NCBI RefSeq assembly: GCF_004114375.1
Contig: NZ_CP034692.1
Coordinates: forward strand, 1,364,001 to 1,428,000
Reading direction: 5' to 3'
DNA: 64,000 nucleotides
Source of the DNA: Halorubrum sp. BOL3-1
GTDB lineage: Archaea; Halobacteriota; Halobacteria; Halobacteriales; Haloferacaceae
The notes under the pieces are model-generated. The model saw nothing but the letters and a program-made list of their open reading frames with translations. It was not told the origin of the DNA and searched no databases. This document shows, in pieces, positions 1 to 64,000 of this stretch. Within the stretch, counting starts at the first letter, position 1. Each line of letters opens with the position of its first letter. Both the position numbers and the translations under genes were made by a program.

Positions 1-271
1 GCGTCTGTCGACACATCCCGCAGGGGGTGACGCCGTCGCGGACGCCGGAGGAGACCGCGATCCGCTCGAACTCGCGGTGGCCCTCCCTGACCGCCTCGGC
101 GAGCGCGACCTCCTCGGCGTGGAGGCTGTTCGAGTAGTTGGCGTTCTCGATGTTACAGCCGGTGTAGACGGTTCCGTCGGCGGTTTCGAGCGCGGCGCCG
201 ACGCGGTACTCGGAGTACGGGACGTGGGCGTTCGTCAGGGCCTCGCGCGCGGCGGCGATCAGGTCGTCCAT
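1..271 (-). CDS. cdd: Cytidine deaminase, 3' end cut by window edge
   Basis: Zinc-dependent cytidine/deoxycytidine deaminase of pyrimidine salvage, producing uridine in the cytosol. About 90 N-terminal residues are visible, starting at an ATG (complement of 269-271). The protein opens MDDLIAAAREAL and carries the substrate-contact segment CNIENANYSNS, the catalytic HAEE motif (zinc His and proton-shuttle Glu) and the second zinc motif PCGMCRQ just before the window edge. Only the last ~40 residues are missing, so the identification is safe. The gene is transcribed off the left end of the window. Nothing looks abnormal in the visible part. Confidence 0.9.
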   Translation of the reverse strand, partial: MDDLIAAAREALTNAHVPYSEYRVGAALETADGTVYTGCNIENANYSNSLHAEEVALAEAVREGHREFERIAVSSGVRDGVTPCGMCRQT

Positions 272-417
272 GTTCGCGCGGTCGGGCGGCGCGCCGATAA
301 CTGTACTGTGTCGTCGATCGGTGATTCGATGGAGACGGTGTCCGGGACGAGCTGCGAGCGTTCACACCGCCGGCTCGGAACACCGCCGAAGTCCCTACGG
401 TTCGACGGTACGTCGTT

Positions 418-452
418 TCGACATCCTCCCCGCGCTGAAGCGCGAGGCTTTT
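418..452 (-). mobile_element. Solitary IS200/IS605-type right-end hairpin remnant
   Basis: Read on the minus strand, this stretch gives AAGCCTCGCGCTTCAGC followed by GCGGGGAGGATGTC. That is a stem-loop (arms 428-436 and 439-447, one mismatch) ending in GAGGATGTC. From memory of haloarchaeal IS200/IS605 and IS1341-type elements, this resembles the conserved right end downstream of tnpB. No tnpA or tnpB lies nearby, so it would be a solo end. It sits in the 242-bp gap between cdd and the GCS2-like gene. On the plus strand the hairpin is followed by six T, so it could also act as a terminator, but no plus-strand gene precedes it. Confidence 0.5.
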
Positions 453-513
453 TTCGATTCTCCGTAATCGGTACGGTCGAGGCCGCTGAAGCCCCAGTCG
501 CGAGGCGTCCGGA

Positions 514-2082
514 TCAGTCGTCGCCCGTCCACGCCGAGAAGCCGCCCTCGATGAGCGTCTCGGACTGGCGGTCCACGTACTCCCGCTGGGTGTCCTCGAC
601 CGCGGTCGCGAAGTCGTCGCCGTCGTCGAGCCGTTCGCGGACGCGGTCGCGTTTCCAGCCCGCCGGCGTCGTCCGGTTCGCGACGCGCCACCGGAGCGGG
701 GCGACCCACTGGGCGGCCTCGGCGGCGGCACAGCCCGCGGTCCGGAGTCCCGCCTCCGCGTGGTCGAGGAGGTCCCCGTACACCGCGTCCGTGTCCGTGG
801 TGCGCTCGCCGTCGCGGTCGACCCACTCCATCTCGGCGTCGAGACCGTCTGCGACCGCGGCGTAGAAGTTGTCGCGGGCGGTCTCCCAGTCGAGACCGAT
901 CACGGGGTGTTCGCGCTGGGCGAGCGCCTGCATCAGGCCGGCGAAGACTCCCTGGAAAGCGATGGAGTCGCGGACCGTAGGCTGGCCGGGGATCGGCCGA
1001 AACTCGATGCGGGCGTTCGCGGCCGAGCGGCTCGACCCCTCGAAGACGGGGCGAACCCACCGCCAGTAGCTGCCGTGTTTGGTCCGGAACGTCGCGAAGG
1101 CGTCGTCGAAGCGGTCCGAGCCGCCCGGGTCGGGCATCGGGATCAGCGTCTCGTCGCTCGCGATCCGGTCGACCGCGGTCTCGACGTCGCGGAACTCTAG
1201 CGGGAACCGCACCTTGTCCGCGTCGGTCCGCGAGTTGAGGACCGACTCGAACACGTGGACCCGGTTCGAGGTCGCGCCCTCCGCGAGGACGCGCTCCGCG
1301 TCCCAGTCGTCGTCGTACAGCGCCGGCGGGAAGAAGGGGGAGTTGGCACCGAGCGCGAGCAGGGGCCCCGCGATCCGGAGCGCGTACCGGAAGTGTTCCG
1401 GGAGCGTCTCTGCGTGCGCCACCTGGTAGTGCGGCTGAACCGACGTGATGAGACTCTCGGGCATCACCGTCTCCGCCGCCAGCGACACGCCCGGCGCGTC
1501 GAGGACGGTCGCGGACCCGTCCGCCGGCTCCTCCCGGCCCGCGTTCGCCATCGCGTGGTACCGGACCGCGTCGCTCATGTTGACCGCGGCGACGACGCCG
1601 TCGACCTCGACGCTGTCGGTGAGGTACTCGCGGGCGGTCTCGCCCGCGGGCGGGATCGTCCAGAGGCCGTCGGAGACGAGCCGCATTCCCTCGACCCCCG
1701 CGGTGTTCTTCGCGGCCTCCAGCCGCGCGCGGACCTCCGCGAGCTGCGCGCGGAGGCCGTGGTTGGAGAGGGGCTGCGGACTCGTCGACATCTCGGCGTT
1801 GTGAAGCCCGAGCTCCTTCTCGAAGCCCATCAGCTCCAGCAGTCGGCGCGGGACTCGCATCAGGGCGTACTCTCCCGCCCGCGACTCCTCGCTCCACCGC
1901 CCGTCACCGACCGCGTGGAACTCGTACTCGAAGCCGACGATCGACTGTTGGTTGTCGAAGGAGCCGTCGTGAAGCTCCTGTTTGACGATCTCGGCCTCCT
2001 CGGCCGCGCGCTCGGTGAACGCCTCAGCGTCGACCGAGAGCGCCTCGCGGACCCCGTCGGCCAGCGCGGACTCGGTAGTCAT
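514..2082 (-). CDS. GCS2-like glutamate-cysteine ligase family protein
   Basis: A 522-residue protein resembling the GCS2/carboxylate-amine ligase fold that joins glutamate to an amino acid using ATP. The N-terminal part contains GFEYEFH (about residues 49-56), which matches the conserved acidic strand that starts this fold. It also has NAEMSTSPQPL near residue 94 and RVPRRLLELMG. Haloarchaea make gamma-glutamylcysteine instead of glutathione, so a role in thiol metabolism is possible. This protein is, however, longer than the usual ~360-residue haloarchaeal GshA and may act on another substrate. The ATG start at 2082 follows a clean gap to the next gene. Family assignment is fair; substrate is inferred. 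Confidence 0.6.
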   Translation of the reverse strand: MTTESALADGVREALSVDAEAFTERAAEEAEIVKQELHDGSFDNQQSIVGFEYEFHAVGDGRWSEESRAGEYALMRVPRRLLELMGFEKELGLHNAEMSTSPQPLSNHGLRAQLAEVRARLEAAKNTAGVEGMRLVSDGLWTIPPAGETAREYLTDSVEVDGVVAAVNMSDAVRYHAMANAGREEPADGSATVLDAPGVSLAAETVMPESLITSVQPHYQVAHAETLPEHFRYALRIAGPLLALGANSPFFPPALYDDDWDAERVLAEGATSNRVHVFESVLNSRTDADKVRFPLEFRDVETAVDRIASDETLIPMPDPGGSDRFDDAFATFRTKHGSYWRWVRPVFEGSSRSAANARIEFRPIPGQPTVRDSIAFQGVFAGLMQALAQREHPVIGLDWETARDNFYAAVADGLDAEMEWVDRDGERTTDTDAVYGDLLDHAEAGLRTAGCAAAEAAQWVAPLRWRVANRTTPAGWKRDRVRERLDDGDDFATAVEDTQREYVDRQSETLIEGGFSAWTGDD

Positions 2083-2138
2083 GTGACCGGGGAAGGACGC
2101 GGCGGTTAAAAAGGCCTCCGGCCGGGAGCGGGTCGCTA

Positions 2139-2873
2139 CTACTGGTTCGCGGACCGCGCGTCGAGCGCGACGGGGATCGACCGGCTCGCGACGTCGCCGG
2201 CGAACGCCTCGCCGTCGGCTTCCAACTTCTCGAAGGTGTCGTAGTGGATCGGGACGACGAGGTCGGGGTCCATCGCCTCGGCCAGCCCGGCCGCCTCGCG
2301 CCGGTCCGCGACGATACCGCCCCCGCCGATGTTCGCGAGGAAGACGGAGACATCGAGCTCGGCAAAGCCGTCGAGCGCGTCGGCGTCGCCGGGCCAGAAG
2401 ACCGTGCGCCCGCCGAGCGACAGCAGGAAGCCGCAGCCGGACCCCGGCGGGTGCGCGACCGAGCCGTCGGGACCGGCGTTGGGTCCCTCGGGATCGTTGT
2501 GCGCGGGGACAGACCAGGCGGTGATGCCGCCTGCGGGCGTCTCGACGTCGACGCGCTCCTCCTCGGCGACGCGGACGACCTCGTAGTCGCTCGCGAGCGC
2601 GTCGACCGGCCCAACGTCGCGGTCGATACCGGCGGGGTCGACCGCGTCGTAGATCACGAGCGTCGCGTCCTCGCTCGCGACCGACCGGATTCCGTCGGCG
2701 TCGTAGTGGTGGTCGTGGGTGACGACGACGAGGTCGCCGTCGCGCGCCCAGTAGTCGTCGAGGACGCCGTACCGCCCGGGGTCAGTGTAGACGACCGGTC
2801 CCTCGTCCGTCTCTAACCGCGCCGTCGCGTACCCGAGCCACTCCACCGCGAGTTCCTCGAAGCGGACCGTCAT
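2139..2873 (-). CDS. Metallo-beta-lactamase fold hydrolase (UlaG-like)
   Basis: A 244-residue cytosolic MBL-fold protein. The metal-binding signature THDHHYDADG is near residues 53-62. A second metal loop FWPGDADALDG follows at about 160-170, and a late VPIHYDTFEKL supplies the last His near residue 210. This arrangement matches the COG2220/UlaG-like branch, whose members include lactonases and phosphodiesterases; the substrate cannot be read from sequence. It ends 56 bp before the GCS2-like gene on the same strand and may be co-transcribed. The length is normal for the family. The call is firm for the fold and open for the reaction. Confidence 0.8.
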   Translation of the reverse strand: MTVRFEELAVEWLGYATARLETDEGPVVYTDPGRYGVLDDYWARDGDLVVVTHDHHYDADGIRSVASEDATLVIYDAVDPAGIDRDVGPVDALASDYEVVRVAEEERVDVETPAGGITAWSVPAHNDPEGPNAGPDGSVAHPPGSGCGFLLSLGGRTVFWPGDADALDGFAELDVSVFLANIGGGGIVADRREAAGLAEAMDPDLVVPIHYDTFEKLEADGEAFAGDVASRSIPVALDARSANQ

Positions 2874-2908
2874 GTCACCGCTTGCGACCGCGGCCGTCTT
2901 GAGGGTGG

Positions 2909-3772
2909 CTATCGGTCGCGGTCGCGACCGGGATCGGACCCGTCGTCACCGACCGGTCGGTGGTCCTCGTCGTCGATCACGGTGAGGTCCCACGCGGCGT
3001 CGAGCGCGTCGGCGTCGAGCGACCGCCCCAGCGCGTGTTCCGGCACCAGCGGCATCGGGACGGGGACGTACCCGGCCTCGCGCATCGCGCCGAACCCGCC
3101 GACCGTCTCGACGACGGTCCCGTCGTCGCCCCGCCGGACGCGAAACCGTTTGTCGGTCGGATCGCGGCGGTACGCGAACGGGAACGCCTCGTCGGCCGGC
3201 GTCCGGAGGCCGTCGACGCCCGCGAGGACGGCGACGACCCGGCCGTCGACCTCGCAGACGAGCCGCGGGACTACCGGCCGCCCCTCGTCGTCGACCGCGG
3301 CGGCGTCGACGTCCGCGCGGGCCGCAACCGGCCCGGCGGGGGTGTCCGTCTCGCGCCAGACGAACGTCGGCTCGCCGGGACCGTCGGCGTAGACGCAGGC
3401 GTAGCCGCCGCCGGAGACCGGGATCCGGTCCGGCCCGAGGTGGAACGTCCGGCGGCCCTCGCGCCGGGCGGCGAGCAGCGGCGGGTCGACGAGGAGGTTG
3501 CGCACGGCGGTCGCGGTGTCGGCGTCGCGGACGGCGAACAGGACGCGGCGGTCGCGGTCGAGCGCGTGTCCCAGCCGCGAGACGACGACGAGCGGCGTGG
3601 CGTCGTCCGCGGCGAGCGGCTCCACCGCGACCCGGTCGTCGCCGCGGGCCGCGACCGCGGGCGGTTCCGCGCCCGTCTCCGGGGTGGTGACCTCGAATCC
3701 CTCCGAGGCGAGCCGAGCGGCGGCCGCGTCGGTGAGGTCGCGCCGCGTCGCGTCGCCGAGAGGGCCTACCAT
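2909..3772 (-). CDS. Conserved haloarchaeal protein of unknown function
   Basis: A 287-residue acidic soluble protein without signal peptide or membrane segments. I recognise no catalytic motif. The N-terminal half (LTDAAAARLASEGFEV and PLVVVSRLGHALDRDRRVLFAVRD) looks like an alternating alpha/beta domain, possibly a restriction-endonuclease-like or nucleotide-binding fold. The C-terminal third contains the aromatic patch FPFAYRRDPTDKRFRVRRG and ends in a low-complexity acidic/arginine tail. It lies between ligA and the MBL gene on the same strand with short gaps, suggesting a loose operon. Codon use matches a real host gene. Function unknown. Confidence 0.65.
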   Translation of the reverse strand: MVGPLGDATRRDLTDAAAARLASEGFEVTTPETGAEPPAVAARGDDRVAVEPLAADDATPLVVVSRLGHALDRDRRVLFAVRDADTATAVRNLLVDPPLLAARREGRRTFHLGPDRIPVSGGGYACVYADGPGEPTFVWRETDTPAGPVAARADVDAAAVDDEGRPVVPRLVCEVDGRVVAVLAGVDGLRTPADEAFPFAYRRDPTDKRFRVRRGDDGTVVETVGGFGAMREAGYVPVPMPLVPEHALGRSLDADALDAAWDLTVIDDEDHRPVGDDGSDPGRDRDR

Positions 3773-3860
3773 ACTCGACCGTACGGACCGGAGCGTGAAG
3801 GGATTTCGCGTGGCGGTGGGGTCGACGCGACGTCGACCGTCTCCCCTTCCGCCGGCCCGA

Positions 3861-5738
3861 TCATCCGTCGCCGGCGAGCCGACGGACGCGGGTGAGCGAG
3901 TCGGCGTCGTCGACGCCCTTGTCCTCGCGGACGCCGACGAATCGGGGGAATCGGAGGGCGTAGCCGGCCGAGTAGGTCGGAGAGGTCTGGATCTCCTCGT
4001 AGCCGACCTCGACCACCAGCTCGGGGTCGAACGCGACCGTCGTTCCCGATTCGTCGACGACGTGCGTCGCTAAACGCTCCGTGAGGTCCGCGAGCGCCTC
4101 GTCGGTGATCCCCGTGGCGACCTTGCCGACCGTGGCGTATCCGGCGGACGCGAGGTCGCCGTCGTCGCCCGTCGGCCCTCCGTCGGTCCCCCTGTCGTTC
4201 GGCCGCTCGGCGCCCTCGTCGCGGACGGCGAGCAGGAACGTGCCGAACAGCTCCGCGCGGCGCCCCTCGCCCCACTCGGCGCCGACGACGACGGCGTCGA
4301 GCGTCTCCACGTCCGGCTTGCGTTTCAGCCAGTCGCGCCCGCGGTCGCCGGGGGTATACGTCGACTCTGGACTTTTCAGCATGACGCCCTCGTGGCCGGC
4401 GTCGAGGGCGGCCCGCTCCGCGGCCGCGATCGCCTCCGGGTCGTCCGCGAGCGTGAGGTCCGCGGTCGCGTCCGGCAGGACCTCGCGAAGCCGCTCGTGG
4501 CGGACGCGGAGCGGTTCGTCGAGCAGGTCGTCGCCGTCGGCGTGGAGGCAGTCGAAGGCGTGGAGCCGCAGCGAGACGGTCTCGCGCATGCGCTCGACGT
4601 CGTGTTTCCGGCGGAACCGCCGAAGCACCTCCTGAAACGGGAGGGGATCGCCGTCGTCGTCGACCGCGACGACCTCGCCGTCGACGATGGCCGGGACGTC
4701 GACGCGCTCGGAGACGTACTCGACGATCTCGGGGAGCGCCTCGGTCACGTCGTCCATGTTCCGCGAGTAGAGCCGCGGACCGAGTCCGTCCCCGTCGGAC
4801 TCGGCTGCGTCGCCGCCGTCGGATCCGGGGTCCGCCGGCGCGTAGTGGACCTGGACCCGAGCGCCGTCGAACTTCGTCTCGACGGCGACCGCACCGAACG
4901 AGTCGACCGCGTCGGTCGCGGTGCCCGCCTGCGCGAGCATCGCTTGGACCGGTCGGCCGACGCGCAGCGACTCCGCGCGCAGCCCCTCGGTCCCCTCGTC
5001 GCGGGCGCGGACCGCGACCCGGCCGTAGTCGTTAGTCACCTGAAGGGCGCGTTCGACGGCCGCGGCCGCCTCGTCGCTCGCGCGGAGCGCGGGCCCGTCG
5101 GAGTTGTCGTCGTCGGAGGCGTCGTCGCCGTCGCTTTCCTGGTCAGTCGAGAGGAACGCCTCCGCGACCGCGTCCCGGACCGTCCCCTCGCCGACGCCGA
5201 GCCGCATCTCTCCGAGGACCAAGCGGGCGAGGAACGCCGCCTCGCTCGACGAACACCGGGTGAACAGCCCGAACAGCGCGTCCCGCTTGCGCGACTCGCT
5301 CCCGTCGCCGCTCTCGGCCGCCAGGCCGCGAAGCCGCTCGTCGACCGCGGCGACGCTGAGCGCGTCGCGCCCCTCTCCGAACGCGGCGAGTCCCCGCTGC
5401 CCGCCGAGGTCGTACTCGGCGGCGACGGTACCGATCTCGCCGCGCTCCGCGAGGCGGTCCTCGACGTCGGCGGCGGAGACGTTCGGGCCGGCGGCGCGGG
5501 CGATCGCCTCGCGGCAGAGCGCGGGTCCGACGTCGAGGGTGCGGGTGTCGTGGGCGGGGAAGACGCGTCCGAGCAGGAAGCGGGTGACGACCGGGAGGCC
5601 GTCGGTCGACCCGTCGCCCTCGGCGCCTGCCGCGGGTCCGGCGTCCGCGAGCAGGTCCGCGAGCCCGAGCGTCGTCTCGATGTCGCCGTCGGTCGCGGCC
5701 ACCCGTTCCGCCCGTTCCGCCAGCGCGGCGAACTGCAT
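3861..5738 (-). CDS. ligA: ATP-dependent DNA ligase
   Basis: A 625-residue archaeal DNA ligase that seals nicks in replication and repair via an enzyme-AMP intermediate. The order is an N-terminal DNA-binding domain (about 1-210), an acidic linker DGDDASDDDNSDG near 215, then the nucleotidyltransferase domain with motif I ETKFDGARVQ (adenylated Lys near residue 289). Further motifs are LYSRNMDDVTE, a metal-binding VDGEVVAVD, and EGVMLKSPEST with WLKRKPD (motif IV-V). The OB domain ends at RRLAGDG. It is slightly longer than usual because of acidic insertions, common in haloarchaea. The start at 5738 (MQFAALAERAERV) matches the family N-terminus. Confidence 0.93.
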   Translation of the reverse strand: MQFAALAERAERVAATDGDIETTLGLADLLADAGPAAGAEGDGSTDGLPVVTRFLLGRVFPAHDTRTLDVGPALCREAIARAAGPNVSAADVEDRLAERGEIGTVAAEYDLGGQRGLAAFGEGRDALSVAAVDERLRGLAAESGDGSESRKRDALFGLFTRCSSSEAAFLARLVLGEMRLGVGEGTVRDAVAEAFLSTDQESDGDDASDDDNSDGPALRASDEAAAAVERALQVTNDYGRVAVRARDEGTEGLRAESLRVGRPVQAMLAQAGTATDAVDSFGAVAVETKFDGARVQVHYAPADPGSDGGDAAESDGDGLGPRLYSRNMDDVTEALPEIVEYVSERVDVPAIVDGEVVAVDDDGDPLPFQEVLRRFRRKHDVERMRETVSLRLHAFDCLHADGDDLLDEPLRVRHERLREVLPDATADLTLADDPEAIAAAERAALDAGHEGVMLKSPESTYTPGDRGRDWLKRKPDVETLDAVVVGAEWGEGRRAELFGTFLLAVRDEGAERPNDRGTDGGPTGDDGDLASAGYATVGKVATGITDEALADLTERLATHVVDESGTTVAFDPELVVEVGYEEIQTSPTYSAGYALRFPRFVGVREDKGVDDADSLTRVRRLAGDG

Positions 5739-5878
5739 ACGCGACGGGTTCCGCGACCGGCGGACAAAAGCGGTCCGATGCGGGCGCGCGACGCGGTCGC
5801 CGTCGGCTTCGCGGTCCGGGGAGACGACGACGATCCGCCGGGGAACCGCTTTTCACCTCCGCCGTCGTACGGCCCTCT

Positions 5879-6463
5879 ATGTACGTCCGCGACGCCAAGA
5901 ACCGTGACGAGGCGTGGTTGTTAGACGCGATCGAGCAGCTGGGGCTCGACGACGTCGCCTTCCGGTCGCGGGACTACGTGATCGCGGTCGACGAGGAGTC
6001 CGACGACCGGGCGGGCTTCGGCCGGCTCCGACTCCACCGGGGCGACGAGGGCGAGGAAAACCGGGTCGAGCTGACGGGCATCGGCGTCCTCCCCGAGTGG
6101 CGCGACCGCGGGGTCGGGGCGCACGTCATCGAGCGCCTCGTCGACACCGCGGCCGCGGACAGGTTCGAGACGGTGTACGTGCTCACCGACCAGCCGGAGT
6201 ACCTGACGCAGTTCGGCTTCGAGCGCGTCGACACCGAAGACCTCCCGCCCGCCCTCACTGACCGCCTGACTGAGAAACGGGAGTTCCTCGGCGGCGGGGT
6301 CGTCGGACTCGAGCTCGCCGTGGACGCGTTCGAGATGCCGAGCCGGCTCCGCCGGGCGTTCAAACAGGCCGAGCCGACCGGCGGCGAGGAGCCGAGCGAG
6401 TCGGCCGAGGACTTCGGGATCGACTCCGACTCCGCGACCTACAAGTACGACACGGGCCGGTGA
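5879..6463 (+). CDS. GNAT family N-acetyltransferase
   Basis: A 194-residue protein with the acetyl-CoA-binding GNAT core. The segment VELTGIGVLPEWRDRGVGAHVIERLV (split here as motif A, R-x-x-G-x-G/A type, about residues 62-88) is followed by VYVLTDQPEYLTQFGFERV, the typical strand plus YxxxGF end of the fold. The C-terminal ~55 residues (MPSRLRRAFKQAEPTGGEEP onward) form a haloarchaeal acidic extension. It starts at ATG 5879, diverging from ligA across a 140-bp gap that has a TATA-like CCGCTTTTCA upstream. The substrate, small molecule or protein amine, cannot be inferred. Confidence 0.82.
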   Translation: MYVRDAKNRDEAWLLDAIEQLGLDDVAFRSRDYVIAVDEESDDRAGFGRLRLHRGDEGEENRVELTGIGVLPEWRDRGVGAHVIERLVDTAAADRFETVYVLTDQPEYLTQFGFERVDTEDLPPALTDRLTEKREFLGGGVVGLELAVDAFEMPSRLRRAFKQAEPTGGEEPSESAEDFGIDSDSATYKYDTGR

Positions 6464-6589
6464 CGGGTCCGTCGACGAGAACTTCTCGCGCGGCGCAGAC
6501 CGGCGGGCGACCAGCGGAGGCCGGCGATCGGCCGGCAATCGGGCTGACGGCGACGACCACGCGTCACCGGGCGGTTCGACGAGCGCCGC

Positions 6590-7006
6590 TCAGTCCAGAA
6601 ACCGCGATCGGACGTCACCGGACGGGACCATACAGCGGTCCTTCTTGCCGAACCACCGGTATCGGTGTTCGGCGACGAAGTCGTAGACCCGATCGCGGAC
6701 CGAACGCGGGACGTATCGGAACGGCGAGAGGAGCCGGTAGCGGCCGCCCAACCCCGTCGCGATCCGGATGATCGCCGCCGACTTCACGTAGCTCTCGCCG
6801 TCTTCGATCAGGACGACCGAATCCAGCTCGTCGGTCGATAGGTCGTGTTCAGCCAGCAGCGCCCGTCCGACGTCCGACTGGAGGGAGGCGAAGCGGTACT
6901 TCTCCTCCGTGTCGCGGGGAACGACGAACCGGACGAACCCGCTACAGAGATTACAGACGCCGTCGAAGAGGATGATCGGGTCGTCGTCCGGAATCTCCGC
7001 GGTCAT
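6590..7006 (-). CDS. DCC family thiol-disulfide oxidoreductase (DUF393)
   Basis: A 138-residue protein of the DCC/DUF393 family, a small thioredoxin-like group. The signature FDGVCNLCSGFV (about residues 13-24) holds the Asp and the CxxC redox pair that name the family. The C-terminal part RYRWFGKKDRCMVP is the other conserved block. It is predicted to be cytosolic or membrane-associated. It is head-to-head with an HTTM-domain membrane protein starting at 7174. Genome links between DCC and HTTM proteins are known and suggest a shared membrane redox or carboxylase-related process. Start ATG at 7006 fits the family. The partner relation is inferred. Confidence 0.85.
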   Translation of the reverse strand: MTAEIPDDDPIILFDGVCNLCSGFVRFVVPRDTEEKYRFASLQSDVGRALLAEHDLSTDELDSVVLIEDGESYVKSAAIIRIATGLGGRYRLLSPFRYVPRSVRDRVYDFVAEHRYRWFGKKDRCMVPSGDVRSRFLD

Positions 7007-7173
7007 CAGTTGGCTACCCTTCGAAGCCGTCCCAATTCATGCTTCCGGTCGATCCGGTTCCGAATTTCGCCCAGACCGGCCGCGCGTTTTCGAATCGAGT
7101 GCGGGGGTGCGCCACTACGCCAAGCTTATGCCGGTCGAAACTGGAAACTCGTTGAACGACGAACCACGATACC

Positions 7174-8811
7174 ATGGACCGGGTTCTCCCTACTCGCGGC
7201 GCGCGATCGCGGGTCTCCGACGCTGTCGACCGGCTGTCCGCGGCGTTCGCCGCGCGGGTCGCGATCGACCGGCGCGCGCTCGCGGCCTTCCGGATCGGGC
7301 TCGGAGCGCTGTTGCTCGCAGACCTCGTTCTGCGGTCGCGCTCGCTGACCGCCTTCTACACCGACTACGGCGTTCTCCCCCGGCAGGCGCTCTTCTCGGA
7401 CTACTCGACGACCCGGTCGCTGCACGCGCTCGTCGGGGACCCCTGGGCCGTGGCACTGCTGTTCGCCGTCGCGGGGGCGGTCGCCCTCGCGCTGGTCGTC
7501 GGGTACCGAACGCGGACCGCGACTGTCGCCTCGTGGCTGCTGCTGTTCTCCCTACACGCCCGGAACCCGATGGTGTTGAACGCGGGCGACGACCTGCTGT
7601 TCATGCTGCTGTTCTGGAGCGCCTTCCTCCCGCTCGGCGCGCGCTGGTCCGTCGACGCCGTCAGGCGTGCGAGCGCACGCCCCGACTCGGGTTCCGACGC
7701 CGAGCCGACGACACCCGGTCCGAGCGGCTCCTCGGTGGCGACCGTCGCCGCGCTGGCGATCCTGGTACAGATGCTGCTGATGTACGTCACGAACGCCGTC
7801 CACAAGCTCAGAAGCGACCTCTGGATGAGCGGCGACGCCGTCGCGTACATCATGCGGGCCGACCAGTTCACCTATCTGCTCGGAAACCACCTCGCGGAGT
7901 TCCACGGCCTGTTGCGCGCGTTCACGGTCCTGTGGGTCGCGCTCCTGTTCGCGTCGCCGCTGTTGCTCCTGCTCACCGGGTTCCCCCGAGCCGTGCTCGC
8001 GTCGCCGTTCGTCGGGATGCACCTCGGCATGGCGGTCACGATCCGGGTCGGTCTCTTTCCGATCGTCGTCGTCGTCGGCTTCCTCCTGTTCCTTCAGACG
8101 CCCGTCTGGGACGCCGCCGAGCGCGCGGTCGCCCGGTTAGATCGGTCTGGGGCGGTCGAGCGCTGGCGTTCCCGCCTCGAGTCCCGAGCGCGGGCCGTGC
8201 CCTCGCTCGGCGCGTCGCTCCCTCGGTTCGCCGTTCCCGAGCGCTCCGAGGGGTCCGGCACCGACCGCCTCCGTTCGGGTTTCGCTCGCGGTCGCGTCCT
8301 CCTCTCGACGGTCGTGCCCTACGTGTTCGTGGTGTTGATCGTCCTCTCGAGCGCGCAGTCGGTCGGCTACGCCGGGCCTCCCGATCCCGGCGAGGAGGTC
8401 TTAGACGCCACCGAGATGGAACAGTCCTGGCAGATGTTCGCGCCCGACCCCGTTCACACGACCAGCTGGTTCGTCGTGCCCGGGAGCTTAGAGGGTGGCG
8501 GCGAACGAGACGTATTCCGCGATTCGACGGTCGATTTCGAGCGGCCGCCGCGGGCGGAGACAACCTATCCGACCTCCCGCTGGCGGAAGTATCTCAAGAA
8601 CGTCTACGCGGCCGACAACGAGAACCACCGCTCGTACCTCGCGAACTACTTTTGTGACGACTGGAACCGCACCCACGACACGGCCGTCGAGAACGTGACG
8701 ATCCACCGGGCGTACGAGCGGACCCACCCCTCCAACGGGACGGTCGAGGCCGCAAACGAGATCAGGCTGATCGAGTACGACTGTTCGGGCGAGTTCGTCC
8801 GGAACGAATGA
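7174..8811 (+). CDS. HTTM domain membrane protein (vitamin K-dependent carboxylase-like)
   Basis: A 545-residue integral membrane protein with an HTTM (horizontally transferred transmembrane) domain, the fold of vitamin K-dependent gamma-carboxylase. Family features include a first helix around FRIGLGALLLADLVL, then SLHARNPMVLNAGDDLLFM (about residues 126-144) and FWSAFLPLGARWSVD. Several hydrophobic helices follow up to about residue 320, and one more is near 375 (VVPYVFVVLIVLSSAQSVGY). The last ~150 residues look like a soluble extracytoplasmic domain with WQMFAPDP, which recurs in this family. Its gene diverges from the DCC protein gene. The substrate is unknown; true gamma-carboxylation in haloarchaea is unproven. 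Confidence 0.85.
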   Translation: MDRVLPTRGARSRVSDAVDRLSAAFAARVAIDRRALAAFRIGLGALLLADLVLRSRSLTAFYTDYGVLPRQALFSDYSTTRSLHALVGDPWAVALLFAVAGAVALALVVGYRTRTATVASWLLLFSLHARNPMVLNAGDDLLFMLLFWSAFLPLGARWSVDAVRRASARPDSGSDAEPTTPGPSGSSVATVAALAILVQMLLMYVTNAVHKLRSDLWMSGDAVAYIMRADQFTYLLGNHLAEFHGLLRAFTVLWVALLFASPLLLLLTGFPRAVLASPFVGMHLGMAVTIRVGLFPIVVVVGFLLFLQTPVWDAAERAVARLDRSGAVERWRSRLESRARAVPSLGASLPRFAVPERSEGSGTDRLRSGFARGRVLLSTVVPYVFVVLIVLSSAQSVGYAGPPDPGEEVLDATEMEQSWQMFAPDPVHTTSWFVVPGSLEGGGERDVFRDSTVDFERPPRAETTYPTSRWRKYLKNVYAADNENHRSYLANYFCDDWNRTHDTAVENVTIHRAYERTHPSNGTVEAANEIRLIEYDCSGEFVRNE

Positions 8812-9271
8812 GGTTCGGCCCGAAGAGCGAGCGTCTGAAGAAGCCGCTGCTCGTCGATCAGAACCGCTTATGAATGGCGGACAGGCGGGATGGCCCGGCG
8901 TTCCGTCACGGGGTATCCCGATTGCCTCCTCCACCCCGCGACCCGACGAGCGACGGGCGTCCGGCGGTGGGCTGCTCGCTTCCGCGCCTGACCCGATACC
9001 GCCGACGAACCGCGACGGACCGCTCCTGCGAGCGGGCGTCGCGGACCGCTGTCCCCGGCGGACGAGGCTTCCACGTTGGCTCTCGGGGCCCGTGCCGGTC
9101 TGACCGGACGCGCCCGCTGTTCGGTCCCCGCTGAAGACTACCTCACGGGTGACGAGCGGGGCCTAACCGCCCGACCTAGTCCATCTCGGAGTATTCGGGT
9201 GCGGCATAAGGGCCTTTCGTTCGCGGAGCGCCGGCGACCCGGTCGAGCGCCGCGCGGGGCCGACGGCGAGG
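8812..9271 (+). other. Intergenic region without a supported gene
   Basis: About 460 bp between the HTTM gene and the membrane protein gene at 9272. Short open frames exist on both strands, but their translations are Arg/Pro/Ser-rich shadow-like sequences without domain character. TATA-like spots occur near 8864 (CCGCTTATGAA) and 9208 (GGCATAAGGG). I see no tRNA, no repeat and no convincing hairpin. It could hold a small RNA, but nothing in the sequence demands one. Confidence 0.5.
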
Positions 9272-9685
9272 TCACGTCAGCAGGTCCCAGGCGTACACCG
9301 CGGCGGCGATCGGGACGGGGACGGACAGCGCGACGACGGCGGGCGCGTGCCACACCAGCCAGAGGTGGTCGCGGAACACCGGACTCGGCTCGATCGCCGT
9401 CGCCCACGTCGCCGCGCTCAGGGTCGTGGCGACGCCGAGCACGACCGCCACGCCGGCGAGCGTTCCGGGGTCGACGTTCCCCTGTTCCACGGAGGCGATG
9501 ACGACCGCGCTCAGGAGTGCGAACAGCGCGATACCGCCCCAGCCGACGACCCCGGAGGCGTAGTAGTCGGCGAGCTGCGAGGCGTACTCGGGCCCCGAGA
9601 TGACCGCGTACGGCGCGACGAGCGCGACGACGGTGACGACGGCGGCGGCGATTCCCACCCGACGCGAGACGGCGCGGAAGTCCAT
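9272..9685 (-). CDS. Four-helix haloarchaeal membrane protein, function unknown
   Basis: A 137-residue hydrophobic protein with four predicted transmembrane helices: about residues 9-28 (IAAAVVTVVALVAPYAVI), 47-64 (VGWGGIALFALLSAVVIA), 76-95 (LAGVAVVLGVATTLSAATW) and 112-133 (HAPAVVALSVPVPIAAAVYAW). There is no recognised enzyme or transporter motif. It resembles small membrane proteins of unknown function common in Halorubrum and relatives. The ATG start at 9685 is clean. It is convergent with nothing and divergent from the gene at 9797. I assign no function. Confidence 0.65.
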   Translation of the reverse strand: MDFRAVSRRVGIAAAVVTVVALVAPYAVISGPEYASQLADYYASGVVGWGGIALFALLSAVVIASVEQGNVDPGTLAGVAVVLGVATTLSAATWATAIEPSPVFRDHLWLVWHAPAVVALSVPVPIAAAVYAWDLLT

Positions 9686-9796
9686 GTGCCTCCTCGGAGC
9701 GGAGCCGCGGTAAAAGAAGCGGATCGAGTACGTCGAGCGAATCGCGGCGGGCCCCGTTCCCGTAGCGTTTTGCCCCGGCGGCCCCCACGACCGGAC

Positions 9797-10255
9797 ATGT
9801 CACTCGACGTCGACCCGCCGGAGCCGCCCGAACTCGCCGCCGTCGACCCGAACGAGTACGAGGACGCCGAGGTCTCGGGCGGCGAGTACCGCCGCGACGA
9901 CCTGGAAGCATTGCTCCGGGAGGGCGCGTGGGAGGAAGCGTTCGACGAGTGGGCCGCCGGCAGCGACATGGACGAGACGGACTGGGAGATCGCGCTCGAT
10001 CTCGATCTGGTCTCCCGGTTCGACTTCTTTTGGGACGACTTCGCAGATCGGGTCGGCTACCACGCGCCCGGGCTGCCCGAGGACTGGAAGGAGCGCGACC
10101 TCCACCCGGAGTTGGGCTCGTGGGGGACGGTCTCCGCGATCAACGCCGGCCTCACCGAACTCGGGCAGACCGTCTGCGAGACGCTCAAATCGGAGTACAT
10201 CGACTGGGAGGCCGAGTTCGAGGCGCCGGACGACCTCCCGGACTTCGAGACGTAG
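9797..10255 (+). CDS. Conserved acidic haloarchaeal protein, function unknown
   Basis: A 152-residue strongly acidic soluble protein. It has a Tyr/Asp-rich N-terminus (PPELAAVDPNEYEDAEVSGG) and a helical middle (LEALLREGAWEEAFDEWAA). A Trp/Phe-rich block DFFWDDFADRVGYHAPGLP lies near residues 75-93, and a conserved-looking end SINAGLTELGQTVCETL near 117. The ATG at 9797 is chosen because the in-frame upstream extension is Arg-rich noncoding sequence and the TATA-like region lies just upstream. No domain is recognised. The composition fits a genuine housekeeping-type unknown of haloarchaea. Confidence 0.7.
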   Translation: MSLDVDPPEPPELAAVDPNEYEDAEVSGGEYRRDDLEALLREGAWEEAFDEWAAGSDMDETDWEIALDLDLVSRFDFFWDDFADRVGYHAPGLPEDWKERDLHPELGSWGTVSAINAGLTELGQTVCETLKSEYIDWEAEFEAPDDLPDFET

Positions 10256-10325
10256 CGGGCGGCAAACGGTTCGACTGCCGGCGCGACCGCGACGCGCGCA
10301 CCGTCGGTCTCGTCGCTTAGTGCGC

Positions 10326-10583
10326 TCAGAGGTTCCCGTCCGGATCGTACCGCGCGTCCATGGTCCGGTCCCACTGCGTGTCGGAGAGGTCGAGGTCGGT
10401 CGCGGCGACGTTCTCGTCGGGCTGGTCGACCTCGGCCGCGACCTCGCGGACCGCGTCGAGGAGTTCGTGCGACTCCTCGCGGCCGGTCTCCACGACGCCG
10501 TCCGTCTCGCGACCGAACCGCCACGTCCCGAGGCAAAGCTCCGAGGCGCTGAGTCCCGTGTTCCCGAGCCGTCGGTAGTCCAT
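10326..10583 (-). pseudogene. Aldo/keto reductase remnant with internal deletions
   Basis: The 85-codon open frame starts like a full aldo/keto reductase: [20 protein letters not shown] then WRFGRETDG. After about residue 44 it jumps to [10 protein letters not shown], which in intact family members lies near residue 250. It then jumps again to [17 protein letters not shown], the family C-terminus. The catalytic Asp/Tyr/Lys/His region and the whole barrel core (some 200 residues) are absent. Frame is kept, so it might still be translated, but it cannot be a reductase. I infer at least two in-frame deletions. It sits at the left border of the accessory island. Confidence 0.75.
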
Positions 10584-10860
10584 GCGGGCACGTCCCCGGA
10601 CGGATAGCTGAAATCCGCGTCTACACGGGCCGGCTTGGAACTCGTCAAGAGCCGTCTGGTTGCGCTACGGCAACTACACGTTGCGGGAATTCTCGCCGAA
10701 TACGAGGCGAACTCGTCAGCAGAGCCGTCCTGAACGCAGACTCGACCCGGACAGACAGCGTGCGCCAGCTATCGGAAGTTCCCATAGTCGCAGTGGTTCA
10801 AGAGAACGAACCACTCATCGTAGCCGCCAGATTGACTTTTTTCCACTCGTATGTTACCAC
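10584..10860 (+). other. Intergenic region with possible decayed coding sequence and inverted repeat
   Basis: Before the zinc-finger gene, two protein-like stretches can be read in different plus-strand frames: [20 protein letters not shown] (about 10640-10715) and SVRQLSEVPIVAVVQENEPL (about 10758-10820). They may be fragments of one frameshifted gene, but I cannot name it. An inverted repeat AGTGGTTC (10792-10799) / GAACCACT (10808-10815) with an 8-nt loop lies about 45 bp before the start of the next gene and could be an operator or hairpin. Confidence 0.3.
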
Positions 10861-11022
10861 ATGACGCGTCGAATCCGCTGTAACGAGTGCGACCTCGATC
10901 GACGTTTGGACGACTGTATTACCGCTCACAAACAGGCGAAAGAACACGAGGCCAACTACACCGACCACTGGGTCGTCCTCTACGATCCACCAGACGGAGA
11001 CCCGCCTCTTGCCAACGGTTAG
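10861..11022 (+). CDS. Small C2H2-type zinc finger protein
   Basis: A 53-residue protein starting at ATG 10861. Its core CNECDLDRRLDDCITAHKQ then AKEH has the spacing C-x2-C-x12-H-x5-H, exactly that of a classical C2H2 zinc finger. Haloarchaea encode many very small zinc-finger proteins, several linked to regulation, but this one cannot be assigned a target. An in-frame extension upstream to 10660 exists but is Arg/Ser-rich and unlike a protein domain, so the short start is preferred. It is the first gene of the lower-GC island and is followed on the same strand by the HAD-like gene. Confidence 0.65.
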   Translation: MTRRIRCNECDLDRRLDDCITAHKQAKEHEANYTDHWVVLYDPPDGDPPLANG

Positions 11023-11149
11023 CGGCCTGGCACTGAGCGGTTCTCCGGACGTTCGGGAGGATCACTGACGGGGTCGACTGCCCAACTTGTCTGTCGTCTC
11101 TGCTGTCGGCGTCAACGGGGATTAACCACCGGCAACTCCAACGGAACCC

Positions 11150-11671
11150 ATGCGAGAGCCCGTGCTTTGTTTCGACAGGGACAGAACAATCGACGTGAGC
11201 CCGCCGGAACGCGGCCCTGCGGTACCACTTAGTTGGGTTCAGTATTACGCTCACTGCACGGAGCACGACGTCTGGGCGACCGGGAATCCACGGCTGTGTC
11301 GCGAGGCCGGAATCCCCTCACCGCGCGAGGCGCGGGAGCTGCTCGATACCGCTAGTTACGAGCCGGTAGCGCCATACGACCGGATGAACTCCGGCCGGAT
11401 CGACCGTCTTCGCCTGCTCGACCAGCTCTACGAGGAGAGCTACGACGGGAACGTCGAGTTCGTCGTCGTGGATGACACCGACGTGACCGAGTACACGGAC
11501 GGTCGGTCGTGGTCATACTATCCACCGGCGGAGTTTGTCATCGCCGTGAAGGCCGGAGCATATCCCACGCCGGACACCGCCGTCGTCAGCGGGAACCCGT
11601 ATCGAACTCCGGAACACGGCGACTGCTACCGACCGCAATTGGATCGGTTCAAACGACGACTCTCGGAGTGA
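11150..11671 (+). CDS. HAD-like haloarchaeal protein
   Basis: A 173-residue protein with a HAD-type motif I near the N-terminus: CFDRDRTID (residues 7-15), giving DxDxT. It continues with PAVPLSWVQYYAHCTEHDVWATGN, a pattern I recall from haloarchaeal HAD-like proteins of unknown substrate. A second acidic cluster VVVDDTDVTEY is near residues 104-114. The canonical late HAD motifs (Lys and DD) are not obvious, so phosphatase activity is uncertain. It is 127 bp after the zinc-finger gene and 71 bp before the ParB-like-fold gene on the same strand, suggesting one transcription unit. Confidence 0.6.
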   Translation: MREPVLCFDRDRTIDVSPPERGPAVPLSWVQYYAHCTEHDVWATGNPRLCREAGIPSPREARELLDTASYEPVAPYDRMNSGRIDRLRLLDQLYEESYDGNVEFVVVDDTDVTEYTDGRSWSYYPPAEFVIAVKAGAYPTPDTAVVSGNPYRTPEHGDCYRPQLDRFKRRLSE

Positions 11672-11742
11672 ACCCGACTGAGTGGACTTGACACGGGACG
11701 CCAACGAATAGATTATAAATACGAGACCGACCAGAACATAGC

Positions 11743-12423
11743 ATGGAATGGCAGGCGGACCCGCACGCACATCTCCCCTTAAAAGAGTGGAAGCGAACCA
11801 AGCGCCTCCAGCGACCGGCTGACCCATTTACGATCCGACACGTCGACCCCGACCGAATCGAACACGTCACCGTCTACACCGACACGGTGGATAAGGCACA
11901 GGACGGCGAACGACACCCGGTTTTCACACCGTTGAATACCCGATTTGCCGGCTTCTTCCAGACCGCGCGCGCGGGGGCAGTCCTCCGGGGTGAATGGGAC
12001 CGCCGATCGATCCCGTTCGACGAGTATATCCCATACGTAGGACTCCGTCGGCATTTCGCTGACGGGGTCGACTGGGAGGCGACACAATACTATCAGAATA
12101 TCATCGACTGTATTACTAACGGAGCGCCGCTGTGGGGCTGTGAGACCGAAGCGGAGTTCCGTGAACGCTGTGAAGAGCTGGATCGACTGTACGACCGGAT
12201 CGACCGCGAGGGGTACCGGTCAGCCGGCGAACTCAGAGACGGGAAACTCCAGTACGACGAGGTCGCGATCAACGTCGGTCGCGACGGACACCTCCTGTTT
12301 AATGACGGGAAACATCGCCTCTCGATGGCGAAGTTGCTCAATGTGGATACAGTCCCGGTTCGGGTGATCGTTCGACATCAAGAGTGGGTTGCGGGTTCCG
12401 ACCCCGAGTTCCCTTCGACATAG
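11743..12423 (+). CDS. ParB-like-fold protein of unknown function
   Basis: A 226-residue protein. The C-terminal segment EVAINVGRDGHLLFNDGKHR with SMAKLLNVDTVPVRVIVRH (about residues 168-207) resembles the ParB/sulfiredoxin-type nucleotide-binding fold, where GxHR-like motifs bind or hydrolyse nucleotides. The N-terminal half has an acidic linker and DPDRIEHVTVYTD. Similar proteins occur, as far as I recall, beside glycosyltransferase and sulfatase genes in haloarchaea, so a role in envelope or glycan metabolism is more likely than plasmid partition. It is convergent with the sulfatase gene (12486). A TATA-like TTATAAATAC lies at 11712-11721. The fold call is tentative. Confidence 0.5.
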   Translation: MEWQADPHAHLPLKEWKRTKRLQRPADPFTIRHVDPDRIEHVTVYTDTVDKAQDGERHPVFTPLNTRFAGFFQTARAGAVLRGEWDRRSIPFDEYIPYVGLRRHFADGVDWEATQYYQNIIDCITNGAPLWGCETEAEFRERCEELDRLYDRIDREGYRSAGELRDGKLQYDEVAINVGRDGHLLFNDGKHRLSMAKLLNVDTVPVRVIVRHQEWVAGSDPEFPST

Positions 12424-12485
12424 GCTCTCTGTGAGGTCATTCGACGGACACGGAGCAACGCAACTGTGTCCACGTATCTATGTCG

Positions 12486-13865
12486 TCAGGCGTAGCCGAG
12501 TTCCTCCAGCCGGCGTCGAACTTCCGGGGGAACAGAACTCGTCTCGTCGCCGTCACGGTTGTCCGGAACGGCCTCTCGGAGGGTAGCCACCTCTTCTTGC
12601 GGGCTCTCGATAGGTGGCGTGCCGACCTCACGCCATCCGTCGTTGGTCTCGAACCCGTAATATCCGTCCGCGACCAACCCTCGGTATTCCACATCGACGC
12701 TATCGATCACAGCGGGCGTATAGCCCCGTTCACGGAGCGTTTCGCGGCGCATCGTCGCGACGCCGTTGTACTCGGTGAGATACGTCACACTCCGCTCGTC
12801 GTCGACCGCTCGGAGGTCCCGGCCGCGCCGGTCCGGGTCCGTACCGTCGGCGAGCGACAACACGGTGTGATAGACGTCGAGCAGCGACACCGGTGCGTCC
12901 GTCCGCCCGTCGGAAAAGTCCGGGCCGGTGACGACCAGCGGGACGTTCGTTACCTCGGGATATACCCCGTAGCCGTGTTCCCAGACACCGTGTTCACCGA
13001 ACAGTTCGCCGTGGTCACCGAGCGTGACGACGTAGTCGAATTCTGCTGACAGCGCATCGAACGCCTCGCGGTAGACGTCGCTTAGGTACCGCACGGAGTC
13101 CTCGTATGCGGTTCGTGCTCGGTCCGCGTCCGGTTGAGCGTGCTCTCTGTCAACACCGTCTGCTAACGCGTCGTCAGGGTCATCAAATCTGTTGCGAAGC
13201 GTCGCCTCGAAAGCGGGCCCCATGTCGTACGGCTCACCCGACCGGTACGACGGGGGCGCACGGTACGGCTGGTGTGCCTCCATGAGATTCGCGAACAGGA
13301 ACGTTGGTCCCGACGGCGACAGCGATTCCGCTAGACTCCGGAACCGCCCGGCGCCGTCGTCGTCGTCACCCAGCGAAGTCCCCGCGAGCGCCTCCGCGAC
13401 ACCGAACCGGAGCGAGCGTCCGGTATCGTATCCTCGACCCATTGCCGCGGCCGCTCCCGTCAGGTACGCCAGTCGCGGATGCTCGTGTTCCTCCAGATGG
13501 CGATACCAATTGAACACCGACGATTTCGGGTACTCTGTGTCTCGTGTTCCCTCGAACACGTCGAATCCGCGATCGTATCCGTATGCGGGCGAGACGTTGA
13601 TGTTCGCGGAGAATGCGCGTGTCCGGTAGCCTGCCGCCCCGAGCTGTTCGGCGAGAACGCGATCCGGTGTCGAGAGCGCCCAGTCGGCAACGGTCACGTT
13701 TGCCTCGCTGGGATACATGCCAGTGAACAGAGAGGCGTGTGCGCCACCCGTCCAGTGACTCGTCGAGTACGCCGCATCGAACCAAGTCCCGGGGAGCCAC
13801 TCGAATGCCTCGTTAAAGGCGTCCGAGCGGACGGTGTCCAGTACGACGACCGCGATGTTTGTCAC
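12486..13865 (-). CDS. Sulfatase family hydrolase (alkaline phosphatase superfamily)
   Basis: A 459-residue sulfatase-fold protein. The N-terminus VVVLDTVRSDAF supplies the first metal Asp. The nucleophile region reads STSHWTGGAHASLFTGM (about residues 36-52). Aligned to the CxPSRxSLLTG motif of formylglycine sulfatases, Cys becomes Thr and Arg becomes His, as in Thr-nucleophile phosphotransferases or phosphonate hydrolases of the superfamily. LGDHGELFGEHGVWEHGYGV (near residue 285) is the second metal site. The start is GTG at 13865. It has no clear signal peptide, so it may act in the cytosol. It diverges from the GTP cyclohydrolase operon. The substrate, a sulfate or phosphate ester, is not determinable. 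Confidence 0.8.
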   Translation of the reverse strand: MTNIAVVVLDTVRSDAFNEAFEWLPGTWFDAAYSTSHWTGGAHASLFTGMYPSEANVTVADWALSTPDRVLAEQLGAAGYRTRAFSANINVSPAYGYDRGFDVFEGTRDTEYPKSSVFNWYRHLEEHEHPRLAYLTGAAAAMGRGYDTGRSLRFGVAEALAGTSLGDDDDGAGRFRSLAESLSPSGPTFLFANLMEAHQPYRAPPSYRSGEPYDMGPAFEATLRNRFDDPDDALADGVDREHAQPDADRARTAYEDSVRYLSDVYREAFDALSAEFDYVVTLGDHGELFGEHGVWEHGYGVYPEVTNVPLVVTGPDFSDGRTDAPVSLLDVYHTVLSLADGTDPDRRGRDLRAVDDERSVTYLTEYNGVATMRRETLRERGYTPAVIDSVDVEYRGLVADGYYGFETNDGWREVGTPPIESPQEEVATLREAVPDNRDGDETSSVPPEVRRRLEELGYA

Positions 13866-14074
13866 TATGCTCTTGTTATAATGGAGTACATATATATATC
13901 ACGTCAGGTCAGGCAGGCGTATTTATCAATTAATTAGCGTACGAAACGTCCTATTTATACTGTTAATTAAATATTACATTTTATTCGAGAGGCTACGCTC
14001 CCTTGTTCCTCTTCAAATGTTCTCCTCATGTAGGGGTATATTTTAATTGATTTGAACGCTTATGACCGTTAGTC
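13866..14074 (+). promoter_or_regulatory. AT-rich divergent promoter region
   Basis: This 209-bp gap is far more AT-rich than the surrounding genome and separates two divergent starts. TATATTTTAA at 14037-14046 is 29-38 bp upstream of the GTG of the GTP cyclohydrolase gene, right for a leaderless haloarchaeal transcript. On the other strand the run of TA repeats at about 13889-13899 lies 25-35 bp upstream of the sulfatase start. Further AT blocks (about 13920-13985) have no assigned role. Confidence 0.6.
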
Positions 14075-14866
14075 GTGACAAGTAACGCAAACACGGTTCG
14101 GATTTCAGTCGTCCAACTTGACGAGTATGGCCCATGGACTGTCGAGCCAGCGCCGCGGCGGGAGACGGATCTACAAGCGCTTCAGGCGCGTCTCTACGCT
14201 GACTTCGCGGACTTCGTCGGCCGCAGCGACGGATACGCGTTTTTCAACCGATTTGATAACATGCTCGGTGTCACCAACAACATCGATGCCGAAGAATACG
14301 AGCGGTTTCAAGAGCGTGTTCGTAACCGCTATCCGGTCACTGTCAGCGTCGGCATCGGGGAGCGGGAGACACCGGTCGAAGCGGTTGAAGCGGCGAGCAC
14401 ACAGCTTCAGGCCGCGGGGAGCGCCCAAGATCCCGAAAGACGAGAAGTACTTCGCGCAAGTGAAACGACCGATTCCACCGGCGATATCACGGTCGGGCAC
14501 TTCGACATCGTCGATGTGACGGGATCGTTCACCGACAACGAACACGCTGCAGCGGCCGGACTCGCGATACAACAGGCGATGGTCGCTCTCAGACAGCGAC
14601 TCCTGTCCGAGTACGACAGTATCGCACAGTTCGTCGGTGGAGACAACATGATCGCCGTCTGCCCGTCACTAAGTGAGGACACGTTCGGAGACATCGTTGA
14701 CCACGTATACGACCAGACCGGCGTCGAATATCAGGTCGGTATCGGTTCGGGACCGACGGCTCACGCGGCGGGCGGACAGGCGAAGCAGGCTCTCGAACAC
14801 TGTAGGGAGACTGGAACAAGGGTCCACGAGGCTATGGCGGTCCACCAACGGGCAACGGATGACTGA
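14075..14866 (+). CDS. GTP cyclohydrolase IIa (GCH III), probable second copy
   Basis: A 263-residue GTP cyclohydrolase IIa. This archaeal enzyme opens the GTP imidazole ring but keeps the formyl group, giving the FAPy ribose monophosphate. The protein shows the two tandem palm-like (GGDEF-related) halves of the family: RFDNMLGVTNNID near 61-73 and FVGGDNMIAVCP near 189-200, with VSVGIGERETPVEA and QVGIGSGPTAHAAGGQA as the matching second strands. The GTG start at 14075 follows the TATA box by 29 bp. It overlaps the next gene in ATGACTGA. The riboflavin/F420 copy is presumably elsewhere, so this island copy probably serves a dedicated pathway. Confidence 0.88.
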   Translation: MTSNANTVRISVVQLDEYGPWTVEPAPRRETDLQALQARLYADFADFVGRSDGYAFFNRFDNMLGVTNNIDAEEYERFQERVRNRYPVTVSVGIGERETPVEAVEAASTQLQAAGSAQDPERREVLRASETTDSTGDITVGHFDIVDVTGSFTDNEHAAAAGLAIQQAMVALRQRLLSEYDSIAQFVGGDNMIAVCPSLSEDTFGDIVDHVYDQTGVEYQVGIGSGPTAHAAGGQAKQALEHCRETGTRVHEAMAVHQRATDD

Positions 14867-15872
14867 ACAGGCACTCGTCTTCACCGGTGAACGAGAGGTC
14901 TCCACCCAGCAGGTGGATACGCCTGCCCCCGGCGAGAACGAAGTGAGTGTTGACGCCGACGTGTCGGCGATCAGTTCGGGAACGGAACTGTTGATTTACC
15001 GTGACGAAGCGCCAACCGGGATCACGGCTGACTCGTCGTTAGAGACACTGAACGGCGACCTTTCGTATCCACTCAAATACGGCTACTCGCTGGTCGGAAC
15101 TGTTACCGACGTAGGGGGCAACGTTGAAAACGCATGGATGGGTCGTGAGGTCATCGCGTTTCACCCACATCAAACTCGATTCACGGTCGCAACGGACAGC
15201 CTCACGCCGCTCCCGCCAGACCTCGACCAGCGCGCCGGTACTCTGTTCCCGTCAGTTGAGACGGCCACGAACTTTCTGCTCGACGGTGCCCCGAAAGTCG
15301 GCGAACGGGTGGCTGTGTTCGGTGCCGGCGTCATCGGCCTGTGTACTACTCGATTGCTCGCGGAGTTTCCGCTCGACTCACTGGTTGTCGTCGAACCGCG
15401 TTCCTCGCGGCGCGAGTTAGCGCGTGCGTTCGGCGCCGACGAGACGATACCACCGGGAGAAGTCGACGCGCTGTTCGACTCCGTAGAGGGCGATCACGGG
15501 TCCGCTGATCTCGTTTACGAGCTGTCCGGTCAGCCGGAAGTGCTCAACGACGCAATTGACGTCGTCGGTTACGACGGTCGGATCGTAGTCGGATCGTGGT
15601 ACGGCTCGAAACGGTCGGCACTCAACCTCGGAGAGTCGTTTCACCGTGACCGCATCGACATTATTTCGAGCCAAGTGAGCACGATCGATCCGACGCTCCG
15701 CGGTCGATGGTCGAAGAAGCGACGCACGCAGGTTGGTCTTGATAACCTTCGTCTGATCGACCACAATTCGTTGATAACCGACGTGGTTCCGTTCGAACGG
15801 GCCCGAAACGCCTACGAACGGCTTGATGAGACGACTGAAGGGACAATTCAAGTGCTCCTCTCGTACGACTGA
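14859..15872 (+). CDS. Zinc-less MDR superfamily dehydrogenase
   Basis: A 337-residue medium-chain dehydrogenase/reductase. The Rossmann part has VAVFGAGVIGLCTTRLLAEF near residues 150-169, then an acidic end VVVEP, suggesting NAD preference. The usual catalytic zinc ligands are missing: the Cys position reads AISSGTELLIY and the GHE motif reads LKYGYSLVGTVTDVG. The family-specific blocks VGSWYGSKRSALNLG and SSQVSTIDPTLRGRWSKK match, as far as I recall, a group annotated as zinc-binding alcohol dehydrogenase that often neighbours PTPS-like genes. The ATG at 14859 overlaps the cyclohydrolase stop by 8 nt (ATGACTGA), so translation is coupled. The substrate is unknown and may be a pterin or pyrimidine side chain. 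Confidence 0.82.
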   Translation: MTEQALVFTGEREVSTQQVDTPAPGENEVSVDADVSAISSGTELLIYRDEAPTGITADSSLETLNGDLSYPLKYGYSLVGTVTDVGGNVENAWMGREVIAFHPHQTRFTVATDSLTPLPPDLDQRAGTLFPSVETATNFLLDGAPKVGERVAVFGAGVIGLCTTRLLAEFPLDSLVVVEPRSSRRELARAFGADETIPPGEVDALFDSVEGDHGSADLVYELSGQPEVLNDAIDVVGYDGRIVVGSWYGSKRSALNLGESFHRDRIDIISSQVSTIDPTLRGRWSKKRRTQVGLDNLRLIDHNSLITDVVPFERARNAYERLDETTEGTIQVLLSYD

Positions 15873-15875
15873 ATT

Positions 15876-16292
15876 ATGCCAGCCAACACCACGACTGACA
15901 CCAACGACGGAACGTGCGAACTGATGGTCAAGCGGGAATTCATCGCACAGCACTATTTGACCGTCCCTGACCCGGAACCGCCCGAAGGAGATGTCCACAG
16001 CCATCAGTTCACGATCGAGGTCGAGTTTGCCGCCGACTCGCTCGGCGAGTACGGATATCTCGTGAACATCAACGAAGTCGAGACGCTACTCGACGACATT
16101 GAGGAGCGATACCGGGATACACTGCTCAACGACCTTCCGGAGTTCGAGGGGATGAACCCGAGCGTCGAGCGCTTCGCTCGCATTGTCTGTGACAGATTTT
16201 GTGCGGACCTCCCCGATGATAATCCAGACGAAGTGACAGTTCGGATCTGGGAGGACGACCTCGCGTGGGCGAGTCATCAGAGGACAGTATGA
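15876..16292 (+). CDS. 6-pyruvoyltetrahydropterin synthase-like protein
   Basis: A 138-residue PTPS/QueD-family T-fold protein. The zinc histidines are visible: AQHYL (His26) and HSHQF (His41, His43). Further family features are FTIEVEF and the conserved end RIWEDDLAWASH. In most PTPS/QueD enzymes a Cys sits four residues before the first His of HGH; here that position is Glu37 (EGDVHSH), reminiscent of PTPS-III type enzymes. The activity may therefore differ from QueD or eukaryotic PTPS. The gene starts 3 bp after the MDR stop and overlaps the methyltransferase as ATGA. In context it should act on the product of the upstream GTP cyclohydrolase; this is inference. Confidence 0.82.
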   Translation: MPANTTTDTNDGTCELMVKREFIAQHYLTVPDPEPPEGDVHSHQFTIEVEFAADSLGEYGYLVNINEVETLLDDIEERYRDTLLNDLPEFEGMNPSVERFARIVCDRFCADLPDDNPDEVTVRIWEDDLAWASHQRTV

Positions 16293-17137
16293 ACCATGCC
16301 CGTATCAGGTACTTAGAGTCGAAACGCAGCGTCGACGAGCGATCGCGTTCCCGTCGCGTGTCGGACCGGTTATTCGAGGCTCTCCCTGAAGCGCCGACCG
16401 TCGGCGAAGCCGGCGCCGGAACCGGGACGACGGTACCGTGGTTGCTTGAACGAGGGGTAACTGCCGGATCGTATCGAGGCATCGACCTCTCTCCGACGGT
16501 AGTCGCTCACGCGCAGTCCACCCAGCCGGCCGTACTCCGGCGTCGCGGGTACGACGCTGTCGACCACGAGACCGGGGGCGCCGTCGAGACGTTTTGGTTC
16601 GAGTTCGAGGTCGGCGATGCGTTACAGCTCCTGAACGACCAGACCTACGACGTCGTCATCGCTCAGCAGTTCATGGATCTCGTCTCGCTTGAGCCCGCTG
16701 TCGACGCGCTAACAGCGGCGGTCAAGGACGGGGGTCTCGTGTACTGTCCGTTGACTTTCGACGGTGTGACGCTTTTTCAGCCGGATCACCCGGCTGACGA
16801 CGAGGTACAGCGGGCGTACCACGAGGCGATCGACTCCTCGGCCGATCGAGATGCCCGTGCGGGTCGACACCTGATCGACGAATTCAGCGGCCGAGCCGGG
16901 TCGTTACTCGCCGTCGATGCCTCAGACGCCGTTGTCCATCCCCGAAACGGAGAGTACCCTGACGACGAGCGCTACTTTTTGAATTGCTTACTTGAATTCG
17001 TTGAGGAGTCGGTCTCCGTGGAGACGGTCCGGGAAGTCAAAGACTGGCTGTCAGCGAGGCGCGACCAGCTCGCAGACGGCTGCCTCTCGTACGTCGGACA
17101 CAGATACGACTTTTTGTACCGAACAGGTGCGAAGTGA
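16289..17137 (+). CDS. Class I SAM-dependent methyltransferase
   Basis: A 282-residue methyltransferase. Motif I EAGAGTGTTVPWLLERG (about residues 40-56) binds SAM. The next strand ends YRGIDLSP, and YDVVIAQQFMDLVSL near 125 is motif IV. The C-terminal part has EYPDDERYFLNCLLEFVEES, which may bind substrate. The ATG at 16289 is chosen because it overlaps the PTPS-like stop as ATGA; an in-frame GTG at 16265 is also possible and would add eight residues. As the last gene of the four-gene operon it probably methylates the pathway product. The acceptor atom and molecule are unknown. Confidence 0.8.
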   Translation: MNHARIRYLESKRSVDERSRSRRVSDRLFEALPEAPTVGEAGAGTGTTVPWLLERGVTAGSYRGIDLSPTVVAHAQSTQPAVLRRRGYDAVDHETGGAVETFWFEFEVGDALQLLNDQTYDVVIAQQFMDLVSLEPAVDALTAAVKDGGLVYCPLTFDGVTLFQPDHPADDEVQRAYHEAIDSSADRDARAGRHLIDEFSGRAGSLLAVDASDAVVHPRNGEYPDDERYFLNCLLEFVEESVSVETVREVKDWLSARRDQLADGCLSYVGHRYDFLYRTGAK

Positions 17138-17430
17138 CCTCCTCCTCGCGGTAAACGGGGCGAGACCTTCGGTCTCGCTTACAGCCGGGCGTTAGTGATA
17201 GTCGGAAATCTTGAAGAGGTGGCTGTGATCGACGAGTTGCGGGCGTCTCCAAGCGACTGAGAGACCACTTATAAGGATAGCTTTTATTTATATACTAGTG
17301 CCGAAATTAGACGTTTTAGTACCTCTACTACCCGATATTTTGTCCCGAGAGAACATACATCACTAGTTCGATGTATTCTCTATAACGCCTCTAAATTGAA
17401 CAATAGTGTCTGTAAAGCTATCTAAGTATA
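17138..17430 (+). other. AT-rich noncoding stretch at island edge
   Basis: After the methyltransferase, about 290 bp contain no supported gene. The part from about 17265 to 17460 is strikingly AT-rich (runs such as CTTTTATTTATATACTAG) compared with the surrounding genome. It may hold a terminator for the operon or be the remains of a mobile element. I see no tRNA or clear direct repeat that would mark an attachment site. Confidence 0.4.
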
Positions 17431-17640
17431 CTATGTACCTGTCCAATCTATCCTTTCAATCTCTGAGACGATCACTATAGCGCCGGCGACGGCGAGGCTT
17501 CCCACGGCACCGCGCCGCTGGGTTGGGATGTTTGCTGGTTCGTAACCCGTCGGGATGACAGGGCTACCGGCGTTCACGAGAGCTCCGCTCTCGCCAACGC
17601 CGGGAGCGGCGGGACTCTCTCCGTAAAAAAGACGGCAGCG
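17431..17640 (-). mobile_element. Probable TnpB (IS200/IS605-type) 3' end remnant with strong hairpin
   Basis: On the minus strand an open frame ending at 17431 reads ALVNAGSPVIPTGYEPANIP then TQRRGAVGSLAVAGA, which resembles the variable tail of haloarchaeal IS1341-type TnpB proteins as I remember them. It is followed by GAAGCCTCGCCGTCGCCGGCG, a short hairpin like those at element right ends. Within the fragment a long hairpin is formed by CCGGCGTT-CA-CGAGAGC (17567-17583) and GCTCTCG-CC-AACGCCGG (17587-17603). No catalytic TnpB part remains. The call is tentative; a homology search would settle it. Confidence 0.35.
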
Positions 17641-18015
17641 ATCGCCGGCGTCGGTCCCGGACTCGTGAGTCGTTAGCCGGGCGGTTCGCGGCTGAAGGCT
17701 GTCAAATCGCGGTGTTCGCGCGGTCGACGGGCTACATCGATGAACTCGCTGCCGGTCTTCCGGATCCCCGGAGGCCTCGCCGTCACGACCGATCTCACCG
17801 ACGTCGAACGGATCGAGGAGGGTTCGACGCCGTCCGGGATGCGTTCGATCCGGTCGATGTCCTCGCCAATCACGCGAGTGCCGCCTCGTGGAAGGGGCTG
17901 GTGGACGCGAGCGTTGAGGAGTTCGAAGAGGCGTGAGCCGTCAACGGCCGTGGCGCGTTCGTCCGCTCACGGGAAGCCGTCGGCGTCGCCGCGGAGGGGA
18001 ACCGGCTCGTCGGTT
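17621..18015 (+). pseudogene. Decayed short-chain dehydrogenase/reductase
   Basis: Protein-like SDR sequence is spread over three plus-strand frames. AAIAGVGPGL (about 17636-17665, the glycine-rich NAD motif) is followed after a frameshift by AGRFAAEGCQIAVFARSTGY and IDELAAGLPD. After another shift comes GGLAVTTDLTDVERIEEG, and after a third FDAVRDAFDPVDVLANHAS with ASWKGLVDASVEEFEEA. It then hits TGA at 17936, where the family has Trp, and continues AVNGRGAFVRSREAVG before running into the 3' end of the flavin reductase gene. The catalytic Tyr-Lys half is lost. There is no start codon in place. A clear pseudogene. Confidence 0.8.
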
Positions 18016-18020
18016 CGCGC

Positions 18021-18665
18021 CTATCCGAAGTTCTCGACCTTGGCGGCGTCCGCGTCGCCGCCGGCCGCGTCGACGGCGGCCTCCGCGTCCGCGACGAGAT
18101 CCGTGAACCCGTAGACGAAGACGGTCTCGCCGTCCGATCCCGCGAGCGCGTCGGCGACGGCGTCGGTCAGGGGGTCGTCCGCGCCGAGGAGGCGGACCGC
18201 GGCACCCCGTTCGCGGAGGGCGTCGATCCGGTCGGCGTGGGCGACGTCGTCGTCGCGGTAGACGATAGCGGCCTCGGCGCCCTCGTCGAGCGCGCGCTCC
18301 GCGATGGCGACCGCGGGACCGATTCCCGGTCCGCCCGCGATCACGACCGCGCGGGGCTCGCCGTCGTAGTGCTGGTCGCCGTAGGGACCGGAGAGGGTCA
18401 TCTCGGTGCCGGTCTCGGCGTCCGCGAGGAACGCCGAGAAGTCACCGCCATCCTCGTGGTCGATGCCGACCGTGACCTCGAAGGTCTCGCCCACCCGGGG
18501 CGACGAGAGGGTGTAGAAGCGCGCGACCGACTCGCCGTCGATCTCGGTGCCGAGCTTGACGAACTGCCCGGGTTCGGCCGCGAACCCATCGGGCGCGCGG
18601 AACCGGAGGGCGCGCGTGTCGCGACCGACCGACTCGACCGACTCGACCGTCGCTGTCGTGTCCAT
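18021..18665 (-). CDS. FAD-dependent ferredoxin/NAD(P) reductase family protein
   Basis: A 214-residue single-domain-pair flavoprotein. The N-terminal FAD barrel contains ARFYTLSSPR (the RxYS-type FAD motif, about residues 48-57) and FVKLGTEIDGE. SGPYGDQHYDGE leads into the NAD-binding domain with VIAGGPGIGPAVAIAE near 107-122 and a late VFVYGFTDLV. No iron-sulfur domain is attached, so it would pass electrons between NAD(P)H and a separate carrier. The ATG at 18665 (MDTTATVESVES) is preferred to the upstream ATG at 18689, which adds only MSPPPIRR. It stands alone, with the SDR pseudogene behind it. Confidence 0.82.
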   Translation of the reverse strand: MDTTATVESVESVGRDTRALRFRAPDGFAAEPGQFVKLGTEIDGESVARFYTLSSPRVGETFEVTVGIDHEDGGDFSAFLADAETGTEMTLSGPYGDQHYDGEPRAVVIAGGPGIGPAVAIAERALDEGAEAAIVYRDDDVAHADRIDALRERGAAVRLLGADDPLTDAVADALAGSDGETVFVYGFTDLVADAEAAVDAAGGDADAAKVENFG

Positions 18666-19033
18666 ACGTCGGATCGGCGGGGGAGACACAAACGTGTTCC
18701 CGTCGGCGTCGGTCCCGCCCGTGTCGAAACCGATTCGCCCGGGGCGCTTGTCGCGACCGATACCCGCGTGCCGTCGGCGCGGCCGCCCTCAGCGCGCCCG
18801 TCTCGGGCGTATCTCCGACCAGAAATATTCGACGAACGTCGAAAACGCGTCCGACGCGAAGAGTCGATCGTGAGGAATTTGGTGGATATACGTCCAATTA
18901 TATTCCATTTTTGGGCAATTACAGCGTCTAAAGGCGACAATATTCGCGAAAGCGAATGTATTCGTCCAGAAACGTGTCGGTGGCTACTTCCAGAAGCCTT
19001 TTGATGAGTCCGCCGGTACTTTGCGCATAGCAC
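18666..19033 (+). promoter_or_regulatory. Upstream region of korAB with inverted repeat
   Basis: A 368-bp gap between the divergent flavin reductase and korAB. A perfect inverted repeat ATTCGC (18942-18947) GAAA GCGAAT (18952-18957) lies about 80 bp before the korA ATG and could be a regulator site or RNA hairpin. The region 18880-18945 is locally AT-rich. A convincing TATA box at the right distance from korA is not obvious; CCTTTTGATG near 18996 is the best candidate. Confidence 0.4.
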
Positions 19034-20791
19034 ATGGCTGCGGATTTCAACTGGGCCGTCGGCGGAGAGGCCGGCGACGGCATCGACTCGACGGGGAAGA
19101 TCTTCGCACAGGCGCTTTCCCGCGCGGGTCGACACGTGTTCACGTCGAAGGACTTCGCATCGCGGATCCGAGGCGGGTACACCGCCTACAAGGTTCGCAC
19201 GTCCGTCGACAAGGTACAGAGCGTCGTGGACCGGCTCGACGTGCTCATCGCGCTGACTCCCCGGACGATCGACGAGAACCTCGACGAACTCCACGAGGGG
19301 TCGGTGATCATCTACGACGGCGAGCGGACGACGATGCAGGACGTCGAGATTCCGGAGGGGATGATCGGTCTCGACGTGCCGCTCAAGCGCCTTGCCGAGG
19401 AGGCCGGCGGGGCGATCATGCGGAACGTAGTCGCGCTCGGCGCCGCCTGCGAGGTGGCCGCGTTCCCCATCGAGAACCTCGACTCCGCGCTGAAAAAGCG
19501 GTTCAAGGACAAGGGGCAAAAACTGGTCGACAACAACAAGGAGGCCGCGCGCGCCGGCCAGTCGTACGTGGCCGAGGAGTACGACCACGAGTTCGACTAC
19601 TCACTCGAAACCACAGACGAGGACTACGTCCTCCTCAACGGCGACGAGGCGATCGGCATGGGCGCCATCGCGGCCGGCTGCCGCTTCTACGCCGGCTACC
19701 CGATCACGCCCGCGACGGACGTGATGACGTACCTCACGGGCCGCATCGAGCGGTACGGCGGCCACGTCGTCCAGGCGGAAGACGAGCTGTCCGCGATCAA
19801 CATGGCGCTGGGCGCGGCCCGGGGCGGCGCCCGCGCGATGACGGCGACCTCCGGGCCGGGGATCGACCTGATGACCGAGACGTTCGGACTCATCGCCACC
19901 TCGGAGACGCCGCTCGTCATCTGTAACGTGATGCGTTCGGGTCCCTCGACGGGGATGCCGACGAAACAGGAGCAGGGCGACCTCAACGGAATGCTGTACG
20001 GCGGCCACGGCGAGGTCCCCCGGTTCGTCCTCGCGCCGACCACCATCGCGGAGTGCTTCTGGAAGACCGTCGAGGCGTTCAATCTCGCTGAGAAGTACCA
20101 GCTCCCCGTCTACCTCACGGCCGACCTCTCGATGGCGGTCACCGAACAGACGTTCTCCCCGGACACGTTCGACATGGACGAGGTGGAGATCGACCGCGGC
20201 AACGTCGTTGACGAGACGACGATCGACGACCACATGAGCGACTCCGGCGGCTTCCAGCCCCACGAGATCACCGACGACGGGATCTCGCCGCGGGCGTTCC
20301 CCGGCACCGCCGACGGCGCACACATGTCCACGGGTCTCGAACACGACGAGCAGGGACGCCGGACCGAGGACACCGAGATGCGCGTCAAGCAGGTCGACAA
20401 GCGCAACCGGAAGGTGGAGACCGCCCGCGAGCGCGAGGACTGGAGTCCGCGCGAGTTCGGCGACGGAGACGCCGACACCCTCGTGATCACGTGGGGGTCG
20501 AACGAGGGCGCGCTCGCGGAGGCGGTGGAGTCCCTCGACGAGGAGGGTATCGGCGTGCGAGTACTCTCGGTCCCGTACGTCTTCCCGCGGCCGGATCTCT
20601 CGGAGGACGTCACGGCCGCCGAGACGACGGTCGTCGTCGAGTGTAACGAACGCGGGCAGTTCGCGGACCTGATCGAACACGACGTGCTCGAACGGGTCGA
20701 CCGGATAAACAAGTACGACGGCGTGCGGTTCAAGGCCGACGAACTCGCAGACGAGATCAGAGCGACCCTCGCGGAGGGGGTGGAGGCGTAA
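19034..20791 (+). CDS. korA: 2-oxoacid:ferredoxin oxidoreductase alpha subunit (probably 2-oxoglutarate)
   Basis: A 585-residue fused gamma-alpha subunit that, with KorB, oxidatively decarboxylates a 2-oxoacid to an acyl-CoA and reduces ferredoxin. The gamma domain starts FNWAVGGEAGDGIDSTGK (residues 5-22) with SRIRGGYTAYKVRTS. The alpha domain begins near residue 195 with YVLLNGDEAIGMGAIAAG and YAGYPITPATDVM, then the pyruvate/oxoglutarate-enzyme block AEDELSAINMALGAARGGAR. The length (585) and N-terminus fit the haloarchaeal KorA type rather than the ~630-residue PorA, as I recall them, so 2-oxoglutarate is the likelier substrate. korB follows after 3 bp. Confidence 0.88.
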   Translation: MAADFNWAVGGEAGDGIDSTGKIFAQALSRAGRHVFTSKDFASRIRGGYTAYKVRTSVDKVQSVVDRLDVLIALTPRTIDENLDELHEGSVIIYDGERTTMQDVEIPEGMIGLDVPLKRLAEEAGGAIMRNVVALGAACEVAAFPIENLDSALKKRFKDKGQKLVDNNKEAARAGQSYVAEEYDHEFDYSLETTDEDYVLLNGDEAIGMGAIAAGCRFYAGYPITPATDVMTYLTGRIERYGGHVVQAEDELSAINMALGAARGGARAMTATSGPGIDLMTETFGLIATSETPLVICNVMRSGPSTGMPTKQEQGDLNGMLYGGHGEVPRFVLAPTTIAECFWKTVEAFNLAEKYQLPVYLTADLSMAVTEQTFSPDTFDMDEVEIDRGNVVDETTIDDHMSDSGGFQPHEITDDGISPRAFPGTADGAHMSTGLEHDEQGRRTEDTEMRVKQVDKRNRKVETAREREDWSPREFGDGDADTLVITWGSNEGALAEAVESLDEEGIGVRVLSVPYVFPRPDLSEDVTAAETTVVVECNERGQFADLIEHDVLERVDRINKYDGVRFKADELADEIRATLAEGVEA

Positions 20792-20794
20792 CCA

Positions 20795-21658
20795 ATGAGC
20801 TCAGACATTCGATTCACCGACTTCAAGTCCGACAAGCAGCCGACCTGGTGTCCGGGATGCGGCGACTTCGGCACGATGAACGGGATGATGAAGGGTCTCG
20901 CGGAGACGGGCAACGATCCCGACAACACCTTCGTCGTCGCCGGCATCGGCTGTTCCGGCAAGATCGGCACGTACATGCACAGCTACGCGCTCCACGGTGT
21001 TCACGGGCGCGCGCTCCCGGTCGGGACCGGCGTGAAGATGGCCCGGCCCGACATCGAAGTGATGGTCGCCGGCGGCGACGGCGACGGCTACTCCATCGGC
21101 GCGGGCCACTTTGTCCACGCCGTCCGGCGCAACGTCGACATGACGTACGTCGTGATGGACAACCGCATCTACGGGCTGACGAAGGGACAGGCCTCCCCGA
21201 CCTCCCGCGAGGACTTCGAGACGTCGACGAGTCCCGAGGGACCGAAACAGCCACCGGTCAACCCGCACGCGCTGGCGCTCGCCTCCGGGGCGACGTTCAT
21301 CGCGCAGTCGTTCTCCTCGGACGCGCTCCGCCACCAAGAGATCATCCAAGAGGCCATCGAACACGACGGGTTCGGCTTCGTGAACGTCTACTCGCCGTGC
21401 GTCACCTTCAACGACGTCGACACCTACGACTACTTCCGCGACTCGCTGGTCGACCTGAAGGAGACGGACCACGACCCGACCGACCGCGAGGACGCGAAGG
21501 ACGTCATCCTCGATAATAAAAAAGAGCATCAAGGCGTCATGTATCGAGACGAGTCGTCGGTCCCGTACCACGAGAAACACGGGGTCGACGAGGACATGTC
21601 GGTTATTCCGGACGGCGCTCCCGAGAGCGCGACCGACCTCGTCCGCGAGTTCTACTGA
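20795..21658 (+). CDS. korB: 2-oxoacid:ferredoxin oxidoreductase beta subunit
   Basis: A 287-residue thiamine-diphosphate-binding subunit paired with KorA. WCPGCGDFG (about residues 18-26) and GIGCSGKIGTYM (about 50-61) carry Cys residues that bind the iron-sulfur cluster. VAGGDGDGYSIGAGH (near 88-102) with the following VMDNRIYGLTKGQASPTS is the diphosphate/Mg signature of the family. The C-terminus lacks extra ferredoxin domains. It is co-transcribed with korA (3-bp gap). In haloarchaea the complex replaces the NAD-linked 2-oxoglutarate dehydrogenase of the citric-acid cycle. The citrate synthase gene lies about 3 kb downstream on the other strand. Confidence 0.9.
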   Translation: MSSDIRFTDFKSDKQPTWCPGCGDFGTMNGMMKGLAETGNDPDNTFVVAGIGCSGKIGTYMHSYALHGVHGRALPVGTGVKMARPDIEVMVAGGDGDGYSIGAGHFVHAVRRNVDMTYVVMDNRIYGLTKGQASPTSREDFETSTSPEGPKQPPVNPHALALASGATFIAQSFSSDALRHQEIIQEAIEHDGFGFVNVYSPCVTFNDVDTYDYFRDSLVDLKETDHDPTDREDAKDVILDNKKEHQGVMYRDESSVPYHEKHGVDEDMSVIPDGAPESATDLVREFY

Positions 21659-21786
21659 AACGGTCGCTCAACGCCGAGTCGATTCCGACCTCTCTCGGTG
21701 GCCAAAACCGGCCGAAAGAGGCTCTCCGCGCGGATTTTTCGCCGGGTTTCAGCAAGCCTAATTAGGTGGGTCCGCATCTTTCGTGT

Positions 21787-23022
21787 ATGGTTGACCGCTA
21801 CGACGTCGCGATCGCCGGCGCGGGTCCGGCGGGCGCGCAGTGCGCTCGCGACCTGGCGACGCGCGGCTACGACGTCGTCGTCTTAGAGACGGAGTCGGAA
21901 GACGAGTTCCCGCGACAGAGCAACAAGTCGACCGCAGGCACGTTCCCGTCGATGATGTCCGCGTTCGGGGTCCCCGACGACGTCGTGATGTCGTACACCG
22001 ACGATGTCGTGTTGGAGTCGCCCAACGAGTACTACGAGAGCTATCAGCCTGGGGCGGTCCTGGATTTCGCGGAGTTCAAGCGGTTCCTCGTCGCGGACGG
22101 CCGCGAGAGCGGTGCCGAGTACCGCTTCGACGCGCGCGTCTCGCGCCCGGTCCTCGACGACGACGGCGTCATCGAGGGCGTCCGGTACAACGGCGACGAG
22201 GAGCTGTACGCCGACGTCGTGGTCGACGCCACCGGTCCGGCCGCACCGCTGGCGAGCGCGCTCGACGTCGTCGACCTCGAACGCGAGAACCAGGCGATCG
22301 GGATCGAGTACGAGATGGAGGGCGTCGAAATGAACCACCCCGAGTACGCGGACCTCCGACGGGCGATGATGCTCCGACTGGACCACGACATCGCGCCCGG
22401 CGGCTACTCGTGGATCTTCGCGACCGGCGAGGACACCGCGAAGGTCGGTATCTGTTACATCCAGAACGACCGCCACCGCGAGTTCGCGGAGTCGGGGAAG
22501 ACGGTCGACGGCTACCTCGACGACTGGGTGAGCCGCGACCCCCGTTTCGCCGACGCCGAGCAGATCGACGAGACGGTCCACCGCGGCTCCGCGCACATCC
22601 AGATGCCCGATCAGATGCATACGGACCGCTTCCTCGCGATCGGCGACACCGTCCCGTCCATCGACCCGCTGTGGGGCGAGGGGATCCACACGGGCATGAA
22701 GTCGGCCCGCGCCGCGGCGGCCACCGTCGATCGGTGTCTCACCGACTCGAAGCGTCGCCTCGACGCGGAGAGCCTCGCGGTCTACGAGCGGCTCTGGCAC
22801 CGCGACGTGGCCCCGCGGATGAGAGCGCGGCTGATGCTCACGCGACTGCTGTACCTCGCGCCCAACGAGCGGTACGACCGGCTCATGCGTGACCTCCGTC
22901 GGACGGACGAGAACACGCTCGAAAAGGCGAACCAGGGCGACAAGCCGGCGATGGCGAAGCTGCTCCACCTCGACGACCTCCCGCTGTTGACGAAGTTCGC
23001 GCGCGAGCGGCTGGACGTGTGA
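21787..23022 (+). CDS. Geranylgeranyl reductase family flavoprotein
   Basis: A 411-residue FAD-dependent reductase of the digeranylgeranylglycerophospholipid/geranylgeranyl reductase family, which saturates isoprenoid chains of archaeal membrane lipids. The N-terminal Rossmann motif VAIAGAGPAGAQCARDLA (residues 7-24) ends in VVVLETE. The second FAD motif FLAIGDTVPSIDPLWGEGIH is near 280-299 and the substrate-domain pattern SWIFATGEDTAKVGICY near 214-230. The start is the ATG at 21787, placing a short promoter gap after korB; an upstream in-frame GTG is less likely. It probably works at the membrane surface. The exact lipid substrate is not fixed by sequence. Confidence 0.85.
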   Translation: MVDRYDVAIAGAGPAGAQCARDLATRGYDVVVLETESEDEFPRQSNKSTAGTFPSMMSAFGVPDDVVMSYTDDVVLESPNEYYESYQPGAVLDFAEFKRFLVADGRESGAEYRFDARVSRPVLDDDGVIEGVRYNGDEELYADVVVDATGPAAPLASALDVVDLERENQAIGIEYEMEGVEMNHPEYADLRRAMMLRLDHDIAPGGYSWIFATGEDTAKVGICYIQNDRHREFAESGKTVDGYLDDWVSRDPRFADAEQIDETVHRGSAHIQMPDQMHTDRFLAIGDTVPSIDPLWGEGIHTGMKSARAAAATVDRCLTDSKRRLDAESLAVYERLWHRDVAPRMRARLMLTRLLYLAPNERYDRLMRDLRRTDENTLEKANQGDKPAMAKLLHLDDLPLLTKFARERLDV

Positions 23023-23059
23023 GACGAGAGGGGGCACGACGACTCGGGGCGAACCGCTT

Positions 23060-24214
23060 TTGACGATTCGACGAGCAGGAACGATCACGCTCGATTACGT
23101 CGGACTGGAAGAGGACCTCAACGAGGAGGCGCGACTGATCCGGGACACCGTCCGCCGGTTCGTCGACGAACGGGTTCGTCCGGACATCGGGGACCATTTT
23201 CAGGCGGGGACGTTTCCGACGGAGCTCATCCCGGAGATCGGCGGACTCGGCTTCTACGGCTCGAACCTCGAGGGGTACGGCCTGCCGAACGTCTCCGAGA
23301 CCGCCTACCGCCTGTCGATGTAGGAGCTTGAGGCGTGCGACTCCGGGCTCCGGTCGATGGCCAGCGTCCGGGGAGCGCCCGTGATGTACCCGGTCCACGC
23401 GTACGGCAGCGACGAACGGAAAGACCGCTGGCTTCCCGACCTCGGGACCGGCGAGGCGGTCGGCTGTTTCGGGCTGACGGCGCCGGACCACGGCTCGGAT
23501 CCCTCAGTGATGGAGACGCGGGCAGAGCGCGAGCCGCGGAACGCGACGGCGACGGGTACGTCCTCGACGGCTCGAAGACGTGGATCACGAACGCGCCGAT
23601 CGCGGACGTCGCGGTCGTCTGGGCGCCCGACCTCTCCGCCGAGGGAAGCCCGGTCCGCGGGTTCCTCGTCGATACCGACCGCGACGGCGCCACCACGAAC
23701 GAGATCGACGACAAGCTCTCGCTTCGCGCGTCGATCACCGGCGAGATCGGCCTCCAGAACGCCCGCGTTCCCGAAGAGAACGTCTTTTCGGGCGTGTCGG
23801 GCATGAAGAGACCGCTGTCGTGTCTCACGCAGGCTCGGTACGGGATCGGGTGGGGAGCGGTGGGCCCCGCGCGCGACTGCTTCGAGCAGGCCCGCGAGTA
23901 CGCGCTCGACCGCGACCAGTTCGGCGACGCGGATCGCGACGAGCCGGCTGCTCGCCCGCCGGCTCGTGGAGCTGAAGGAGCGGAGGGAACTCACGCCTCA
24001 GCACGTCTCGATGGCGAAGCGAAACAACGTCCGAACCGCCCGCGGCCAGTCGCGGATCGCGCGCGAGATGCTCGGCAGTAACGGGATCACGACCGACTAC
24101 TCGCCGATGCGAAACGTGGCGAACTTCGAGACCGTCTACACCTACGAAGGAACCCACGACATCCACGCGCTGGTGCTCGGTGAGGACCTGACGGGAATCG
24201 CGGCGTTCGAGTGA
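23060..24214 (+). pseudogene. Acyl-CoA (glutaryl-CoA type) dehydrogenase pseudogene
   Basis: A whole acyl-CoA dehydrogenase can be followed across three frames with several lesions. The expected start LDYVGLEEDLNEEA is preceded by ACG (23087) where ATG is expected. A TAG at 23321 replaces a sense codon between AYRLSM and ELEACDSGLRSMASV. Near 23535 a frameshift breaks AERE... from DGDGYVLDGSKTWITNAPIA. At about 23926 an out-of-frame deletion of roughly 17 codons removes the segment between DRDQFG and TRIATSRLLARRLVELKE. The end is intact, including YTYEGTHDIHALVLGEDLTG. The FAD- and CoA-binding blocks are recognisable but no full protein can be made. Confidence 0.88.
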
Positions 24215-24259
24215 GGAAAACGGACGCGGGCGGGAGCCGGAGAACGTTGCTCGCGACGC

Positions 24260-25405
24260 CTATCGGTCGTCGAGGGGGACGAACTCCGCGTCCTCGGGAC
24301 CGGTGTACCGGGCGCGGGGACGGATGAGACGGTTGTCCTCCTGGTACTCCGCGACGTGGGCGATCCAGCCGCCGGCGCGGCTCATCGCGAAGATGGGGGT
24401 GTACATATCGACGGGAATTCCGAGCGTGTCGTAGACGGAGCCGGAGTAGAAGTCGACGTTCGGGGCGATTCCCTTCTCGACGAGGCCCTGATCGGTGAGG
24501 TGCTCCTCGATGGCGGTGGTGTAGTCGAGCCACTTGGTGTCGCCCGACGACTCGGCGAGGTCGCGGAGCTTCTCTTCGAGGATCACCGCGCGGGGGTCCT
24601 TCACCTTGTAGACGCGGTGCCCGAACCCGGGGATGCGTCCGCCGCCGCCACGGGTGTCTTTCACCCACTCGACGGGGTCCTTCGAGGAGGCGTCGATCTC
24701 GTGGAGCACCTCCATCACGTCCTGGTTGGCGCCGCCGTGGAGGGGACCGGAGAGCGCGCCGATACCGCCGGTGACGCCGGAGTAGACGTCCGCCATCGTC
24801 GACCCGATCACCATCGCGGTGAACGTCGAGGCGTTGAGACCGTGGTCGGCGTGGAGGGTCAGCGCCATGTCGAACGTCTCCTCGCTCACGGCGTCCGGCT
24901 CGGTTCCGGTGAGCATGTAGAGGAAGTTCCCGGCGTGCGAGAGGTCCGGGTCGGGCGCGACCGGTTCCTCGCCCTGGCGGGCGCGCTCGAACGCGGCGAG
25001 GACCGTCGGGATCTTCGCCGTGATCCGGCGACCCTGACGGAGGGTGGCGTCGGCGTCGGCGCTCTCGCCGCCGTCGGGGTCGTACGCCGACAGCATCGAC
25101 GTCGCGGTTCGGAGCGCCGCCATCGGTCGCTCTCCGGCGTCCGCGAGGGACCGGACAGTCTCGATGACGTCGTCGCCTACCTCGCGCTCGGCCGCGAGGT
25201 CGGCGGCGAACGCGTCGAGTTCCGCGGCGGTAGGGAGAGAACCGTGCCACAGCAGATACAGCACCTCCTCGTAGCTCGCGCCGCGGGCGAGGTCCTCGAT
25301 GTCGTACCCGCGATACACGAGCTTTCCGACCTCGCCGTCGACGTAGCTCAGGTCCGACTCCGCGACGAGGACGCCCTCAAGCCCGCGTTTTAAATCGTCA
25401 GCCAT
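24260..25405 (-). CDS. citZ: Citrate synthase
   Basis: A 381-residue citrate synthase condensing acetyl-CoA and oxaloacetate, the entry step of the citric-acid cycle. Catalytic residues are visible: the His of LTLHADHGLNAST (about 186-198), the His of RIPGFGHRVYKVKDPRA (near 265-281), and the Asp segment NVDFYSGSVYDTLGIP (near 325-340). GPLHGGANQDVMEVL is the other family block. It is of the short Gram-positive/archaeal type. The start is ATG 25405 (MADDLKRGLEGVLVAES). It is convergent with the acyl-CoA dehydrogenase pseudogene and lies in the neighbourhood of korAB, consistent with a citric-acid-cycle region. Confidence 0.93.
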   Translation of the reverse strand: MADDLKRGLEGVLVAESDLSYVDGEVGKLVYRGYDIEDLARGASYEEVLYLLWHGSLPTAAELDAFAADLAAEREVGDDVIETVRSLADAGERPMAALRTATSMLSAYDPDGGESADADATLRQGRRITAKIPTVLAAFERARQGEEPVAPDPDLSHAGNFLYMLTGTEPDAVSEETFDMALTLHADHGLNASTFTAMVIGSTMADVYSGVTGGIGALSGPLHGGANQDVMEVLHEIDASSKDPVEWVKDTRGGGGRIPGFGHRVYKVKDPRAVILEEKLRDLAESSGDTKWLDYTTAIEEHLTDQGLVEKGIAPNVDFYSGSVYDTLGIPVDMYTPIFAMSRAGGWIAHVAEYQEDNRLIRPRARYTGPEDAEFVPLDDR

Positions 25406-25553
25406 ACCACGTCGTTCCGACCAACAGCAAAAAAGCGTTATCTTTCAGGAGGGATACGGTACGTCGATCGTGGTATGCCGCCGCGTCGAACGACGACGTG
25501 ACAGCTTCCGGAAACGTGCGGAGAGACGCCACACCACGGCCGCCAGCCTCACC

Positions 25554-27443
25554 TCACCGCGCCGGGACGACCGTCACCGTCCGGTTCCGGTCGATCGCGT
25601 CCTCCAGTTCCTCGGCGATGGCGGAGCCGCGGGAGACTTGGACCTCACCGCCGCGGCCGACGGTGGCGGTGAAGAGGTACTCGCCGTCGGCCCGTACCTC
25701 GACCGTCTCGCCGACGCCGTCGTCGACGTCGATGACGACGTGCCGCGAGGTGATCTCCGGCGCGACGGTCGTCCCACGCTCGGTACCGACCTGCCCCTCG
25801 CCGCGGCCGTTCTCCGAGGCGCCGCCCGACGGGTCCGGTCCCGATCCGCCGGGCTTGTCGTCGTGCGTGCGGACGTCGATGTCGATGCCGAGGCGGTTCT
25901 CGATGTCGGCGATGCGGCCGCCGCCCTTCCCGATCACCGTGCCGATGTCGCCCTCGGTGACGTAGACGACCGCCTCGTCGTCGCCGTTCAGCGTCACGTC
26001 GACGTGGCCGTGGGCGACCGAGCGGATCTCGCGTTCGATCTCCTTTTTGGCGATGCGGCCGACGCCGGTTTCGCTTTCGGCCTCGCCGCCCTCCTCGTCG
26101 AGCGGGACCGTGACGACCTGCCGGTTAAACGTGTAGATCTCGTACTCCGGGCGACCCGTCTCGAAGTTCGACACCTGAATGACGGGGCGGGCGAGGTCCT
26201 CGGCCGTCAGCCCGGCGGGCACCTTCACCTCCGTCGTCACGTCGTAGACGGTGTGGACCTCGCCGGCCTCGATGTAGACGACGGTGTCGACGATCTGGGG
26301 GATCATCCCGAGCTCGACGCGACCGACGAGCCGCTGGAGCGCGTCGATGGCGCGGGAGGCGTGGACGACACCCACCATCCCGACGCCGGCCATCCGCATG
26401 TCAGAGAACACCTCGAAGTCGTTCGTCTTCCGGACCTCGTCGTAGATGGTGTAGTCGGGCCGGACCAAGAGGAGGGAGTCCGCGGTGTTCTCCATCTCCC
26501 CGCCGAGCGCGCCGTACTGGGTGATCTCCGGGCCGACCTGCAGGTCACGCGGCTTCTCCATGGTTTTCACCGCGTAGTCGCTGTCGTTTAAGAACTCCGC
26601 GACCGCCTGCGCGAACGTCGACTTCCCGGCGCCGGGCGACCCGGAGATGAGCACGCCGCGCTTGCGCTCCTCGAACCGCTCGCGGAGCTCGTCTGCGAAC
26701 TCGTAGTCGTCGAGGGTGGTCTTCGCGATGGGGCGGACCGCCGTGACCTCGATTCCGTCCGCGAACGGGGGCCGCGCGACCGCGATCCGGTAGTTGCGGA
26801 ACTGGACGATGTCCATCCCGTCGTCCGACAGCTCGATGAACCCCTCGCTCGACTGGCGTGCCAGGTCGACGATCGAGTTGGCCCACTCCGACATCTGCTC
26901 TTCGCTCGTCTCCTCGTCGCCGGCCTCGACGTAGCGCATCTCGCCGAGCTGCCCGCGCTTCGCCTTCGGCACGGTTCCCGTCTTGAGGTGGACCGACATC
27001 GTCTCGTCGGTGAAGAAGTCACGGATCGGCAGGTCGTCGACGACGCCGCGGGCGACCGGCTCGACGTACTCGACGTCGAGTCCCTTCGCGCGGGCGACCT
27101 CGGCCTGGACAACGTCGCTGGACAGAAGCGTCGCGTCGTGGTCGGCGGCCAGGTCGCGGATCAGCGCGTCAACGTCGCCCTCGTGGGCGTTCGAGCGGGC
27201 GTCGCCGCTCGCTCGTTCACCGACGTACCGCAGTTCGATGGTCTCGTCGTCGGCGTGGTCGGCCAGCCGCTTGAGCTCGCTCAGCCCGTCCCAGCCGGAT
27301 TCGAGCCCGTCGTTCGCCTGCGACTCGAGTTCGCCGACGACCGCCTCCGGGACGAACACGGTGACCGACTCGTAGGTCCCGTCCGCGACGCGTTCGGACA
27401 CGCGGCCGTCGACGACCGCGCTCGTGTCCGGTACTACGTTCAT
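25554..27443 (-). CDS. PINc-domain ATPase with KH domain
   Basis: A 629-residue archaeal PINc/VapC-type ATPase. The N-terminal PIN domain (about 1-135) opens VVPDTSAVVDGRVSERV and has DVDALIRDLAADHDATLLSSD, giving the acidic nuclease residues. A VirB11/PilT-like ATPase follows with Walker A ISGSPGAGKSTFAQA (Lys near 270) and a Walker-B-like DYTIYDEVRKTND. A KH RNA-binding domain with GTVIGKGGGRIADIENRLG is at about 490-510. A TATA-like CCTTATACGC is at about 27464-27473 (minus strand), about 25 bp before the ATG, so the transcript is likely leaderless. The family is widespread in archaea and its RNA target is undefined; a role in RNA processing or decay is inferred. Confidence 0.87.
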   Translation of the reverse strand: MNVVPDTSAVVDGRVSERVADGTYESVTVFVPEAVVGELESQANDGLESGWDGLSELKRLADHADDETIELRYVGERASGDARSNAHEGDVDALIRDLAADHDATLLSSDVVQAEVARAKGLDVEYVEPVARGVVDDLPIRDFFTDETMSVHLKTGTVPKAKRGQLGEMRYVEAGDEETSEEQMSEWANSIVDLARQSSEGFIELSDDGMDIVQFRNYRIAVARPPFADGIEVTAVRPIAKTTLDDYEFADELRERFEERKRGVLISGSPGAGKSTFAQAVAEFLNDSDYAVKTMEKPRDLQVGPEITQYGALGGEMENTADSLLLVRPDYTIYDEVRKTNDFEVFSDMRMAGVGMVGVVHASRAIDALQRLVGRVELGMIPQIVDTVVYIEAGEVHTVYDVTTEVKVPAGLTAEDLARPVIQVSNFETGRPEYEIYTFNRQVVTVPLDEEGGEAESETGVGRIAKKEIEREIRSVAHGHVDVTLNGDDEAVVYVTEGDIGTVIGKGGGRIADIENRLGIDIDVRTHDDKPGGSGPDPSGGASENGRGEGQVGTERGTTVAPEITSRHVVIDVDDGVGETVEVRADGEYLFTATVGRGGEVQVSRGSAIAEELEDAIDRNRTVTVVPAR

Positions 27444-27542
27444 ACCGTATATCGGTCCGGGAAGCGTATAAGGGTGTTCGACCCGGGGCGCTCGGTCGTC
27501 CGCAGCCGCCGCCCCCGTCTCCTCGGCGGCGGCCCGCTCCGC

Positions 27543-28259
27543 TCAGTCGTCCGCGGCCGCCGCCTCCGTCCCCTCGGCGGCGACCCGCTCGGCGTAGGTC
27601 GTGAAGTTCTCGAACAGCGCCTTCGCCTCGCAGGCGGCGTCGTACGCCGCGGGCGTGATCGAGTCGAGGACCGCGTCGACGCGCGCGTCACCGATCTGCT
27701 CCCGCTTGCCGTCGGTCACGTCCCGTGCGGTCTCGACATCGTACTCGGGATGGAACTGGACGCCCCAGCAGTGCCCGTCGCGGAAGGCGTGGACGCCGTG
27801 TTCGTTCTCGGCTAAAAGCGTCGCGGACGGCGGAAGTTCGGCCACCGCGTCGCCGTGGGTCGTGAAGGCGGTGAAGGCGTCGTCGATCCCCTCGAACAGC
27901 GGGTCGTCGCGCAGCCGACGGATCTCGTTGTAGCCGATCTCGAACCCGTCCATCCCGGCGACGCGGCCGCCGAGCGCCTCCGCGAGCACCTGGTGGCCGT
28001 AACAGACGCCGAGGACCGGGCAGCCGGCCTCGGCGGCCTCAGCCACGTAGTCGACGAGCGGCGGGATCCACGCCTCGTCCCAGTAGACGGACGAGCGCGA
28101 ACCGGTCACCACGACGCCGTCGAAGTCGGTGTGGTCGGGGAGGTCCCCCGCGGTGGCGTCGAACTCGACGAGGTCGGCGTCGATCTCTCTTCGGAAGTTC
28201 CGACGGGTGTTCGCGCCGTCGTGGGCGGCGTTCAACAGGGCGAGCCGGAGGCGAGTCAT
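27543..28259 (-). CDS. Class I glutamine amidotransferase-like protein
   Basis: A 238-residue type 1 GATase. The nucleophile elbow VLGVCYGHQVLAEALGG (Cys near residue 91) and the late FHPEYDVE (His-Glu of the triad, about 179-186) are intact, as is HTDFDGVVVTGSRSSVY near the oxyanion loop. It is a stand-alone domain with no fused synthetase, like GuaA-type small subunits or gamma-glutamyl hydrolase-like proteins, so it either serves an unknown partner or hydrolyses gamma-glutamyl compounds. The start is ATG 28259 (MTRLRLALLNAAHDG); the longer open frame upstream is Arg-rich and rejected. It ends 99 bp before the PINc-ATPase gene. Confidence 0.83.
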   Translation of the reverse strand: MTRLRLALLNAAHDGANTRRNFRREIDADLVEFDATAGDLPDHTDFDGVVVTGSRSSVYWDEAWIPPLVDYVAEAAEAGCPVLGVCYGHQVLAEALGGRVAGMDGFEIGYNEIRRLRDDPLFEGIDDAFTAFTTHGDAVAELPPSATLLAENEHGVHAFRDGHCWGVQFHPEYDVETARDVTDGKREQIGDARVDAVLDSITPAAYDAACEAKALFENFTTYAERVAAEGTEAAAADD

Positions 28260-28385
28260 CGACCGAACGAAGACGCGAGAGCGACAAAACGGTTGCGGCG
28301 CCGGACGCGACGGCCGCCGGCGCGGACGCGACACGACCGCGCGCCGAGGCCACCGAGACCGACCGCGACGGCGTCGGTCGAACCG

Positions 28386-29189
28386 CTACTCGAACGCGGC
28401 GCTCGCGTGTTCCGCGAGCCACCCGCCGAGCAGGTCGTTGACCGCGGCCGACGCCTCGACGCCGACGAAGTGCCGAGCGCCCTCAATCGGGCGGAACTCG
28501 CCGCGAGGGAGTCCCTCGGCGAGCGTCTCGCCGGCCGTGACCGGGCAGACGGTGTCGTCCGCTCCGTGGACGACGAGCGCCGGCGTCGTGACCTCGAACA
28601 GCCGGTCGACCAGGTCGAACCCCTCGATCGCGGCCCGGTGTGCCTCGTACGCCTCCCGGTCCGCGTCCTCCGCGAGGCGCCACTCCGCGATCCGCGAGAG
28701 CACGTCCGGGTGCGCCTCGCGGAAGTCGGCCGAGAGTAGTTCGTTCAGCGACTCCTCGACCGCGGCGGGGTCTGTCGGATCGGCCCAGACGCCGTCCGCG
28801 TTGTACGCGTCGCCAGCGGGCGGCGTCCCGACGAGCGCGAGGCTCGCCGGCCGCGACGAGGTCAGCGCGGCCGTCAGCGCGACAGTGCCGCCGAGACCGT
28901 AGCCGACGAGGTGGGCGTTCCGGACCCCCTCGGCCGCACAGACCGCTTCGAGGTCGGCCGCGAGCGAGTCGACTCGATAGGGACCGGGCGGCGCGTCCGA
29001 CCGCCCGACGCCGCGCGTCTGCGGCGTGAGTACGGTGTGCGGTCCCGCCACGGCGGCGTGTTGCCACCCGAACTGCCACGCGCCGAGACCCGCGTCGCCA
29101 CAGAAGACGACGGCCTCGGCGGGGGCACCGGCGTCGGGGGCGTCGACCTCGTACCTGATCTCGACGCCGGCGTTGGTCGCGTGCGGCAT
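28386..29189 (-). CDS. Alpha/beta hydrolase-fold protein lacking the Ser nucleophile
   Basis: A 267-residue alpha/beta hydrolase-fold protein resembling 3-oxoadipate enol-lactonase-like enzymes. The late Asp (VVHGADDTVCPVTAG, near 218-232) and His (GARHFVGVEAS, near 245) positions are present. The nucleophile elbow, however, reads LVGYGLGGTVALTAAL (about 96-111), so the usual G-x-S-x-G is G-Y-G-L-G. I recall related haloarchaeal proteins with the same loss, so it may be a family trait. Activity would then be non-hydrolytic or use another residue. It starts 11 bp after the alaS stop on the same strand and is likely co-transcribed with it. Confidence 0.75.
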   Translation of the reverse strand: MPHATNAGVEIRYEVDAPDAGAPAEAVVFCGDAGLGAWQFGWQHAAVAGPHTVLTPQTRGVGRSDAPPGPYRVDSLAADLEAVCAAEGVRNAHLVGYGLGGTVALTAALTSSRPASLALVGTPPAGDAYNADGVWADPTDPAAVEESLNELLSADFREAHPDVLSRIAEWRLAEDADREAYEAHRAAIEGFDLVDRLFEVTTPALVVHGADDTVCPVTAGETLAEGLPRGEFRPIEGARHFVGVEASAAVNDLLGGWLAEHASAAFE

Positions 29190-29200
29190 GAGGGAATTCG

Positions 29201-31981
29201 TCAGGCCTCTTGGAGGCTTCGGAGGACGTCCGGCGCCGCGTTGAGCGCGTCGTCAAGCGCGTCCGCGTCCGGCCCGCCGCCCTGCGCGAAGTCCGGCGGA
29301 CCGCCGCCGCCACCGCCGACCCGACCGGCGAGCTCCGAGACCACCTGGCCGGCGTTCACGTCGACCCCGTCCGGAACGCCGACGACGAAGCTCGCGGAAC
29401 CGCCGGCGCCGCTGCCGATCACCGCGACCTTCCCGTCGTCGACGTGGGCGTTCGCGGTGGCGCGCAGCTCGTCGGCATCGCCGTCAAGCCGCTGGATAAC
29501 CGCGGTCACCCCGTCGACCGCGACCTCCTCCGCGTCGGCGCCGCCGGAGGCGCGCGCGGTCGCCAGTTCCTCCTTGAGCGACTCGATCTCCTTCCCTCGC
29601 GCCTTCCACTCCTCGAAGAACCGCTCGGCGGTGTCCGGCACGTCGAGCGGGTCGACGTCGAGGACCGCCGCCGCGTCGTACAGCGCGTCCTCGGTGCGCT
29701 GGGTCGCCGCTATCGCGGCGGCGCCCGCCGCGAAGACGATCCGCTCGACGCCGTCCTGAACCGGCTCCGTTTTCAGCACCTTCACGGCGCCGATCTCACC
29801 GGTTCGGTCGACGTGGGTGCCGGCACAGGCCTGGACGTCGGCGTTACCGACGTGGATCAGCCGAATGTTCGTTCCCGGCGGGACCCCGCCCTGATACAGG
29901 TCGAATCCGTGTTCCGCCTCCGCCTCGTTGCGGTCGGGCCACTCCTGCCGGACGGGGACGTCGTCGCGGACCAGCTCGTTGGCGACCCGTTCGATCGCCG
30001 TCACGTCCTCCCGGGTGATGCGCTCGAAGTGGCGCACGTCGAGCCGCGCGGAGTCGGTCCCCTTCTGTGCGCCCGCCTGTCGGACGTGGTCGCCCAGCAC
30101 CTCGCGGGCGGCGTGCCCGATGAGGTGCGTCGCGGTGTGGTGCGCGCGGAGCCGGTCGCGGCGCTCGCCGTCCACCTGCCCCCGAACGAACTCGCCTTTC
30201 CCAGGGTCCGCGTCGGTCCGGTGGAGGACGACCCCGTCGACCTCCTGGACGTCGGTGACCTTGACGGTCGTCTCACCGACCGTGAGCTGGCCCCTGTCGG
30301 CCGGCTGGCCGCCGCCCTCGGGGTAGAACATCGTCTGGTCTAACGCGACGTCGTAGCCGCCGTCGGTCTCCAACACGTCGAGGACGACCGCCTCGAACTC
30401 CGTGCGACCTTGGTTGTCGTAGAACAGCTTCTCGGTCTCGGGGAGGTCCGCGAGCCGCTCGTCGCGCTCGTGACGCTCCTCGTCGCCGTCGTCCTCCTCG
30501 TGTCTGTCGGCGACGAGCGCGTAGAAGTCGTCGGGCACGTCGACGGTCGCGCCGCGCTCGTCGGCGATGTCCGCGACCATGTCGGGCTGGATCCCGTGCG
30601 AGTCGTACAGCTCCAGCAGCTCCGCGGTCGGGATCGGCTCCCCGGTGCCGGCGTGCTCGTCGGCGAGCTGCTCGACCTTCCGAGCGCCGCGCTCCAGCGT
30701 CTCCTCGTACTTCCGCTCCTCGCTACGGACGATCTCGCGGATCGTGTCGCGGTTCTCGTAGCCGAGCCGCTCGGCCTGCATGCCGACGAGCTCGTCGAGC
30801 GGCGCGTCGACGCCGACCTCGTCGACGAGCCGTTTCATCCGGCGTAACACCATCCGCGCGAGGTAGCCCGTCCCGACGTTCGAGGGGACGATCTCGTCGC
30901 CGAACATGTACGCGAGCGTCCGCGAGTGGTCCGCGATTGCGTAGATCGATTCGAGCGGCTCCGCCAGTTCGCGCAGCCGGTCGACGTCGACGTCGAGGCG
31001 GTCCGCGATCTCGCCGCGCGCGGCCTCCACGTCGTCGACATCGTCGATGTCGAGCCGCCCGGAGAGCTTCGCCGCGCGGTGGACTATCTCTCGGTCCGCC
31101 TCGGTGTGCTCGATCCCCGCGTTCTGCTTCAAGAAGTCGATCGCGTCGGGGTAGATCGCCTCGTACACCGTCGCGGTCCCCCGGCTCATCCACGTCCACC
31201 GTTCGAGACCGTACCCGGTGTCGACGATGTACGTGTCCATGAACGAGTAGGTGTGTCCGTCTTTCATCTCGTAGTCGCCGTCGGGGTCCCGCTCCATACA
31301 CATGAAGACGAGCGTCGCCAGCTCGGCTCCTTTATAAATAACCTCGATCGCCGGGCCGGCGTTGCCGCCGCCGACCCACGGGTCCTCGATGTAGGTTATT
31401 TCTTCCAGATCGGCGCCGAGGCTCTCGAACAGCTCGTCGCAGAACTGAACCGTCTCGTCTTTCCAGTACACCTCGCCGTGGTAGGCGTACTCGCCCTCGT
31501 CGACCTCCTCGCGCGTGTTGAACGCGTGGTGGGCCATCATCTCGAACGCCATCGTGTGTCGCCCCGTCTTGCCGACGTTGTCGATGTCCTGCATCCGGAT
31601 ACAGGGCTGTGAGACGGTCAGCGGGTTCGCCGGCGGCGGCGTCTGGCCCGAGGTGACCAGCGGCTGGAAGTCGTAGATCGACGCCTGGGTCAGGAGGACG
31701 TCGTCGCGCCAGCGGTTCGCCGCGACCGGATACGGGTCGATCCGCTCGTGGCCGTGGTCTTCGAAGAAGGAGAGGAACGCCTCGCGCATCTCCGACAGCG
31801 AGTGGGCCTCGGGAAAGCCCGGGTCGTCGATGAAGCTGTAGTCCGCACACGGCGGCTCGCCGCACAGTCCGCGGTCGGCGTCGCGGGTCCAGAAGTGGGA
31901 GCCACAAGAGGAGCACTCCTTGCGCTCGAACCCTTCCTCCTCGAAGTAATCGAGACGGTACTCCGATTCGAGATCACTCAT
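29201..31981 (-). CDS. alaS: Alanyl-tRNA synthetase
   Basis: A 926-residue archaeal-type AlaRS charging tRNA-Ala. It begins with an archaeal N-terminal zinc-binding segment [19 protein letters not shown] (about 19-37). The class II catalytic domain follows ([41 protein letters not shown]). The editing domain has the metal motif [11 protein letters not shown] near residue 613 and the matching [13 protein letters not shown]. The C-terminal oligomerisation domain ends with a Gly-rich [19 protein letters not shown] and [14 protein letters not shown]. Length and domain order are normal. The start ATG at 31981 is well separated from the neighbouring insertion element. Confidence 0.95.
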
Positions 31982-32125
31982 TACACGAACGTGGCCCGTG
32001 TTCCTCCAAAAGGGTTCCGGGGTCGCTCGTCGGCCGTCCCCTCGGAAGCCCGAACGCGGCCGCGACGGGAAGTATGACGGCCGCGACAGAGATACGACAA
32101 CTGGAGGAAGACGAGACGACGGGAC

Positions 32126-32839
32126 GTCTGACCGGTAGTGTTCAGATAAGCTGATTCCATGCGAAAGCGAACGATCTGAGCCACTCGTTCGCTGTTTCTG
32201 CTCCGGCGTTGCTAAAACAGTTTGAGAAACTGGTAGTTCTGCGTTTTACCTCACGAAAAACACGTTCGATACTGTTCCGCTTTCCATGTCGTTCGTATCT
32301 AAAGTTGAGATCGTGTTTGCGACAGGCTCGCTGAAGTGGAGCCGCGCCATCAACGAGAAAGATCGCGTCATCTACATCGTGTTTTTCGCGGAGTTCCGCG
32401 AAAAACTGATCTGCGAGCGCGTTATTTCTCGTCGTTTCAAGCCGTGTATGTAGTAAATCGTTCGAGTCAGTATCGACAGCAGCGTACAGCCAATACTGTT
32501 CATCGTTGAGCTGAATCACAGTCTCGTCAACTGCGACGTGATTCGGGCTGCGGCCAGTTTCTGGCTGTAGATCGGCTTTGTGAACCCAGTTATGAACGGT
32601 CGATCGAACTTGATCAACACCAAAAACCTCAAGAAACGAAACAGTATTCGAAAGCGATAGTCCTGACAAATGGAGCTGAATACTGAGCTTCATCAACAGT
32701 CTCGGTGTTGCTTCTCGCTCCACAAACTCTAAGTTGATCTCGTCTAAACAGCCGCTGAGGCGGTCGTTTTCGGGCATGAATCACTTTGAAAACGCACCGC
32801 CTCACCTTTCAAACCTTATCTGAACACCGCCGTCTGACC
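32126..32839. mobile_element. Complete IS6-family insertion sequence with 8-bp target duplication
   Basis: The element itself spans 32134-32831 (698 bp). Its ends are imperfect inverted repeats: GGTAGTGTTCAGATAAG on the left and, read inward from the right, GGCGGTGTTCAGATAAG, two mismatches in 17. It is flanked on both sides by the identical 8-bp GTCTGACC (32126-32133 and 32832-32839), a target-site duplication of the size made by IS6-family elements. One intact transposase gene fills most of it. The exact duplication indicates a simple and fairly recent insertion. It lies in the gap between alaS and the histidine kinase gene. Confidence 0.93.
32142..32777 (-). CDS. IS6-family DDE transposase
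   Basis: A 211-residue transposase of the IS6 family, haloarchaeal subgroup. The N-terminal region has a helix-turn-helix-like [17 protein letters not shown]. The DDE catalytic triad is intact: [22 protein letters not shown] (first Asp split here near residue 83), [19 protein letters not shown] (second Asp near 141) and [17 protein letters not shown] (Glu near 172). The start ATG at 32777 and stop at 32142 lie just inside the terminal inverted repeats. Length is normal for short haloarchaeal IS6 transposases. Its base composition is more AT-rich than the flanking genes, as expected for a mobile element. Confidence 0.93.
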
Positions 32840-32883
32840 GGTAAGAAGATTTATGTTCTCGGCGTGAGCTATCAAGTACCATC

Positions 32884-34803
32884 GTGACTTCCGCGTTAGG
32901 CGAGCACGCGTCAGTTATCGTGCTCGGCGACGACCCCGAACGCACCGGAGATATCGGGACACGGTTCGAGTCGGAGGAGGGCGGTTCCGACGGCGACGGC
33001 GGATTCACGGTCGAGACGCACACCGTCGGGTCCGACGCGGTCGGATCGGAACGGATCGCCGACGTCGACGTGATCGTCGTCGTCGACGAGACGGGACTTG
33101 AACGCGTCCGATCGGCCGACCGTGTGGGTGTCGTGGTCGCGTCCGTCGACGACCCGACGGCCGAGATCGCGATCGATCCGATCGTTGACGCGGTCGCCGG
33201 GACGCCAGAGGCGCTCTCGGAGACCGTCTCGTGGCTGCTCGCACGCGACCGGGGGTCCGTCGTTCGGTCGGCGCCGACGCGGACGCCCTCCCGGATCGAA
33301 CAGCTCAACGCCGGAATGGCTGAGCTCGCCGCCGTCAGATCGGTCGACGAGGCGTACCGGGCCGCGATCGCGGTCGCCGAGCAGGTGTTCCCGAAGTACC
33401 AGGCCGTGGTCGCCGTCCGGGACGGAGAGTGGGTCGAACCGGTGGTCGCGTCCGGCGGGACACCGGTCGAGGACTGTAACCGAGTCCGCGTCGGCAGCGG
33501 CGTAGCCGGACGCGCCGTTCGGACCGGCGACGCGTCGATCGCGCCGAACCCGAACCCTGAGAGCCGGTTCGACAGGCTGCTCACCGTCCCGGTTGGCGAC
33601 GACATCGTCTTCCAGCTCGCGGCCGACGGAACCGACGAACTCGACGACGCCGACCGCAGACTGGCGGAGTTGCTCGGCTCCCACCTCGAAGAGACGCTCG
33701 ACCGAATCGCGGTCACCGAGACGCTCCGCGCCGAGCGCGACAGGCTCCTCGCGCTGTTCACGAACGTCCCGGACCCCGCCATCGCCTACGACTACGCCGA
33801 CGGCGACCCGATCGTCCGGCAGGTGAACGACGCGTTCGAGGCGACCTTCGGATACGAGGCGGAGACGGTGCGCGGAGAGTCCATCGACGAGTACATCGTT
33901 CCGCCTGACGCCGAGCCGGAGGCCGACGACCTCAACGACCGGCTACAGCGCGGTGAAAACGTCCGCCGAGAGGTGACGCGTCTCACCGCCGACGGGCCGC
34001 GCCACTTCATCCTCCACGTCATCCCGATCCACCTCGACGCGGCGAACGCGGCCGGCTACGCCATCTACACCGACGTCACCGACCGGCGGGAGCGCGAGGA
34101 GATGCTCGGACGGCAGAACGAACGGCTCGACGAGTTCGCGTCCATCGTGTCACACGACCTCCGGAATCCGCTATCGGTCGCGGACGGGTACGTCGACCTC
34201 GCACGCGAGACGGGCGATCTGGCCCATCTCGACAGGGCTGCCGACGCGATCGACCGAATGGACGAACTCGTCGCGGACCTCCTGTCGCTGGCCAGACAGG
34301 GACGAGCGGTGGGCGAGACGGACTCCGTCCTGCTGTCCGACCTCACGCGCGAGGCGTGGGAAAGCGTCGACACCGACGGCGCGACCCTCACCGTCGAGTC
34401 GGACGTGACCCTAGAGGCGAACCGGACGCGACTGTGCGAACTGTTCGAGAACGTCTTCCGGAACAGCGTGGAACACGGTTCCACGAGCAGTCGGGCGGAG
34501 CCCGACGACAGCGTCGAACACGGCCGCGACTCTTCGGGCGACCCGCTCTCCATCCGGGTGGGAACCGTGATATTCCGCGGAGACGACGGCACCGCTACAG
34601 ACGGGTTCTACGTCGAAGACAACGGGACCGGCCTCCCAGAGGGCGACATCGACCGGGTGTTCGAGAGCGGGTTCACGACCGACGAGTCCGGCACGGGACT
34701 CGGGCTCGCAATCAGCGAACGCATCGCCGAGGCGCACGGCTGGACCGTCGAGGCTCGCGCCGCCGAAGACGGCGGGGCGCGCTTCGAGTTCCGAACGTCC
34801 TGA
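32884..34803 (+). CDS. GAF/PAS sensor histidine kinase
   Basis: A 639-residue cytoplasmic sensor kinase with no membrane segments. It has an N-terminal receiver-like or unknown region (about 1-135), a GAF domain (about 145-285), and a PAS domain (about 295-410: [20 protein letters not shown]). The HisKA box [20 protein letters not shown] has the phosphorylated His near 422. The HATPase has N box [14 protein letters not shown]1 [15 protein letters not shown] and G2 [18 protein letters not shown]. The start is GTG 32884, about 30 bp after the TATA-like GATTTATG (32849-32856). The IS6 insertion sits just upstream and may alter expression. No cognate regulator is adjacent; the ligand is unknown. 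Confidence 0.88.
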
Positions 34804-34853
34804 GCCGACGCCCGGTCCGAAACGACCTTACGCCGCGCGCGAGGGTATCCGGT

Positions 34854-35132
34854 ATGGTCGAGAACGTCGTCTACCCCGCCTACTTCGACGCCGAGCTGTC
34901 GCGCTCGGAGGGGCGCCGCGTCCCGACGGATCTGGCGGTCGAAACGCCGACCGTCGACGAGATCGCGAAGGCCGTCCAGCAGGTCGGCTACGACGCCGCC
35001 GTCGAGCGCGACGCCACCTACTCCCGCGAGTTCGACGCCCGCGGTTCCGTGACGGTCAAAGGGACCGAGGACACCGCGAAAAACGACCTCGTTCAGGCGA
35101 TCGCCGCGTACCTCGGCGTCCTGCGGGAGTAA
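34854..35132 (+). CDS. srp19: Signal recognition particle 19 kDa protein
   Basis: A 92-residue SRP19 that binds the SRP RNA tips and helps SRP54 assemble. The family start [20 protein letters not shown] (residues 5-24) is characteristic, followed by [18 protein letters not shown] and the end [20 protein letters not shown]. The ATG at 34854 gives the normal length. The preceding in-frame sequence is Arg-rich and noncoding. gar1 follows after 2 bp, and the two form a small operon. No SRP RNA gene is seen in the window. Confidence 0.93.
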
Positions 35133-35134
35133 CC

Positions 35135-35365
35135 GTGCGGCGCGTCGGCACCGTCGTCCGTACCGCCGGAGGGCTGACGATCGCCCGCGGCGACCCCGAC
35201 GCCGACCCGCCCCGAATCGGCGCGAGCGTTGTCGACGAGTCGCTCTCGACGGTCGGTCGCGTCGTCGACGTGTTCGGGCCGGTCGGACACCCCTACGTGG
35301 CGGTCACGCCCGGCGACGGCGTCGGGCTCGCGGACCTCGTCGGTGGAAAGCTGTACGCGCGGTAG
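35135..35365 (+). CDS. gar1: H/ACA ribonucleoprotein component Gar1
   Basis: A 76-residue Gar1-like beta-barrel protein of the box H/ACA RNP that guides pseudouridylation. The pattern MRRVGTVVRTAGGLTIARGD then LSTVGRVVDVFGPVGHPYVAV (about 39-59) matches archaeal Gar1, with the GPV strand near the Cbf5-binding site. It starts with GTG at 35135, two bases after srp19, and ends exactly where the convergent zinc-ribbon gene ends. Short length is normal for archaeal Gar1, which lacks the eukaryotic GAR tails. Confidence 0.88.
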   Translation: MRRVGTVVRTAGGLTIARGDPDADPPRIGASVVDESLSTVGRVVDVFGPVGHPYVAVTPGDGVGLADLVGGKLYAR

Positions 35366-35731
35366 CTACGGGTCCGTTCCCGGCGACTTACCGCTCTCCG
35401 CCTCCGCAGACTTCCCGCTGGCCGTCTCACCGTCCGGTCCGGCAGCCTCGTCGGCGTCGGTCTCCGTCACGCTCACGTCCGCGAGCGTGGCGTCCGTCCG
35501 CGCGAGCCGCTCCGCCACGATCAGTTTCTCCCGACGGTCGAGCCGCTCCCAGTCGAACTCCGTCGGCGGCGACGCTTCCAGCGCCTCGAACCGCTCGATC
35601 ACCGCCTCGTTGGCGAACCGCTCGAACGAGTCGCAGTTCTGGCAGGTCCGCGACAGGTGTGACGTGTCGAACGCCCGCGTGACGGCGTGGTCGAGACAGT
35701 TCAGACACCGGTAGGTCGTGGTTCGAGACAC
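35366..35731 (-). CDS. Zinc-ribbon-like haloarchaeal protein, function unknown
   Basis: A 121-residue protein with an N-terminal zinc-ribbon-like set of cysteines: TTYRCLNCLDHAVTRAFDTS and HLSRTCQNCDSFERFAN (CxxC near residues 9-12 and 30-33). A helical middle (RLDRREKLIVAERLARTD) follows, and an acidic low-complexity tail. It may bind nucleic acid or protein, but no target can be named. Its stop codon abuts the gar1 stop with no gap. The start ATG at 35731 is clean. Confidence 0.65.
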   Translation of the reverse strand: MSRTTTYRCLNCLDHAVTRAFDTSHLSRTCQNCDSFERFANEAVIERFEALEASPPTEFDWERLDRREKLIVAERLARTDATLADVSVTETDADEAAGPDGETASGKSAEAESGKSPGTDP

Positions 35732-35824
35732 GAGAACCGGTAGGCGCCGGACGAAGGTGTATCTGTGGGCGTCGATCTCGGGCCGGAACAGAGGGACTGA
35801 GCCGGGAAAAACGAGACCGCCGGC

Positions 35825-37333
35825 CTACGCGAACAGCGCGGACGCCGCCGCCTCGGCCGTCTCGATGACGGGACCGAAGCCGGGTAAGAGTAGCACTGTC
35901 GCGACCGCCGCGAAGACGACCGCGGCGTACAGCCCCGTCGGCTGTACGTCGACCGCGTCGAGCGCGCTCGACGACGCGGGGTCGTCCAAGAACAGCGCCT
36001 TCACGACCCGACTGTAGTAGTACAGCGACACGACGCTGTTGACCGCGCCGAGCGCCGCCAGCCACAGGAAGCCGTTGTCGACGGCCGCCTGGAACAGGAA
36101 GTACTTCGAGAAGAAGCCGGCGAACGGCGGCAGTCCGGCCAGCGAGAACATGAACACGGCCATCGCGACGGAGGCGACCGGCGCGCGCCGCCACAGGCCC
36201 GCGTAGTCCTCGAACGTCCGGCCGACGCCCCACCGCTCCGCCATCGCGACGAACAGGAAGGCGCCGGTGTTCATGAACCCGTAGACGAGCAGGTGCGCCA
36301 TCGCGGCGCCCATGACGGTCCCGTTCGCCGGCCCATTGGGGGCGAGCGCGGCGACGCCGATGAGCGCGTATCCGGCGTGGCCGATGGAAGAGTACGCGAG
36401 CATCCGCTTGACCTCCTCTTGGACCGCGGCCGCGAAGTTACCGACCGTCATCGTGACGGCCGCGAGGATCGCGAAGGCGAGCATCCAGTCGATGTTCGCC
36501 GTGACGGCCATTTCTAGGGGGAACGCCTCGGTGAACACGCGGAACGCGACGACGAACCCGGCGGCCTTCGAGGCCGACGAGAGGAAGGCGCTCACGGGCG
36601 CGGGCGCGCCCTCGTACGCCTCCGGCGCCCAGAAGTGGAACGGGACGGAGGCCGTCTTGAACGCGACGCCGCCGATCATCATCACGACGCCGACGCCGAG
36701 GACGCCGGTGAGTCCCTCGATGGACGCCGACGCGATCTCGCTGAGGATCAGCGACCCCGTGGCCGCGTACACCAGCGAGATACCGAACAGGAAGATCGCC
36801 GAGGAGAGCGCGCCGACGAGGAAGTACTTCATCCCCGCCTCGACGCTACCGCGGTCCCGCTTGAGGTACGCGACCAAGACGTACGACGGCAGCGACACCA
36901 TCTCCAAGGCGACGAACACGACGGCCAGGGAGTTCGCGGCCGCGAGCAGCGCCATCCCGGTGGCCGCGAACAGCGTTAGCGAGTAGAACGCCGCCGGGTT
37001 GGCGTGGTCGTGGAAGTAGTCGTGTGCGGCGACCAACACCAGCGCGGTCACCGACGCGAAGATGGCGGTGAAAAACAGCGCCATCGTGTCGACTTTGATC
37101 GCGTCGGCGAACAGGTAGATCGCACCTCCGGTGTCGGTGCTTCCCGTTCCGCCGGCGACCAGCCAGACGGCCGCCGCGAGCGAGCCGAGCGCGCCGAGCG
37201 CGCCGACGACCGCCATCGAGGTGTTCGACCGTGTGTCGGGCCGGACGGTGTCGACGAGCAGCAGCGCGAGCCCGGTGAACGCGAGTGTGAACGCCGGCAG
37301 CAGCGCCGTCACGTTCGGCAGCGTCTCAACCAT
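35825..37333 (-). CDS. nuoN: Respiratory complex I subunit N
   Basis: A 502-residue antiporter-like membrane subunit (ND2 homologue) of the Nuo complex, forming one of the proton channels. It has about 14 predicted helices; family blocks include YFLVGALSSAIFLFGISLVY, MLAYSSIGHAGYALIGVAAL (with the conserved Lys just before, in VQEEVKR) and LAGLPPFAGFFSKYFLF. It is the last gene of the nuo operon and overlaps nuoM by 8 nt. Length is normal. It sits in the cytoplasmic membrane. Confidence 0.95.
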   Translation of the reverse strand: MVETLPNVTALLPAFTLAFTGLALLLVDTVRPDTRSNTSMAVVGALGALGSLAAAVWLVAGGTGSTDTGGAIYLFADAIKVDTMALFFTAIFASVTALVLVAAHDYFHDHANPAAFYSLTLFAATGMALLAAANSLAVVFVALEMVSLPSYVLVAYLKRDRGSVEAGMKYFLVGALSSAIFLFGISLVYAATGSLILSEIASASIEGLTGVLGVGVVMMIGGVAFKTASVPFHFWAPEAYEGAPAPVSAFLSSASKAAGFVVAFRVFTEAFPLEMAVTANIDWMLAFAILAAVTMTVGNFAAAVQEEVKRMLAYSSIGHAGYALIGVAALAPNGPANGTVMGAAMAHLLVYGFMNTGAFLFVAMAERWGVGRTFEDYAGLWRRAPVASVAMAVFMFSLAGLPPFAGFFSKYFLFQAAVDNGFLWLAALGAVNSVVSLYYYSRVVKALFLDDPASSSALDAVDVQPTGLYAAVVFAAVATVLLLPGFGPVIETAEAAASALFA

Positions 37334-38855
37334 CGACCGTCACCCCCTCGACCACGGGAACGGCGGCATCACGGATCATCTCGAAGAAGATGTCGGGCGC
37401 GACGCCGAGCACGATGATTGCCACCAGGAGCACCGCGAGCGGGGCGACGTCGTGGAAGGGCGCGGGCCCGACCTCGTAGTCGGTTTCGAGCTCGAACGGG
37501 CCGAACAGCGTGCTCTGCATCGCCGCGAGCAGGTAGCCGGCGACGATGACGATACCGAACATCGCGAGCGCGGTGAATATCGGTGCGTACGGGAGCGCCG
37601 GCGCGGACAGCGAGCCGACGAAGATGAAGAACTCGCCCGCGAAGCCGGCCATCAGCGGCAGTCCCATATAGCCGAAGGCGCCGGCGACGAGGATGCCGAC
37701 CGTGACCGGCATCCGGTCGGCCATCCCGGCCATGTCACCGACCATCCGGGTGTGGGTAGTGTTGTAGATGACGCCGACCGCCATGAACATCAGCCCCGAG
37801 ATGAGGCCGTGCGCGACCATCTGGAACGTCGCGCCGCCGACGCCGTACTCGGTGAACACGATGAGCCCGAGGATGACGTAGCCCATCGACGAGACGGACG
37901 AGTACGCGACGATCCGCTTGAGGTCCTTCTGTGCCAGCGCCAACATCGCTCCGTAGATGACGCTGACGACCGCAATCGCTGCGATGGGTATCGCGAGGGC
38001 GGACGCCTGCTCGGGCAGCATCGTGAAATTGAACCGGAGCAGCGCGTACGTCCCCATCTTCAGGAGGACGCCCGCCAAGAGCACCGACACCGGGGTCGGC
38101 GCCTGGACGTGGGCGTCCGGAAGCCACGTGTGGAAGGGGACAATCGGGACCTTCACCGCGAACCCGAGGAACATCGCGACGAACGCGAACATCGCAACCG
38201 TGTCCGGCGGGATACCGAACCAGGCCCCCAGGTCGCCCGCGGCGATCGCCTGTGCGATCTCGGGGAGGGCAAACGACGACACCCCGTCAAGCGCGAACAC
38301 GAGGCTCATGAACCCGAGAAACATCAGCAGCGACGCCGCGTTCGTGTACACGAAGAACTTGATCGCGGCGTACTTGCGGCGCGGGCCGCCCCAGATGCCG
38401 ATGAGGAAGTACATCGGGACCAGCACCGCCTCCCAGAAGACGAACCACAGGAAGAAGTCGAGTGCGGCAAACACGCCGAGTAGATTCGCCTCCATGAACA
38501 GCATCAGGCCGTAGAACTGGCTCTGTCGAACGTCGACCGGCGTCCACGCGCTGAGGATCGCCAGCGGCACGAGGAACGTCGTGAGCACGAACAGCGGGAG
38601 GCTGATCCCGTCGAGACCGACGAACCACGAGACGCTTCGACCGCCGACTTCGAGCCACTCGATCCGGGTCGCGTACGCGATCTCGCCGCCGGTGAGCGCG
38701 TTGCCCCCCGCCTCGAAGCCGGACCACAGGGAGAGACTACCGACGAACGGAATCAGGCTGATCGCGAACGCCAGCCGACCGGCCCACTCGTCCGGTGCGA
38801 GGAAGACGGTTAGCGCGCCGACGAAGGCGGCCGCCATGAGCGCTTCGAGTATCAC
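37326..38855 (-). CDS. nuoM: Respiratory complex I subunit M
   Basis: A 509-residue antiporter-like subunit (ND4 homologue). Typical blocks are LFMEANLLGVFAALDFFLWF, WEAVLVPMYFLIGIWGG with the conserved Glu, VPIVPFHTWLPDAHVQAPTP and QKDLKRIVAYSSVSSMGYVI. About 14 helices are predicted. The start at GTG 38855 overlaps the nuoL stop by one base (TAGTG), which favours it over the GTG nine bases upstream at 38864. It overlaps nuoN at the 3' end. Confidence 0.94.
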   Translation of the reverse strand: MILEALMAAAFVGALTVFLAPDEWAGRLAFAISLIPFVGSLSLWSGFEAGGNALTGGEIAYATRIEWLEVGGRSVSWFVGLDGISLPLFVLTTFLVPLAILSAWTPVDVRQSQFYGLMLFMEANLLGVFAALDFFLWFVFWEAVLVPMYFLIGIWGGPRRKYAAIKFFVYTNAASLLMFLGFMSLVFALDGVSSFALPEIAQAIAAGDLGAWFGIPPDTVAMFAFVAMFLGFAVKVPIVPFHTWLPDAHVQAPTPVSVLLAGVLLKMGTYALLRFNFTMLPEQASALAIPIAAIAVVSVIYGAMLALAQKDLKRIVAYSSVSSMGYVILGLIVFTEYGVGGATFQMVAHGLISGLMFMAVGVIYNTTHTRMVGDMAGMADRMPVTVGILVAGAFGYMGLPLMAGFAGEFFIFVGSLSAPALPYAPIFTALAMFGIVIVAGYLLAAMQSTLFGPFELETDYEVGPAPFHDVAPLAVLLVAIIVLGVAPDIFFEMIRDAAVPVVEGVTVDG

Positions 38856-40900
38856 TAGAACCACCCCCCGGTCGCGCCGAGCACGATCAACAGCGCGACG
38901 AGCCCGAAGGTGAGCAGCGCGGCGTACTGCGAGACGACGCCGGACTGGAGCTTTCGGATCCGACCGCCGCCGGTCAGGCTCACCGAGGAGACGCCGTTGA
39001 CGACGCCGTCGATGATTCCCTGATCGAAGACGTTCGCGCCGCCCGCGACGTCTTCCGTTCGATACGCGAGCCAGATCTGTAGTTCGTCGAGGTAGTAGTT
39101 GTTGTACAGCACGTCTTTGACCCCGCCGAGCTTGGCGGTGTGTTCCGTCGGCGACGCCACGTTGTAGAGCCGCCAGGCGAGTCCGAGTCCGAGCAGCGCG
39201 AGTCCGAGGGAGACGGCCGCACTGACGAGGACGGTTCCGACCTCACCGCCGACGAGGGACCCGCTGCTGTACGGTCCCAGGTCGGCGTAGTGGTGCGACG
39301 AAAGGCCCTCAATGCCGCCCCAGTGATTGTCGAGCCAAAGGTGAAGCAGGTCGATTCCCTCCAGACCGAGGACCTTCTGTACCGGCACCATGTTGATAAG
39401 ACCGGTCACGACGGCGAGCGACCCCAGCACCGTCAGCGGTCCCTTGATGTTCCAGCGAACGGATCCGGGGTCGCGGGCGGTGTCGCTCCGCGGCTCGCCG
39501 TGGAAGGTCAGGAACACCATCCGGAAGGTGTAGAAGGCGGTGACCGGAACCGCGAGCAGCCCCATCAGGTAGCCGCCGAGCAGCAGCGGATCGTTGAGTC
39601 CGTGGACGAGCGCCTCGTAGAGGATCTCGTCTTTCGACCAGAAGCCGGCGAACGGGAAGATGCCCGCGAGCGCCAGCGACCCGGCGAGGAAGGTGTAGTA
39701 GGTGACGGGGAGCTTCGACCGCAGCCCGCCCATGTCCCACATGTCCTCGTTGTGGTGCATCGCGATGATGACCGAACCGGCGCCGAGGAACAGCAGCGCC
39801 TTGAAGAACGCGTGGGTCGTGAGGTGGAAGACCGCGGCCACGTACCCGCCCGCGCCGAGCGCGAGCATCATGTAGCCGTACTGCGAGATGGTGGAGTACG
39901 CGAGCACCTGTTTCAGCTCGTCTTTCACTACCCCCATCGTCGCCGCGAACAGGGCGGTGAAGCCGCCGATAAAGGCGATGACCGCCATCGTCGTCGGCGT
40001 CAGCACGTAGAAGCCGTACATCCGCGCGACGAGGTAGACACCGGCCGCGACCATCGTCGCGGCGTGGATGAGCGCCGAGACGGGCGTCGGACCCTCCATC
40101 GCGTCGGGGAGCCACGTGTGAAGCGGGAACTGGGCGGACTTGCCGACGACGCCGCCGAGGACGAGCAGTCCGACGACCGTCAACCACGTCCCGAGTTCGA
40201 GGCCGCCGGGCGTCCACGCGACCGATCCGGAGCCGTTGAGCGCCGCGTCAGCGAGCGCCGGGAACGACTCGGGACCGGCGAACTGCGCGGTACCGAACGT
40301 CGCGAACACCGCCGCGACGCCGACGAGGAAAAAGTAGTCACCGAATCGAGTGACGAGGAAGGCCTTCTTCGCGGCCGACGGCGGGCCCGGCTCCCGAAAG
40401 TGGAAGCCGATGAGCAGGTACGAGCAGAGGCCGACCAGCTCGAAGAACATGAACGCCATCAGCAGGTTGTCCGCGACGACGAAGCCGAGCATCGACGCCG
40501 TGAACAGCCCGAGTCCGGCGTAGTAGCGCGGCAGCCCCGTCTCGCCCTCGTCGTTCATATAACCGAGCGAGAACACGTGAACGAGGAGCGCCACGAGCGT
40601 CACGATGACGAGCATGAGCGCCGACAGCGGGTCGATCAGGACGCCGAAGGAGAGTTCGACGTCCGTCGGACCGATCCCCGCGCCGCCCTCGCTCGCCCAG
40701 TAGTACAGCGTCTCGTTGTACGCCCGGCCTCCCGCGACGGCCGCGGCGACCCACAACGAGAGCAGGAACGACCCCGCCGTCGCCGCGACGCCGCCGAAGG
40801 CACCGCCCTTCGGGAGGTACCTGCCCGCGCCGAGCGCGATCAAGAACGAGAAGAACGGGAGGAGTACGATCGCCGGAACGTAGGCGAATGCGTTCACCAT
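38855..40900 (-). CDS. nuoL: Respiratory complex I subunit L
   Basis: A 681-residue ND5 homologue, the largest antiporter-like subunit, with the long lateral helix near its C-terminus that couples the membrane arm. Typical blocks are FFELVGLCSYLLIGFHF, AQFPLHTWLPDAMEGPTPVS, KDELKQVLAYSTISQYGYMM and FAGFWSKDEILYEALVHG. The C-terminal region (about 560-681) is amphipathic with a final helix ALLTFGLVALLIVLGAT. It starts at ATG 40900, one base past the nuoK stop. Confidence 0.95.
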   Translation of the reverse strand: MVNAFAYVPAIVLLPFFSFLIALGAGRYLPKGGAFGGVAATAGSFLLSLWVAAAVAGGRAYNETLYYWASEGGAGIGPTDVELSFGVLIDPLSALMLVIVTLVALLVHVFSLGYMNDEGETGLPRYYAGLGLFTASMLGFVVADNLLMAFMFFELVGLCSYLLIGFHFREPGPPSAAKKAFLVTRFGDYFFLVGVAAVFATFGTAQFAGPESFPALADAALNGSGSVAWTPGGLELGTWLTVVGLLVLGGVVGKSAQFPLHTWLPDAMEGPTPVSALIHAATMVAAGVYLVARMYGFYVLTPTTMAVIAFIGGFTALFAATMGVVKDELKQVLAYSTISQYGYMMLALGAGGYVAAVFHLTTHAFFKALLFLGAGSVIIAMHHNEDMWDMGGLRSKLPVTYYTFLAGSLALAGIFPFAGFWSKDEILYEALVHGLNDPLLLGGYLMGLLAVPVTAFYTFRMVFLTFHGEPRSDTARDPGSVRWNIKGPLTVLGSLAVVTGLINMVPVQKVLGLEGIDLLHLWLDNHWGGIEGLSSHHYADLGPYSSGSLVGGEVGTVLVSAAVSLGLALLGLGLAWRLYNVASPTEHTAKLGGVKDVLYNNYYLDELQIWLAYRTEDVAGGANVFDQGIIDGVVNGVSSVSLTGGGRIRKLQSGVVSQYAALLTFGLVALLIVLGATGGWF

Positions 40901-40901
40901 C

Positions 40902-41222
40902 TTACCACCTCATCTCCGCGGGAACAGTCACGTCTGTCGTGCCGAAGTTGCGGTATAACACGAGTATGATGCCGATACCGATGGCGACCTCGGCGGCGGC
41001 GAGCGCGATGACGAACAGCGCGAACACCTGCCCCGTGAGGTCGCCGTAGTACAGCGCGAACGCGACGAAATTTATATTTGCTGCGTTCATCATGAGCTCG
41101 ACGCTCATGAGGAAGTACAGCGCGTTCCGCCGCGTCAGCACGCCGAACAGTCCGATACAGAACACGGCCGACGCCAACAGTAGATACCACGACGGCGGGA
41201 TCGAAGCGGCGATGGCGGTCAC
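40902..41222 (-). CDS. nuoK: Respiratory complex I subunit K
   Basis: A 106-residue ND4L homologue with three transmembrane helices. The conserved membrane glutamates lie in FLMSVELMMNAANINFVAF (near residue 42) and ALAAAEVAIGIGIILVLYRN (near 78), both needed for proton pumping. The start is GTG at 41222, overlapping the upstream nuoJ2 stop as GTGA. Length is normal for archaeal NuoK. Confidence 0.94.
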   Translation of the reverse strand: MTAIAASIPPSWYLLLASAVFCIGLFGVLTRRNALYFLMSVELMMNAANINFVAFALYYGDLTGQVFALFVIALAAAEVAIGIGIILVLYRNFGTTDVTVPAEMRW

Positions 41223-41566
41223 CGCCGCTCACCTCTGTCGGTGATCGCCTGTCCGAGCGCGGAGACGACGGAGTCGTCTTCCTCGCGTTTCGCGAGGTAA
41301 ACGGCGCCGTCGACCGCGACGTCGAGCGCGACCGCGGCGATCAGGAAGGCGGCGAGGAACCCCTCGGCCCCGATCGTTGCGACGTCGTACCCACCGAGAT
41401 TGAACAGGGAGTAACCGATGTTGTGAACGACAGAAGCGTCCGCTGGGAACCCGGAGAACTCGGCGTCGAACGCCGCCGCGTTGACCGTCGCGACCAACAC
41501 GGCGAACAGGGCGCCGACCGCGACTGCGGGCGCAATCTTCGACCCGCGGCTCTCGTCGTTGCTCAC
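41219..41566 (-). CDS. nuoJ2: Respiratory complex I subunit J, C-terminal part
   Basis: A 115-residue membrane protein corresponding to the C-terminal part of NuoJ. Helices are seen at about 10-32 (APAVAVGALFAVLVATVNAAAF) and 63-88 (GFLAAFLIAAVALDVAVDGAVYLA), with a stretch NIGYSLFNLGGYDVATIG matching the loop seen in NuoJ. Haloarchaea split NuoJ into two genes, and this is the second half. The start is GTG at 41566 overlapping the nuoJ1 stop (GTGA). Confidence 0.85.
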   Translation of the reverse strand: MSNDESRGSKIAPAVAVGALFAVLVATVNAAAFDAEFSGFPADASVVHNIGYSLFNLGGYDVATIGAEGFLAAFLIAAVALDVAVDGAVYLAKREEDDSVVSALGQAITDRGERR

Positions 41567-41829
41567 GCGCGACTCACCTCCGTTTCGGAATCCGACCGCG
41601 TGAGCATCACGGCGAACGTGACCAGGATGAGGACCCCGCCCACGTAGACGAGGATCTGCATGGCGGCGATAAACTCCGCCCGCAGCATCACGTAGTGCAC
41701 CGCGACGCTCGTGAGGGCTCCGCCCAGAAGCAGCGCGGCGTGGAACACGTCGCGCGCCAGGACGACCCCGAGGGCGAACGCCAGCGTAACCGCGGCGAAC
41801 AGCCCGAACGCGATGGTGACTTCAACCAT
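41563..41829 (-). CDS. nuoJ1: Respiratory complex I subunit J, N-terminal part
   Basis: An 88-residue protein with the first three helices of NuoJ. The block GGVLILVTFAVMLT, preceded by QILVYV, is the pi-bulge helix shared by NuoJ/ND6, important for coupling. The two-gene arrangement of nuoJ is normal for haloarchaea. It lies 43 bp after nuoI and overlaps nuoJ2 by 4 nt. The start is ATG at 41829. Confidence 0.9.
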   Translation of the reverse strand: MVEVTIAFGLFAAVTLAFALGVVLARDVFHAALLLGGALTSVAVHYVMLRAEFIAAMQILVYVGGVLILVTFAVMLTRSDSETEVSRA

Positions 41830-41872
41830 TGTGTTTGTCTCCTATGAGAACCCTTTTGAAGATTTCGAGACG

Positions 41873-42334
41873 CTACTGGTAGTCGACCTCGCCGTCGCCC
41901 TCCCCGATCCATGCACCGCGATCGGGATTCCGGGACTCCAGCGGGTCGATCTCCTTGTACCACGGGACGTTCTTGAGCTGTTCTTTGTTGAACACGAAGT
42001 CGTCTTTCGTGTCCGCGGTGAACTCGAAGTTCTGCGTCAACAGGATGGCGTCGACCGGACAGACCTCCTCGCAGAGCCGACAGTAGATACACTGCCCGAT
42101 ATGAAGATTGTACTGCTCGCCGTTGCGCTGGTCGTCCTGAACGATCTGGATCGTGTCGTTCGGACAGACGTTCTCGCACTGTCGACACCAGATGCAACGC
42201 TCTTGGCTGAACTTATGGACCCCGCGGAACCGCGGGCTCACCTCGGGCGCGTCCTCCGGGTATTCCACGGTGAACGTCTTCCCGTCCAGCGCGTGTTTCA
42301 TCGTCGTCGCCATGGATTTCATGAGTCCGATCAT
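41873..42334 (-). CDS. nuoI: Respiratory complex I subunit I, 2[4Fe-4S] ferredoxin-like
   Basis: A 153-residue peripheral subunit passing electrons from the donor side to NuoB. It carries two ferredoxin motifs: CIWCRQCENVCPND (near residues 48-61) and CIYCRLCEEVCPVD (near 87-100). In haloarchaea, without NuoEFG, this end of the complex probably receives electrons from reduced ferredoxin or another carrier. It begins at ATG 42334, just after nuoH, and is followed by nuoJ1. Confidence 0.95.
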   Translation of the reverse strand: MIGLMKSMATTMKHALDGKTFTVEYPEDAPEVSPRFRGVHKFSQERCIWCRQCENVCPNDTIQIVQDDQRNGEQYNLHIGQCIYCRLCEEVCPVDAILLTQNFEFTADTKDDFVFNKEQLKNVPWYKEIDPLESRNPDRGAWIGEGDGEVDYQ

Positions 42335-42335
42335 G

Positions 42336-43409
42336 TTACGCGATCACCCCCACGATTACGGCCGTGAGAACCAGGTTCGCGAACGACAGCACCAGCATAC
42401 CTTTCCAGCCGATCTCGATCAGCTGATCGATCCGGACGCGGGGTATCGCCGCGCGGGCCCACTGCGTGAACAGGAAGAAGCCCCAGATCTTCACCACGAA
42501 CCAGATGAAGCCGATACTCTCCGGACCGGGCCCGGAGGCGCCGCCCAGGAACGTCACGGCGAGGATCGCACCGCCGAGGAAGATGTGGACGAACTCCCCG
42601 AGGTAGAAGAGGACGAAGTACGCCGAGGAGTACTCCGTCTGGTACCCCCCGACGATCTCCGTCGGCGCCTCGGGGATGTCGAACGGGTTCCGGCCGATCT
42701 CGGCCATGTTCGCCGTGAGGAACAGCACGAACGCGAACGGGTTCACGAACGCGTACCACGACGGGATGGCGACGCCACCGATCGTCACGAGCGCCTCCGT
42801 CTGCGCGCCGACAATACCGCTCATCTGGAGTGTTCCAGCGAATATCACCGCCGACATCGCCGTGACGATGAGCGGGATCTCGTACGCGAGGTTCTGCGCG
42901 ACGGCGCGGAGCCCGCCGAGAAGCGAGTACTTGTTGTTCGACGCGTAGCCGGCCATCACCAGCGAGACGGACGCGATCGACGCGAACGCGAACACCAGCG
43001 CGAACCCGACCTCCGGGTCCGCGAGGTGGAGGTTGATCGGACCAATGTGTCCCATCGGGATGACGGAGAAGCCGAGCAGCGCGGACGCCGGCAGGATGAT
43101 CGGCGCGATGTCCCACGAGGGACGGTCGACGCCCTCGGGGATGATGAGCTCCTTCGCGAGGAGTTGGACGGCGGCCGCCGGGATGATGAGCAGGCCGTAG
43201 GGACCGATCCGGTCAACCGCGATCCGGTCGGTGAACGCGGCCGTGATCTTCCGTTTCGCCCACGGGCCCGCGATGCCCGTGAACGCGAGGATGATGTTCC
43301 CGACGACGAACGCGGCGACCAGCGAGGCCGCGACCTCACCGATCACGCTGTCGAGTCCGAGCGTGTCCACGATGAACTCGGGAAACAGCTGTGCGGGCGC
43401 CGCGCCCAT
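42336..43409 (-). CDS. nuoH: Respiratory complex I subunit H
   Basis: A 357-residue ND1 homologue, the quinone-pocket membrane subunit with eight helices. Characteristic blocks are DRIGPYGLLIIPAAAVQLLA (near 63-82), NPFDIPEAPTEIVGGYQTEY (near 235-254) and the acidic loop between them. It starts at ATG 43409, overlapping the nuoCD stop by one base (TGATG). Length is slightly above the bacterial average, as usual in haloarchaea. Confidence 0.95.
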   Translation of the reverse strand: MGAAPAQLFPEFIVDTLGLDSVIGEVAASLVAAFVVGNIILAFTGIAGPWAKRKITAAFTDRIAVDRIGPYGLLIIPAAAVQLLAKELIIPEGVDRPSWDIAPIILPASALLGFSVIPMGHIGPINLHLADPEVGFALVFAFASIASVSLVMAGYASNNKYSLLGGLRAVAQNLAYEIPLIVTAMSAVIFAGTLQMSGIVGAQTEALVTIGGVAIPSWYAFVNPFAFVLFLTANMAEIGRNPFDIPEAPTEIVGGYQTEYSSAYFVLFYLGEFVHIFLGGAILAVTFLGGASGPGPESIGFIWFVVKIWGFFLFTQWARAAIPRVRIDQLIEIGWKGMLVLSFANLVLTAVIVGVIA

Positions 43410-45073
43410 CAGCGGTCCACCTCCCCGAGGACGACGTCGAGGCTACCGAGCGCGGCGATGACGTCGGGGATGTACTCCCCGTTCGCCATCTCCGGCAGCG
43501 TCTGGAGGTTCGAGAAGCACGGCGACCGGATCTTGAACCGGGCGGGCTTGTCCGTCCCATCGGCGCGGATGTAGATGCCGAGCTCGCCCTTCGCACCCTC
43601 GACGGCGCGGTAGATCTCGGTGTCGTCGTCCGGGCGCAGCGTGCGCGGCACGTTCGCCTGAATGTTCCGCTCGTCTTCGGGCCAGTCTTCGAGCAGGTCG
43701 ACGCACTGCCCGATGATCTTCGCGGACTCCTCGACCTCGCGCATCCGGACGAGCAGGCGGCTGAAGTTGTCACAACCGTCCTCGGTGACGACGTCCCAGT
43801 CGAGCTCGTCGTAGTAGCCGTACGGGTCGTCGCGGCGCAGGTCGTAGTCGACCCCCGAGCCGCGGCCGACGGGTCCGGTCGCGCCGTAGTTCTTCGCGAC
43901 CTCCGGCGGGAGGACACCGGTGTCGATCGTCCGCATCTGGAAGATCTCGTTCGAGGTGATCAGGTTGTGGTACTCCTCGATCGACTCCGGCAGCTGGTCG
44001 AGGAAGTCGCGGGTGTCCGAAAAGAACGCCTCGCGGTCCTCCGGAAGGTCCCAGACGACGCCGCCGAGCCGGAAGTAATTGAACATCAGCCGCTGGCCCG
44101 TCAGGTCCTCCAAGAGGTTCTGGACGCGCTCGCGGTCGTTGATGGCGTACATGAACGTCGCCGTGAAATCCCCGTTGATGTCGAGCGCGAACGTCGCCAG
44201 CGCGAGCATGTGCGCGGCAATCCGACACATCTCCGCGCCCATCGTTCGGATGACCTGCGCGTACTCGGGGACCTCGATGTCCGCGAGGTCCTCGGCCGCG
44301 CGGGCGTACGCCCACTCGTTGAGCAGGCCCGCCGAAATGTAGTCCCAGCGGTCCGGGTACGGCATGATCTGGTGGCGGTACGTGCCCGACTGCGCCATCT
44401 GCTCCTCGCTGCGATGGAGGTAGCCGATGTCCGGCTCGACGTCGACGACCTGTTCGCCGTCGAGGACCGTCTTCAGGTGGAGGACGCCGTGTGTCGCCGG
44501 GTGGTGCGGCCCGATGTTGAGGAACATCGTGTCGGACTTCTCGTCTCTGTGATGGTCCTCCAGCGGGTTCGCGTGCTCCGGCAGCGTGGCGATCTGCGGC
44601 CGGTCCTTGTCGTAGTCCATCGACAGGGGGTGGCCCTGCCAGGTCTCGGGCAGCAGGATCCGACGGAGGTCGGGATGGCCCTCGTACTCGACGCCGATCA
44701 GGTCGTACGCCTCCCGCTCGTGCCAGTCGGCGGTGCGGAAGACGGGTTCGGCCGTCTCGGAGACGGGGTTATCCTTGTCCGCGGGGACGACGACGCTGAC
44801 TTCTTGGGTGGGATCGTCGTACTTCTTCAGGTGGTAGATCGATTCGTAGCGGTTCTCGTACTCCTGTGCGGAGACGACCGAGAGGTGGTCGTACCCCGCC
44901 TGCTGTTTCAGGGTCGAGAGCGTTTCCTGGACGGTGTCCGGGCGGATGACGAACCCGGGCGCGTTCAGATGGTCGTCGCGGGCGACGACGAGGTCACCGA
45001 GCAGCGCCTCCAGCTCGTCGGGCGTGCGCTCGACCGCCGCGTCGTCGGTGGTGTCCGGTCGTTCGAGGCTCAT
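43409..45073 (-). CDS. nuoCD: Respiratory complex I fused subunit CD
   Basis: A 554-residue fusion of NuoC (about 1-150, with the end block SETAEPVFRTADWHEREAYD and GHPDLRRILLPETWQGHPL) and the 49-kDa NuoD subunit (about 170-554). NuoD contributes the quinone site, seen in NIGPHHPATHGVLHLKT, DIGYLHRSEEQMAQ and the late region VLGEVDR. The CD fusion is common in haloarchaea. It overlaps nuoB as ATGA and nuoH by one base. Confidence 0.95.
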   Translation of the reverse strand: MSLERPDTTDDAAVERTPDELEALLGDLVVARDDHLNAPGFVIRPDTVQETLSTLKQQAGYDHLSVVSAQEYENRYESIYHLKKYDDPTQEVSVVVPADKDNPVSETAEPVFRTADWHEREAYDLIGVEYEGHPDLRRILLPETWQGHPLSMDYDKDRPQIATLPEHANPLEDHHRDEKSDTMFLNIGPHHPATHGVLHLKTVLDGEQVVDVEPDIGYLHRSEEQMAQSGTYRHQIMPYPDRWDYISAGLLNEWAYARAAEDLADIEVPEYAQVIRTMGAEMCRIAAHMLALATFALDINGDFTATFMYAINDRERVQNLLEDLTGQRLMFNYFRLGGVVWDLPEDREAFFSDTRDFLDQLPESIEEYHNLITSNEIFQMRTIDTGVLPPEVAKNYGATGPVGRGSGVDYDLRRDDPYGYYDELDWDVVTEDGCDNFSRLLVRMREVEESAKIIGQCVDLLEDWPEDERNIQANVPRTLRPDDDTEIYRAVEGAKGELGIYIRADGTDKPARFKIRSPCFSNLQTLPEMANGEYIPDVIAALGSLDVVLGEVDR

Positions 45074-45768
45074 GGCGAATCAGCGAAATTGTACCGCATG
45101 ACGAGTTCGTCCTCGCCGATCTGGTCGGTCAGCTTGTCGACGAGCTCGTCGCGTTCGAGGTCCGAGAACTCCTGTAGCTCGTACGGCTTGACGGTGACGG
45201 GCGCGGCCTCGCCGTTGGCGACGCGCTCCTGCAGCTTCACGACGCCGTAGACGAGCGCCTCGGGGCGAGGCGGGCAGCCGGGGACGTGGATGTCGATCGG
45301 GATGACCTCCTCGGCGCCCTTGATCACGTTGTACCCCTCCTGGAACGGGCCGCCGGAGATGGTACACGAACCCATGCCGACGACGAACTTCGGCTCGGGC
45401 ATCTGGTCGTAGACGCGCTTCATCCGCGGGGCGAACTTCGAGACGATCGTTCCGGGGACGATCATCACGTCGGCCTGTCGCGGCGAGGCGCGGGGGACGC
45501 CCGACCCGAAGCGGTCGAGGTCGTGTTTCACCGCGTAGGTGTGCATCATCTCGATGCTACAGCAGGCGATACCGAACTGCAACATGAACATCGAGGAGCC
45601 CCGACACCAGTTCAGGAACTTGTCGAACTTGGTGAGGATGAACGGCGAGGAGCCGAACGCCTCCCGGAGCCGGGAGTTGAAGCGGTCTCCCTGTCCGGTC
45701 ATCCGGGCGTCTCTGGTCTCGGTCACGACCTGCGATTCGTCGGTGATAAACGGTTGATCGCTGCTCAT
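45070..45768 (-). CDS. nuoB: Respiratory complex I subunit B
   Basis: A 232-residue PSST homologue holding the terminal N2 [4Fe-4S] cluster next to the quinone site. Cluster ligands lie in [14 protein letters not shown] (adjacent Cys pair near residue 69), [12 protein letters not shown] (near 134) and [14 protein letters not shown] (near 164). The start is ATG 45768, overlapping the nuoA stop by one base (TAATG); a longer open frame upstream is out of the operon logic and rejected. Confidence 0.95.
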
Positions 45769-46184
45769 TAGTTGAGTTCCTCCGTCGTTTTTCTGCTGGT
45801 CGCACGGGGGCTGCGGGCCCAGCTGATCGCCCCCGACCGCCACGCCCAGACGAGTCCGACCGCGAGGATTCCGACGAACGCCAACATCGGCCACAGCAGG
45901 TCAGTCATCGGAACGCCGGCCTGGACGGCCGGGCGGTAGATGACCGCCCACGGGAACAGCAACACGGTCTCGATGTCGAACACGACGAACAACAGCGCGA
46001 CCATGTAGTACTGGATGTTGAACCGGATCCGCGTCCCGCCCGTCGGGGTCTCGCCGGACTCGTAGGTGGTACTTTTACCGGTCTCAGGCACGCTCGGACG
46101 GAGCAACGCCGACACTGTCATCATCGCTATCGGGATGAGCAGGCCGACGACCGCCAAGGCGCCAATCGCTATCCAATCGCTCAT
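45768..46184 (-). CDS. nuoA: Respiratory complex I subunit A
   Basis: A 138-residue ND3 homologue with three helices: about 3-28 (IAIGALAVVGLLIPIAMM), 64-86 (YMVALLFVVFDIETVLLFPW, including the conserved FDIE) and 98-118. It is the first gene of the nuo operon. Upstream a TATA-like CGCTTATCAG lies about 40-50 bp before the ATG (minus strand, about 46224-46233), the likely operon promoter. Confidence 0.94.
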   Translation of the reverse strand: MSDWIAIGALAVVGLLIPIAMMTVSALLRPSVPETGKSTTYESGETPTGGTRIRFNIQYYMVALLFVVFDIETVLLFPWAVIYRPAVQAGVPMTDLLWPMLAFVGILAVGLVWAWRSGAISWARSPRATSRKTTEELN

Positions 46185-46338
46185 ATAGGTCTCCGTAACA
46201 CGCTAGGATTTGGACCGCCCCCTGATAAGCGTTGAGTCTTGTGCGTCCACGGGTGTGCGGGCCGGTACCGGCGGTTCACGGGCAGAACCGGAGGTACAGC
46301 GGCGGACTCGCACGGGGGCCGGAGGCGAAGGCGTTCCG

Positions 46339-46947
46339 TTACCGGTCGCGGAACTCGTCGACGCCCAGGTCGTGGAGGTCGGCCGAGACGTCCGCAACGC
46401 CCGCCTTCTGGTTCTCGTGGAGGTCGACCAGCCGTTCCGCGACGGTCTCGTGTTCGCGGCCGAGCACCTGTGCGGCGGAGAGAGCGGCGTTGTACGACTT
46501 CCCGGCGTCCACCGCGACGATCGGTGCGCCGGTCGGCATCCCGATCACGGAGTCGACGGACTTCTCCTGAACGGGCACCCCGATCACGGGGACGGGATAC
46601 GCGATCGAGGCGGTCATGTTCGGCAGGTCGGCCGACTTCCCGCCCGCGCCCGCGATGATGACGTTGAGACCGCGGTCGGTTGCCGTCTCGCCGTACGCGT
46701 ACATCAGCTCCGGCGTCCGGTGCGCGGAGACGACGTAGCTTTCGTAGGTGAACCGCGCGTCCGGCGCGTCGTCGAAGTCGGTCTGCTCCGCGAAGGCGAG
46801 GTCGTCAAGCGCGTCGTACGCGTCCTCCATGACGGGGAGGTCCGAGTCCGACCCCATGATGATCCCAACGTCGGGGGTCATCTCCGGGTCGGCGTCCGAT
46901 TCCGCCTCCGATTCGAGTCGGTCGATGAGGTCGTCGACGGTGGTCAC
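46339..46947 (-). CDS. purE: N5-carboxyaminoimidazole ribonucleotide mutase
   Basis: A 202-residue PurE that converts N5-CAIR to CAIR in purine synthesis, working after PurK. Core motifs are VGIIMGSDSDLPVM (near 27-40), YVVSAHRTPELMYAY (near 70-84) and IAGAGGKSADLPNMTAS. The start is GTG 46947 (TTVDDLIDRLESEAE), giving a short acidic extension before the conserved part; the larger open frame upstream is shadow sequence. It lies downstream of purK, separated by a NUDIX gene, in the same direction. Confidence 0.93.
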   Translation of the reverse strand: MTTVDDLIDRLESEAESDADPEMTPDVGIIMGSDSDLPVMEDAYDALDDLAFAEQTDFDDAPDARFTYESYVVSAHRTPELMYAYGETATDRGLNVIIAGAGGKSADLPNMTASIAYPVPVIGVPVQEKSVDSVIGMPTGAPIVAVDAGKSYNAALSAAQVLGREHETVAERLVDLHENQKAGVADVSADLHDLGVDEFRDR

Positions 46948-47011
46948 AGACGCCGTTTTGACGGAGAGCCATATGGAACCCCCGGATACGGCGAGGACCG
47001 CGACCGGCAGG

Positions 47012-47494
47012 TTACAGGTACGGTCGAAGGAGGTCGCCGTCGTGGAGGTCGTTCGGTACCGCGTCGAACCACCGGGCCGCCCGGATCTCGTCCGCGGCGG
47101 CGCCGAGTGTGTCGGCGTTGGGGATTGTCCCGTCGGCGCTTCCCGTGAAAACGACGTAGTCGGCCTCGAACGCGACCGCGTCGCTCGCGGCGTCGACGTA
47201 GGTCTGTTCGACGACGACCAGTGAGCCGCCGATCGTCGCGTCCAGTCCCGTCTCCTCGCTGACTTCGCGCTCCGCGGCCGCCGAGAGCGACTCGCCGGGT
47301 TCGACCGCGCCGCCCGGCGGGAGCCAGCCGTCGGACCACGCGTTCCGGACGAGCGCGATCCGACCGTCCGAGTCGCGGACGCGGGCGGCCGCCGCGGTCG
47401 CGGTCCCCTCCTCGGCCCACCGGCGGAGCGCATCGATCCGGTCGGTCGGGAGACGGAGGGTCTGTCGCTCGCGCGGAACGTCGGCGTCGACCAT
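47012..47494 (-). CDS. NUDIX hydrolase
   Basis: A 160-residue NUDIX pyrophosphohydrolase. The complete Nudix box GGAVEPGESLSAAAEREVSE followed by ETGLD (about residues 62-86) fits GX5EX7REUXEEXGU. The N-terminal helix RLPTDRIDALRRWAEEG is a haloarchaeal type addition. The substrate, some nucleoside diphosphate derivative, is not determined. It lies only 5 bp after purK and 64 bp before purE, so it is co-transcribed with the purine genes, suggesting nucleotide clean-up. Confidence 0.88.
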   Translation of the reverse strand: MVDADVPRERQTLRLPTDRIDALRRWAEEGTATAAAARVRDSDGRIALVRNAWSDGWLPPGGAVEPGESLSAAAEREVSEETGLDATIGGSLVVVEQTYVDAASDAVAFEADYVVFTGSADGTIPNADTLGAAADEIRAARWFDAVPNDLHDGDLLRPYL

Positions 47495-47499
47495 CCGAA

Positions 47500-48681
47500 T
47501 CAGTCGGTCCGGAACGTCAGCCCGTCGCGCAGTTCGCGCGCCCGGTCAAGCAGCGCGTCGCGCTCGTCGAGCGAGACGCCATCCGGGTCGAAGTCGCCGT
47601 CCGTCACCGTGAGGTGGCCCATCTTCCGGAGCGGGTAGACGTCGTCTTTGCCGTACCAGTGGAGGGCGGCGTCGGGCGCGTCGAGGACGGACTCGACGCC
47701 TCGGAGCGTGGCCGGCCGCGTCTCGTGAACGTCTCCGAGAACGTTGGCGGTCACCGCGGGCGCGACGAGGTCCGTGGGGCCGAGCGGCCGGCCGAGGACC
47801 GCGCGGACGTGGTTCTCGAACTGCGAGGTGCGCGCGCCCTCGATCGTCCAGTGGCCGGAGTTGTGCGGGCGCGGCGCGATCTCGTTGACCGAGACGTCCC
47901 CCTCGCGGGTCTCGAACAGCTCGATCCCGTAGACGCCGCGGCCGTCGAGCACGTCGAGCACGTCGCGGGCGACCGACTCGGCCTCCGCGACGACCGCGTC
48001 GTCGGCGCGGGCGGGCGACACGCTCTCGCGGAGGATCTCCTCGCGGTGGACCGTCTCCGTGACCGGATAGGTCCGGGTCTCGCCGTCGGCGCCCTTCAGC
48101 CCCATCACGGCGATCTCGCGCTCGAAGTCGAGGAACTCCTCGGCCATCGCGTTCCCGCCGACCTCGGCGAGCGCGTCGGCCGCGTCCGCGGGATCGTCGA
48201 CCGGGACGTTCCCGCGGCCGTCGTAGCCGCCCTCGCGGGCCTTCAGCATGACGCCGTCGAACTCCTCGACGACGCGTTCGAGCCCCTCGGCGGTCGCGAC
48301 CGCGACGAACTCGGGGACGGGGATCCCGGCGTCCGCGAGCGCCTCCTTCTGGACGAGCTTGTCCTGGATCGTTTCGAGGGTGGCCGGGTCGGGGTGGACC
48401 GGCACGCCGTGCTCCTCGCTCGCGGCCGCGAGGACCGTCGGGTCCGCGAGTTCGATCTCGAACGTGAGGGCGTCGACGCGGCTCGCGAGCTCATGGATCG
48501 CGTCCGCGTCATCGAAGTCACCGACGATCTGGTCGCTCGCGACGGGCGCCGCCGGACAGTCGGGCGTCGGGTCCAACACGACGAGGTCGACGCCCAGCGG
48601 CGCGGCGGCCTCGGCCATCATTCGGCCCAGCTGTCCCCCGCCGACGACGCCGAGCGTCGGTCCAGGCAGAGTGGTCGACAT
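47500..48681 (-). CDS. purK: N5-carboxyaminoimidazole ribonucleotide synthase
   Basis: A 393-residue ATP-grasp enzyme that carboxylates AIR with bicarbonate. It begins TLGVVGGGQLGRMMAEAAA (about 9-27). HPDPATLETIQDKLVQKEAL and MLKAREGGYDGRGNV form the ATP-grasp nucleotide site. NEIAPRPHNSGHWTIEGA (near 262-279) is the conserved late block. The start is ATG 48681. A TATA-like ACTTATTC sits about 30 bp upstream. It heads the purK-NUDIX-purE unit. Confidence 0.93.
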   Translation of the reverse strand: MSTTLPGPTLGVVGGGQLGRMMAEAAAPLGVDLVVLDPTPDCPAAPVASDQIVGDFDDADAIHELASRVDALTFEIELADPTVLAAASEEHGVPVHPDPATLETIQDKLVQKEALADAGIPVPEFVAVATAEGLERVVEEFDGVMLKAREGGYDGRGNVPVDDPADAADALAEVGGNAMAEEFLDFEREIAVMGLKGADGETRTYPVTETVHREEILRESVSPARADDAVVAEAESVARDVLDVLDGRGVYGIELFETREGDVSVNEIAPRPHNSGHWTIEGARTSQFENHVRAVLGRPLGPTDLVAPAVTANVLGDVHETRPATLRGVESVLDAPDAALHWYGKDDVYPLRKMGHLTVTDGDFDPDGVSLDERDALLDRARELRDGLTFRTD

Positions 48682-48805
48682 ACACGAGCCGGTACTGGAC
48701 AGAAGTGAATAAGTATTACCAAAAATAGCAGCGGATAGGCATAAATGCGGATCGATCAGCCTCGATGAGGACGGGTCGGCGCTGGGGCCGAACACGGGGC
48801 CCGGA

Positions 48806-50353
48806 CTACTCCCGGCGTAACAGCAGGAACCCGCCGGCCACGACGAGCAGTAGGCTCACGAGGCCGACGACCTGCGTGAGACCGACGCCGAACCCTTCGA
48901 GCGGCGACCCGCCCTCGTCGGAGGCGTCGACATCGTTCGCGTCGTTAGCCGCTGCGTCGGAGCTGTCGCTCGACTCCGCGTCGGACGACGTCGACTCGAC
49001 GACCGACACGGTTCCCGCCTCGGTCGAGCCGACGGCGACCTCGTACTCGCCGGTCTCGGGGAACTCCGGCGTGAACGTGACGCGTCGGGTCGCGTCGGCG
49101 GGGACCGTGATCGTCCGGTCGTCCACGAGTTCGCCGTTGATCCGGAGGTCGACGTTCGTCGTCCCCTCGGCGTCGCCCGCGTTCCGCAGTTCGACGACCA
49201 CCTCCGTCGCGCGCTCCGGGGCCACCTCTTCGGTTCCGAGCGCGGCGTCCGCGACCGTCACGTCCGACTGCGGACCGCCGACGGCGAAGTACGAGAAGCC
49301 GGGCGTCTCGGCGACGTAGGTGCCGTTCCCCTCGTAGGCCGTCGGCAGCTCGTGCCACCGGTTGTTGTGGTAGCGGTACAGCGCGACGTCATCGGGCGAT
49401 TCGGTGTCGGAGAACGCCGACATCTCCGTCTCGAAGCGGATCTCCGCGCTGTCGACCTCGCCGGAGTCGAACGTTTCCGACGCGATCTCGAACGCCGAGA
49501 CGGTCTCCGCGTCCTCGTGGTCGCGCACGTCGTCGGGCATCCCGGCGGGCTCCATCGGCGTCACGTCGAGGTCGAACGAGGTGATATCTGACGACGCAGC
49601 GACGGACAGCGCCGAGAGCGTCGCGTTCGACGACGCCGTCTCGTCCGGTAGTTCCGCCTCCACGACTTCGCCGGCGTCGACGGTCCCCGCGGTGAGCGTC
49701 GCGGTGTCGTTCGCCGTCTCGACCGACGCCGTCGTCGTCTCGACGGTGTCGCCGGTCGGCGAGGGTGCGACCGCACCGCCGCCGCCAGTGTTAGTGGTAC
49801 CGCCGTCACCGCCGTCGCCTCCGTCGCCGCCGTCGCTTCCGTCACCGCCGTCGCCGCCGTCGCTTCCGTCACCGCCGTCGCCTCCGTCACCGCCGTCGCC
49901 GCCGTCACCACCGTCGCCGCCGTCGCCGCCGTCACCACCGTCGCCGCCGTCGCCTCCGTCACCGACAGTGAGGTCGACACGGCGGACCTCGCCCGGCTCC
50001 CACTCGACCGCTTCGTCGGTCCCGGCAACCTCGCCGTTGACGCGGAACTCGACGGTTGCTCCCGCGTCGTCGTTCGTTCCTTCGACGACGAGTTTCTGGT
50101 CGAACGCGGACGATCCGCCGTACGCGCCGGTTTGGGTCGTGGTGAGGCTCCCGCGGCGCTCGCCGTCGACGTGCGCGGTGACCTCGACGCCCTCCGGGGC
50201 CGGCTCCCCGTCGATGGTGATGTCACCGAAGTAGGCCGCGGGCGTCGGCGGCGGCCCGTCCTGCGCGACGGCCACCGGCGCGCCGGCGACCGCGGAGACG
50301 ACCAGTAGCGAGGCGATGACGACCGTGATCGGGGTTGAGCGTGTGCGTGACAT
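48806..50353 (-). CDS. Secreted PGF-pre-PGF domain surface protein with Gly/Asp repeat linker
   Basis: A 515-residue exported protein. The signal peptide is RSTPITVVIASLLVVSAVAG (about 4-23), cut before the GPPPTP region. A beta-rich domain (about 40-125) follows. A (GGDGGDG/S)n low-complexity linker covers about 130-185. The PGF-pre-PGF-like domain has YRYHNNRWHELPTAYEGNG and ETPGFSYFAVGG (about 325-362), then a CARDB-like beta domain. The C-terminal helix VVGLVSLLLVVAGGFLLL with RRE anchors it. Before this helix stands LEGFGVGL rather than a clear PGF motif, so archaeosortase processing is uncertain. The start is ATG 50353. It probably acts at the cell surface. Confidence 0.8.
   Translation of the reverse strand: MSRTRSTPITVVIASLLVVSAVAGAPVAVAQDGPPPTPAAYFGDITIDGEPAPEGVEVTAHVDGERRGSLTTTQTGAYGGSSAFDQKLVVEGTNDDAGATVEFRVNGEVAGTDEAVEWEPGEVRRVDLTVGDGGDGGDGGDGGDGGDGGDGGDGGDGGDGGDGSDGGDGGDGSDGGDGGDGGDGGTTNTGGGGAVAPSPTGDTVETTTASVETANDTATLTAGTVDAGEVVEAELPDETASSNATLSALSVAASSDITSFDLDVTPMEPAGMPDDVRDHEDAETVSAFEIASETFDSGEVDSAEIRFETEMSAFSDTESPDDVALYRYHNNRWHELPTAYEGNGTYVAETPGFSYFAVGGPQSDVTVADAALGTEEVAPERATEVVVELRNAGDAEGTTNVDLRINGELVDDRTITVPADATRRVTFTPEFPETGEYEVAVGSTEAGTVSVVESTSSDAESSDSSDAAANDANDVDASDEGGSPLEGFGVGLTQVVGLVSLLLVVAGGFLLLRRE
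49805..49973. repeat. Trinucleotide-based CCGTCGCCG-type repeat inside the surface protein gene
   Basis: A stretch of about 170 bp consists of repeated CCGTCGCCGCCGTCACC-like units, encoding Gly-Gly-Asp and Gly-Ser-Asp repeats on the minus strand. Variation between units is only at third codon positions and the Gly/Ser codon. Such a tract can change length by slippage, keeping frame in steps of nine bases. It encodes a flexible hydrophilic linker between folded domains. Confidence 0.85.
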
Positions 50354-50698
50354 GAGGGGACGTCCCACACCGGCTCGAACGGAACGCCCGAAAGGGATCG
50401 ACCCGAAGGGACGCCCGGACGTCGCGGAGGAGGGACGCCTGACAGCAGGTCACCGGTGTAAGTAGTTATTAACCGATTGCTACGATGGATTACCGAACCG
50501 GGACGCGGGGTAACGAGTCGTTTCGGCGGCCGACGACGCGCCGACGTCCTCGGGATCCGGGACGCCGACGACGCGGAGCGGTGAGGCGAGTGAACCGCGC
50601 GGCGAGATCGGTCGGGGCACGGCGCGAGCGCGAACAATCCCTCGTGTTCGTATGGACATCGGCTAATACATTAGGCGGCGGTAGCCCTGAGAACAGTC
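50354..50698 (+). other. Divergent intergenic region
   Basis: About 345 bp between the surface protein and the DUF7344-type gene, which are divergent. The AT-rich GTAAGTAGTTATTAACCG at about 50459-50476 lies roughly 110 bp from the surface protein start on its upstream side and may hold its promoter. GCTAATACATTAGGCG at about 50662-50677 is 25-35 bp before the downstream gene. No repeats or RNA genes are apparent. Confidence 0.4.
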
Positions 50699-51475
50699 AT
50701 GTTACCAATAGACATGATCGGCAGCGGCGACCGGGGACCCCGCTGTCGCGTCGACGGCGACGGCGGCGGCGACGGCGTCGGCGACAGCGACGGCATCGGC
50801 AGCGGCGGACGTGGCGGTGACCGCAACGACGGGCCCGACGACGGTCGCAGCGGTGAGCCTGACGGAGACGACACGGACGGACGCGACGCCCGCACACGGG
50901 ACGGGGCGTTCGGTCTGGGAGAGTCGGAGCGGGTCGTCGAGCGGGGCGACCTCCTCGAAATTCTCGGCAATCGGCGGCGGCGACTGCTGTGGGCGCTGCT
51001 CCACCGCCGCGACGGTCCAATCGATCTCGCTGACGCGTCCCGAGAGGTCGCAGCCCGGGAACGCGGGATCGACCCGGCGGCCGTCACGAGCGAGGAGCGC
51101 AAGAGCGTGTACGCGTCGCTCTACCAGCACCACTGTCCCGTGATGAACGAGGCGGGCGCGATCGAGTTCGACCGCGACGAGTCGACCGTCGAGGGGGTCT
51201 CCGCCGCCGAACGACAGCGCCTCCTCGACCTCGCGATCGATTCGAGACCGGTCGGCCGGGCGGTCGCCGGCGCGCTCGCGGCCGTCACGGGCGTCGCCGG
51301 CGTCGGATGGGCGCTCGGCGCGCCGGTGCTCGGCTCGCTTACCCCGACCGAGTTCGGCGTCGCCGTCGGGGTGAGCGTCGGGGTCTCGATCGTCGCCTAC
51401 GCGGCGGTCGTCTCGCGTCGGTACCCGGTCCGCCTCAGTGACCTCCTGAGCGCCGCGGACGGACCGGACCGGTGA
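50699..51475 (+). CDS. DUF7344-like winged-helix protein with two membrane helices
   Basis: A 258-residue protein. The first ~75 residues are low-complexity Gly/Asp/Arg. A winged-helix-like domain of the type haloarchaeal DUF7344 follows: LLEILGNRRRRLLWALLHRR (about 82-101), SVYASLYQHHCPVMNEAGAI (about 137-156) and the wing EFDRDESTVEG. Two helices near the C-terminus (VAGALAAVTGVAGVGWALGA and FGVAVGVSVGVSIVAYAAVV) anchor it in the membrane. Such proteins are probably membrane-tethered regulators, but targets are unknown. A start at ATG 50714 is also possible. Confidence 0.65.
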   Translation: MLPIDMIGSGDRGPRCRVDGDGGGDGVGDSDGIGSGGRGGDRNDGPDDGRSGEPDGDDTDGRDARTRDGAFGLGESERVVERGDLLEILGNRRRRLLWALLHRRDGPIDLADASREVAARERGIDPAAVTSEERKSVYASLYQHHCPVMNEAGAIEFDRDESTVEGVSAAERQRLLDLAIDSRPVGRAVAGALAAVTGVAGVGWALGAPVLGSLTPTEFGVAVGVSVGVSIVAYAAVVSRRYPVRLSDLLSAADGPDR

Positions 51476-51476
51476 C

Positions 51477-52211
51477 TCAGACGGAGACCCGCCGGAGGTC
51501 GCTTTCGAGTTCGTCGACGAACTCGTTGTACGCCTCCACGAACCCGCGGAACCGGTCCGCGTACTCTCGGACGTCGGCCGCGGAGGGGGACTCGTACTGC
51601 GACAGGAGGTAGAGACCTCCCGAGCCGCCGATACGGAGGTACGAGACCGCACCCTCGTCGTACTTCAGCTCCCAGCGGTCGCCCTCGACGCGGGCCGTGA
51701 ACGTGCCGTAGTCGTCGGCCTCGTACCGGTGGACCTCGCCGGCGATGACCGCGCAGGTGTCGCGGACCTCGTCGAGGACGCGGTCGCGCTCGGCCACCAC
51801 GCCGTCGGTGGTCGCCGGCTCGGGGAACTCGGCGCTCACGCCGTCGAGGACGCCAGACAGGGACGCGACGTGGTCGTTCCACGCCGCCACGAACGCGGCG
51901 TAGTCGTCGAGGGCGGTCGCCAGCGCCGCCGGCTCCGGCGGCTGCTTCGTCGAGATCACGTACGTGTCCGAGCCGGAGTCCGGCGAGAACAGGAGGAACT
52001 CCAGCTCGCCCGCCTCGTGTTTCACCGTCCACTCGCCGTTGGGCGTCGAGAGGGTTTCGCGGCCGTAGTCGCCCCCCTGGAGCGTGGCGAGCTGGTAGGC
52101 GATCCGCCCCGCGTGGTCGCGCACGGCGGCGACGATTTCGCCGCGGCGCTCCGCCACCGCCGCGGCGTCGCGGACGTCGACGTCGATCCCGATGTCTACC
52201 TGCGTCGTCAC
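51477..52211 (-). CDS. Haloarchaeal protein with internally duplicated domain, function unknown
   Basis: A 244-residue acidic soluble protein made of two copies of one domain. The first copy (about 37-118) has GGDYGRETLSTPNGEWTVKH, LEFLLFSPDSGSDTYVIS and ALDDYAAFVAAWNDHVASL. The second (about 160-240) has ADDYGTFTARVEGDRWELKY, VSYLRIGGSGGLYLLSQY and YADRFRGFVEAYNEFVDEL. The shared pattern is DYG-x-W-x-K, aromatic strands, then a helix with F-V-x-A-Y/W-N. No catalytic residues are evident. It converges with the DUF7344-type gene, whose stop lies 1 bp away. Confidence 0.7.
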   Translation of the reverse strand: MTTQVDIGIDVDVRDAAAVAERRGEIVAAVRDHAGRIAYQLATLQGGDYGRETLSTPNGEWTVKHEAGELEFLLFSPDSGSDTYVISTKQPPEPAALATALDDYAAFVAAWNDHVASLSGVLDGVSAEFPEPATTDGVVAERDRVLDEVRDTCAVIAGEVHRYEADDYGTFTARVEGDRWELKYDEGAVSYLRIGGSGGLYLLSQYESPSAADVREYADRFRGFVEAYNEFVDELESDLRRVSV

Positions 52212-52305
52212 GGTCTCACTGGGCGCGCCACGGGGTTAATCAGTTCGGGTCGAGCGCGGGCGACGGACTCGCGAGCCCGGTCGAGCGATCGTCTCGCGGA
52301 CCTGG

Positions 52306-53475
52306 TTACGCGATCGTCTCGCGGATCTCGCGGAGCCGCTCCGGCTCGTCGACGCCCGACCGGACCACGACCGCGGAGACGGCGTCGCCGTCGGGGATCG
52401 GTGCGTCGCCGCTCAGTATCGCGTCCGAACCGGTCTCCTCCGCGAGCCAGCGCCGCCCGTCGGCGATCGCCTCCCGGTTGAGCCACCGGGGCGGGCCGCC
52501 GACAACGAGCAGCGTCCGGTCGGCCCGCCCCTCGGGGACGTCGATCGTGTTCTTCCCGCGGGCCGCCTTCCGGATGACCGTCTCGATGGCCGACACGGCG
52601 GCGCTCGTGTCGACCTCGGCCGGCTCGGAGGAGCCGAACAGCCCGAGACCGAACCGGGACTCGCTCTCGGTCGACTCCACGTCCTGTGTCGCGTGGCCGA
52701 TCGCCGCGACCTCGCCGGCGCCGCCCACCACCCGAGCGATGTCGCTCGCGTCGAGCACCTGCTGCGGCGTCGACGCTCCCTGGGACGTCTCGCCGGCGCC
52801 GAACAGCGCCGCGATCCGCTCGACCGCGGCCTCGTCGAGCCGGTCGCGGGCCCCGGCGAGCGTCTCGCCGGGACGGAGCCACGCCGCGTTGTCGAACGGA
52901 GAAATCGCCGCGCAACGCTCCGAGAGCGCGTCGAGGGTCCGCGCGGCGTTCCGCTCGGCCAGCGGCCGGTGCGGCGTCGCCGGTTCCGTCCCGCTGCCGG
53001 ACGCGGCGTTCCCGGCCGCCGCGCTCGTCGGGCCCTCGTCGCCGTCCGGTTCCTCGGTCTCGCTCGGGACGGGAAGGAAGCTGAACGCGTAGACGGGGGC
53101 GTCGTAGAGCCGCGAGAGCTCCTCCGCGAGCGCGGGCGCCGCGCCCGCCCCGGCCGCGCCGCCGAGTCCGACGACGAGCAGGAACGCCTCCGCGAGCGAC
53201 GGCCGCTGGTCGTCCATCGCCCTGCCGAGTTCGCTCGCGTGCGCGTCGCCGAGGCGCCGGCCCGCGTGGAGGTCGCCGCCGAGTCCGTCTCCGCCGGCGG
53301 CGTCACCGAACCGGTACCGGCGCTCCTCCCCGAGCGCGTCCAGCGCTCCGAGCGCGTCCATGTCGGTGTCGAACGCGTTGACGCCCGCGAGGAACGGGTC
53401 GGCGTCGTGGTCGGCTGCGAGCCGGTCAGCGATCCGCCCTCCGGCCCCGCCGAGACCGATGACGTGTAGTCGCAT
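52306..53475 (-). CDS. Divergent tubulin/FtsZ superfamily protein
   Basis: A 389-residue protein that starts like FtsZ/CetZ: MRLHVIGLGGAGGRIADRL (residues 1-19), then GVNAFDTDMDALGAL. The GTP-phosphate loop, normally GGGTGTG, is degenerate here: VVGLGGAAGAGAAPALAEEL (about 101-120). It is followed by APVYAFSFLPVPSE, similar to the strand after the T4 loop, and FDNAAWLRPGETL, the region where FtsZ contacts guanine. The C-terminal half is acidic and poorly conserved. It is neither FtsZ1, FtsZ2 nor a standard CetZ by its motifs. The start is ATG 53475; upstream open frame is Arg-rich. It may act as a noncanonical FtsZ-like regulator. Confidence 0.78.
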   Translation of the reverse strand: MRLHVIGLGGAGGRIADRLAADHDADPFLAGVNAFDTDMDALGALDALGEERRYRFGDAAGGDGLGGDLHAGRRLGDAHASELGRAMDDQRPSLAEAFLLVVGLGGAAGAGAAPALAEELSRLYDAPVYAFSFLPVPSETEEPDGDEGPTSAAAGNAASGSGTEPATPHRPLAERNAARTLDALSERCAAISPFDNAAWLRPGETLAGARDRLDEAAVERIAALFGAGETSQGASTPQQVLDASDIARVVGGAGEVAAIGHATQDVESTESESRFGLGLFGSSEPAEVDTSAAVSAIETVIRKAARGKNTIDVPEGRADRTLLVVGGPPRWLNREAIADGRRWLAEETGSDAILSGDAPIPDGDAVSAVVVRSGVDEPERLREIRETIA

Positions 53476-53792
53476 ACGTCGCCGGTCGTCGACCGGGGAT
53501 ATATCACTTCGGCTCGGTCCGGGAGCGACGGTCGACGGAGACACCGTTCCCTCGACCGCCTGCGGTGGCGCGCGCCTGTGAGCGCCCGACGGGCGCGAAG
53601 CAGCGCCGCGCGAGGGAGTCGGTGGCGGCGCCAGCCGCCAGCGACGAGGCTGGGGAGGCGCGAGGTGCCGTGCGGTTGTGGCGGGTGGGACTCGAAGGGG
53701 CGGTCGCGAGGCGGGCGCAGACGATGTAAGGACCGCAAGGAGCGAGCAGCGCGAGCGACTGAGGACCACAGCGAGTGTGCGCCCGCCTCGCG
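53476..53792 (+). repeat. GC-rich intergenic region resembling a dispersed Halorubrum repeat
   Basis: This 317-bp stretch is noncoding and rich in GCGAG/CGCGAG motifs, with a strong palindrome GCGCCCGACGGGCGC (53582-53596). Blocks such as GCGAGGCTGGGGAGGCGCG and GTGGGACTCGAAGGGGCGG look like sequences that, from memory, recur in many intergenic regions of Halorubrum genomes. It leads directly into the 51-bp tandem array. It may be an old mobile or extragenic element. I see no gene. Confidence 0.5.
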
Positions 53793-54065
53793 GCCGGGGC
53801 TTCGGTGGTCTCGGTCACAACGTCGGTTTCGTAGTGCCGAGCGGCCGGGGCTTCGGTGGTCTCGGTCACAACGTCGGTTTCGTAGTGCCGAGCGGCCGGG
53901 GCTTCGGTGGTCTCGGTCACAACGTCGGTTTCGTAGTGCCGAGCGGCCGGGGCTTCGGTGGTCTCGGTCACAACGTCGGTTTCGTAGTGCCGAGCGGCCG
54001 GGGCTTCGGTGGTCTCGGTCACAACGTCGGGTTTACAGTGCCGAGCGACCGGGGCTTCGGGAGCG
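53793..54065. repeat. Tandem array of a 51-bp unit, five copies plus a partial
   Basis: Copies begin at 53793, 53844, 53895, 53946 and 53997, with a broken sixth at about 54048. Each unit starts GCCGGGGCTTCGGTGGTCTC and includes GGTCACAACGTCGGTTTCGT. The first four are essentially identical; the fifth changes GGTTTCGTAG to GGTTTACAG-like sequence. As 51 is a multiple of three, open frames run through on both strands, but neither has a plausible gene context. There are no spacers, so it is not CRISPR. The near-perfect identity suggests recent expansion. Confidence 0.92.
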
Positions 54066-54094
54066 TTCAGCGCCGCGTCCCGAAGCCGATCCGA

Positions 54095-55198
54095 TCAGAA
54101 CTCCTCGAGCCGCCGCTGACCGTCGGGGATCTCGGGGCCGGGGTCCGGCTCCACGCCGAGCAGGCGCAACAGCGCGGTGTCCGCGAACGTCAGCGCCAAC
54201 ACGAGGATGATCGGCGCGAGGAACAGGCCGTGGAAGCCGAACACGACCGGACCGAAAATGTACGCGAGCATCAGCAGGCCGACGTGGGTCGTCTCGCCGC
54301 TGAAGTACGGTCTGAGGACGATGTCGGGGATGGTGTCGACAACCACGATCGCGACCGCGAGGAAGCCGGCGACGTACGCGAGCAGCCCGACCTTCCCGTC
54401 GACCACGACCGGGATCGACATCGCCGCCGCCAGGGGGACGTAGACGACCTTCATCCCGATCACGGGGATCAGGCTGGCGACCCCCGTGATCGCGCCGGCG
54501 AGCGTCGGGTACGGGATCTCGACCGCAGCGGGCGCGACCGTGTTGTACCCGAGGTAGGTGACGACCGCGATGGCCGAAATGGCGATAACGTTGAGTAGAT
54601 TCCCGTACAGCACCGCCTCAAGCTCTTTATCGGCGGCTTCGAGGTACTCGCGGACGACCGCGTCGTCGTCGAAACTGAGCAGCCAGTCGTGGAACTTGGA
54701 GCCGTCGATGAGCAGATAGTACGTGACGATGACGGTGATGAGGAGATTCAACGCGAGCCCGGACGCCGTGCTCGCCAGCAGCGACGCCTGTTCGGAGACG
54801 AGGTCGATGAGGGGGTCGAACTGGCCGGATCGGTACGCCGCGAGCAGTTCGTCCATGGTCGGGTTCGACAGCTCAGCGAGGTCACCGATCACGGAGTTCT
54901 CGGCGCCGACGGTGTCGGCCACCGGGTAGTCCTCGATGAACTGCCGGGCCTCCAGGATGAGCAACACCAGCGTGTAGCTCGCCAGACCGATGAGCGGTAC
55001 ACCGATGACCGACAGCGACACCGCCGCGCGGACCCGGGCCGGCAGCCGGAAGCGTTCGAGCCGCCGGTGGAACCGCCGCGTCGAGTAGTAGAGGAAGACG
55101 GCGACGGTGAGCGGGGCAACGAAACGATAGGCCACGTAGCCCGAGACGATCGCGACCGCGAGACCGAAGAGGGCGACGACGGACCGCTTTTCGTCCAT
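54095..55198 (-). CDS. AI-2E family transporter (permease)
   Basis: A 367-residue membrane protein of the AI-2E/UPF0118 exporter family, with 7-8 helices. Family blocks are the opening helices VVALFGLAVAIVSGYVAYRF and AAVSLSVIGVPLIGLASYTL, the central LIDGSKFHDWLLS preceded by a Tyr-Tyr helix end, and the late LRPYFSGETTHVGLLMLAYIFG with GLFLAPIILVLALTF. The substrate is unknown; some relatives are sodium/proton antiporters. The start is ATG 55198, divergent from the NYN gene across a 117-bp gap. Confidence 0.88.
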   Translation of the reverse strand: MDEKRSVVALFGLAVAIVSGYVAYRFVAPLTVAVFLYYSTRRFHRRLERFRLPARVRAAVSLSVIGVPLIGLASYTLVLLILEARQFIEDYPVADTVGAENSVIGDLAELSNPTMDELLAAYRSGQFDPLIDLVSEQASLLASTASGLALNLLITVIVTYYLLIDGSKFHDWLLSFDDDAVVREYLEAADKELEAVLYGNLLNVIAISAIAVVTYLGYNTVAPAAVEIPYPTLAGAITGVASLIPVIGMKVVYVPLAAAMSIPVVVDGKVGLLAYVAGFLAVAIVVVDTIPDIVLRPYFSGETTHVGLLMLAYIFGPVVFGFHGLFLAPIILVLALTFADTALLRLLGVEPDPGPEIPDGQRRLEEF

Positions 55199-55315
55199 GG
55201 GCCATGCTCGCTACCGCCTGACATAAACCATGGTGGTCGGTCCGGGGGTGATGAGACCGAGACCGCGGTCGCACCGATCCCAAAGCCCCTAACCGCGGGG
55301 AGTGAACGAAGACGC

Positions 55316-55813
55316 ATGAGTGACATTCACCCGGACCAGCGCGTCGCAGTGCTAGCGGACTCACAGAACCTGTATCACTCCGCACAGAGCGTCTACTCCC
55401 AAAATATCGACTACTCGGAGCTCCTCGAAGCGGCCGTCTCGGACCGGTCGCTCGTCCGCGCCATCGCGTACGTGATCCGGGCCGACTCGCCCGAGGAAGA
55501 GAGCTTCTTCGAGGCGCTCCGCGACATCGGCTTCGAGGCGAAGATCAAGGAGATCAAGACGTTCGCAGACGGCTCGAAGAAGGCCGACTGGGACCTCGGG
55601 ATGAGCCTCGATGCCGTCTCGCTCGCGAGCCACGTCGACACCGTCGTCCTCTGCACCGGCGACGGCGACTTCGCGCGGCTCTGTTCGCACCTCCGCCACG
55701 AGGGGGTCCGGGTCGAGGCGATGGGGTTCGGTAACTCCGCGGCCGACGAACTGATCGAGGCCGCCGACGACTTCGTCGACCTCGCGGAAGACGAGGAGGC
55801 GTTCCTGCTCTGA
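55316..55813 (+). CDS. NYN domain (PIN-like) protein, LabA type
   Basis: A 165-residue NYN/LabA-like protein, a PIN-fold putative RNase. The acidic metal site is formed by VAVLADSQNLYHSAQS (Asp near 14), KKADWDLGMSLDAV (Asp near 91) and VLCTGDGDFARLCSHL (the two Asp near 113-115). The C-terminal GVRVEAMGFGNSAADELIEA is typical of the group. The ATG at 55316 gives the family start; a much longer open frame is shadow sequence. The target RNA is unknown. Confidence 0.87.
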   Translation: MSDIHPDQRVAVLADSQNLYHSAQSVYSQNIDYSELLEAAVSDRSLVRAIAYVIRADSPEEESFFEALRDIGFEAKIKEIKTFADGSKKADWDLGMSLDAVSLASHVDTVVLCTGDGDFARLCSHLRHEGVRVEAMGFGNSAADELIEAADDFVDLAEDEEAFLL

Positions 55814-55831
55814 GGCGGGGCGAACGCGTCG

Positions 55832-57037
55832 TCACCCGTCACCGAGGATCGCGGCGACCGCCCGCTCGACGGCCGTCGCCGCCGCCTCTACCTCCCGAAC
55901 GCGGACGTACTCACGCTTGGCGTGCGCGACCGCGCCCGAGTCGTCCGCGAGGTCGCCGGGACCGAACACGACCGTCGGCGCCGGCGCGAAGTACGACGCC
56001 TCCGTCGCCGCGCCGAACGGGCGGACGTCGCCGCCGCGGTCGCTCGGGAGACCGACCGCCTCGCCCGCGGCCTGCGACGCATCCGCGACCGTCCCCGCCA
56101 GTTCGTGGTCCGGGTCGGTCGCGAACGCCTCCAAAAAGGGGGACTCGCGGTCGGTGAGCGCGACCGCGACGTCGATATCGCGGTCGGCCGAGAGCGACGA
56201 CCGGACCGCGTCCGCGAGCGACGACCGGAACTCCGCGGCGGTCTCCGGCGGGACGCTCCGTCGGTCGACCGTGATCGCGCAGTCCGCGGGCACCTGGTTC
56301 GTCGCCGACCCGCCCTCGACGACGGTCGGCGTGAGCTTCGGCGGACCGAGCTGCGGGTGGGCGTCGGCGCCCTCGTCGAACATCCGGACCGCTGCGAGCG
56401 CGTCCTCCGCGGCCGCGACCGCGTTCGCGCCGGCGAACTCCGCGGCGTGCGCCGCGGTGCCAGACAGCTCGACGGTCGCCTGAAACCGGCCCTTCGCGGC
56501 GGTACAGACGTCGAGTCCGGTCGGCTCCCCGACCAGGTAGAGGTCGCCGCCGAGCCGGTCTTCCGTTCCCGACAGTTTTCCCGTCAGCGCCGCGGCGCCG
56601 AGCGACAGCGCCTCCTCGTCAGGCGTGAGCGCGAGCGTGACTCGGCCGCGGTCGGGGTCGGCGGCGAGGAATCCGGACAGAAGCGCCGCGAGCGGTCCCT
56701 TCGCGTCGCAGGCTCCTCTCCCGCGGATCGCGTCCCCGCCGCCGTCGGACGAGGCCGCCGCACGCTCGTCGGCGCGCGCTTCGCTCCGCTCGAAGGGAAC
56801 GTGCGGGGTCACCGTGTCGAGGTGCGTGTTCAACACGAGGTGCGGGCCGGTCTCGGGGGCCGGAGACCGTTTCTCCGCGAGGACGCAGCCGCCCCCGACC
56901 ACCGCGGGATCGGCGCCGTGACGGCCCAGGAGGTCGACGACGAACTCGTGCATCTCGTCGACCGACTCGTGAGAGGGGATCCGGACCGCGTCTTCGAGGA
57001 ACGAGACCGGGTCGAAGTCGGACTCCTCCCGACTCAT
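55832..57037 (-). CDS. dapE: M20 family peptidase, probable succinyl-diaminopimelate desuccinylase
   Basis: A 401-residue M20 zinc metallopeptidase. Zinc-site motifs are VLNTHLDTVTPHVPF (near 78-92), RGRGACDAKGPLAALLSGF (near 117-135) and LTPDEEALSLGAAAL. The dimerisation domain includes the late AITVDRRSVPPET. Its position as last gene of the dap operon, overlapping dapF as ATGA, makes N-succinyl-LL-diaminopimelate the natural substrate. This fits the succinyltransferase DapD in the same operon. By sequence alone it could be another M20 deacylase. Start ATG 57037; the long upstream open frame is antisense/shadow to dapF. Confidence 0.82.
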   Translation of the reverse strand: MSREESDFDPVSFLEDAVRIPSHESVDEMHEFVVDLLGRHGADPAVVGGGCVLAEKRSPAPETGPHLVLNTHLDTVTPHVPFERSEARADERAAASSDGGGDAIRGRGACDAKGPLAALLSGFLAADPDRGRVTLALTPDEEALSLGAAALTGKLSGTEDRLGGDLYLVGEPTGLDVCTAAKGRFQATVELSGTAAHAAEFAGANAVAAAEDALAAVRMFDEGADAHPQLGPPKLTPTVVEGGSATNQVPADCAITVDRRSVPPETAAEFRSSLADAVRSSLSADRDIDVAVALTDRESPFLEAFATDPDHELAGTVADASQAAGEAVGLPSDRGGDVRPFGAATEASYFAPAPTVVFGPGDLADDSGAVAHAKREYVRVREVEAAATAVERAVAAILGDG

Positions 57038-57978
57038 CGCGGGTCGGGGGAAAGCGTCCCCGAGAACTCGTGGGCGACCGGACCGGTCAGTGTCGCGTGG
57101 CCGCGGTCCGGCACCGTAATCTCCAGCTCGCCGCCCGGAGGGCGACTCACCGCGGCGTCGCCGTCGATCAGCCCGAGCCGGCGGGCGGCCGCGACGACCG
57201 CGACCGCGCCGGTGCCGCAGGAGCGCGTCTCTCCCTCGACACCGCGCTCGAAGGTGCGCTGGTCGAGGACCGCGGGCCCCTCGTCGCTCCCGTCGTCGAC
57301 GACCGCGGCGAGGTTCACGTTCGCGCCCTCCGGAAAGACGTCGGCGTTCCGGCCCGGTGGCGCGACCGCGTCGAGGTCGACCGCGTCGATGCCGTCGGGG
57401 TCGTCGCGGCCGCCGTCGACGAACGCGACCGCGTGCGGGACGCCGGTGTTGACGGCGGTGACCGTCAGTCCCTCGACGGACTCGTCGATCAGCGGCTCGT
57501 CCGCGCGCGGACCCTCGCGGGCGACCGGGACCCGCGCGGGGTCGAACGTCGGCTCGCCCATCTCGATGGTGGCCGCGGTCGCGTCCGCGGTCACCGTCGC
57601 GCGCCGGGTTCCCGCCTGCGTGTCGATCATGAACTCGCGGTCGCCGGTCCGGTCGTGGGTCCACCGCGCGACGACGCGGGCGCCGTTGCCGCACATCGTC
57701 GCGGTGGAGCCGTCCGGCTGGACCAGCGTCATCACGACGCGCGTCGGGTCGAACCGCTCCTCGACGCTGAGAAAGAGGACGCCGTCGGCGCCGCGTCGCC
57801 CGGCGTATCCCCCGTCTCCCTCAATCTCGAAGTCACTCCCGTCGACGCCCGTCTCGCGGTCGCAGTGCGCCCGGGCGAACGCCCCGCGGTCGCCGACATC
57901 CTCGGCGGCCGCGTCGACCACGAGGAAGTCGTTGCCCGTGCCGTGGTACTTCTCGACCGGGACGGCGTGGACGCTCAT
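57034..57978 (-). CDS. dapF: Diaminopimelate epimerase
   Basis: A 314-residue PLP-independent epimerase interconverting LL- and meso-diaminopimelate. Both catalytic Cys are present: TMCGNGARVVARW (near residue 95) and ETRSCGTGAVAVVAAARR (near 238). It starts VEKYHGTGNDFLVVD (about 8-22), the conserved N-terminus of the family. Slightly longer than bacterial DapF because of acidic loops. It overlaps lysA upstream and the M20 peptidase downstream, each as ATGA. Confidence 0.95.
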   Translation of the reverse strand: MSVHAVPVEKYHGTGNDFLVVDAAAEDVGDRGAFARAHCDRETGVDGSDFEIEGDGGYAGRRGADGVLFLSVEERFDPTRVVMTLVQPDGSTATMCGNGARVVARWTHDRTGDREFMIDTQAGTRRATVTADATAATIEMGEPTFDPARVPVAREGPRADEPLIDESVEGLTVTAVNTGVPHAVAFVDGGRDDPDGIDAVDLDAVAPPGRNADVFPEGANVNLAAVVDDGSDEGPAVLDQRTFERGVEGETRSCGTGAVAVVAAARRLGLIDGDAAVSRPPGGELEITVPDRGHATLTGPVAHEFSGTLSPDPR

Positions 57979-59375
57979 CGGTCCGCCTCCGCTCCGTCGC
58001 CGCCGGGGGTCGATTCTCGTTCGACCGCCGTCAGGTCGTCGAGCGCCTCTCGGCGGCGGGCGATCGTCGCGGTTCCGTCGTCGAGCGCGACCTCCGCCGG
58101 CCGCGGTCGTGAGTTGTATTGGCTCGCCATCTCGTATCCGTACGCGCCCGCGACCCCGACCGCGAGGAGGTCCCCGCGTGCCGGGTCCGCGAGCGCTCGG
58201 TTCCTACAGAACGCATCACCGGTCTCACAGATAGGTCCGGCGACCGTGACAGGGGTTGCCTCCCGCTCGGCCGGGGCGGAGGCTCCGTTCTCCCCGTCGC
58301 TCCCGTCGCGCTTCCGACCGCCGCCGAGGTTGGAGATCGGGTGATACGCGTCGTACATCGCCGGCCGCAGGAGGTCGGTCATCCCGGCGTCGACGCCGGC
58401 GACCGTCTCCGTCGGCGTCGGCTTCACGGTGTTCACCCGCGTCAGGAGGACGCCCGCGTCGGCAGCGACGTAGCGGCCCGGCTCGATCGCGAGGTCGACG
58501 CCCGCGGGCAGGGGGGCGACCGCCTCGCGCGTCGCCGCCGCGACCGCCGGCAGGTCGAGCGGCGGGGCGTCCTCCTCGTAGGGGACGCCGAAGCCGCCGC
58601 CGACGTCAACGTATTCGAGGTCGACGGGGTCGGCGCCGCCGGGCGCGTCACCGGCGTCCTCGCTCGGCTCGATCAGTTCCCGGGCCAAATCGCCCATCCG
58701 CGCGACCAGTTCGCGGTGGCTGTCCAACTGGTCGGGGTCGATGCCGGAGCCGGGGTGGGCGTGGATCCCGACGACATCGAAGCGCTCGGCCGCCTCGCGA
58801 GCGGCCTCCGCGGCCCGGTCGTGCGGGACCCCGAACTTCGCCGCGCCGCCGGTCCGGACCTTCTCGTGGTGGCCCGCGCCGACGCCTGGGTTCACGCGGA
58901 CGCAGACCCGCCCGTCGTAGCCGCGCTCCGCGAGGCGGTCGAGGGTGTCGACCGCACCGGCAGTGACCGTGAGGTCGGGTTCCGTCTCGGCGGCGTCGAC
59001 GACGTAGTCGAGGTCACGAGCCGGGGGGTTGACCGCGGTGTAGTGGAGCCGCGAGCCGCCGAAGCCGGCCGCGAGCGCGCGGTCGACCTCGCCCGCCGAG
59101 GCGCACTCGGCGTCGAGTCCGGCGCCGCGAACCGCCTCCAAGACGGCGCGTCCGGTGTGCGCCTTGACCGCGTATCGCACGTCGGCGTCGGGGAACGCCG
59201 CGAGCAGGCGCTCGCAGTTCTCGCGGACGCGGTCAAGGCCCTGGACGTAGAGGGGGGTTCCGTGTTCGGCGGCGAGGTCGCGCAGCCGCTCGGCGTCCCA
59301 GTCGCTCACGCGCCGGACCGGCGGATCTTCACCCCGATCCGTCGTCGACTCGCGCTCCCCGTCGCCGTCGCTCAT
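57975..59375 (-). CDS. lysA: Diaminopimelate decarboxylase
   Basis: A 466-residue PLP enzyme making lysine from meso-diaminopimelate. The PLP-binding Lys is in VRYAVKAHTGRAVLEAV (near residue 69). Further motifs are GIHAHPGSGIDPDQL (His-Gly near 205), VDVGGGFGVPYEE (near 250), the phosphate-binding IEPGRYVAADAGVLLTRVN (near 298) and PICETGDAFCRN (near 396). The start is ATG 59375, overlapping the dapD stop as ATGA. Normal length, acidic N-terminal extension. Confidence 0.94.
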   Translation of the reverse strand: MSDGDGERESTTDRGEDPPVRRVSDWDAERLRDLAAEHGTPLYVQGLDRVRENCERLLAAFPDADVRYAVKAHTGRAVLEAVRGAGLDAECASAGEVDRALAAGFGGSRLHYTAVNPPARDLDYVVDAAETEPDLTVTAGAVDTLDRLAERGYDGRVCVRVNPGVGAGHHEKVRTGGAAKFGVPHDRAAEAAREAAERFDVVGIHAHPGSGIDPDQLDSHRELVARMGDLARELIEPSEDAGDAPGGADPVDLEYVDVGGGFGVPYEEDAPPLDLPAVAAATREAVAPLPAGVDLAIEPGRYVAADAGVLLTRVNTVKPTPTETVAGVDAGMTDLLRPAMYDAYHPISNLGGGRKRDGSDGENGASAPAEREATPVTVAGPICETGDAFCRNRALADPARGDLLAVGVAGAYGYEMASQYNSRPRPAEVALDDGTATIARRREALDDLTAVERESTPGGDGAEADR

Positions 59376-60211
59376 TCGCGGAGCGCGTCCTCCCGCCGCG
59401 TCGCCTCCAGCGTCTCCTCCTCGACGTGGGTCGCGACGACGGCGGGCTTGTAGGCGCCGCCCTCGAAGAGGTCGTGGTCGCCGACGGACGACTCCACCAT
59501 CCGGGTGAACGCCCGGCGCTCGGCGGGGAGGTGGCCGTAGAGGACCTCCTCCTCGACGAGGTCGTAGACGGGGATCCGGGGCGTCAGGAGGGTGTTCTCA
59601 CCGACGATCGAGTTCGCACCGACGCGGAAGCCCGAGGTGACCCGACAGCCCGCGCCGAGCGAGACGCCGTCCTCGACCACGACCGGGGCGTCTTCGACGG
59701 GTTCTAAGACGCCGCCGATCAGCGTGTTGGCGCCGAGCTTCACGTTCGCGCCCAGCTGCGCGCAGGAGCCGACCGTGTCACAGGAGTCGACGAGCGTCCC
59801 GTCGCCGACGTACGCGCCCATGTTGACGAACGAGGGGCTCATCATGATGCAGTCGCCGCCGAGGTACGCGCCGCGGCGGATCGCGGTCCCGTCGGGCGTG
59901 TTGCGGGTGCCGCGCTCGCCGAGGTCGTCGGTGTCGCGCAGCGGCAACACGTCGTGGTAGGTGACTCCGCCGTACTCGCGCGACTCCGTCTCGCGCAGGC
60001 CGAAGTTGAGCAGGATACCGCGCTTGACCCACTCGTTCGCCTCCCAGGAAGTCACGTCGTCGCCGGCCTTCTCGGCGGCGCGCACCTCGCCCGCCTCCAG
60101 GGCGGCGAGGAACTCGTCGATCACCGCGGCGTCCCCGTCGGTCGCGGCGGCGGCGGTCAGCCCGTCCTGATAGCGGTTCCAGAGGTCGGCTACGTCGGCT
60201 TTGAGGCTCAT
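59372..60211 (-). CDS. dapD: Tetrahydrodipicolinate N-succinyltransferase
   Basis: A 279-residue left-handed beta-helix acyltransferase that succinylates tetrahydrodipicolinate. Hexapeptide repeats are evident across ADLWN... to the end, e.g. GAYVGDGTLVDSCDTVGSCA (near 131-150) and AQLGANVKLGANTLIGGVLE (near 150-169). The family block YLGGDCIMMSPSFVNMGAYV precedes them. It places this organism on the succinylase branch of lysine synthesis. A 57-bp gap to dapB carries an AT-rich GAGTAAATACC that could be an internal promoter. Confidence 0.92.
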   Translation of the reverse strand: MSLKADVADLWNRYQDGLTAAAATDGDAAVIDEFLAALEAGEVRAAEKAGDDVTSWEANEWVKRGILLNFGLRETESREYGGVTYHDVLPLRDTDDLGERGTRNTPDGTAIRRGAYLGGDCIMMSPSFVNMGAYVGDGTLVDSCDTVGSCAQLGANVKLGANTLIGGVLEPVEDAPVVVEDGVSLGAGCRVTSGFRVGANSIVGENTLLTPRIPVYDLVEEEVLYGHLPAERRAFTRMVESSVGDHDLFEGGAYKPAVVATHVEEETLEATRREDALRE

Positions 60212-60268
60212 TGGATGGTGTATGGATGAGTGTCGGTATTTACTCGTCGATATCTGTATGCTCAGTGG

Positions 60269-61114
60269 TTATTGGCCGGAGTCTCCGGCGTCCTCGGTAT
60301 CGCCCGCGTCTAACACGTCACCGAACCCGTACCAGCCGGGGTCGCGGTCGACGAGCCACGCGGCGGCGTCAAGGGCGCCCTCCGCGAACACTCCGCGGTC
60401 GCCGGCGCGGTGCGTCAGTTCCAGCGCCTCGCGGTTGCCCGCGAACAGCACCTCGTGTTCGCCGGTCACGTCGCCCGCGCGGCGGGCGTGGACCCCGGTC
60501 TCGGTCGCCGCGCGCGGCGCGTCGCCCTCGCGGCCGTGGACGCGCTCGTCGAGGTCGGGCCGGGCGTCCCCCACGTCGTCGAGGATCGACTTCGCGGTGC
60601 CCGACGGGGCGTCCCGCTTCCCGTTGTGGTGCGTCTCCGTGAGTTCCACGTCGTACCCCGGCAGCGCCGCGGCGGCCTCGCGGACCGCCCGGCGGAGCGC
60701 GGCCACGCCGCGCGCGAAGTTCGACGCCTTGAGGACGGGGACCGCGTCGCTCGCGGCGCGGAGGTCGTCGAGTCCGTCCTCGTCGAATCCGGTCGTCCCG
60801 GTCACGAGCGGGACGCCCGCGTCGGCGCAGGCCTCCGCGTACGCGACCGCCGAGGCGGGACCGGTGAAGTCGACGAGGACATCCGGCTCCTCGCTCGCGA
60901 GCAGTCCGTCGAGGTCGGCGGCGGACTCGACCGCGACGCCGGCGACCGGGTCGACCAAGGACCGGTTGACCGCGACCGCGACCGCGACGCCCTCGCGGTC
61001 GGCGGCGGCTTCGATCACTTCGCGGCCCATCCGACCGCCCGCGCCGGTGACGGCGATCCGAAGGCCGGGAGAGGACTCGACGCCGCCGTCGGTCGCAACG
61101 CGTCCGTCGCTCAT
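60269..61114 (-). CDS. dapB: 4-hydroxy-tetrahydrodipicolinate reductase
   Basis: A 281-residue NAD(P)H-dependent reductase. It begins with a dinucleotide site IAVTGAGGRMGREVIEAAAD (about 19-38). VDFTGPASAVAYAEACAD and VTGTTGFDEDGLDDL follow. The catalytic His/Lys region is ELTETHHNGKRDAPSGTAKS (near 174-193). The start is ATG 61114, overlapping the dapA stop as ATGA. Length normal for haloarchaea. Confidence 0.94.
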   Translation of the reverse strand: MSDGRVATDGGVESSPGLRIAVTGAGGRMGREVIEAAADREGVAVAVAVNRSLVDPVAGVAVESAADLDGLLASEEPDVLVDFTGPASAVAYAEACADAGVPLVTGTTGFDEDGLDDLRAASDAVPVLKASNFARGVAALRRAVREAAAALPGYDVELTETHHNGKRDAPSGTAKSILDDVGDARPDLDERVHGREGDAPRAATETGVHARRAGDVTGEHEVLFAGNREALELTHRAGDRGVFAEGALDAAAWLVDRDPGWYGFGDVLDAGDTEDAGDSGQ

Positions 61115-62094
61115 TCCGCGTCCCCCGTCGCCGCGAGGTCGAGGTTCCCCGCCCGGGCCGTCTCGTACGCGGCCAGCAGGTCGCGGAGCGGTTCGCGTCG
61201 GTCCTCTGAGAGCCGAGAGAGCGGCGGGCGGACGCGGGGACCGCCGCGCCCGCGGAGGTGCATCGCCTCCTTCACCGGGATGGGATTCGTCTCGGCGAAC
61301 AGCTCGCGGGCGAGCGGCGACAGCTCGTGGTGGAGCGCCCGCGCCCGGTCGTAGTCGCCCGAGAGCGCGGCGCCGACCATCGCGCAGGTGCGCTCCGGCT
61401 CGACGTTGGCGACGACGCTGATCGTGCCCGCACCCCCGATAGAGAGGACCGGCAGCGTGAGACCGTCGTCGCCCGAGAGCACGGCGAACTCCTCGTCTCG
61501 GGTGCGCTCTATCACCTCGCTGATGAGGTTCAGGTCTCCCGAGGCCGCCTTGTATCCCCGGATATTCGGGTGTTCCGCGAGCTCGACGGAGACGTCGGCG
61601 GGGATCGACTGGCCCGTGCGGCTCGGGACGTTGTAGACGATCTGCGGGAGGTCGACCGCGTCCGCGACGGTTCGGTAGTGTTCGAGGAAGCCGGCCGGCT
61701 CCGGCCTGTTGTAGTACGGCGAGATCAGGAGGAGTCCGTCCGCGCCCGCGTCGGCCGCGCGTTCCGACAGCGAGAGCGCCTCGGCGGTGTTGTTCGAGCC
61801 GGTCCCCGCGATCACGGGGATGTCGTCGAGCGCGTCGCGGACCGTCTCGATCACCGCGACGTGCTCGTCGTGGGTCATCGTCGCCGATTCGCCGGTCGAG
61901 CCGACGGGGACGACCCCGTCGACGCCCGCGCGTTCGAGGTAGCGTGCGTTGTCGGCAAGCTGCTCGTGGTCGACCGCGCTCTCCTCGGTGAACGGGGTCG
62001 TCATCGCGGGGTAGACTCCCTCGAAGGGCGCGTCGGTCGTCTCTCGGTCCGTCTCCGCTGTCGCGTAGGGTGTCGTCGTCGTGGTGTCCGTCAT
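61111..62094 (-). CDS. dapA: 4-hydroxy-tetrahydrodipicolinate synthase
   Basis: A 327-residue DHDPS/NAL-family aldolase condensing pyruvate with aspartate semialdehyde, the first step of the DAP branch. Motifs are VVPVGSTGESATMTHDEH (near 57-74, phosphate loop), IVYNVPSRTGQSIPAD (Tyr near 151), the Schiff-base Lys region IRGYKAASGDLNLISEVIE (near 180), and LSIGGAGTISVVANVEP. The N-terminal ~25 residues are a Thr-rich extension before FEGVYPAMTTPF. The ATG at 62094 is used; an in-frame start at 62211 would add 39 unlikely residues. It leads the operon after an unusually long untranslated stretch. Confidence 0.92.
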   Translation of the reverse strand: MTDTTTTTPYATAETDRETTDAPFEGVYPAMTTPFTEESAVDHEQLADNARYLERAGVDGVVPVGSTGESATMTHDEHVAVIETVRDALDDIPVIAGTGSNNTAEALSLSERAADAGADGLLLISPYYNRPEPAGFLEHYRTVADAVDLPQIVYNVPSRTGQSIPADVSVELAEHPNIRGYKAASGDLNLISEVIERTRDEEFAVLSGDDGLTLPVLSIGGAGTISVVANVEPERTCAMVGAALSGDYDRARALHHELSPLARELFAETNPIPVKEAMHLRGRGGPRVRPPLSRLSEDRREPLRDLLAAYETARAGNLDLAATGDAE

Positions 62095-62374
62095 GCTGTG
62101 GGTGTCGCGTGTCGTGGGGTCCGTCGTTTCGGCGGTCGGTCGTCGAACCGGGCTCGCGCGGTCGGGGGTCGTCCGGGACGGGGTCGCCACTCCCGCCGGC
62201 GGACGGCTCACGCGCGTTTCTTCGAGAAGAGCCGCGTCGCTGGCGCCGATCGCTGGCCGCGTTCCGACGCGGGTCGGGTCACACCGACCGATCGGTCGGT
62301 CTCGCGTTTATAGATTGTGTCTCGGGTGGAAACTGCCGGGCGGTAGCGGAGTCGTATCGGGGACGCCGCACCCG
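62095..62374 (-). promoter_or_regulatory. dap operon upstream region with perfect palindrome near a TATA-like box
   Basis: The 280-bp gap contains an 18-bp perfect palindrome ACCGACCGATCGGTCGGT at 62283-62300. Read for the minus-strand operon, TCTATAAA (62307-62314) lies immediately upstream of it, so a start about 25 bp downstream of the TATA would fall inside or next to the palindrome, at about 62285. The mRNA would then have about 190 nt before dapA, unusual among mostly leaderless haloarchaeal genes. This suggests an operator for a lysine or DAP regulator, though a terminator role for the upstream HAD gene is also possible. Confidence 0.55.
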
Positions 62375-63058
62375 TCAGGCCCCGAGCAGGTCCGCCAGCT
62401 CGTGGAGCGTCTCGACGGTCGCGTCCGGGTCGCCGGCGAACGGCTCCCACGGGGTTCCTTTGCGGTCGACCCACGCGGCCTGCATCCCGGCGTGACGGGC
62501 GCCCAGCACGTCGAACCAGCCGGCGGTGACGTGGACGATCTCGTCGATCGGCGTCCCGGTCCGGGCGGCGCCGTGACGGTAGAGTCCGGCGGCGGGCTTG
62601 AACGTCTCCACCTCGTCGGCGCTGATCGCGTCCTCGATCACGTCGTCGATGTCGGCGTGGTCGACCATCGAGGCGAGCATCTCCGGGTCGCCGTTCGAGA
62701 GCACGTAGGGGTCATAGCCCGCGTCGCGGAGGCGCTCGACCGCGTCGCGGACGTCGTCGAACACCTCAAGCTCGTGGTACACCGCGAGGATCTCGTCGCG
62801 CTCCTCCGTCGAGAGGTCGACGCCGTGCGCCGCCAGCGCGTAGGTCAGCGCGTCGCGGTTCATCTCGTAGAACGGCTGGTAGGCGTCGACCGCGTTCGCG
62901 ACGAACGTGTACGCCAGCGACCGCGACCGCCACAGCCGCGACACCGGTTCGGGGTCGGGAACGCGGTCCGCGAGCGCGGCCTCGGCGGCCTCGACGTCCA
63001 CGAGCGTGCTGTACGAGTCGAAGGTCACGGTCGAGACGCGGTCGGCGTCGAGCGTCAT
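62375..63058 (-). CDS. Haloacid dehalogenase type II-like HAD hydrolase
   Basis: A 227-residue HAD protein of the L-2-haloacid dehalogenase subgroup. Motif I is VTFDSYSTLVDVEAA (nucleophile Asp near 12). Motif II is YVLSNGDPEMLASM (near 118). The Lys motif is ETFKPAAGLYRHGAART (near 150). VTAGWFDVLGARHAGMQAAW (near 173) corresponds to the SSNxWD-GA-x-x-x-G block of haloacid dehalogenases. True dehalogenase activity is not proved; a phosphatase role is possible. The start is ATG 63058; the long open frame beyond it is shadow sequence. Confidence 0.83.
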   Translation of the reverse strand: MTLDADRVSTVTFDSYSTLVDVEAAEAALADRVPDPEPVSRLWRSRSLAYTFVANAVDAYQPFYEMNRDALTYALAAHGVDLSTEERDEILAVYHELEVFDDVRDAVERLRDAGYDPYVLSNGDPEMLASMVDHADIDDVIEDAISADEVETFKPAAGLYRHGAARTGTPIDEIVHVTAGWFDVLGARHAGMQAAWVDRKGTPWEPFAGDPDATVETLHELADLLGA

Positions 63059-63175
63059 GCGTGGACTCACAGCCGATAACGTGATAAGCGTCGGGACGGC
63101 GGCAGGGCCGGCAGGTGGCGTCCGACCGACCCGGGGTCGCAGATTTATACCCATCGAGTGTCTCTCCTCGACGCC

Positions 63176-64000
63176 ATGACCGATCAAGCCGACGACGACC
63201 CCGACCCGGCCACGGACGCTGACCCCGATTCGACCGCCGAGGCCGACCCCGACCCGGCCGCGGACGCCGATCCGGACCCGACCGCCGGCGAGGTGAGCGA
63301 CGCCGACGTCGGGATCGACCCCGACGCGGACCGCCACGAGTACGACTCCGACGCGGACCACGCGTTCCCGGACGAGCGGCTCAACGAGGTCTTAGCGCGG
63401 CTCCTGTCGGACGAGGAGATCGTCGCGTACCTGGAGGCCCAGAACGTCAACCCGGTCGCCCGGAAAGGGTACAACGACCACGGCGCCAAACACGTCGAGA
63501 TCGTCCGCGACCGCGCGCTCCGGCTCTACGACCTGATCAAGGCCGGCGGCGTCGAGTTCAACGGCGCGCGCCAGCAGGGGTTAGCCGAGGCCGACGAGCC
63601 GGTGATAATCGCGCTGGCGGCGACGCTCCACGACATCGGTCACGTCGTCCACCGCCACGACCACCCGTACTACTCGATCCCGCTGGCGGCGGACCTGCTC
63701 GATGACCTGCTCCCCGCCTTCTACGACGTCGCGGACCAGGTCCGCGTGAAGGCGGAGGTACTCCACGCGATCTTGTGTCACCACACCGAGGAGCAGCCGC
63801 TCACGCTGGAGGCCGGCGTCGTCCGGATCGCGGACGGTCTCGACATGGAACGGGGTCGCTCGCGGGTCCCGTACGAGGAGGGCGGCCGCGGGATAAACAC
63901 CGTCTCCTCGCAGGCGATCGAGCGCGTCTCGCTCCGCGAGGGCGACGAGATCCCCGTCCAAGTCGTGATCCGGATGAACAACGCCGCCGGCGTCTACCAG
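63176..64000 (+). CDS. HD-domain phosphohydrolase, 3' end cut by window edge
   Basis: About 275 residues are visible, open at the window end. The first ~50 residues are an acidic Asp/Pro/Ala-rich extension. The HD domain then shows GYNDHGAKHVEIVRDRALRL (first metal His near 103), LAATLHDIGHVVHRHDHPYY (the HD pair near 147) and ILCHHTEEQPLTLEAGVVRI with ADGLDM (later His/Asp). The sequence ends in VVIRMNNAAGVYQ. Substrate, probably a nucleotide or cyclic nucleotide, is not given by the sequence. TTTATA at 63143-63148 lies about 30 bp before the ATG, so the transcript is likely leaderless. Confidence 0.88.
   Translation, partial: MTDQADDDPDPATDADPDSTAEADPDPAADADPDPTAGEVSDADVGIDPDADRHEYDSDADHAFPDERLNEVLARLLSDEEIVAYLEAQNVNPVARKGYNDHGAKHVEIVRDRALRLYDLIKAGGVEFNGARQQGLAEADEPVIIALAATLHDIGHVVHRHDHPYYSIPLAADLLDDLLPAFYDVADQVRVKAEVLHAILCHHTEEQPLTLEAGVVRIADGLDMERGRSRVPYEEGGRGINTVSSQAIERVSLREGDEIPVQVVIRMNNAAGVYQ

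Follow-up and report, generated by a model that had tools for sequence, protein, structure and literature searches.

The archaeal entry into riboflavin and F420 synthesis runs through ArfA, ArfB and ArfC, the first of which belongs to the GTP cyclohydrolase III (GCH III) family. Among PTPS-fold proteins, the nearest described relative of the genes considered here is Streptomyces coelicolor SCO6650 (PDB 3d7j), which we take to be without zinc and without the catalytic triad; the nearby SCO6655 is presumably a GTP cyclohydrolase II (GCH II) that carries Met120 and stops at FAPy. Other relatives are QueD, PTPS-II and PTPS-III (COG0720), and a creatininase-family enzyme, BrbF of Sinorhizobium/Brucella, is a proven FAPy formamidase (PMC9478397). 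In Halorubrum sp. BOL3-1 we find an operon that begins with the ArfA family and which we read, at a probability of roughly 0.72, as the haloarchaeal, mobile form of a biosynthetic gene cluster that spans both domains and makes an uncharacterised GTP-derived metabolite. A limited literature search found no published account of this cluster, and an earlier description is possible.

The stretch of DNA analysed (64,000 nucleotides, hereafter the window) carries at positions 14075-17137 on the + strand four open reading frames, which encode in this order GCH III, MDR dehydrogenase, PTPS-fold protein and SAM methyltransferase (Table 1) and all exceed the cut-off of their Pfam families. As the first-pass annotation had described, the genes are tightly packed, with an 8-bp overlap, ATGACTGA, at the GCH III/MDR junction, a 3-base gap between the MDR and PTPS genes and an ATGA at the PTPS/methyltransferase junction. 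The position of the TATA-like element, a similar one of which is kept in loci L033-L036, is consistent with the leaderless transcript proposed at that stage, and the AT-rich border was confirmed, with a GC content of 0.354 upstream of the operon against 0.597 within it and 0.68 for the window. Each of the four genes has a dN/dS of 0.10-0.19 against three relatives; all four are under purifying selection, and these values rule out a pseudogene reading. The divergent sulfatase-family gene also adjoins the operon in L033-L036 and L040, and two haloarchaeal proteins farther upstream (11150-11671 and 11743-12423) matched no Pfam family.

Table 1. Features of the operon and its flank in window coordinates.
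Feature	Coordinates	Strand	Evidence and remarks
Sulfatase/alkaline-phosphatase-superfamily protein, divergent neighbour	12486..13865	-	PF00884 80 bits; possible accessory
TATA-like promoter element	14037..14049 (approx.)	+	AT-rich TATATTTTAATTG, ~30 nt 5' of first start codon (GTG)
GTP cyclohydrolase III (ArfA-like)	14075..14866, GTG start	+	PF05165 (GCH_III) 302 bits vs cut-off 21.3; NF002587 above cut-off
MDR-superfamily dehydrogenase, BchC-like	14859..15872	+	Pfam ADH_zinc_N 46 bits; without usual catalytic-zinc Cys and His
PTPS/T-fold protein	15876..16292	+	PF01242 84 bits; three zinc His and pterin-anchoring Glu; Cys to Glu, no triad Asp/His
Class I SAM-dependent methyltransferase	16289..17137	+	Methyltransf_11 34 bits / Methyltransf_25

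We surveyed the gene neighbourhood in 40 fetched haloarchaeal loci and 80 bacterial loci; the collection scan used a two-sequence bacterial MDR alignment, a mixed-domain MDR alignment being too variable. A core of MDR, PTPS, glycosyltransferase and methyltransferase genes, often joined by a CDP-alcohol phosphotransferase, is conserved in both sets and occurs in archaea and many bacteria. The MDR gene lies near a PTPS-like gene in 78/80 bacterial and 34/40 haloarchaeal loci, bearing out an association suggested in the first-pass annotation, and the methyltransferase is present in 70/80 and 31/40, respectively. All four operon genes recur together in 13 of the 40 haloarchaeal loci, and a RibD-type reductase is found in 44 of the 80 bacterial ones. 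A dedicated cyclohydrolase is coupled to the cluster, GCH III in haloarchaea and GCH II in bacteria. Chance neighbourhood was rejected as an explanation, since GCH III occurs in 18/40 of the fetched haloarchaeal PTPS loci against ~0.2 expected; with no GCH III linked in the remaining 22/40, the association is frequent, not obligatory.

The MDR residues Ser39, Tyr76, Glu134, His104 and His262 are invariant in 120/120 homologues from both domains, and Ser39 and Tyr76, placed by motif, stand in all of them where zinc-dependent alcohol dehydrogenases have their catalytic-zinc ligands. BchC is the best curated model for this protein, but the score of 64 bits is far under the cut-off of 291, and no bacteriochlorophyll genes were seen in the cluster. 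The window GCH III aligns to 2QV6 (MJ GCH III) with E 1e-57, and the acidic, Arg and Asn residues conserved in canonical GCH III are also kept in cluster copies; on family membership and these residues, it is predicted to form FAPy-monophosphate from GTP.

The copy count suggested by the first-pass annotation shows that the operon gch3 is not the only one in the host genome, which has a second at G000:C3:2864059-2864772; among 97 relatives, 14/14 unsplit second copies adjoin a cluster PTPS. Cluster gch3 copies do not form one clade (AU p=0.0002) and the starred branches force at least three label changes: GCH III has been recruited to the haloarchaeal cluster at least three times. Coupling of the same core genes to unrelated cyclohydrolases in two domains, GCH III several times and GCH II of two kinds, is strong evidence for one substrate.

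Such extra copies could instead be a spare riboflavin/F420 supply, with the other genes as passengers, or the PTPS could act in F420 synthesis, an explanation that we regard as improbable. It draws on six genomes (completeness 95% or higher) in which the cluster gch3 is the sole gch3, on the riboflavin auxotrophy listed for an H. volcanii arfA deletion (PMC8305020) and on an archaeal PTPS-IV linked to F420, cited as unpublished (PMC5041015). Because it is the sole copy in those six genomes, the cluster gch3 must there also serve riboflavin and F420; this does not refute a second role, and riboflavin auxotrophy on deletion would therefore not be decisive by itself. Against a spare supply, at least two RibA (GCH II) genes were present in 16/16 bacterial genomes tested, and neither riboflavin nor FO synthesis calls for the GT4, methyltransferase and CDP-alcohol genes. 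Against an F420 role, 15/20 cluster-bearing bacterial genomes have no convincing homologue of the FO synthase CofH, and haloarchaea without any PTPS (G044, G053 and G062) still have CofH homologues. The cluster differs from the ArfA/ArfB/ArfC route in continuing to MDR, PTPS-fold, GT4, methyltransferase and CDP-alcohol enzymes and in being usually accompanied by a separate housekeeping cyclohydrolase; neither lumazine nor riboflavin synthase was seen in it.

All three Arf enzymes have possible functional counterparts in bacterial clusters, namely GCH II, a creatininase-family protein and a RibD/ArfC-type reductase. In eight Streptomyces clusters the cluster RibA has Met at the position of the catalytic Tyr105 of E. 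coli, the replacement seen in SCO6655-type, FAPy-forming GCH II, whereas the second RibA encoded by these strains retains Tyr (6/6); the remaining bacterial cluster RibAs comprise 27 with Tyr, one with His and one with Leu. A creatininase-family gene accompanies 9/10 non-Tyr against 4/27 Tyr RibAs (Fisher p=5e-5, relatedness ignored), an association that rests mainly on one lineage. As judged from residues and neighbours, the Streptomyces pair points to formation of FAPy, the product of GCH III, followed by deformylation. The arrangement recalls BrbF, in that a creatininase-family protein adjoins a cyclohydrolase whose predicted end product is FAPy, but the Streptomyces candidate has its top scores against the MftE and creatininase models, reaches no curated cut-off, and obtains only 37 bits with the ArfB model (cut-off 180). 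The first-pass annotation had taken FAPy as the compound that meets the PTPS; this need not be so, since most bacterial cluster GCH II are normal Tyr enzymes that already deformylate. Together with the creatininase neighbour of the Tyr-less ones, this makes a deformylated diaminopyrimidine the more likely common entry and the probable substrate.

The PTPS-fold protein itself is set apart from its described relatives. An AlphaFold2 model of the window protein (pLDDT 81) has SCO6650 3d7j as its best PDB match (TM 0.71), followed by QueD (TM ~0.62), and the modelled fold together with the pterin-anchoring Glu110, kept in 124/124 PTPS sequences, place it in the COG0720/T-fold group with QueD, PTPS-II and PTPS-III; the CxxxHGH, CxxxxxHGH and ExxHGH motifs of these enzymes are absent from the cluster PTPS. 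Haloarchaeal sequences keep the zinc ligands and have Glu for Cys27 (43/44), mostly Arg for Asp70 and Asp for His71 (43/44), whereas bacterial ones have Ala for Cys27, Asn, Ala, Arg or Lys for Asp70 and Tyr for His71, and miss one zinc His; the window protein reads ExxxHSH and bacterial homologues AxxxHGA. The bacterial proteins match SCO6650 over nearly its full length (E 6e-79), from which the haloarchaeal members differ by their three zinc His, the Glu at the Cys position and pairing with GCH III instead of GCH II. Differing at the zinc site, the two groups may not catalyse the same step.

The haloarchaeal Glu at the Cys27 position, with zinc ligands kept, would suit a folate-type PTPS-III making 6-hydroxymethyl-dihydropterin, since Plasmodium PTPS owes its folate activity to a Cys-to-Glu swap (PMC2229834) and a gap persists in the haloarchaeal folate pathway (PMC8305020). 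We consider this role very unlikely: the spacing is ExxxHSH and not ExxHGH, bacterial members have Ala and an incomplete zinc site, the cluster is patchy (25/97 relatives are without a cluster-type PTPS) and no folate gene recurs in it in haloarchaeal or bacterial loci. Least probable of all is a role of the operon in preQ0/archaeosine synthesis, with the protein as a divergent QueD. Public records do annotate the cluster PTPS as 6-carboxytetrahydropterin synthase, and a QueD-like role is possible in L048, L051 and L058, three genomes of a single genus in which it is the sole PTPS and adjoins QueC and a radical-SAM gene. However, the protein has neither the CxxxHGH motif nor Asp70 and His71 and scores 43 bits where the QueD cut-off is 89, the host has only a QueC fragment, and cluster PTPS and QueC are not associated (38/72 against 10/25, p=0.35), while canonical QueD and QueC are (p=1e-21). 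Riboflavin, F420 and archaeosine thus do not account for the cluster, in agreement with the original proposal of a new GTP-derived pathway.

Under our preferred reading of a mobile cluster version, the operon is one part of the pathway and not, as first thought, all of it: the pathway also includes the glycosyltransferase and CDP-alcohol phosphotransferase, which lie at another locus of the host genome. This resident copy of the cluster has internal deletions in exactly its MDR, PTPS and methyltransferase genes, while its GT4 glycosyltransferase and CDP-alcohol enzyme remain intact and under the same degree of constraint as at other loci. The window operon probably stands in for the three broken genes of the older copy, which would in turn supply the GT4 and CDP-alcohol phosphotransferase.

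We infer the product class and every chemical step beyond FAPy. A deformylase of the ArfB/creatininase family, encoded elsewhere in the host genome, would convert the FAPy-monophosphate formed by GCH III to 2,5-diamino-6-ribosylaminopyrimidinone phosphate, and an ArfC/RibD-type reductase, present in many bacterial clusters and presumably a housekeeping enzyme in the host, may reduce the ribosyl chain. The MDR enzyme would then oxidise or reduce a side-chain alcohol; the PTPS-fold protein could use its conserved Glu to grip the 2-amino-4-oxo-pyrimidine edge, and complete or tailor the pteridine ring; the methyltransferase would methylate the pteridine; and GT4 and the CDP-alcohol phosphotransferase would add a sugar and a phospho-alcohol or lipid. 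Our best guess at the product is a pteridine or pyrimidine that is methylated, glycosylated and linked to the membrane. A bolder version, tentative and on balance doubtful, is a pteridine route that bypasses GTP cyclohydrolase I, in which GCH II/III, deformylation, RibD/ArfC-type reduction of the ribosyl chain and MDR oxidation of a neighbouring hydroxyl would amount to the Amadori step of GTP cyclohydrolase I and the T-fold protein would close the ring, yielding a new pterin glycolipid-like class in archaea and bacteria that is methylated, glycosylated and linked to a membrane phospho-alcohol. The halopterins of haloarchaea may be linked to the cluster.

Scattered genes misannotated as 'QueD', 'alcohol dehydrogenase' and 'GTP cyclohydrolase II' become a testable pathway, with Streptomyces and Haloferax as tractable genetic hosts. 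If the reading is true, there would be another genetically encoded path by which GTP yields a tailored pteridine or pyrimidine, probably linked to the membrane, and SCO6650, a protein with a solved structure and no assigned function, would be accounted for.

The operon lies on the 3.67-Mb chromosome (G000:C3) of a haloarchaeal genome that is 99% complete. The four open reading frames, starts and junctions of the first-pass annotation (ATGACTGA, a 3-base gap and ATGA) were borne out, and the products belong to the GTP cyclohydrolase III (GCH_III), zinc-type MDR, PTPS and class I methyltransferase families. For each gene dN/dS against relatives is 0.10–0.19, and a TATA-like element approximately 30 nt 5′ of the GTG start is kept in relatives. 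GC content is 0.60 in the operon, 0.68 in the window and 0.35 in the flank. In the related loci L033–L036, the operon keeps synteny with two haloarchaeal proteins that match no Pfam family, and with a sulfatase-like gene that stands beside it in L040 as well.

Coordinates of the operon, its counterparts and neighbouring features
Feature	Sequence	Coordinates	Strand
Two proteins without Pfam match	window	11150-12423	
GCH III (gch3)	window	14075-14866	+
MDR	window	14859-15872	+
PTPS	window	15876-16292	+
Methyltransferase	window	16289-17137	+
Second host cluster locus, L252	G000:C3	643000-662000	
Cluster genes	L252	9537-11609	
Other cluster of G026, L253	G026:C1	173000-192000	
Frameshifted PTPS	L253	~6634-7007	
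QueC, incomplete N-terminus	G000:C2	58594-59022	
Gfo/Idh/MocA–aldo/keto reductase fusion	L077	6939-8909	
MdoH-like glucosyltransferase	L074	10067-11869	

Among 40 fetched haloarchaeal loci around PTPS homologues, we found genes for MDR (34), methyltransferase (31), a family-4 glycosyltransferase (22), CDP-alcohol phosphotransferase (21), a DUF7475 membrane protein (20), GCH III (18), sulfatase-like proteins (families F10 and F11; 13) and a Gfo/Idh plus aldo/keto-reductase protein (12), fused in the examples examined; the L077 fusion and its family, F7, recur in haloarchaeal clusters. All four operon genes, which the first-pass annotation had tentatively assigned to an uncharacterised GTP-derived pathway, co-occur in 13 of the 40 loci (one with a truncated gch3). 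Its expectation that MDR and PTPS genes also neighbour each other in bacteria held: a scan gave 402 bacterial MDR relatives, and in 78 of the 80 loci kept for neighbourhood counts a PTPS gene stood beside the MDR gene. Glycosyltransferase (71/80), methyltransferase (70/80), a RibD-type reductase without the deaminase (44/80; family model checked in one example), GTP cyclohydrolase II (GCH II; 35/80), the CDP-alcohol enzyme (28/80) and a creatininase-family protein (12/80) were also encoded there. Annotated examples come from Streptomyces fungicidicus and Methylosinus, and the Streptomyces cluster PTPS is near-identical to SCO6650 (PDB 3d7j, ‘uncharacterized’). In many alphaproteobacteria an MdoH-like glucosyltransferase gene (family B4, 42/83 bacterial loci) divergently adjoins the MDR gene; these clusters usually lack the CDP-alcohol enzyme, whose branch the glucosyltransferase may replace. 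Coupling of the cluster core to GTP cyclohydrolase is held with high confidence.

The three zinc histidines are retained in 43–44 of 44 haloarchaeal PTPS proteins, in which Glu replaces Cys27 and Asp replaces His71 (43/44 each); in all 80 bacterial proteins, Ala replaces both Cys27 and one of the zinc histidines. All 124 proteins retain Glu110, the anchor for the 2-amino-4-oxo edge of pterins. The cluster motif, ExxxHSH or AxxxHGA, matches none of the PTPS-I/II/III motifs (PMC5041015), and the predicted model of the window PTPS is a T-fold nearest to 3d7j and QueD. The Cys and His of zinc MDRs are replaced in the cluster MDR by invariant Ser and Tyr; His104, Glu134, His262 and Arg289 are also invariant in 120 sequences from both domains, which argues for one reaction in common.

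Counting gch3 in the host, a check proposed by the first-pass annotation, revealed a second copy elsewhere, so the operon gene is not the sole one. Two unsplit gch3 genes occur in 14 of 97 related genomes, and in all 14 no more than a few kb separate the second copy from a cluster PTPS gene. In six genomes at least 95% complete (G052, G056, G070, G084, G088 and G094) the cluster gch3 is the sole copy, and in these the cluster enzyme must therefore be capable of supplying riboflavin and F420 synthesis. Riboflavin auxotrophy is listed for deletion of H. volcanii arfA (PMC8305020), a gene that may or may not be a cluster copy. Conserved GCH III residues are retained in cluster copies. In the gch3 tree these copies are scattered at several places among canonical ones, indicating that the cyclohydrolase was repeatedly recruited to, or moved from, the cluster; a single cluster clade was rejected (AU, P = 0.0002), and the starred branches require three or more changes.

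GCH II of eight Streptomyces clusters carries Met at the position of E. coli RibA Tyr105, where the other RibA of the same genomes has Tyr (6/6 tested). According to Bandarian’s group, SCO6655 (Met120) reportedly halts at FAPy, the GCH III product. A creatininase-family neighbour accompanies 9 of 10 Tyr-less cluster RibAs versus 4 of 27 with Tyr (P = 5 × 10−5, kinship ignored). FAPy formamidase activity is proven for a creatininase-family enzyme (PMC9478397); the Streptomyces cluster protein of this family scores under the ArfB cut-off. The simplest reading is that the deformylated diaminopyrimidine is the pathway input, which corrects the initial view of FAPy itself as the PTPS substrate. It would come from a normal GCH II or from a FAPy-former plus deformylase, the haloarchaeal GCH III being an entry of the latter kind.

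Known pathways were weighed against the cluster. For archaeosine, the host has only the QueC fragment, on a smaller contig, and no other PTPS, and its de novo preQ0 synthesis is apparently lost; cluster PTPS occurs independently of QueC (P = 0.35), whereas canonical QueD tracks it (P = 1 × 10−21). In one genus (L048, L051 and L058), GCH III–PTPS–GT4 directly adjoins a radical-SAM gene and QueC, there is no further QueD, and MDR is absent from the fetched locus; a dual role of PTPS is possible there. For F420, a convincing CofH homologue is missing from 15 of 20 bacteria that carry the cluster, and haloarchaea devoid of PTPS retain CofH homologues. Further RibA copies occur in 16/16 bacterial genomes, against riboflavin synthesis. 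Folate is disfavoured by differing PTPS motif spacing and the lack of a recurring folate gene in the cluster. We conclude with high confidence that standard pathways do not account for the cluster.

The conserved pathway from GTP is real and apparently uncharacterised. Because parts of it were recognised before (SCO6650 and, reportedly, PTPS-IV to VI in papers on COG0720), we do not call the system categorically new. A methylated and glycosylated pteridine or pyrimidine is the probable product, with moderate confidence; confidence in the exact chemistry proposed is low.

The host has a second cluster locus, L252, at the position of the intact cluster in its relatives L067, L068, L069 and L071. 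Apparently in-frame internal deletions have left 83 of approximately 350 amino acids of its MDR and 79 of its PTPS, without the zinc motif, and have removed the SAM-binding part of its methyltransferase, perhaps preserving translational coupling. The glycosyltransferase (384 amino acids) and CDP-alcohol enzyme (263 amino acids) are intact, under constraint equal to that in intact-cluster genomes. In G026, which also has a window-type operon, the PTPS of the other cluster is frameshifted, possibly through a sequencing error, and the rest is apparently intact; in G047 both versions appear intact. The enzymes lost at L252 are exactly the three present in the window operon beside GCH III. By supplying them, the operon is most readily understood as a replacement module that was acquired, rather than a self-sufficient pathway, and we infer that it and L252 act together.
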